DNA of 24,121 bases, from positions 1 through 24,121 of the IMG/VR virus record IMGVR_UViG_3300034791_000391; one strand, written 5' to 3'. Made by a program: the position numbers and the translations under genes. The number at the start of each line of letters is the position of its first letter. Position 1 is the first letter of the stretch. Origin of the DNA: a virus. Below the pieces are notes generated by a model. That model saw only the letters and a list, made by a program, of their open reading frames with translations. It was not told the DNA's origin and made no database searches. Of the stretch, positions 1 to 24,121 are shown piece after piece.

Positions 1-182
1 ATAAGAACTTCAAGGAAGAGCCGTTGATTGGAACAGCTAAGTACGTAAACAAGTACCTGTCTGAACAGGGTGTATCCGTAGGAGATCGAATAACTTTTAA
101 GCCAGAGAGTGAATATGAGTTTGAAGTAGATGGAGAAAAGCTATACAGGATGTATGATCATCAAATAACTGTGGTGCTATGA
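1..182 (+). CDS. GroES-like co-chaperonin, C-terminal part (5' end outside window)
   Basis: An open frame enters from the left edge (first full codon at position 3) and ends with TGA at 180-182, leaving 59 residues. The visible part reads KNFKEEPLIGTAKYVNKYLS, then GDRITFKP, a YEFEVDGEKLYRM strand pair and a final HQITVVL. This matches the C-terminal half of the Cpn10/GroES beta-barrel: a VGDRI/VGDKV-type strand, a -VDGEK-(L/Y)-Y-RM- hairpin and a closing hydrophobic strand like the DILAVV end of GroES. Phages carry such proteins (T4 gp31 is the model) to adapt the host GroEL chamber for folding their capsid protein, so a position just ahead of the head genes fits. The stop overlaps the next start (ATGA, 179-182), implying translational coupling. 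The N-terminal half, including the mobile loop that contacts GroEL, is not in the window, so the assignment is probable rather than certain. Confidence 0.68.
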   Translation, partial: KNFKEEPLIGTAKYVNKYLSEQGVSVGDRITFKPESEYEFEVDGEKLYRMYDHQITVVL

Positions 183-646
183 TTGTATTTTCTTTAGATG
201 ATGTGATAAAAGATCCTGACGCGTATGTTGATGACATATTAAGCAGAGGATTTGCTGATGTTCCTGATGGAGATAAAGTTTTTAAAGGTATTCAGCCTAG
301 GCCTCACGACGAGCTTCAAAGCTTTGTAATGACTATGTTTCCAGATTACGTTACAACTTATAATTTTGTAAGACAATCTAGCTTGCATCAAGTTGAACCA
401 AATTTTATTCACACTGACGAGATGATGGGGGATAAGACGGTGGTTTTGTATTTAAATAAAACTTTTCCTAAGCAAGCAGGAACTACTCTGTATAAAGGTG
501 AAACTCCAATGTGTACGCTCTACGCCGAATACAACCGAATGATTGTGTTTGATTCTCGGATTCCTCATTCAAGAAATATATTTGAAAACTTTGGAGAGGG
601 TGAAAACTCAAGGTTAGCTCAGGTGATGTTTATAAAAAAAGTTTAA
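179..646 (+). CDS. 2-oxoglutarate/Fe(II)-dependent oxygenase (prolyl-4-hydroxylase-like fold)
   Basis: This 155-residue protein carries the iron- and 2-oxoglutarate-binding signature of the double-stranded beta-helix oxygenases. An HxD pair (H78, D80 in FIHTDE) is followed about 50 residues later by a third ligand (H130 in RIPHSRN), and a basic residue 15 further on (R145 in NSRLAQVMF) should bind the 2-oxoglutarate carboxylate. Strands such as TVVLYLN and RMIVFDS frame the site. The family hydroxylates proteins, nucleic acids or small molecules with O2 and 2-oxoglutarate, and the fold here is closest to the prolyl hydroxylase/PKHD-like group. It lies in a translationally coupled chain: its ATG overlaps the upstream TGA and its TAA overlaps the next ATG (TAATG, 644-648). 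The substrate is not visible. Such oxygenases are common in marine phages with unknown targets; the Pro-Thr-rich virion proteins further down are one candidate substrate (see findings). Confidence 0.85.
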   Translation: MIVFSLDDVIKDPDAYVDDILSRGFADVPDGDKVFKGIQPRPHDELQSFVMTMFPDYVTTYNFVRQSSLHQVEPNFIHTDEMMGDKTVVLYLNKTFPKQAGTTLYKGETPMCTLYAEYNRMIVFDSRIPHSRNIFENFGEGENSRLAQVMFIKKV

Positions 647-924
647 TGAAGTCAGAAGAACTAAAGATTCAAATAATTAGCGCAGGAAGAAAAGCTGTAG
701 AGCAGTTGATAAAAGTTGCTAGAGAAGATATTATAAAGCCAGACCCTGAAGATGAGTTGGCGGCAGACAGATTAAAAAATGCAGCGGCAACAAAGAAGCT
801 AGCTATTTTTGACGCGTTTGATATTTTAAATAAAATAGATTTAGAGCAGGACAATATAAATCTAGCTAATAATACTGGAGTGCCTAAAACAAAACAAGGA
901 TTTGCAGAAAGAAGATCAAAATAG
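646..924 (+). CDS. Candidate small terminase subunit (small helical protein)
   Basis: This 92-residue protein is charged and predicted helical. It has a first amphipathic helix (about residues 3-28, ISAGRKAVEQLIKVARED), a second (about 37-66, ELAADRLKNAAATKKLAIFD) and a polar, basic tail (KTKQGFAERRSK). I do not recognise it by motif and see no clear helix-turn-helix. The call rests on position and size: it begins on the stop of the upstream gene and its 3' end overlaps the start of the large terminase gene by about 23 bases, which is where the DNA-recognition subunit of the packaging motor usually lies. If correct, it would form a ring that binds the packaging site and recruits the large subunit. 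It could equally be an unrelated small phage protein. Confidence 0.45.
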   Translation: MKSEELKIQIISAGRKAVEQLIKVAREDIIKPDPEDELAADRLKNAAATKKLAIFDAFDILNKIDLEQDNINLANNTGVPKTKQGFAERRSK

Positions 925-3169
925 TTTATACAAAACGATAGACAAATACATACCTCCTGCCGTTTTAAAAAGAAAAAACACAGCCAAGACTTGGCTGTAT
1001 GGTTATAATGAAAAGTATGACCTTGTTATTATATCTAAAACAGGTGAGCTAGGTGAGGTTATATCTATTAATGGATTGATTATAGGGTTGCCTAAAAAAC
1101 CACCCGTTCACCCTAACTCTAAATTAGACGTTTATAAAAGGTCTGTTAAAAAAGAAGAGCAGTATTGGGAAAGAGAAGAACTGCCTAAGGAGCTTACTAG
1201 AATATCTTCTATATTCCAATGGAACGAAATGCCTGATAATTTTAAAAGTAATTGGGTTGATTACATAGAGAATGAATTTGATAAAAGAGAATTAGGACAT
1301 TGGTTCTATAATAACGGAACTCCAACATACATGACGGGTTCTCATTACATGTACTTGCAGTGGACTAGTATTGATATTGGGTATCCAGACTTTAGAGAGG
1401 CTAATAGAATATTCTTTATATACTGGGAGGCTTGTCGAGCTGACAATAGGTGTTTTGGAATGGACTATTTAAAGATAAGACGTTCAGGATTTTCTTTTAT
1501 GGGGTCTTCTGAATGTGTAAATACAGGCTCATTAGCTAAAGACTCTAGAGTAGGTATACTATCTAAGACGGGGTCAGATGCTAAAAAAATGTTTACAGAC
1601 AAGGTTGTTCCTATATCTACTAGGCTGCCTTTCTTTTTTAAACCTATTCAGGATGGTATGGACAAGCCTAAAACAGAACTTGCTTTTAGGATACCGGCTT
1701 CTAAGATTACTAAAAAGAATATGTATGAAACGGTTAATGATGAGTTGTATGGATTAGACACGACTATTGACTGGAAGAATACAGATGACAACTCTTATGA
1801 TGGTGAGAAGCTTTTGCTTCTGGTTCATGATGAAAGTGGGAAGTGGATTAAGCCTAATAATATACTAAACAATTGGAGGGTTACTAAAACCTGTTTGAGG
1901 TTAGGTAGTAAGATAATAGGTAAGTGTTTAATGGGGTCAACCTCTAATGCACTTAACAAGGGAGGGGATAATTTTAAGAAGCTATATGAGGATTCTAATC
2001 CCAGGGAAAGGAATGCGAATGGTCAAACTAAAAGTGGTATGTATTCTTTGTTTATTCCCATGGAATGGAATATGGAGGGTTTTATAGACAAGCACGGCAT
2101 GCCGGTTTTCTATAAACCTAGTAATAAAATAATGGGAGTTGATGGCGAGTATATAAGAAATGGAGCTATAGACTACTGGGAGGCAGAGGTAGACTCTTTA
2201 AAGAAAGATGCAGACGCTTTAAACGAATTCTATAGGCAGTTTCCTAGAACAGAGTCTCACGCATTTAGAGATGAGAGTAAGTCTTCTTTGTTTAATTTAA
2301 CTAAGATATACCAGCAGATAGATTATAATGACTCTTTAATAATAGAGCACCACATGACAAGGGGTAGGTTCTACTGGAAGGATGGTGTAAAAGATTCTGA
2401 GGTTATATGGACGCCAGATAATAGGGGTAGATTCAAGGTTTCTTGGACTCCTAAGAAAGGTTTAAATAACAATAAATATTCTAAACATGGAGTGTTCTTC
2501 CCTGGAAATGAGCATATAGGCGCTTTTGGGTGTGATAGTTATGACATATCGGGTACTGTAGGCGGAAGAGGATCTAATGGAGCACTACATGGAATGACTA
2601 AGTTTAATATGGACGATGCTCCTAGTAGTGAGTTTTTTTTAGAGTATGTTGCTAGGCCTCAGACTGCAGAGATATTTTTTGAAGAAGTTCTAATGGCCTG
2701 TGTGTTTTATGGCATGCCTATTTTAGTAGAGAACAACAAGCCTAGGTTATTATATCATTTTAAAAACAGGGGTTATAGAGGATACTCTATGAACCGACCT
2801 GATAAGCATTATAATAAGCTTTCAAAAACTGAAAAGGAATTGGGTGGCATACCGAATACTTCTGAAGATGTAAAGCAGTCTCATGCTGCTGCTATAGAAT
2901 CGTATATAGAAAAACACATAGGTATAGATTTAGAAGCTACATACAGAGATCCTGATCAGATGGGTTCTATGTACTTTACTAGAACCTTAGAGGATTGGGC
3001 TAAATTTGATATTAACAACAGGACTAAGTTTGATGCAAGTATTAGTTCAGGGTTAGCTATAATGGCGAACCAAAAGGGCGTGTACTTGCCCGAGCAAAAA
3101 CAATCCAAAATAAGTCTTAACTTTGCAAAATACAACAATAAAGGATCTTTAAGCGAATTAATTAGATGA
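902..3169 (+). CDS. terL: Terminase large subunit (packaging ATPase and nuclease)
   Basis: At 755 residues this is the motor that pumps DNA into the prohead and cuts it. The ATPase half has a Walker A-like loop, IRRSGFSFMGSS (about 192-203), and a clear Walker B, LLLLVHDE (304-311, with D310 and catalytic E311). A coupling motif, CLMGSTSNA (342-350), follows. The nuclease half shows an acidic strand end, FGCDSYD (D545), and a second acidic residue in ILVENN (E610), with a further candidate near D656, as in the RNase H-like TerL nucleases. The Walker A-like loop lacks the usual lysine of GKS/T (see findings). The reading frame has no ATG near its start; TTG at 902 is chosen because the first in-frame ATG encodes a Met more than 100 residues in, after clearly protein-like sequence. 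CTG at 875 is an alternative. The stop overlaps the portal start (ATGA, 3166-3169). Confidence 0.93.
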   Translation: MQKEDQNSLYKTIDKYIPPAVLKRKNTAKTWLYGYNEKYDLVIISKTGELGEVISINGLIIGLPKKPPVHPNSKLDVYKRSVKKEEQYWEREELPKELTRISSIFQWNEMPDNFKSNWVDYIENEFDKRELGHWFYNNGTPTYMTGSHYMYLQWTSIDIGYPDFREANRIFFIYWEACRADNRCFGMDYLKIRRSGFSFMGSSECVNTGSLAKDSRVGILSKTGSDAKKMFTDKVVPISTRLPFFFKPIQDGMDKPKTELAFRIPASKITKKNMYETVNDELYGLDTTIDWKNTDDNSYDGEKLLLLVHDESGKWIKPNNILNNWRVTKTCLRLGSKIIGKCLMGSTSNALNKGGDNFKKLYEDSNPRERNANGQTKSGMYSLFIPMEWNMEGFIDKHGMPVFYKPSNKIMGVDGEYIRNGAIDYWEAEVDSLKKDADALNEFYRQFPRTESHAFRDESKSSLFNLTKIYQQIDYNDSLIIEHHMTRGRFYWKDGVKDSEVIWTPDNRGRFKVSWTPKKGLNNNKYSKHGVFFPGNEHIGAFGCDSYDISGTVGGRGSNGALHGMTKFNMDDAPSSEFFLEYVARPQTAEIFFEEVLMACVFYGMPILVENNKPRLLYHFKNRGYRGYSMNRPDKHYNKLSKTEKELGGIPNTSEDVKQSHAAAIESYIEKHIGIDLEATYRDPDQMGSMYFTRTLEDWAKFDINNRTKFDASISSGLAIMANQKGVYLPEQKQSKISLNFAKYNNKGSLSELIR

Positions 3170-5601
3170 AAGAAGTCAATATAAATATTTCATCTGTAGG
3201 GTTTCCAAGTCAATTTGTATCGGATGCTGAAAAAGCTACCGACGAGTTTGGATTACAGATAGGTCAAGCAATACAATACGAATGGTTTAGAAAGGATTCC
3301 AACGGGTGTAGATACTACAGTCAGTGGAGGGATTTCAATAGACTTAGACTTTACGCTAGAGGTGAGCAATCAGTTGCTAAATACAAAAATGAATTAGCGG
3401 TTGATGGAGATTTATCTTATTTAAATTTAGACTGGACTCCCGTTCCTATTATTCCAAAATTTGTAGACATAGTTGTTAATGGAATGTCTGATAGACTGTT
3501 TAAGGTTAAGGCTTATGCTCAGGATGCCTTGTCTCAATCTAAAAGAAACAAGTATCAAAACATGATTGAAGGTCAGATGGCTGCTAAAGATGTTTTAGAG
3601 ATTGTTCAAAAAAACACAAACTTTGATCCTTTCATAATGAATCCTGATGAATTGCCTGCTTCGGATGAAGAGCTGTCTTTGTATATGAATTTAAATTACA
3701 AGCCAGCTATAGAGATTGCAGAAGAAGAGGCTATAGATACAATGTTTGCTGAGAATCACTATGAAGATATTAGAAAAAGATTAGACTACGATCAAATGGT
3801 TGTGGGCATGAGTGTGGCAAAGCATGAGTTTCTTCCTGGATCTGGTGTTCAAGTTTCTTACGTAGACCCTGCTAATGTAGTTTATAGTTATACTGAAGAC
3901 CCTTACTTTAAAGATTGTTTTTATTGGGGAGAAATTAAAACAGTTGCGTTAACTGAGCTTAACAAGATAGACCCTGATCTTACGAATGAAGATTTAGAGA
4001 AAATATCTCAATACAGCCAGAGTTGGTATGATTATTATAATACTGCTCAATACTATGAGAACGATATGTTTTATAGGGATACGTGTACGTTAATGTATTT
4101 TAATTATAAGACCACTAAAAAGATAGTATATAAAAAGAAAAAATTAGAAGGAGGAGCTTCTAGGATGATAGAAAAGGATGATACTTTTAATCCTCCAGAA
4201 GAAATGATTGAAGAAGGAAACTTCGAAAAAATAGAGAAAACAATTGACGTTTGGTATGATGGGGTAATGGTTATGGGAACTAATATTATCCTCAAGTGGG
4301 AGCTTGCGGAAAACATGGTGCGTCCCAAGTCTTCCTCTCAGCATGCTATACCAAATTACGTAGCTGTAGCGCCTAGAATGTATAAGGGTGTTATTGAATC
4401 TTTAGTAAGGAGAATGATTCCATTTGCAGATTTAATTCAAATGACTCATTTAAAGCTTCAGCAGGTAATAGCTAGAGTAGTCCCTGATGGGGTGTATATA
4501 GATGCGGATGGATTAAATGAAGTTGATCTAGGTACTGGAGCGGCTTACAACCCTGAGGATGCATTAAGGTTATATTTTCAAACCGGTAGCGTAATAGGCC
4601 GGAGTTATACTCAGGAAGGAGATTATAATCAGGCTAAAGTTCCTATACAGCAGCTCACAAGCAATTCAGGCGCTTCTAAGACACAAATGCTTTTAGCTAA
4701 CTACAACCACTACTTAGACATGATAAGGGCTGTAACAGGCTTAAATGAAGCGAGAGACGGGTCTGGAGCTAATTCAGACGCTTTAGTTGGTGTTCAGAAG
4801 TTAGCAGCGCTAAGTTCAAATACGGCAACTAGACATATACTAGATGGTAGTTTGTATATATACAGGACCTTAGCAGAGGCTTTAACTTATAGGGTTGCAG
4901 ATATATTAGAATATTCTGATTTTAAAGAAGACTTTATAAATAAAATAGGAAAATACAATGTAAGTATATTAGATGAAATATCTGAACTTTACATTTATGA
5001 TTTTGGGGTCTTTATTGAGCTTTCGCCAGATGAAGAGCAAAAAGCTTTGTTAGAGCAAAACATTCAGATGGCATTATCTAAAGGAGATATAAACCTAGAG
5101 GACGCTATAGACATACGAGAAGTTAAAAACCTTAAGCTAGCTAATCAACTTTTAAAAGTAAAAAGAAGAGCTAAGCAGGAGGCAGATGAAAATAGAGAAA
5201 TGCAAAAGCAAGCGATGGTTTCTCAGCAGCAATTAAAGTCTCAAGAAATGGCTGGTCAAATGGCTATTCAAAAAATAGAACTAGAGACGCAGGCTAAAAT
5301 GAAATATAAACAAGCAGAGATTGCTTTTGAAATAGAGAAAAATAAAGCTGAAGCTCAGCTTAAGTCTCAGTTGATGCAACAAGAATTCAATTATAACTTG
5401 CAGTTGCAAGGAATGACTGCGGGAGCATTAGCTGATAGAGAGATATCTAGGGAAGATGCTAAGAAAGATAGAATTAGCCAGCAGAATAGCGAGCAGTCTC
5501 AGTTAATAAATCAAAGAAAAAATAATTTGCCTCCAAAAAACTTTGAGTCAAATGAAGATTCTTTAGATGGTTTTGACCTGTCTGAGTTCTCGCCAAGGTA
5601 G
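3166..5601 (+). CDS. Portal protein with long C-terminal coiled coil
   Basis: This 811-residue protein directly follows and overlaps the large terminase gene, the usual place for the portal. It would form the ring at the capsid vertex through which DNA enters and to which the connector attaches. Portal-like traits are the stretch VPIIPKFVDIVVNGMSDRLF (about residues 92-111), a KRLDYDQMVVGMSVAKHEF segment, and VSYVDPANVVYSY (about 229-241), a pattern common to phage portals (hxxhxPxxhhY). The C-terminal region from about residue 660 to 770 is very rich in Gln, Lys, Glu and Met without prolines and should be a long helix or coiled coil, comparable to the barrel of P22-like portals. It ends in an acidic tail, DGFDLSEF. 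The length is large for a portal but within the range of P22-type and crAss-like phages. The family assignment is made from context plus these patterns. Confidence 0.86.
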   Translation: MKEVNINISSVGFPSQFVSDAEKATDEFGLQIGQAIQYEWFRKDSNGCRYYSQWRDFNRLRLYARGEQSVAKYKNELAVDGDLSYLNLDWTPVPIIPKFVDIVVNGMSDRLFKVKAYAQDALSQSKRNKYQNMIEGQMAAKDVLEIVQKNTNFDPFIMNPDELPASDEELSLYMNLNYKPAIEIAEEEAIDTMFAENHYEDIRKRLDYDQMVVGMSVAKHEFLPGSGVQVSYVDPANVVYSYTEDPYFKDCFYWGEIKTVALTELNKIDPDLTNEDLEKISQYSQSWYDYYNTAQYYENDMFYRDTCTLMYFNYKTTKKIVYKKKKLEGGASRMIEKDDTFNPPEEMIEEGNFEKIEKTIDVWYDGVMVMGTNIILKWELAENMVRPKSSSQHAIPNYVAVAPRMYKGVIESLVRRMIPFADLIQMTHLKLQQVIARVVPDGVYIDADGLNEVDLGTGAAYNPEDALRLYFQTGSVIGRSYTQEGDYNQAKVPIQQLTSNSGASKTQMLLANYNHYLDMIRAVTGLNEARDGSGANSDALVGVQKLAALSSNTATRHILDGSLYIYRTLAEALTYRVADILEYSDFKEDFINKIGKYNVSILDEISELYIYDFGVFIELSPDEEQKALLEQNIQMALSKGDINLEDAIDIREVKNLKLANQLLKVKRRAKQEADENREMQKQAMVSQQQLKSQEMAGQMAIQKIELETQAKMKYKQAEIAFEIEKNKAEAQLKSQLMQQEFNYNLQLQGMTAGALADREISREDAKKDRISQQNSEQSQLINQRKNNLPPKNFESNEDSLDGFDLSEFSPR

Positions 5602-5624
5602 CAAAATGTGCCTTTGTATTTTGC
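5601..5624 (+). other. Perfect 7-bp inverted repeat after the portal gene
   Basis: GCAAAAT (5601-5607) pairs with ATTTTGC (5618-5624) around a 10-base loop. It starts on the last base of the portal stop codon and ends just before a -7 promoter element. No U-run follows, so it may be a weak processing or stability hairpin rather than a true terminator. Confidence 0.45.
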
Positions 5625-5625
5625 G

Positions 5626-5633
5626 TAAATTTG
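5626..5633 (+). promoter_or_regulatory. Bacteroidota-type -7 element TAAATTTG ahead of the scaffold/capsid genes
   Basis: TAAATTTG matches the TAnnTTTG consensus and lies 26 bases upstream of the ATG at 5652, giving a predicted short A/T-rich leader. No TTG is found at the ideal 19-21 base distance, so the -33 half is weak or absent. Confidence 0.5.
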
Positions 5634-5651
5634 TAACTTAAATTAAATTAA

Positions 5652-6785
5652 ATGGAAATAAAAGTAAGAGAAATGTCTGAATTAGACTCAAAGTCTTCTC
5701 AGGAAATAGAAAGAGAATTGCTTGAAAAGCACGAACAGCAATTTAGTGACGTGTCAAGTGGTGACGAGGTAGAGGTTGTTTCTGAGCCATTGCCAGATGA
5801 TACCACCGCAGAAGCTCCTGAAGAGGAAGCTACTGTTGAAGAGGTTGCACAGCAACCTTATGATTTAAAAGAAGAAGATGTTCTTTCATATATAGGAAAT
5901 AGATACGGTAAGGAAATTAATTCTATAGAAGAATTGATGAGCGAAAGAGAAAAGGCAGAAGAAATGCCAGAAGATGTTGCAGCTTACTTTAAATATAAAA
6001 AAGAAACAGGACGAGGAATTAGTGATTTTGTTAAATTACAACAAGACTACACTACAATGAATCCTGATTCTTTGCTAAAAGAGTACCTAACTCTTACGGA
6101 AGAAGGTTTGGACGCAGAAGATATTGAATCCTTAATGGAGGACTATTCTTATGACGAAGAGCTTGATGACGAATCGGATGTTAGAAAAACTAAGTTAGCA
6201 AAGAAGAAAATTATTGCTAAAGCTAACCGGTTCTTTAAAGAACAGCAAGAGTTATACAAGCAACCGCTTGAGTCAAGTGGAAGTTCTAACGAAGCTAATG
6301 AAGAATTGCAGGCTTATAAGCAATATTTAAATACCGCTAAAACTCAACAAGAGGAAGCGAATCGAAAACGGGAATGGTTTGTCAAAAAAAGTGATGAAGT
6401 GTTCGGGTCAGAATTTAAAGGTTTTAAGTTCAAGTTAAACGACGAAGAGATTATGTTTTCCCCAGGTGGCGCGTCTGAATTAAAAAAAGCTCAAGAGACC
6501 CCCATGAACTTCGTACAGAAGTATATGGATTCTCAAGGACTTTTAAATGATGCAGAAGGCTACCACAGATCTTTAGCAATGGCAATGAATCCTGATAAAT
6601 TTGCTCAGTTCTTTTTTGAACAGGGTAAATCTAAAGCTACTGAAGACGTTATACGCAAGACTAAGAATATTAACATGTCAGAACGTAAAGCGCCAGAGGT
6701 ATCTACAAAGGGAGGAATGCAAGTGAAATCTATATCTGAACCATCGGGTAATAGATTAAGAATTAAAAGCGTTAAAAGAACTTAA
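5652..6785 (+). CDS. Scaffold-like protein between portal and capsid genes
   Basis: This 377-residue protein lies between the portal and capsid genes, the standard location for the internal scaffold that shapes the prohead and then leaves or is degraded. The N-terminal third is strongly acidic (for example PEEEATVEEVAQQ near residues 55-67). The middle (about 100-250) is helical and highly charged, with KTKLAKKKIIAKANRFFKEQ and QEEANRKREWF segments consistent with coiled coils. The C-terminal 40 residues are basic (LRIKSVKRT at the end), like the capsid-binding basic tails of scaffold proteins. I see no protease triad or His-rich site, so a protease-scaffold fusion is unlikely. No specific family is recognised. 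It has its own -7 element and an AATTAAATTAA leader before the ATG. Confidence 0.7.
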   Translation: MEIKVREMSELDSKSSQEIERELLEKHEQQFSDVSSGDEVEVVSEPLPDDTTAEAPEEEATVEEVAQQPYDLKEEDVLSYIGNRYGKEINSIEELMSEREKAEEMPEDVAAYFKYKKETGRGISDFVKLQQDYTTMNPDSLLKEYLTLTEEGLDAEDIESLMEDYSYDEELDDESDVRKTKLAKKKIIAKANRFFKEQQELYKQPLESSGSSNEANEELQAYKQYLNTAKTQQEEANRKREWFVKKSDEVFGSEFKGFKFKLNDEEIMFSPGGASELKKAQETPMNFVQKYMDSQGLLNDAEGYHRSLAMAMNPDKFAQFFFEQGKSKATEDVIRKTKNINMSERKAPEVSTKGGMQVKSISEPSGNRLRIKSVKRT

Positions 6786-6797
6786 AAATTAAAAATT

Positions 6798-8255
6798 ATG
6801 GCTGGATCAGTTAATACTATCCCAACTTTTGCTCTTACTCCGAGTTCCGAGAGGACTCCGACTACAGAGAATTACATTACTAACTTTGATTTTCTAAATC
6901 AATATCTTCCTGACACTTACGAAAAAGAATTCGAGCGTTATGGAAATCGAACTATCTCTTCATTCCTGCGTATGGTAGGTGCTGAGATGCCTACAAATTC
7001 TGACCTTATTAAATGGGCTGAACAAGGTAGATTGCATACTAAATATACTCAGGTAGGTACAGCTGCTGTTATTAATGCTGACAATGCTACATTCCAAGTG
7101 AATGATGTTATTGACCCAACTACAGCTCAACAAGTTGTAAGAGTCGGTCAGACAATTGCAGTTGTACAGAACGATGGCTCTGGTATAAACAAAGCTGTTG
7201 TAACTTCTGTTAACAATGCAGGCGGTGGCGCTGGACAGTTTACTGTTGGTTTCTACGAAGGAACTGGACTTGTTACTGCTGGTACTGGAGTAGGAAACTC
7301 TGATGTTACTATATTTGTTTATGGATCGGAATTCAGAAAAGGAACTGCTGGAATGGTAGGATCTCTTGAAGCTAACGACTTTATCTTTGAAAACAAGCCA
7401 ATTATCTTGAAAGATACTTATACTGTATCTGGATCTGACATGGCTCAAATTGGATGGGTTGAAGTTACAACTGAAAACGGTGCAAACGGATACCTTTGGT
7501 ATTTGAAATCTGAGCATGAAACAAGACTACGTTTTGACGACTACTTAGAGACTGCAATGATTGAAGCTGTACCCGCTGAACTTAATGGTGGAGCTGCTGC
7601 TGCGCTAGGTAATGGAGCTGCTGCAGGAGCACAAGGAGCTGGATCGGATGGAATTTTCTATTCTGTGGCTCAAAGAGGTAACATCTGGAACGGTGGTAAC
7701 CCAACAACTTTAGCAGATTTTGATTCAATTATTTCTCGTTTAGATAAGCAAGGAGCGATTGAAGAAAACGTTATATTCCTAGACCGTCAATTTGGATTTG
7801 ACATTGATGATATGTTAGCTGCACAAAACTCTTACGGAGCAGGTGGAACTTCATATGGTCTATTTGACAATGACGAAGAGATGGCGCTAAACTTAGGTTT
7901 CTCAGGATTTAGAAGAGGTTATGACTTCTACAAAACTGACTGGAAATACCTTAACGACCCTACTATGAGAGGTGGTCTTCCAACTGGAGCAAACTCAGGA
8001 CGTGTAAACGGACTACTTGTACCCGCTGGATCAACTAGTGTTTATGACCAAATTCTTGGTAAAAATGCTAAACGTCCTTTCTTACATGTTCGTTACAGAG
8101 CTTCTGAAACAGAGGATAGACGTTACAAAACTTGGATTACTGGATCTGCCGGTGGCGCTGCTACTAGTGACATAGATAATATGCAAGTTAATTTCTTGTC
8201 TGAAAGAGCTGTATGTACTTTAGGTGCAAACAACTTCTTCTTATTCCAAGAATAG
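6798..8255 (+). CDS. Major capsid protein (HK97-type fold inferred)
   Basis: This 485-residue protein follows the scaffold candidate by 12 bases and is followed by a strong hairpin, as is usual for the most highly expressed head gene. Features include an N-terminal helix and loop (FDFLNQYLPDTYEKEFERYG, 30-49), a beta-rich stretch of about 83-180 that looks like an inserted domain, a Gly/Ala-rich linker at about 262-284, and a C-terminal segment rich in aromatic and basic residues (RPFLHVRYRASETEDRRYKT, about 426-445) ending in FFLFQE. Codons favour C-ending forms for Asn, Asp, Tyr and Phe more than in the neighbouring genes, consistent with high expression. The length is close to that of capsid proteins of crAss-like and other Bacteroidota podoviruses. 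The identification comes from context and general character; no single diagnostic motif exists. Confidence 0.85.
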   Translation: MAGSVNTIPTFALTPSSERTPTTENYITNFDFLNQYLPDTYEKEFERYGNRTISSFLRMVGAEMPTNSDLIKWAEQGRLHTKYTQVGTAAVINADNATFQVNDVIDPTTAQQVVRVGQTIAVVQNDGSGINKAVVTSVNNAGGGAGQFTVGFYEGTGLVTAGTGVGNSDVTIFVYGSEFRKGTAGMVGSLEANDFIFENKPIILKDTYTVSGSDMAQIGWVEVTTENGANGYLWYLKSEHETRLRFDDYLETAMIEAVPAELNGGAAAALGNGAAAGAQGAGSDGIFYSVAQRGNIWNGGNPTTLADFDSIISRLDKQGAIEENVIFLDRQFGFDIDDMLAAQNSYGAGGTSYGLFDNDEEMALNLGFSGFRRGYDFYKTDWKYLNDPTMRGGLPTGANSGRVNGLLVPAGSTSVYDQILGKNAKRPFLHVRYRASETEDRRYKTWITGSAGGAATSDIDNMQVNFLSERAVCTLGANNFFLFQE

Positions 8256-8267
8256 TAGATTACTTTT

Positions 8268-8293
8268 TAATGGGGGTGTCAAAGCCCCCATTA
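8268..8293 (+). terminator. Strong GC hairpin after the major capsid gene
   Basis: TAATGGGGG (8268-8276) pairs perfectly with CCCCCATTA (8285-8293) around an 8-base loop. What follows is TATATTATAAATTTT rather than a pure T-run, so termination may be partial; the hairpin could also protect the 3' end of the capsid mRNA. Confidence 0.6.
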
Positions 8294-8329
8294 TATTATA
8301 AATTTTAAATTAAATCTAAATTATATTAA

Positions 8330-9082
8330 ATGAAAAAGAATACAGTTTTTGTAGACAAACAATACAAGCTAACAAGAGATACACCACCCTTATCTTTAAT
8401 ACTAGCATCTAGGCATACGCAAAGATTTCCTTTATTACATTGGGACGAAGCGACTGGAACTAATCGACCACTTAGATACGCTAGAAATCAAAAAACTCCA
8501 TTTCAAGATGAACAAGACAACTCTGCTATTTTAGAGCCTGTTGTTTTTGAAAATGGATTCTTAAGTGTTCCTAAAAACAATCAAGTATTACAACAGTTTT
8601 TATCTTTACATCCTGGCAACGGACAATTGTTTGTTCAAGTTGACAAGGCTAAGGAAGCTGCTGAAGTTGTAGAGGATTTAAATATGGAAGTAGATGCTTT
8701 AATTGAAGCTAGACAATTAACTTTAGAGCAAGTAGAAAACGTATCTAGAGTTATATTTAATACCGACATAACAAAAGTTAGCACTGCTGAGTTAAGGCGA
8801 GATATTTTAATATTTGCCAAGACAGATCCTAAAGGGTTTTTACAATTGTTAAAAGATCCAATGCTGAAGCTTAACGCTACAGTTCAATCTTTCTTTGATA
8901 AAGGTGTTTTAACTTTAAGAAATGATAAAAAAGAAGTGTGGTTTAATACACCTTCTAATAAAAAGAAAATGCTTAACGTCCCTTATGGAGAAGAGTTTCT
9001 TCACATGGCCGTATCTTTCTTTCAGTCGGATAACGGAGTTGAATCTTTTAAACATCTAAAAGAATTAGCAAAAAATTCATAA
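8330..9082 (+). CDS. Unrecognised protein next to the capsid gene (probable virion or head-assembly protein)
   Basis: This 250-residue protein is not assigned to a family. The N-terminal part (about 1-95) is beta-rich and ordered, with RHTQRFPLLHWDEATG, RNQKTPFQDEQDN and a FENGFLSVPKNNQVLQQFL stretch. The middle (about 105-150) is a charged helical segment (KAKEAAEVVEDLNMEVDAL) and the C-terminal part (about 160-250) looks like a small mixed domain with FFDKGVLTLRNDKKEVWFN. There is no signal peptide, membrane segment or catalytic motif I recognise. It follows the capsid hairpin after an A/T-rich leader, with no -7 element in between, so it is probably read through from the capsid transcript. 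Position suggests a head-completion, decoration or internal protein, but this is inference only. Confidence 0.6.
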   Translation: MKKNTVFVDKQYKLTRDTPPLSLILASRHTQRFPLLHWDEATGTNRPLRYARNQKTPFQDEQDNSAILEPVVFENGFLSVPKNNQVLQQFLSLHPGNGQLFVQVDKAKEAAEVVEDLNMEVDALIEARQLTLEQVENVSRVIFNTDITKVSTAELRRDILIFAKTDPKGFLQLLKDPMLKLNATVQSFFDKGVLTLRNDKKEVWFNTPSNKKKMLNVPYGEEFLHMAVSFFQSDNGVESFKHLKELAKNS

Positions 9083-9087
9083 AAGCC

Positions 9088-9117
9088 TTGAATAGTTAAA
9101 AACATTGCCTATATTTG
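9088..9117 (+). promoter_or_regulatory. Full Bacteroidota-type promoter: TTG-N19-TATATTTG
   Basis: TTG at 9088-9090 is followed after 19 bases by TATATTTG at 9110-9117, matching both halves and the spacing of the flavobacterial/Bacteroides sigma consensus. It is the best promoter in the window. The start of transcription would fall near 9122-9126, only some 20 bases before a terminator hairpin. Confidence 0.7.
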
Positions 9118-9142
9118 CATATGTTTTCATAGTTTGTTGATT

Positions 9143-9174
9143 AAGGTGCTCGCAATAGTGAGTGCCTTTTTTTT
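9143..9174 (+). terminator. Rho-independent terminator before the small paralog pair
   Basis: AAGGTGCTC (9143-9151) pairs with GAGTGCCTT (9160-9168) over nine positions, two of them G-U, around an 8-base loop. The T-run spans 9167-9174. It ends the unit carrying the 250-residue gene and may also stop the transcript starting near 9123. Confidence 0.75.
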
Positions 9175-9175
9175 G

Positions 9176-9183
9176 TACCTTTG
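9176..9183 (+). promoter_or_regulatory. -7 element TACCTTTG immediately after the terminator
   Basis: TACCTTTG fits TAnnTTTG and begins two bases after the terminator T-run, 38 bases before the ATG at 9214. No TTG is present at the expected -33 position, so strength is uncertain. Confidence 0.45.
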
Positions 9184-9213
9184 TTTTTTATTAACATCTA
9201 AAATTTTTAACTG

Positions 9214-9513
9214 ATGACAAAATTTTTAAAAGTACGCACAAGCGCTAATGGCGACCTTATAATGCCAGCTGATAAATTCGTTATGGTTTCTACTGGTGGC
9301 GGAGGTTTTACCACTACTATAATTAATTATCTAACTACTGGAGCATTTGACACTATTACTTTAACTCATGCTGCAGACACGAATAGTGGTTTTAATATGA
9401 TAAACTATATTCAAAATCAATTAATTCAAGTTGCTCAAGGTAAATGGACAGAATCTGTTCTAGACATTACTACTGACGCTCCAACCGTAATCTCTAACGT
9501 TGTAATCTCATAA
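9214..9513 (+). CDS. Small Thr/Ala-rich protein, first of a paralogous pair (candidate virion decoration protein)
   Basis: This 99-residue protein is of unknown family. It reads as short beta strands with a Gly-rich turn (STGGGGF, about 27-33), a conserved core FDTITLTHAADTNSGFNMIN (45-64), then a helix and a final strand ending VISNVVIS. The core aligns with DKVTITHAADASGVAVQNF of the next gene, so the two arose by duplication. There is no signal peptide, Cys or catalytic residue. It is isolated from the flanking genes by terminators on both sides and is separated from its partner by only two bases. An abundant small capsid or tail decoration protein made from its own transcript would fit the arrangement, but nothing in the sequence proves it. 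Confidence 0.65.
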   Translation: MTKFLKVRTSANGDLIMPADKFVMVSTGGGGFTTTIINYLTTGAFDTITLTHAADTNSGFNMINYIQNQLIQVAQGKWTESVLDITTDAPTVISNVVIS

Positions 9514-9515
9514 TC

Positions 9516-9803
9516 ATGATAAAATATTTTTTATACCCACAAACAGGATCTCCTATCCCAGTTTTATTAAACGCTAATAATGTTGAGTCTATTGAGCAAA
9601 CTTCAACAACCGAAACTTCATTTTTTTATGCTGGAGCAGCGGCTGCTGATAAAGTCACTATTACTCATGCAGCAGATGCATCTGGAGTAGCAGTACAAAA
9701 TTTCTTTATATCTGCGCTTGGAACTTTAATGAGCACGTCTTATACTAATGCTGCTCCTTTATTAGCGCCTCCAATTGAAATAACAGGATTAACATGGTCT
9801 TAA
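9516..9803 (+). CDS. Small Ala/Thr-rich protein, second of a paralogous pair
   Basis: This 95-residue protein is a divergent copy of the upstream gene product. The shared core is DKVTITHAADASGVAVQNFF (about residues 46-65), where TITHAAD matches TLTHAAD of the partner. The N-terminus starts MIKYFLYPQTGSPIPVLL and the C-terminus is PPIEITGLTWS. It is co-transcribed with the first copy (two-base gap) and followed by a terminator. The overall low identity outside the core suggests an old duplication with separate roles, for example two different sites in the virion. No function can be assigned from sequence. Confidence 0.62.
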   Translation: MIKYFLYPQTGSPIPVLLNANNVESIEQTSTTETSFFYAGAAAADKVTITHAADASGVAVQNFFISALGTLMSTSYTNAAPLLAPPIEITGLTWS

Positions 9804-9834
9804 CTTTAATATAGTTAATACATAAAAACAAGAG

Positions 9835-9864
9835 GAGGTCAAAATAATTGACCTCTTTTTTTTT
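9835..9864 (+). terminator. Rho-independent terminator after the small paralog pair
   Basis: GAGGTCA (9835-9841) pairs perfectly with TGACCTC (9849-9855) around a 7-base loop, followed by nine Ts (9856-9864). The stem can extend downward by A-U and G-U pairs using AGAG at 9831-9834. Confidence 0.85.
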
Positions 9865-9875
9865 GCTTATCTTTG
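9848..9875 (+). promoter_or_regulatory. Promoter nested in the terminator: TTG-N17-TATCTTTG
   Basis: TATCTTTG (9868-9875) lies 24 bases before the ATG at 9892. A TTG at 9848-9850 sits 17 bases upstream of it, within the 3' side of the terminator stem, slightly short of the ideal 19. It would drive the connector/hub operon. Confidence 0.55.
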
Positions 9876-9891
9876 TACAAAATAAGTAGTA

Positions 9892-10602
9892 ATGATAAAC
9901 TCTGTACGTAATACAGTTTTAGCGATTATAAACAAAAATAACTACGGCTATATATCCCCTTCAGATTTTAACCTGTTCGCAAAGCAAGCTCAGTTAGATT
10001 TGTTTGATGAATATTTTGTTCAATATAATCAGCAAATAAACGAAGAAAACTCCAGAGTATCTGGAACAGGATATGCAGACATTAAGAAAGGATACGAGGA
10101 AGTTATTGATTACTTTTCTAAATTTGCTACATTAACACCAAACACAGTAAATGTGTATACTTTGCCAAGTGATTACTATTTAATAAATCAAATATCTTGC
10201 TTTACAGGTGGACAACTTCAGGGAGAAGCTGAAAAGGTAAGTTCTAGTAAAATAAATTTATTAAACAAATCTTTACTTACATCACCTTCTAGTCTTTATC
10301 CAGCCTATACTCAATCTGGAAATTCAATAACTGTATATCCAAATACTTTTGCTGGCGCACAAGATGTTAAGGCAACATATATTAGATACCCTTTAGACCC
10401 TAAGTGGACTTTTACAACCATATCTAATGGAAGCCCTATTTTTGATCAAAGTCAGTCTGATTATCAAGACTTTGAATTGCCTTTAGACGACTCAAATGAT
10501 TTGGTAGCAAAGATATTACAATACGCTGGAATATCAATCAGAGAAGCAGACGTATTTAAGTTTGGGCAGATTGAAGAACAGTCTCAAAATCAACAACAAT
10601 AG
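9892..10602 (+). CDS. Head-tail connector (ring-type) protein candidate
   Basis: This 236-residue protein has a helical N-terminal part (INSVRNTVLAIINKNNYGYI, then FNLFAKQAQLDLFDEYFVQY) and a beta-rich middle (NTVNVYTLPSDYYLINQISC, about 84-103; YTQSGNSITVYPNTF, about 139-153). A C-terminal helix with YAGISIREADVF follows, then a Gln-rich tail. The pattern LPSDYYLI...ITVYP...VKATYIRYP resembles the adaptor and ring proteins stacked under the portal in P22- and crAss-like phages: a helical bundle with a small beta domain carrying the phrase about seeing a pressure/position value as ...ATYIRYP. It is the first gene of a three-gene run with gaps of two and one bases. Assigned by gene order, size and strand/helix layout; no catalytic motif is present. 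Confidence 0.6.
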   Translation: MINSVRNTVLAIINKNNYGYISPSDFNLFAKQAQLDLFDEYFVQYNQQINEENSRVSGTGYADIKKGYEEVIDYFSKFATLTPNTVNVYTLPSDYYLINQISCFTGGQLQGEAEKVSSSKINLLNKSLLTSPSSLYPAYTQSGNSITVYPNTFAGAQDVKATYIRYPLDPKWTFTTISNGSPIFDQSQSDYQDFELPLDDSNDLVAKILQYAGISIREADVFKFGQIEEQSQNQQQ

Positions 10603-10604
10603 CT

Positions 10605-11528
10605 ATGGCATATATAAATCAAAAAAAGTATTATACCAACGACGGCAACAACCCTACTGACTCTAACTGGGGTTCGTACCAGTACGTTAGCTTAGACGAT
10701 ATAGTCACAAATTTCTTGTTGATGTACGATGGAAACCATTCCTTAGTTAATAACGAGAATAGATATAAAATATTGTTTCACGCAAAGCGTGGAATTCAAG
10801 AATTAAATTACGACGCATTTAAAGAAATAAAATCTTTAGAGCTTACAGTCTTTGATGATCTTAAATTTGTATTACCCTCTGACTATGTCAACTGGGTTAA
10901 GCTGTCGCTATTTAAAGACGGTGTAGTGAGAGATCTCACCGAAAACATACAAGTTCAGTCTGCAGTGTCTTATATTCAAACAGCGAGCTCTACGTTTACC
11001 TATAAGGCCGATGGTGTTACTGTTGAAGAAGAAACCTCTAGTATAGATGCCAAGAGATTAGACGGAAGTTTGCAGAGTATATACTTAAATGACGTTGTTG
11101 ATGAAGATATTGATCCAAACGTTAATAATTACGATTCAGATATTAACAACTCTAGGATCGGAGCTAGGTATGGTTTAAATACAGAAACAGCAAACATTAA
11201 TCCTACGTTTACAATAGATAAAAAATCCGGAGTAATAAACTTTGATTCTACTATGGCAAATCAAAGCTGTATTCTGCAGTATATATCTGATGGTATGGAA
11301 AACGGAAATAATTCTTTAATCACTCTTAATAAAATGTTTGAAGAGTATATCTACGCTTACATAAGTTATGCTGTTTTAAATAGCAAGTTTGGAGTTCAAG
11401 AATATATTATAAATAGAGCTAGAAAAGATAAAGCAGCTTTATTAAGAAATGCAAAAATTAGATTAAGCAATATTCACCCAAGTAGACTCTTAATGAGCAT
11501 GAGGGGGCAGAACAAGTGGATAAAATAA
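10605..11528 (+). CDS. Second head-tail connector (ring-type) protein candidate
   Basis: This 307-residue protein begins MAYINQKKYYTNDGNNPTDS and has a helical adaptor-like region (YKILFHAKRGIQELNYDAFK, about residues 56-75). Next comes a beta element, LKFVLPSDYVNWVKLSLF (about 86-103), and an insert with many Asp and Asn residues (about 130-210). A final helical region, FEEYIYAYISYAVLNSKFG (about 246-264), leads to a basic end, LLMSMRGQNKWIK. The phrase FVLPSDYVNWVKLSLF parallels TLPSDYYLINQISC in the upstream gene, so the two share an architecture. Such pairs occur as consecutive connector rings between portal and hub. It ends one base before the giant hub gene and must be co-expressed with it. 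The assignment depends on context and on this internal similarity. Confidence 0.6.
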   Translation: MAYINQKKYYTNDGNNPTDSNWGSYQYVSLDDIVTNFLLMYDGNHSLVNNENRYKILFHAKRGIQELNYDAFKEIKSLELTVFDDLKFVLPSDYVNWVKLSLFKDGVVRDLTENIQVQSAVSYIQTASSTFTYKADGVTVEEETSSIDAKRLDGSLQSIYLNDVVDEDIDPNVNNYDSDINNSRIGARYGLNTETANINPTFTIDKKSGVINFDSTMANQSCILQYISDGMENGNNSLITLNKMFEEYIYAYISYAVLNSKFGVQEYIINRARKDKAALLRNAKIRLSNIHPSRLLMSMRGQNKWIK

Positions 11529-11529
11529 A

Positions 11530-14500
11530 ATGGCAAAAACTCAAAGAAATTTTGTTAAAGGGCGGATGAACAAAAGCCTTGATGAAAGGCTTCTACCTAA
11601 TGGTGAATATGAAGACGCATTAAATGTAAGGCTAGGTTCTACAGAAGACTCTGAGATTGGTACTGTTGAAAACTCAAAGGGAAACACTCAGCTTACAGCG
11701 TTAATTTATAAAGATGAAATTAGATTAAGCGCAGAAGCGAAGACTATAGGAGCTTATGAGGATGGTGCTAATGAGACTATATATTGGTTTGTTCATGACC
11801 CAGCTTTTACTTCAGGAGAAACTGGTAGATTAGATTTAATTGTTTCTTTTAACACTACAACCGGAAGAGCAACCTATCACGTTGTTAGTATAGATGACGG
11901 AAGTGGTATAGTTACGACTCTTAACTTCGATCCAAAATATTTAATAACAGGCGTAAATTTAGTTGGAGATTTATTGTTTTTTACAGACAATTTGAATCCC
12001 CCTAGGTTTATAAATGTTATAAGAAACTATCCAATTCCTAGCGCTTCTAATGTAGACGGCTTTACAGCTGAGAGTATTTTGGTTATAAAAAAACCACCAA
12101 TCGCCGCTCCAACAATAGCTCCTTTTGTCAACGCCTCACAAAATAATTTTTTAGAAAATAAATTTATTTGTTTTGCTTATCGCTATGAGTATCAAAACGG
12201 ACAATTTTCTGCAGTATCTCAGTTTAGTGACCCAGCTTTTTTATCTAAATCTTTTTCTTTTAGTTATAATACTTTTCTTAACGAAGGGATGACTAATTCT
12301 GCAAATGCTGTTTCAATAACATACAACACGGGAGGTCCTTTAGTTACTGGAATTGAATTGTTATTTAAAGAAATGAATGACCCTACTATTAAAGTAATAG
12401 AGAGGATTAATAAAGATGAGGCTGGATTACAGCCCGACAACGACCAAGTATATGTTTTTGATAATCAAAAAATATTTACTGTACTTCCTGAATATGAAAT
12501 ACTAAGGCTTTACGATAATGTCCCTATAACCGCTAAGGCTCAAACTTTAATGGGGAATAGGATTGTTTATGGAAATTATGTAGAGGGATACAATTTAGAA
12601 GATAGGTTTGGAGCTCCTTTAAATCTTTCATTTGAAGCCAACTTAAAGACTTTAGACATAGACCTGTCTACTGTACCTGACTCAACTAATAGCGGAGAAT
12701 ACCGTCTTGATGGTAGTTCAGAAAATATTCCTGCATCTATATTTAATATAGATCTAACGGCTTTTGATAATCCAGAGTCTTTAAAGACTGGTGCTAACAT
12801 ATCTTTTAATTTTACATTTGAACACTCTTCTTTTAATGGAATAGGAGTTAACACTGATTTTCCTGATGCCACAACCACAGCCACAAGTATTTCTTTTGTT
12901 TATATATTAGCTCAAGACTTTACCTCAGTACATGATTTAGTAATTAGTAATGATTTTGTATCAAGAGTCGGTACTGCAGCAACAATAAAAACTGTTGCTA
13001 ATTCATGCGACGGAACAACACTTACTGATCAATTCAACTGTCTTATACCTGCCCTTCTTGGATCTTACGAAAAAGTAGCTAGCGGAATATCGGAAATAGA
13101 TCAACCTATTACTATTACTTCAAGCCCAAACTCTGGGGTCGTAGGATTTCAGATTGTGGCTATGAGATTTAGAAATCCAACAGGGCCTAAATTTTTAACC
13201 GAATACTATACTATATTAAGCGGATCTGCTTCATATCAAAAAATAAACAACGCCTTTAGTCTTCATAGCAATAGAGGGTACGAGCTAGGCATGGTTTACA
13301 TGGATGAATTTAATAGATCTTCTACAGCTTTAGTAAGTCCTGAAAACACAATACACATTCCTTGCGCTAACTCAGCTTTGCTTAATACTATACAAGCTAC
13401 AATACCTGGGGGCATTTCAGCGCAAACAGCTCCTGATTGGGCAAAAAGATATAAGTTTGTAATTAAACCTAGTAAAAGCACGTATGAAACGATTTACACA
13501 AATGAGTTTTATAACGATCCTGAAGACAATTATGTTTACTTTCTTTTAGAAGGTGAAAACGCAAACAAGGTTGAAGCGGGAGATCGATTAATTGTTAAAA
13601 GAGACTCTCAAGGGCCAAGAACTAATTGTACTTACACTACGGTTTTAGAAAAAGAATCTAAGGCTGCTGATTTTTTAACTATTGAAAACCCCTTAAACCC
13701 TGGTCAGACTCCGCAGGATAATATTTCTATTCAGTCTGGGGTATACATGAAGCTTAGCCCTAATAACTTTATAGCTAACAACAATGAGACACCTGGGGGA
13801 GATGTTTTTGAACCAGGGTTTCTTACGGAAAAAGGTGATTTAAGCGGAAATAATCCTGGCTCATATGCGATGAACGCATATCCTGTTAACATTTCTGATG
13901 CTGCAAGCCCCGCTGATTATGTAGATGTTACTGTTCCGGGCGGTAGTTTTTCTACAATGTATTTTAGACTTGCAAGAGGGAGGGCGGGAACATATTCTGG
14001 CGCTTGCGATGGCAGAGAGTATGTTTTAGAAATAGAAAATAGAGCAAGTGCTGACTACAATAATTTTAAAGATTATTGGGATGGAGAGAATTTAGGAGAC
14101 TTAATAGATACTGGGGTATCGGATTTTTCAAATGACCGCGCACCTGCATTTAAAAACTTTTATGTTTCCACACTATTAACTGAAGCTAGAAACCCTTTAA
14201 TAACTGATTTCACAACTGCGGCTAATTTTAATATTTGGCAGTTTTTTAGAAACAGTATTACAAATCAATTGTTTCTAGTAACAGTTGGAGGGCCTGGATG
14301 TGAACGCTACAATGCCCTTTTTACTGGAAGTAGATTTCATGCAGAAACAGAGATTGTTGTAGATAGGTCAGACGGAACTATTGTTTTTGAAACTTTGCCT
14401 ACTGATGCTTTGCCTGATGTGTGGTATGAAAATGATTTATCTTTTCCTATTGACGATTTAGGTCAGCACAGCGGCAACGTTCAAGATCAAATAATTAATT

Positions 14501-16965
14501 TTGAAACCACAGGGGCAACAGCGACTCAAGATGCAATAATAGACACGGGATTTTATGACTGCATTTCTTTTGGAAATGGTGTTGAGAGTTATAAGATGAG
14601 AGACTCTATTAACGGAAAAGCTTTAACTTACGGGAACAGAGTAACAAGTACTTCTGCTGAGTTATACAAGGAAGCCAATAGATTCGCAGACTTAACTTAT
14701 AGCGGAATATTTAATGACGAATCTAATGTTAATAAGCTAAACGAATTCAACTTAGGTTTATTAAATTTTAAACCACTTGAAGAGTCTTACGGTCCTATAG
14801 AAAAGTTAGACGGAAGACGTACAGATATATTAGTCTTACAAGAAGATAAAATATCTTATGTATTAGTGGAGAAGGATCTTCTTTCTGATGCGTCTGGTGG
14901 TGGAGCTTTAACCTCTGTACCTCAGGTTTTGGGAACTCAAATTGCTAGATCTGAAGAATATGGCATAAGTAATAATCCAGAGAGTTATACGAGATATGGA
15001 GTAGATAGATTTTTTACAGATCAAAAAAGAGGAGCTGTTATTCAGCTTAGAGGAAGTAGCGCTCAAAATGATCAGCTTCAAGTTATCTCTCAGTTTGGAA
15101 TGAGAGGTTGGTTTAGAGACTTTTTTATTGACACTGTTTCTAATCAAAAGTTAGGAGGGTTTGATCCTTACATGAACGAATATGTGTTAGCTTCAACGGG
15201 TCAAAGTTTAGCGCCTATAGAAATTCCTTGTTTGGCTGGAGGATCTGTTGAAAACATAACGATTACTCCAGGTGAAGAAATAACTTATTGCGTTGACGTA
15301 GGTCAAGATGTGGGAATTGTTGACGTAGACTTTACCATTCCCCCAGGGAATTCAGGAAATGAATATACGATTGACGCCTTGTACAATGGATCTAGAGTGT
15401 CTAGTGGAAGACAAGCTTCTAGCGGTAGAATAAGTGTTTCCAAAGGACAAACTGATCCATCTGAGGTTACTATAATAGCATCAACAACAGCAACAAGTCC
15501 TGATACAATACAGATTAAAGTAAGTAATGTTCAGAAAAAACCATTAAATCTGTACAGCATTGCGCTAACAAGTAGCGGAGAAGCCGGAGAGTTTATTCAC
15601 AACCAATATGCTTGGACTGACGGAGCGTTTAGATCTCCTCTTCATTCAAATTTAGTTTCAATTGGAAACGATCCTGCTAATCCTTCAGTATCTCAATACA
15701 CTAAAGTCAGTGGTCCTCAGGGTAGCGGAATAGTTCCTACTGAAGGAGCTGCGGTTACCATGATAAGCAATAATATTGAATCAGATAATTTTAATTTTAA
15801 CCCCTTAAACAACACCTTTCAGTACCTAAGAACTCCTGTTTTATACGGTAATAGCGCTGCAGATGTATTAGCTTTAAAGGCCGCAGCAACTTTAGCAACG
15901 CCTACAGTTGTTACTCCCGGAAACCCTAATAGATACTCTGCTGATTTTATAATGCCAGGTGGATCTGATAATGATAATCTTTATTTGCTTTGGGATTACA
16001 GAAACGCTACTTCAGCAGTTCTTTGTCAAGAAAACACATTAAGAGATGCGTGTTGTGTTTGCGAAATTAATCCTAGCAAAAATTGTGAAGAAGGGGTATC
16101 TTACTCTGGCGTTTCTCAATATCCTTCTACTACAATAATAAATTTAGGATCAGACATAGGAAGTGTTTCTTTACAATTTAATGCATCAGATTCTCCTGAC
16201 AGATTTACAGTAGAGTTCGATGGAGTTGTTGTAATAGACACTGGATACAGAGGGAATCCGATTTATCAAGGACAACTTAATACTGCTTTAGCTGCTTTAG
16301 GTGCAGCTCCAGCTAGAATAACGCCACCGGATAGTGGATCGGTTTCGTTTACGAAGTCTAATGCATTTCCTACCGCAATATTAAAGGTTTATTCTCCTTT
16401 AGATCCTGCGGCTTGGACTGCTATAGTTAGTTGTGTTAGTGCAGTAACACCTGTGCCTACAGCGACGCCTACGCCTACTCCAACGGCATTACCGATAACG
16501 CCTACACCGACGGCAGCAACGCCAACTCCTACAGCAACTCCTGCAGGACAAACGCCAACTCCAACTCCTGTACCAACAGCGACTCCTACGAGTACCCCAG
16601 CTACACCGACACCGAGTCCTACAGCTGCTACTCCTGTACCGGCAACGCCTACACCAACGGCAGTGCCCGTAACACCTACTCCAACCGCTACACCGCTTAG
16701 TTTATTTGGAATAGATGCTCTTTTGACTGTTTTCTCTAGTAGTAGTGACGCGTGTGATGAAGGAGTGAGTGGCACTAATCAAATTTTTACAGCAACAAAT
16801 GGAGTTATTTTACCCGAACCTGGAGCTCAATTGTATACCACCTCTTCTGGCGGAGTTTGGACTTACGGAGCAGGCTACATGGCAATAGATGAGCCAGGTT
16901 CATCCGATCCATCTTATGTACAATTCAATTCTAGCGGGGTTACAATAGATTCAGGAATTTGTTAA
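11530..16965 (+). CDS. Giant tail hub / muzzle-like structural protein with Pro-Thr tract and Cys-ended C-terminal module
   Basis: This 1811-residue protein starts with a signature seen in hub or 'stabilization' proteins of Bacteroidota podoviruses: NFVKGRMNKSLDERLLPNGE followed by YEDALNVR and GTVENSKGN (about residues 7-52). Most of the body (to about 1500) is beta-rich repetitive sequence consistent with beta-propeller or stacked-sandwich folds, as in P22 gp10 and the crAss muzzle; it would close the tail and bind the receptor-recognition proteins. A Cys cluster (ACCVCEINPSKNC, about 1507-1519) leads into a beta-sandwich-like module (about 1519-1637) with FTVEFDGVVVIDTGYRGN and a final SC. 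A mucin-like Pro-Thr tract (about 1640-1722) and a small module ending in Cys (about 1723-1811) follow. No transmembrane segment is apparent. The next gene continues in the same frame after a single TAA (see findings). Confidence 0.75.
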   Translation: MAKTQRNFVKGRMNKSLDERLLPNGEYEDALNVRLGSTEDSEIGTVENSKGNTQLTALIYKDEIRLSAEAKTIGAYEDGANETIYWFVHDPAFTSGETGRLDLIVSFNTTTGRATYHVVSIDDGSGIVTTLNFDPKYLITGVNLVGDLLFFTDNLNPPRFINVIRNYPIPSASNVDGFTAESILVIKKPPIAAPTIAPFVNASQNNFLENKFICFAYRYEYQNGQFSAVSQFSDPAFLSKSFSFSYNTFLNEGMTNSANAVSITYNTGGPLVTGIELLFKEMNDPTIKVIERINKDEAGLQPDNDQVYVFDNQKIFTVLPEYEILRLYDNVPITAKAQTLMGNRIVYGNYVEGYNLEDRFGAPLNLSFEANLKTLDIDLSTVPDSTNSGEYRLDGSSENIPASIFNIDLTAFDNPESLKTGANISFNFTFEHSSFNGIGVNTDFPDATTTATSISFVYILAQDFTSVHDLVISNDFVSRVGTAATIKTVANSCDGTTLTDQFNCLIPALLGSYEKVASGISEIDQPITITSSPNSGVVGFQIVAMRFRNPTGPKFLTEYYTILSGSASYQKINNAFSLHSNRGYELGMVYMDEFNRSSTALVSPENTIHIPCANSALLNTIQATIPGGISAQTAPDWAKRYKFVIKPSKSTYETIYTNEFYNDPEDNYVYFLLEGENANKVEAGDRLIVKRDSQGPRTNCTYTTVLEKESKAADFLTIENPLNPGQTPQDNISIQSGVYMKLSPNNFIANNNETPGGDVFEPGFLTEKGDLSGNNPGSYAMNAYPVNISDAASPADYVDVTVPGGSFSTMYFRLARGRAGTYSGACDGREYVLEIENRASADYNNFKDYWDGENLGDLIDTGVSDFSNDRAPAFKNFYVSTLLTEARNPLITDFTTAANFNIWQFFRNSITNQLFLVTVGGPGCERYNALFTGSRFHAETEIVVDRSDGTIVFETLPTDALPDVWYENDLSFPIDDLGQHSGNVQDQIINFETTGATATQDAIIDTGFYDCISFGNGVESYKMRDSINGKALTYGNRVTSTSAELYKEANRFADLTYSGIFNDESNVNKLNEFNLGLLNFKPLEESYGPIEKLDGRRTDILVLQEDKISYVLVEKDLLSDASGGGALTSVPQVLGTQIARSEEYGISNNPESYTRYGVDRFFTDQKRGAVIQLRGSSAQNDQLQVISQFGMRGWFRDFFIDTVSNQKLGGFDPYMNEYVLASTGQSLAPIEIPCLAGGSVENITITPGEEITYCVDVGQDVGIVDVDFTIPPGNSGNEYTIDALYNGSRVSSGRQASSGRISVSKGQTDPSEVTIIASTTATSPDTIQIKVSNVQKKPLNLYSIALTSSGEAGEFIHNQYAWTDGAFRSPLHSNLVSIGNDPANPSVSQYTKVSGPQGSGIVPTEGAAVTMISNNIESDNFNFNPLNNTFQYLRTPVLYGNSAADVLALKAAATLATPTVVTPGNPNRYSADFIMPGGSDNDNLYLLWDYRNATSAVLCQENTLRDACCVCEINPSKNCEEGVSYSGVSQYPSTTIINLGSDIGSVSLQFNASDSPDRFTVEFDGVVVIDTGYRGNPIYQGQLNTALAALGAAPARITPPDSGSVSFTKSNAFPTAILKVYSPLDPAAWTAIVSCVSAVTPVPTATPTPTPTALPITPTPTAATPTPTATPAGQTPTPTPVPTATPTSTPATPTPSPTAATPVPATPTPTAVPVTPTPTATPLSLFGIDALLTVFSSSSDACDEGVSGTNQIFTATNGVILPEPGAQLYTTSSGGVWTYGAGYMAIDEPGSSDPSYVQFNSSGVTIDSGIC
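16442..16695 (+). repeat. Pro-Thr-rich coding tract in the hub protein
   Basis: About 83 codons encode a low-complexity string dominated by Thr-Pro and Ala (units such as TPTPTA and TPTATP). Synonymous codons change from unit to unit, so the protein repeat is much stronger than the DNA repeat. It probably forms an extended, possibly O-glycosylated spacer before the last module. Confidence 0.9.
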
Positions 16966-16970
16966 CTTTG
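16963..16970 (+). promoter_or_regulatory. -7 element TAACTTTG overlapping the hub stop codon
   Basis: TAACTTTG fits TAnnTTTG; its TAA is the stop codon of the 1811-residue gene. It is 24 bases before the ATG at 16987, the same spacing as at 9868. No TTG lies at the ideal upstream distance. Confidence 0.5.
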
Positions 16971-16986
16971 CAGTAATAAAAAATTA

Positions 16987-19944
16987 ATGGGACGAGGAAC
17001 TTTTTATTTTGACGCAGCTACTTTTGAGAACGCTGTTGCGGTTTTTACTAACAGTGGCTTAACTAATTGTGCGCCAGATGGATATTATTCTGATGGAATA
17101 AATGTTCGTCGTCAAGTAAATTGTGTTTTATTGGCTTTAGAAGCTTGTCCAGATTGTACAGCTGAAACACCAACACCAACTGCTACACCAACGCAAACAC
17201 CTACTCCCACAGCTGCAACGCCTACTCCTACAGTAACTTTTGCAACACCTACCCCTACAGCTGCAACACCCACCCCTACAGCTGCAACACCGAGTCCAGT
17301 GCCTCCAACACCGACTCCCACGTCAGTGCCTTCAGGATTCTATTATGAGTTAGAGCCTTGCTTAACACCAGGTGGTGTAGTTGTAGACGCATGTTATATA
17401 TACGAAACATCATCTCCACTAGCATATCAGCAATATTTAAATTCCAATAATGGTCTTTACTATTACTATAACATTGATACGTCTTCAGTTATTATAACTG
17501 TTCAAGCTGTAGCAGCTGGTAATAGATATTTTGTAGATGGTACACAGCAATCTAATATTAATTTAATACCAGGGGCAACTTATTTAATTGATCAAAGCAA
17601 CGCTTCAAACGACGGTCATCCTCTTATATTAAGCACTACAACGCCATCGCAAACAGAATATTCTACAGGAGTAGTTTATTTATTAGATAATGTGGTTACT
17701 ACATATGCAAATTACATAAACACAACTATTTTTAATGCCGCAACTACAAGGCAGTTAAGAGTAACGCTTGAACTAACAGCGCCTACTTTATATTATGTAT
17801 GTGCTATACATCAAAACATGGGTGCAGATATTTCGCGTAACGCTGGCTTAATAAGCGTTGATCAAGATTTAGTTTGTACTGGAAACATGGAATTAAACCC
17901 TGGTGTTATAAACTGTCCTCCAGTTTCTGAAACAACAAAATACAGTCTTCAGGATTGTGATACTTTGCTTGACAATTTCTACAGTGAAACTACTCAAAAC
18001 TTTGTTGTCGGATCTAGAGTAAAGGATGACCTTACGGGCAATGTTTTTAACGTGACTGGTATAATTACAGACACTTCTGGACTTGGAAACGTGGGAAGTA
18101 TAACTTGTTTGGATTCAAATGGTTTAACGCCTGACGATATTGGATTTACTTTTTGCACAACTGGATGTCCTCCCGCTATAACAGCTACACCTACGCCTAC
18201 TGCTGTTACTCCTACACCTACCGTAACTCCGACTGCGACAGTAACACCAACGCCCACAGGGACGCCTTTAACTCCGACACCCACTCCAACATCTTCGGCG
18301 GCAACTCCGACACCAACACCTACCGTAACTCCGACACCCACGCAAACAGGAACACCAACGCCTACTCCAACGGTAACGGCTGCTACACCAACCCCTACAG
18401 GAACTCCTACAGCTACACCTACACCTACACCGACAAGCACACCTACGCAGACCCCTACAGGAACTCCTACAGCTACACCGACTGGTACACCAACACCTAC
18501 CGCAACATCAGCCACACCTACACCGACAGTTACGGCTACGCCTACACCAACGGGGACACCTACTGCTACACCTACTGTAACGCCTACGGTTTACGCTTTA
18601 AACCATGCTTTACCTCAATCATCTAAAGGTGCGTCTTGTGGAACAGTGTCAGATCAAGGGATACTATACACAACTAGAAGTAGAGGAGTTGATATTGAAG
18701 TAGGGGATACAATATATGCTAATTCTTCACTTACTATAACTTTTAATGGAGGAAACAATTACTATGGAGTTGCTACATCAACAGGAGATGTTACGGAACA
18801 AGAAACAAGAATTCAGACAAATGGTTTAGTGGTAGAGTCAGAGTCTTGCATATTCCCAACGGCTACGCCGACATCTACTCCTACGCCGACAGTTACGGCT
18901 ACGCCTACTCCAACAGCAACCCCTACCGCTACACCTACCGCAACCGCTACACCAACAGCAACCCCTACTGCTACTGCGACACCAACCGCGACACCAGCTA
19001 CGCCTACACCAACTGCTACAGGGACTCCTACGCCGACTCCTGATGGACCAACACCAACGCCAACTGCAGTTACTCCTACTCCTACTCCTAGTGCTACTCC
19101 AACTGCTACGCCGACATCAACACCAGCTACACCGACACCAACTGCTACACCAACGCCAACTGCTACAGGGACTCCTACGCCGACTCCTGATGGACCGACA
19201 CCTACACCGACTGCCACACCTACAGTTACCCCCGTAACACCAACTCCGACAGCTACGCCTACGGCCACACCAACAGTTACCCCTGTAACACCAACACCGG
19301 TAACGCCTACTCCTGTAACGCCAACTGCGACAGCTACTCCGACTGCTACTCCGACTGCTACGCCTACAGCTACTCCAACGCAGACTCCAACGCAAACTCC
19401 AACGCAGACTCCTACAGCTACACCAACACAAACGCCCGCTACGCCGACGCCTACTGCTACGCCCGCTACGCCGACGCCTACTGCTACGCCTCCAACGCCG
19501 ACGCCTCCAACGCCGACGCCTCCAACTCCGACGCCTGCTACTCCGACGCCGACGGCTACACCTACACAGACGCCTACACAGACGCCTACACAGACGCCTA
19601 CACAGACGCCTACACAAACGCCAACGGCTACGCCGACTCCAACGCCTACGGCTACGCCACTGCCCAACTTGTACTACGTAGAGAGAAGTTCTTCTCCAGG
19701 TAGCTGTGGTGATTTGCAAAATTCTACTTACTACTGGGCAGATCCAACAGCTGCAGGGCTTAGACCAAATGGATCTATTGCTGAATTTATTGCACCTTCA
19801 GGAACTCAGGTATATGCAGATGCTAATTACGGTTCTTATTATTCAACAGGTGGAACTTATTCAATAACTCAGCCATCAACGGGTGATGACTATGAGCAGC
19901 CTATAACTAATGTAGGAATTGTTGGTTCTGACAGCTCATGTTAG
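16987..19944 (+). CDS. Mosaic virion protein: Cys-ended modules, cupredoxin-like domain and three mucin-like Pro-Thr tracts (candidate fiber/adhesin)
   Basis: This 985-residue protein is built as beads on a string. Residues 1-58 form a small module ([32 protein letters not shown]) of a kind frequent in Bacteroidota surface and phage proteins. Residues 59-115 are a Pro-Thr tract. Residues about 117-165 are a Cys-containing segment. Residues about 167-292 look like a cupredoxin-like beta-barrel, with [11 protein letters not shown] (H211) and [12 protein letters not shown] (C272, H275, M278). Residues about 300-397 form a further Cys-rich module ([16 protein letters not shown]). Pro-Thr tracts fill 397-535 and 622-892, separated by an 87-residue module ending in ESC, and a 93-residue module ending in SSC closes the protein. 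No enzymatic motif is seen. It follows the hub gene and precedes two glycosyltransferase genes, so a host-binding or decorated fiber is likely, with the tracts as glycosylated spacers. Confidence 0.75.
17161..17331 (+). repeat. Pro-Thr-rich coding tract 1 of the mosaic protein
   Basis: About 57 codons of TPTPTA-type repeats linking the first Cys-ended module to the cupredoxin-containing region. The unit CCTACAGCTGCAACACC recurs with small changes (CCTACTCCCACAGCTGCAAC, CCCACCCCTACAGCTGCAAC), indicating local duplication. Confidence 0.9.
18175..18591 (+). repeat. Pro-Thr-rich coding tract 2 of the mosaic protein
   Basis: About 139 codons of Thr-Pro repeats with Ala, Val, Gly, Ser and Gln substitutions ([18 protein letters not shown]). 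The phrase ACCCCTACAGGAACTCCTAC occurs twice (near 18390 and 18451). Neither Lys, Arg, Glu nor Asp appears in it. Confidence 0.9.
19009..19196 (+). repeat. Exact 41-base direct repeat, copies 147 bases apart
   Basis: The same 41 bases occur at 19009-19049 and 19156-19196, encoding the phrase [13 protein letters not shown] with identical codons. The 147-base period is exactly 49 codons, so the duplication kept the frame. It is the only place in the tract where Asp appears. Confidence 0.9.
19435..19488 (+). repeat. 27-base tandem repeat, two exact copies
   Basis: 19435-19461 and 19462-19488 are identical and start CCCGCTACGCCGACGCCTAC; each encodes nine residues (PATPTPTAT). Recent in-frame duplication. 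Confidence 0.92.
19489..19533 (+). repeat. 15-base tandem repeat, three copies
   Basis: CCTCCAACGCCGACG occurs exactly at 19489-19503 and 19504-19518, and with one change at 19519-19533. It encodes PPTPT three times. Confidence 0.9.
19561..19620 (+). repeat. 12-base tandem repeat, four exact copies plus one variant
   Basis: CCTACACAGACG repeats at 19561, 19573, 19585 and 19597, followed by a one-base variant at 19609. It encodes PTQT five times. This is the most slippage-prone spot in the window; gain or loss of units would keep the frame. Confidence 0.92.
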
Positions 19945-19962
19945 GGGTTAGTTAAATTTTAC

Positions 19963-19970
19963 TACCTTTG
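19963..19970 (+). promoter_or_regulatory. -7 element TACCTTTG ahead of the glycosyltransferase genes
   Basis: TACCTTTG fits TAnnTTTG and lies 34 bases before the TTG start at 19997. The leader that follows is A/T-only apart from two bases. No convincing -33 TTG. Confidence 0.5.
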
Positions 19971-19996
19971 AAATAAGATAATTAAATTTAATTCAA

Positions 19997-21226
19997 TTGG
20001 AAACTATTTTTGTACAAATTGCGAGCTATCGTGATCCAGAACTATTACCCACAATAAAAGATTTACTGTTAAAAGCTGATAACCCTGACGCTCTAACTAT
20101 ATGTATTGCCCATCAGCATAGTAAAGAAGATGAGTGGGATACGTTAGAGAAATACGCTAATGACGGAAGGTTTATAATAATAGATATTCCACACGAAGAG
20201 TCTAATGGAGCGTGTTGGGCTAGGAATCAAATTCAACAACATTACGATAATCAAACGTATACACTACAATTAGATTCTCACCATAGATTTGTAGACGGAT
20301 GGGATACCATCTCTATAGATATGCTAAAGTCTTTACAAAAAAAAGGACACCCTAAGCCTTTGTTGACAGGGTACATACCTTCTTATGATCCAACCAACGA
20401 TCCTAAGGGAAGGCATGATAAACCTTGGGGTATGTCTTTTGATAGGTTTACACCAGAGGGCGTGGTTTTCTTTATGCCTTATCATATGGATAACAGCGTA
20501 AAAGAACCTGTTTTAGCTAGGTTTTATTCAGCTCATTTTGCATTCACCTTAGGGGAGTTTTGTAACGAGGTTCAGCATGACCCTTCTTTTTACTTTCACG
20601 GAGAAGAAATTACTATAGGCGTTAGAGCATTTACTTGTGGATATGATCTGTTTCATCCGCATAAAATTATTGCTTGGCATGAATATACTAGAGAAGGTAG
20701 AACTAAACATTGGGACGATAGTTCTGATTGGGGAAAAAGAAATACTAGGACTCACAAAAAAACTAGACAACTACTAGGTATTGATGGCGAGATTTGTTCT
20801 CCTTGTAATAAAAAATCTTTTGTCGGATACGATATAGGATCAGAGAGAAGTATAAATGACTATGAGATTTACTCAGGTATTAGGTTTAAAGATAGAGCTA
20901 TTACTAATAGTTGTGTAAAAAACTTATTACCTCCTGGTAATAAAGACCAAGAGTATATGCCAAAATTCAAGCACGCAATAGATTTAAATAAAAGTTTGTT
21001 TCCAGAAAGAGATTATGACTTCGTGGTATTAGCTTTTGAAGACAAAAATGGAGAGGCTATACATAGAAGAGATATAACTAAGGATGAGATAGCATCTCAT
21101 TTAAAGGCCTCTAGCGAGTCTTTTACGGTATGGAGAGAGTATAATGGACCTAGACCCTACCAATGGGTTATATGGCCTTACAGCGCCTCTAAAGGGTGGA
21201 CAGATAGAAAGGTTGTTGTTTTATGA
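19997..21226 (+). CDS. GlcNAc-transferase-like glycosyltransferase (PF11397 / Skp1 GnT1 type)
   Basis: This 409-residue protein begins METIFVQIASYRDPELLPTI, the typical opening of the GlcNAc glycosyltransferase family that includes the Dictyostelium Skp1 hydroxyproline GlcNAc-transferase. The family core follows: GACWARNQIQQHY (71-83) and LQLDSHHRFVDGWD (90-103), where D93-S-H95 is the DxD-like metal/nucleotide-sugar site. Next are YSAHFAFTLGEFCNEV (177-192), the FHGEEI motif (200-205) and HEYTR (228-232). The C-terminal part (about 330-409) is an extra small domain I do not recognise. The expected reaction is transfer of a sugar, probably GlcNAc from UDP-GlcNAc, onto a protein acceptor. The start is TTG at 19997, because the conserved IFVQIASYRD begins three codons later and no ATG precedes it in frame. 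It overlaps the next gene by ATGA (21223-21226). Its upstream neighbour is the Pro-Thr-rich protein, a plausible acceptor. Confidence 0.88.
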   Translation: METIFVQIASYRDPELLPTIKDLLLKADNPDALTICIAHQHSKEDEWDTLEKYANDGRFIIIDIPHEESNGACWARNQIQQHYDNQTYTLQLDSHHRFVDGWDTISIDMLKSLQKKGHPKPLLTGYIPSYDPTNDPKGRHDKPWGMSFDRFTPEGVVFFMPYHMDNSVKEPVLARFYSAHFAFTLGEFCNEVQHDPSFYFHGEEITIGVRAFTCGYDLFHPHKIIAWHEYTREGRTKHWDDSSDWGKRNTRTHKKTRQLLGIDGEICSPCNKKSFVGYDIGSERSINDYEIYSGIRFKDRAITNSCVKNLLPPGNKDQEYMPKFKHAIDLNKSLFPERDYDFVVLAFEDKNGEAIHRRDITKDEIASHLKASSESFTVWREYNGPRPYQWVIWPYSASKGWTDRKVVVL

Positions 21227-23517
21227 TACCAAAGATTATACATCAAACTTTTGAAACAAAGTTTACTCCTCCAGGAATGTCTAGAGCTAGAGGAAGTTGG
21301 TCTGCTAATAATCCAGAGTATGTATATAAGTTCTACGAAGCTACAGATAGGATAGATTTTATTAAAAATAATTTTCCTGTTAGCGTATTAAAAGCTTATC
21401 ACGATATAATACCAGGGGCATTTAAAGCTGATCTATTTAGATACTGTGTTTTATATATAGAGGGAGGGGTTTATGCAGATTCCGACACCACCTGCCTTAC
21501 GCCTTTAGATGAATACATAAATAAAGACACTAGCCTTTTAGTAGTCAGGGATGACCCCATGGCAAAGAAGTGGTTGGCAAATGCATTTATAGCAACTAGG
21601 CCAAAAGAGGGTATATTCTTAGATGCCATAAACAGATGTGTAGAAAATATAAAGAGCAGAAAGGAAATGTTTTATTTAGACTATACAGGCCCTGGCCTTC
21701 TAGGCAAGTGTGTAAACAGAAGATTAAACAGGGAGATTGAAACGGAATATGAGTTAGGAAGTCAAGATATAAATGGTTTAAAATTTAAAATACTAAAACA
21801 CGACTTTACAAGCACTGAATTTAAATACAACGACAAGCCTGTTATACACGTAGAGTATCCTACCTACAGAGAGGAGATGAAGGAGCTAAACAATAAACCT
21901 TTCTATCATTACGTTCAAAACAATATTATATTTAAAAAGATTCCAAATAAAATAATATACACCACTTACGACGCTCTAGATGTAAACAGTTACATGGTGG
22001 ATTCTTTTACTAAATTAAATCCTGAATATGATTTAGTTTACTTCAATCAACAAAAAGTAGATGAGTGGTTTAAAAAAAGCATATACAACGAAGCTTATCT
22101 AAAACTAAAAGAACGCGGTGAGAAATCAGACTTCTTTAGATATTGTTATTTATGGGAGAATGGCGGAGTGTATGTAGATGCAGACATATATTGCAATCAG
22201 CCTTTAAGGAATTGGATTAACCATCAAGACCTTATAGTTGGCCTAGAAGCAGAAACAGACTCTGAAGATCCTATGTTTAAAGGCATAGGAATTAAAGTAG
22301 GAAACAAAATGTTAAGCGTTTGTAACTGGGCAATTGCCTCAGCACCAAAACAACAACCTATTGGTCGTTTAATTGATGACATAATAAACAATCCAACCTC
22401 TGGAGTTTTACAGAATACAGGACCTGGAAGATTTACAAAACATATCATAAATTATTTTGGAGATAAAAGGTCTATTGATAACTGTATGTTATTGCCTATC
22501 AACGCTTTAGGATCTAATCAATCTCATAGCGGATCGTTTAAAAGCAACAGGCCGTTTGAAGTAGATAGATCAGATGTTTATTTAACACATATGTTTGCGG
22601 GTAGCTGGAGAGGGAATCAGAAAAGAAAATCAATCAATCTAATTCCAAAAGAAGTAAAGCCATCGGTAAGCCACAACATAACAATTTCAAAAGATAAAGA
22701 TGGATACATTGGTGTTGCTAGGTATGACGTAGACACAGCTAGGACTGAGTTTATGAAAAAACTCGGAAGCTCTACTAGCTTATTAGAGTACAAGTTTGAC
22801 AAAAGGTTTAATATTGTTTCAAAAGAAATAAAAAATATACAAGGAGCAAATCAATCTTATAAATTTGAAGACTATAGAGAATTTAAACATAAAGGCACAA
22901 GCTATTATTGCGTGGCATATTTAGATAAAAAGTTCAACACTTACATGGGTGTCTTAGATTCTAAATATAATTTCCTAGGAAGAATAAACATCGACCGAAA
23001 CCATAAGATGAGTTTTGGTATAGGTGGTGTGGTGGCGTGGGAGAAAAATTGGTTGTTCTTTGAAAAAGAAAACGAACTTTACTTTATCTACTCTACAACT
23101 CCAAACTTAATAATTTATAAGTGTAAAGATTTTAGCACATTGTCTTTTGAGGTTTACAGCAACACTCCAAACGTTTATGAATCAGCGCTACCTAAAGATC
23201 AACTTTACTTTTCATCAAACACCTCTACGGGAGGATCTACTAATCCCATATATGATTCTCAAAACAACTGCTACGTATATTTAATTCACACAAAAATATA
23301 TAAAGAAAGAGGCTACAATCATTTTGCAGTTTCTCTAGACAAAGACTTAAATATAATGAACATAAATCCTATTCCATTTATAGGATACAAGATTGGATAT
23401 GCTTTGATGTTTATAACTACAATGATTGAAAACAAAGATCATTACGTTATTTGCGGAGGAATAGAAGACAATCAAAACTTCATCTGGGAGATACCCAAGT
23501 CTAGACTATCTATTTAA
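21223..23517 (+). CDS. Two-domain GT32-type glycosyltransferase fused to a GH130/GH43-like beta-propeller
   Basis: The 764 residues contain two related sugar-transferase domains and one more. Domain 1 (about 1-232) opens IPKIIHQTF, has PGAFKADLFRYCVLYIEGG (64-82), a DxD site at D86-S-D88 and TGPG at 155-158, as in OCH1/capsular GT32 enzymes. Domain 2 (about 240-465) repeats the plan: IPNKIIYTTYD, KSDFFRYCYLWENGGVY (301-317), D319-A-D321, TGPG (399-402) and HMFAGSW (456-462). The C-terminal domain (about 485-764) looks like a five-bladed propeller of the GH43/GH130 group, with SKDKDGYIGVARYD, FEDYREF (compare EDPRxF), EKNWLFF (compare KNWxPF) and YVYLIHTK. It may bind a glycan rather than cleave it. 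Both transferase domains keep their metal-binding aspartates, so both may be active and add successive sugars. Coupled to the preceding transferase by ATGA. Confidence 0.87.
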   Translation: MIPKIIHQTFETKFTPPGMSRARGSWSANNPEYVYKFYEATDRIDFIKNNFPVSVLKAYHDIIPGAFKADLFRYCVLYIEGGVYADSDTTCLTPLDEYINKDTSLLVVRDDPMAKKWLANAFIATRPKEGIFLDAINRCVENIKSRKEMFYLDYTGPGLLGKCVNRRLNREIETEYELGSQDINGLKFKILKHDFTSTEFKYNDKPVIHVEYPTYREEMKELNNKPFYHYVQNNIIFKKIPNKIIYTTYDALDVNSYMVDSFTKLNPEYDLVYFNQQKVDEWFKKSIYNEAYLKLKERGEKSDFFRYCYLWENGGVYVDADIYCNQPLRNWINHQDLIVGLEAETDSEDPMFKGIGIKVGNKMLSVCNWAIASAPKQQPIGRLIDDIINNPTSGVLQNTGPGRFTKHIINYFGDKRSIDNCMLLPINALGSNQSHSGSFKSNRPFEVDRSDVYLTHMFAGSWRGNQKRKSINLIPKEVKPSVSHNITISKDKDGYIGVARYDVDTARTEFMKKLGSSTSLLEYKFDKRFNIVSKEIKNIQGANQSYKFEDYREFKHKGTSYYCVAYLDKKFNTYMGVLDSKYNFLGRINIDRNHKMSFGIGGVVAWEKNWLFFEKENELYFIYSTTPNLIIYKCKDFSTLSFEVYSNTPNVYESALPKDQLYFSSNTSTGGSTNPIYDSQNNCYVYLIHTKIYKERGYNHFAVSLDKDLNIMNINPIPFIGYKIGYALMFITTMIENKDHYVICGGIEDNQNFIWEIPKSRLSI

Positions 23518-23536
23518 TACATTAAGAATAAAATCG

Positions 23537-23544
23537 TAATTTTG
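23537..23544 (+). promoter_or_regulatory. -7 element TAATTTTG ahead of the last gene
   Basis: TAATTTTG fits TAnnTTTG and sits 26 bases before the ATG at 23563, repeating the spacing seen at 5626. No matching TTG upstream. Confidence 0.48.
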
Positions 23545-23562
23545 TAGTTACAATATTTATAT

Positions 23563-24121
23563 ATGAGTTACTACACATGTGGCACTAGAGCAAACTCTGG
23601 ATTTAGCGGCGGGGAAATATACAAGGGAGGTGACGGCGTGAGATATAGGGTTGCGTCAAGAAAAACTATAAATGTCCCAAACAACCTACAAGAAGTTCAA
23701 GCAACTATAGAGGTTACTAAGTATGGCGGCCCAGAAAGTGTTTTAGCAATGGGAGTTGTTTTAAACAGCGCGGGGGGTGAAGCCTTTAGATTTTATCCAG
23801 CCTTTGCTGGAGCTGAAGTTTTTGGTTCTGATGCAACAGTAAAAGAGGAAGATTACAGCGCTGGAAGTACGCTAGCTTCTGGAGACTACACTGTAATAAA
23901 TTTTGAGTTGGTGGATGGCGTCAATTCATACGGTACTTCTATAATATGTATTGAGGGAGAAGAGCAAATTCCTGTTACTCCTGCACCTGAGACTCCTGTT
24001 CCAACACCCGAACCAACCACCCCTCCTACTCCGACTCCAGCCACTCCTACTCCAAGTCCCACACCAGTCCCAACGGCTACGCCTATACCACTTAATCCTG
24101 TGCCGTCATTAATACTTCCTT
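23563..24121 (+). CDS. Third Pro-Thr-tract protein, 5' part only (3' end outside window)
   Basis: An ATG at 23563 opens a frame that stays open to the right edge, giving 186 residues. It starts MSYYTCGTRANSGFSGGEIY. The first 135 residues form one beta-rich domain (TINVPNNLQEVQATIEVTKY, MGVVLNSAGGEAFRFY, TLASGDYTVINFELV) with a Cys near each end (C6 and C129). From about residue 137 to 175 it turns into a Pro-Thr tract with some Glu ([18 protein letters not shown]), followed by the start of another segment (LNPVPSLIL). The layout, a small domain then a Pro-Thr linker, matches the mosaic protein upstream, and it has its own -7 element and an A/T-rich leader. It is probably another fiber, adhesin or decoration protein and another possible acceptor for the glycosyltransferases just before it. 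Confidence 0.8.
   Translation, partial: MSYYTCGTRANSGFSGGEIYKGGDGVRYRVASRKTINVPNNLQEVQATIEVTKYGGPESVLAMGVVLNSAGGEAFRFYPAFAGAEVFGSDATVKEEDYSAGSTLASGDYTVINFELVDGVNSYGTSIICIEGEEQIPVTPAPETPVPTPEPTTPPTPTPATPTPSPTPVPTATPIPLNPVPSLILP
23971..24090 (+). repeat. Pro-Thr-rich coding tract in the last gene
   Basis: About 40 codons of Thr-Pro repeats with a few Glu residues, shorter and less regular than the tracts at 17161-19662. It shows that the spacer type is shared by at least three genes here. Confidence 0.85.

Follow-up and report, generated by a model that had tools for sequence, protein, structure and literature searches.

A phage fusion of two GT32 domains and a GH130-like propeller, and its possible place in a mucin-like O-glycosylation cassette

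Described systems and the phage locus

Glycosylation of mucin-like proteins by GT60-type enzymes is best known in protozoan parasites and amoebae, and to our knowledge protein O-glycosylation pathways have rarely been credited to phages. Likewise, we know of no agreed function for the Thr/Pro repeats of phage tail proteins. The GT60 family covers the polypeptide GlcNAc-transferases of T. cruzi and of Skp1 (PMC6939170). In T. cruzi, glycan chains of mucin-like proteins are initiated at Thr residues by this enzyme (PMC3769586). Mycobacteriophages put glycans on their capsid and tail proteins (Freeman et al. 2023, cited in PMC12619734); these are different phages from that considered here, and the system as summarised in the citing paper includes no description of a Thr/Pro-rich, mucin-like acceptor. 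A literature search returned no paper on GT32 and GT60 together in viruses.

The nearest described relatives of the fusion protein are the GT32 enzymes (PF04488), such as the α-1,6-mannosyltransferase Och1 (PDB 9n3s), with which it shares a GT-A fold and the DxD, GGVY and TGPG motifs, and the GH130 β-mannoside phosphorylases and mannosidases (7fir, 5b0q, 5a7v), with which it shares a five-bladed propeller. The Leishmania GT108 mannosyltransferase-phosphorylases also use a GH130-type propeller in glycan synthesis (PMC8950772); unlike the fusion they are stand-alone enzymes, of mannogen metabolism, and their similarity to the phage propeller is putative.

The window analysed is a stretch of 24,121 nucleotides from a virus (IMG/VR record IMGVR_UViG_3300034791_000391). 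The source phage is marine, is related to Cellulophaga and Flavobacterium podoviruses, and has a crAss-like muzzle. The fusion is encoded on the plus strand by a 764-residue ORF at 21223-23517, with an ATG start and no internal stops, and consists of GT32 domain A, GT32 domain B and a C-terminal propeller of 282 residues. Its start overlaps by 4 bases the end of a gene for a GT60-type polypeptide GlcNAc-transferase (19997-21226, plus strand), which matches PF11397 with E=3e-69 and 234.6 bits against a cut-off of 21. Skp1 Gnt1 and the T. cruzi polypeptide α-GlcNAc-transferase share PF11397 with this neighbour; the phage gene differs from them in sitting in a tail operon, and its activity is putative.

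Both genes lie in a late structural/tail block with Thr/Pro-rich proteins, all encoded on the plus strand, on either side. Upstream, at 16987-19944, is a protein of 985 residues (27% Thr, 17% Pro, with 254 TP/PT dipeptides), which we propose as the acceptor; its composition recalls the T. cruzi mucin-like proteins, and its homologues occupy the same position in related loci. Two further proteins are possible acceptors. One is a crAss-like muzzle-type tail protein (11530-16965; PF25731 crAss_MUZ, E=8e-7) with a Thr/Pro stretch in its C-terminal part, at about residues 1636-1722. The other is the next ORF, of which the window holds only the start (23563-24121, running off the end) and which has a Thr/Pro-rich stretch; the ORF in the same position in a related locus (L002, 12329-13729) matches phage virion structural proteins in PHROGs. 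The initial annotation of the fusion described something real, and left out this context of tail operon, overlapping GT60-type gene and Thr/Pro-rich neighbours.

A match to PF05704 (capsular synthesis) was also recorded. A scan of 19800-24121 for promoters and terminators gave fewer sites than shuffled sequences. A 2OG-Fe(II) oxygenase-like ORF at 179-646 was considered as a cassette partner, since the route known for Skp1 would fit with a prolyl hydroxylase; it was dropped, as it is present in one of 29 related records, that one without GT60.

Domains of the fusion protein

The reading of the gene as two GT32-type domains and a GH130/GH43-type propeller on one chain is borne out by Pfam profiles and predicted models, and the motifs are where they had been placed (GGVY at 81-84 and 314-317, the DxD pairs D86/D88 and D319/D321, TGPG at 155-158 and 399-402, EDYREF at 549-554 and KNW at 608-610). 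The reading frame is kept in the 20 viral loci of the first round, and the whole-protein dN/dS of 0.06-0.12 (five pairs) indicates purifying selection, so that the ORF is no chance frame. Two outcomes had been named as fatal to this reading, a C-terminal fold other than a propeller and a degenerate donor pocket in one GT32 domain; neither was found.

Domain A (residues 1-236, 21223-21930, plus strand) and domain B (residues 237-482, 21931-22668, plus strand) match PF04488 with E=1e-13 and E=5.3e-14 respectively, and each half run alone scores well above the cut-off of 23 (52.2 bits for A, 53.1 for B). The AF2 model of A and B together (pLDDT 89.2) is predicted to have a GT-A fold like that of Och1, which is its best PDB match (9n3s, E=2.7e-12). 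Both DxD pairs are invariant among the relatives having the respective domain (20/20 for D86/D88, 18/18 for D319/D321), and as far as sequence can tell neither donor site is degenerate at its DxD. To this extent both copies are intact, as had been claimed. However, the canonical HxxxGSW ending is found only in domain B, as an invariant HMFAGSW (456-462) in common with the HMFxGSW of Och1; domain A has invariant H193 and E211-Y212 in its place. HxxxGSW is missing from some bacterial PF04488 proteins too. The fusion differs from Och1 in being phage-borne, in the attached propeller and in having two copies per chain, of which the first ends atypically at its C-terminus.

The two halves had been taken for a tandem duplication, a reading that the trees do not bear out. 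They form two separate 100/100 clades, and with bacterial GT32s in the comparison no shared origin of the two can be resolved; a recent duplication was dropped, the clades being deep with no common rooting possible. On sequence grounds the halves are anciently diverged. In one lineage (L016/L018) domain B has been lost in frame, leaving A and the C-terminal part.

The propeller (residues 483-764, 22669-23514, plus strand) was assigned from an AF2 model, Foldseek, conservation and mapping to GH130. The model (pLDDT 90.9, pTM 0.90) has about 20 strands in five blades, and its best 27 Foldseek matches in the PDB are all GH130 or GH130-like glycosidases (E down to 3e-8), with an identity to GH130 of 9-14% in the best structural matches. 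In contrast to GH130 enzymes, the propeller of the window protein has no significant profile match in Pfam, PF04041 (GH130) included. GH130 matches below threshold occur in 5 of 19 relatives (best E=0.0014), and the relative in L014 scores 17.9 bits with PF04041, against a cut-off of 26. Proof of kinship from sequence profiles was dropped, since the profile-profile score is insignificant; the proposed kinship with GH130 rests on predicted fold and motif register. A stand-alone propeller was never found in this analysis: a GT32 domain is always in front, which again differs from GH130.

The invariant residues of the propeller are N485, R500, E549-D550-x-R552, K608, H689 and D749. Those in register with the N, R, ED.R, K and D of the GH130 pocket, including the candidate acid (N485, R500, D550, K608, D749), are kept in 19/19 relatives. 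A catalytic acid at the propeller centre, sought on the suggestion of the initial annotation, is present as D550 in EDYR, equivalent by motif register to the EDPR of GH130. Three mannose-site residues of GH130, including the catalytic Asp, have been named (PMC4264767), and would correspond to the invariant N485, D550 and D749, in a mapping that has a low profile score; the residue set of BT3780 is given in PMC4599007. By contrast, the phosphate-binding Arg/Lys of the phosphorylases and the Glu/Glu of the hydrolases are both missing at the equivalent positions, although H689 is kept. These positions, placed by motif register only, are T626 (T/S/I/M) and T669 (T/V), never acidic in 19 relatives. 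The domain had been suggested to bind or to trim glycans. With Thr/Ser/Val at the phosphate/base positions, sugar binding is likelier than trimming, and a glycan-reading module would be the better fit.

Distribution and genomic linkage

The fusion architecture characterises a phage family of 28 loci, in 26 of which a GT60-type gene adjoins it; in L014 and L040, over 42 and 47 kb, no GT60 accompanies the fusion. The fusion is itself missing from most of 74 phage GT60 loci. A GT60 gene that accompanies the fusion in this way, yet occurs mostly without it elsewhere, is expected if GT60 acts first. Among 50,697 records of isolated phages, a set that may omit very near records, no relative of the fusion was found. 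A host origin was considered and dropped: the bacterial matches (L022, L023) both show the same phage-type neighbours, and so look like phage sequence in MAGs.

A Thr/Pro-rich ORF is present in 19 of 51 dereplicated phage GT60 loci, the other 32 having none within reach. In all 19 it is the immediate neighbour of GT60, against an expectation of about 27% for random genes drawn from these loci (p<=5e-5). Within the fusion family the adjacency partly mirrors shared synteny; outside it the count is 6/6 (p=4e-4). Presence of GT60 is only a weak predictor of Thr/Pro repeats within the fusion family (one-sided p=0.04, 22 non-independent loci), because phages of this family can have such repeats without GT60.

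Possible function of the cassette

On balance we favour a cassette for mucin-like O-glycosylation, encoded by the phage, in which GT60 initiates and the fusion extends, the substrate being one that we infer. The two enzymes probably coat the phage's own Thr/Pro-rich, mucin-like proteins with sugars. GlcNAc transfer to polypeptide is the putative activity of the GT60 neighbour, given its family and adjacency to Thr/Pro-rich ORFs, and it is genomic linkage that suggests glycosylation of the virion. The GT60 enzyme would put the first GlcNAc on Thr (or hydroxyproline) of the mucin-like repeats, after which GT32 domains A and B would attach one or two more sugars, each domain using its own DxD and a nucleotide sugar as donor. 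The propeller, with its sugar pocket kept and the cleaving machinery not, might grip the growing glycan or its terminal sugar, giving better processivity or a check on the product. The resulting coat could alter adsorption, protect the virion or lend stability to tail proteins that are long and flexible.

The propeller could instead be a third glycosyltransferase (or work by reverse phosphorolysis), as in Leishmania GT108, so that the same cassette would make three linkages. The invariance of the acid and all the mannose-site residues goes beyond the needs of a plain structural role, GT108 shows that a GH130 fold is able to transfer sugar (PMC8950772), and the propeller's fold relatives in giant viruses are long proteins that carry the names LicD, WcaK-like pyruvyltransferase or fucosyltransferase. 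This is nevertheless unlikely, as Thr/Ser/Val at the basic phosphate-binding positions (T626, T669) leave no evident donor-phosphate site, and no GT108 chain is among the best 50 structural matches listed. That the propeller is an active hydrolase which trims the glycan is very unlikely. Inverting β-1,2-mannosidases do occur in GH130, and the candidate acid is invariant, but the base of BT3780 is a glutamate pair (PMC4599007), and the corresponding threonines are never replaced by acidic residues.

It is also conceivable, if improbable, that the target of the cassette is the host surface (LPS or capsule), altered so as to exclude other phages, and not the virion. Surface polysaccharides are the targets of many GT32 and FkbM enzymes, and the PF05704 match would agree with this. 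Against it, the GT60 and fusion genes overlap each other and are intercalated among late virion genes, the vicinity holds no recognisable lipid-linked or export gene, the GT60 family works on polypeptide, and GT60 adjoins the Thr/Pro-rich ORF in 19/19 loci. Thymidylate-synthase-type genes are the family of the known base hydroxymethylases; none was found in eight related records of up to 65 kb, and the two genes lie in a structural, not a replication, block. Glycosylation of phage DNA bases by the GT60 and fusion enzymes, for which phage transferases that hypermodify DNA provide a precedent (Pyle et al. 2024, as cited in PMC12619734), is thus highly implausible.

If glycosylation of the Thr/Pro-rich proteins is correct, their repeats would be glycan scaffolds, and the GT60 initiator could mark such systems in genomes: GT60 and the Thr/Pro-rich ORF touch in every dereplicated phage locus here that holds both. 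The fused extender would give a compact enzyme with which to build short glycans on peptides, and the propeller would show a glycosidase-type fold reused for glycan synthesis or reading. More tentatively, and with somewhat less than even confidence, we propose a complete phage system of mucin-type O-glycosylation, in which a GT60 enzyme starts the glycan, extenders (here GT32-GT32-propeller) can be exchanged for one another, and Thr/Pro-rich virion proteins are the dedicated acceptors. The propeller would then represent a new family, spread among phages and giant viruses, that reads or transfers glycans without hydrolysing them. In other loci, the genes that follow GT60 are also glycan enzymes, namely GT25, GT11, GT34, a second PF11397 protein and FkbM.

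Domain structure of the fusion protein

The fusion gene (21223-23517, + strand) has 764 open codons, and stops are abundant on the reverse strand of this ORF; the window itself is a viral record of 24,121 bases. All of the motifs that the initial annotation placed in the protein are found at their assigned residues. A PHROG search matched phrog_28262, of unknown function, along the entire protein, so a relative was already on record, with no function assigned.

Domains A (residues 1-236) and B (237-482) each match GT32 (PF04488) when searched alone, with 52 and 53 bits against a curated Pfam threshold of 23. The model of A plus B has a mean pLDDT of 89. In the PDB it is closest to Och1, a GT32 mannosyltransferase, and next to bacterial GT-A effector/toxin transferases. 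The DxD motif is invariant in the relatives, both in A (20/20) and in B (18/18), and by this test neither donor site is degenerate, in line with the proposal that both copies are intact. The C-terminal end of domain B is an Och1-type HMFAGSW. Domain A has no motif of this type, and its H193 and E211-Y212 are invariant; HxxxGSW is also missing from some bacterial PF04488 proteins. In trees, A and B each form a single clade with 100/100 support and a long stem, and once 18 bacterial PF04488 domains are added these clades are not placed as sisters. As to the proposed tandem duplication, no more can be said than that A and B are two transferases with a long separate history, rather than a fresh duplication.

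The C-terminal region (domain C, 483-764) had been described as a GH130/GH43-like propeller, and the predicted fold agrees: the model has a pLDDT of 90.9 and about 20 strands, and its best 27 PDB matches are all of GH130 type (phosphorylases, mannosidases or annotated glycosidases). By sequence alone, the evidence for kinship to GH130 is weak. Domain C of the window protein has no Pfam match, and 5 of 19 relatives have a sub-threshold match to GH130; a profile search gave no PDB match, and the profile-profile score against GH130 is insignificant. In a forced full-length alignment, N485, R500, E549-D550-x-R552 and D749 nevertheless line up with the N, R, EDPR and (G)AD that GH130 conserves; K608 (KNW) was matched manually to the Lys conserved in the following GH130 motif. 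The corresponding residues in BT3780 are N74, R89, D142, K199 and D363 (PMC4599007), and mannose is recognised by N/D/D in three GH130 enzymes (PMC4264767). The fusion residues are invariant in 19 sequences, and BT3780, Teth514_1788 and the fusion share an N-to-R spacing of 15. Where GH130 has the Arg of its HRP motif and the Lys of its K-I-G motif, which we take to be phosphate-binding positions, the fusion would have T626 (T/S/I/M) and T669 (T/V), as mapped by counting along the motifs. In the hydrolases, the Glu pair should occupy these positions (PMC4599007). If this mapping holds, domain C would have a sugar pocket and a candidate acid, and would lack both phosphorolytic and hydrolytic machinery.

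Giant viruses and other phages have structural relatives of domain C. Some, several in number, sit in long proteins named LicD, WcaK-like pyruvyltransferase or fucosyltransferase, which suggests that the fold has been used repeatedly with glycan-making enzymes; possibly, one propeller family is shared with such enzymes across viruses. The BFVD matches with GH130-like propellers in giant viruses are A0A481Z3W1, A0A481Z388, A0A1V0SDN7, A0A3G5AG18 and A0A3G5AFP7.

Distribution and gene neighbourhood

Searching 2.9 million viral contigs with the fusion protein gave 20 loci, and the C-terminal domain as query a few more, for a family of 28 loci that includes two MAG contigs with the same phage-type neighbours. 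A GT32 domain precedes the C-terminal domain in every case found, and most loci are A-B-C. Loci L016 and L018 are A-C, with B absent in frame and the linker preceding C kept; the L016 domain branches within A, beside L004, and the loss of B is therefore secondary. In L012, L013, L015, L019 and L040 an extra small domain forms the N-terminus, ahead of A-B-C (recognised by eye from the sequences in the first four). In L014 (8981-10000) and at the N-terminus of L021 it lies behind an FkbM methyltransferase domain, both preceding the GT32/propeller part. This conserved domain of about 80 residues, of unknown function, has the consensus INAGTSDEN...PRKF..WPD.F.V...RTD....WG..LLIDVE. In L009, L010, L016, L018, L030, L031 and L034, GT60 and the fusion are separated by a free-standing FkbM-type gene.

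The window is a head-tail block, with terminase, portal, major capsid-type and muzzle-type proteins. The closest relative of the terminase is encoded by MW202828, the genome of an uncultured podovirus (76%), followed by those of Flavobacterium, Cellulophaga and Tenacibaculum phages. The muzzle gene is followed by a 985-aa Thr/Pro-rich protein (16987-19944; 27% Thr, 17% Pro), the GT60-type gene (19997-21226; PF11397, E=3e-69), the fusion, whose ATG overlaps the GT60 end, and an ORF with a Thr/Pro stretch. In the related locus L002, the protein at this last position matches virion structural proteins. The fusion adjoins GT60 in 26 of the 28 loci, some of them near-duplicates, and the records of L014 and L040 contain no GT60. 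Phage GT60 is far more widely spread (74 loci, most without the fusion), and in close relatives it directly precedes the downstream Thr/Pro-rich gene with no fusion between. This distribution argues that the fusion joined, as an accessory, a system that contains GT60.

A 155-aa 2OG-Fe(II) oxygenase-like protein (179-646), with an HxD...H...R motif and weak Pfam/PHROG matches, is encoded upstream of the terminase. It was considered as a cassette partner and rejected, since only 1 of 29 related records has it and it shows no link to GT60.

GT60, Thr/Pro-rich proteins and the possible role of the cassette

Adjacency, on which the functional claim made here rests, was analysed in a set of phage GT60 loci that numbered 51 after dereplication at 90% identity. 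An ORF was counted as Thr/Pro-rich when a stretch of 50 residues held 12 or more TP/PT dipeptides. Such an ORF is present in 19 loci, and in every one of them it lies directly beside GT60. Genes of >=150 aa drawn at random from these loci are expected beside GT60 in about 27% of cases when the draw includes GT60, and in 16% without it (permutation p<=5e-5, stable at thresholds of 10-18 and with dereplication at 75%). One syntenic family, whose loci are not independent of each other, accounts for 13 of the 19; outside it adjacency is 6/6 (p=4e-4), or 5/5 at 75% dereplication (p=0.003). In the three outside loci examined, the genes after GT60 are glycan enzymes (GT25, GT34, GT11, a second PF11397, HtrL_YibB and FkbM). 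Phage GT60 cassettes beside Thr/Pro-rich ORFs at L178:8992-14863, L191:8983-11467 and L193:3155-7735 have different extenders: GT25, GT11, GT34, a second PF11397, DUF5672 and HtrL_YibB. In the remaining 32 of the 51 loci, no Thr/Pro-rich ORF lies near GT60, and Thr/Pro repeats also occur in some relatives that lack GT60 (within-family association p=0.04); the Thr/Pro proteins are therefore one probable acceptor among others.

GT60 includes the Skp1 hydroxyproline GlcNAc-transferase and a T. cruzi polypeptide GlcNAc-transferase (PMC6939170); the T. cruzi enzyme starts glycans on Thr of mucin-like proteins (PMC3769586). The most economical reading would be that the phage GT60 acts likewise on the phage's Thr/Pro-rich tail proteins, that one or two further sugars are then added by the fusion, and that the propeller binds the product. 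The analysis shows domain identity, conservation, selection and gene linkage; the order of action, acceptor, donor sugars and propeller role are what we infer.

Other roles have been weighed for the propeller. It might trim the glycan, or be a third transferase. The cassette as a whole might instead modify the host surface, or its enzymes might modify DNA.

The individual elements (GT32, GH130-like propellers, GT60, phage virion glycosylation) are of kinds already known. The combination of GT32, propeller and GT60, and its link to mucin-like virion proteins, was not found in the part of the literature that was searched. It is worth adding that two jumbo phages, Xanthomonas phage XacN1 and Stenotrophomonas phage RAS14 (L047/L048), have a GT60-type protein with 41-43% identity to that of the window, and that in XacN1 its gene adjoins a carbamoyltransferase gene.
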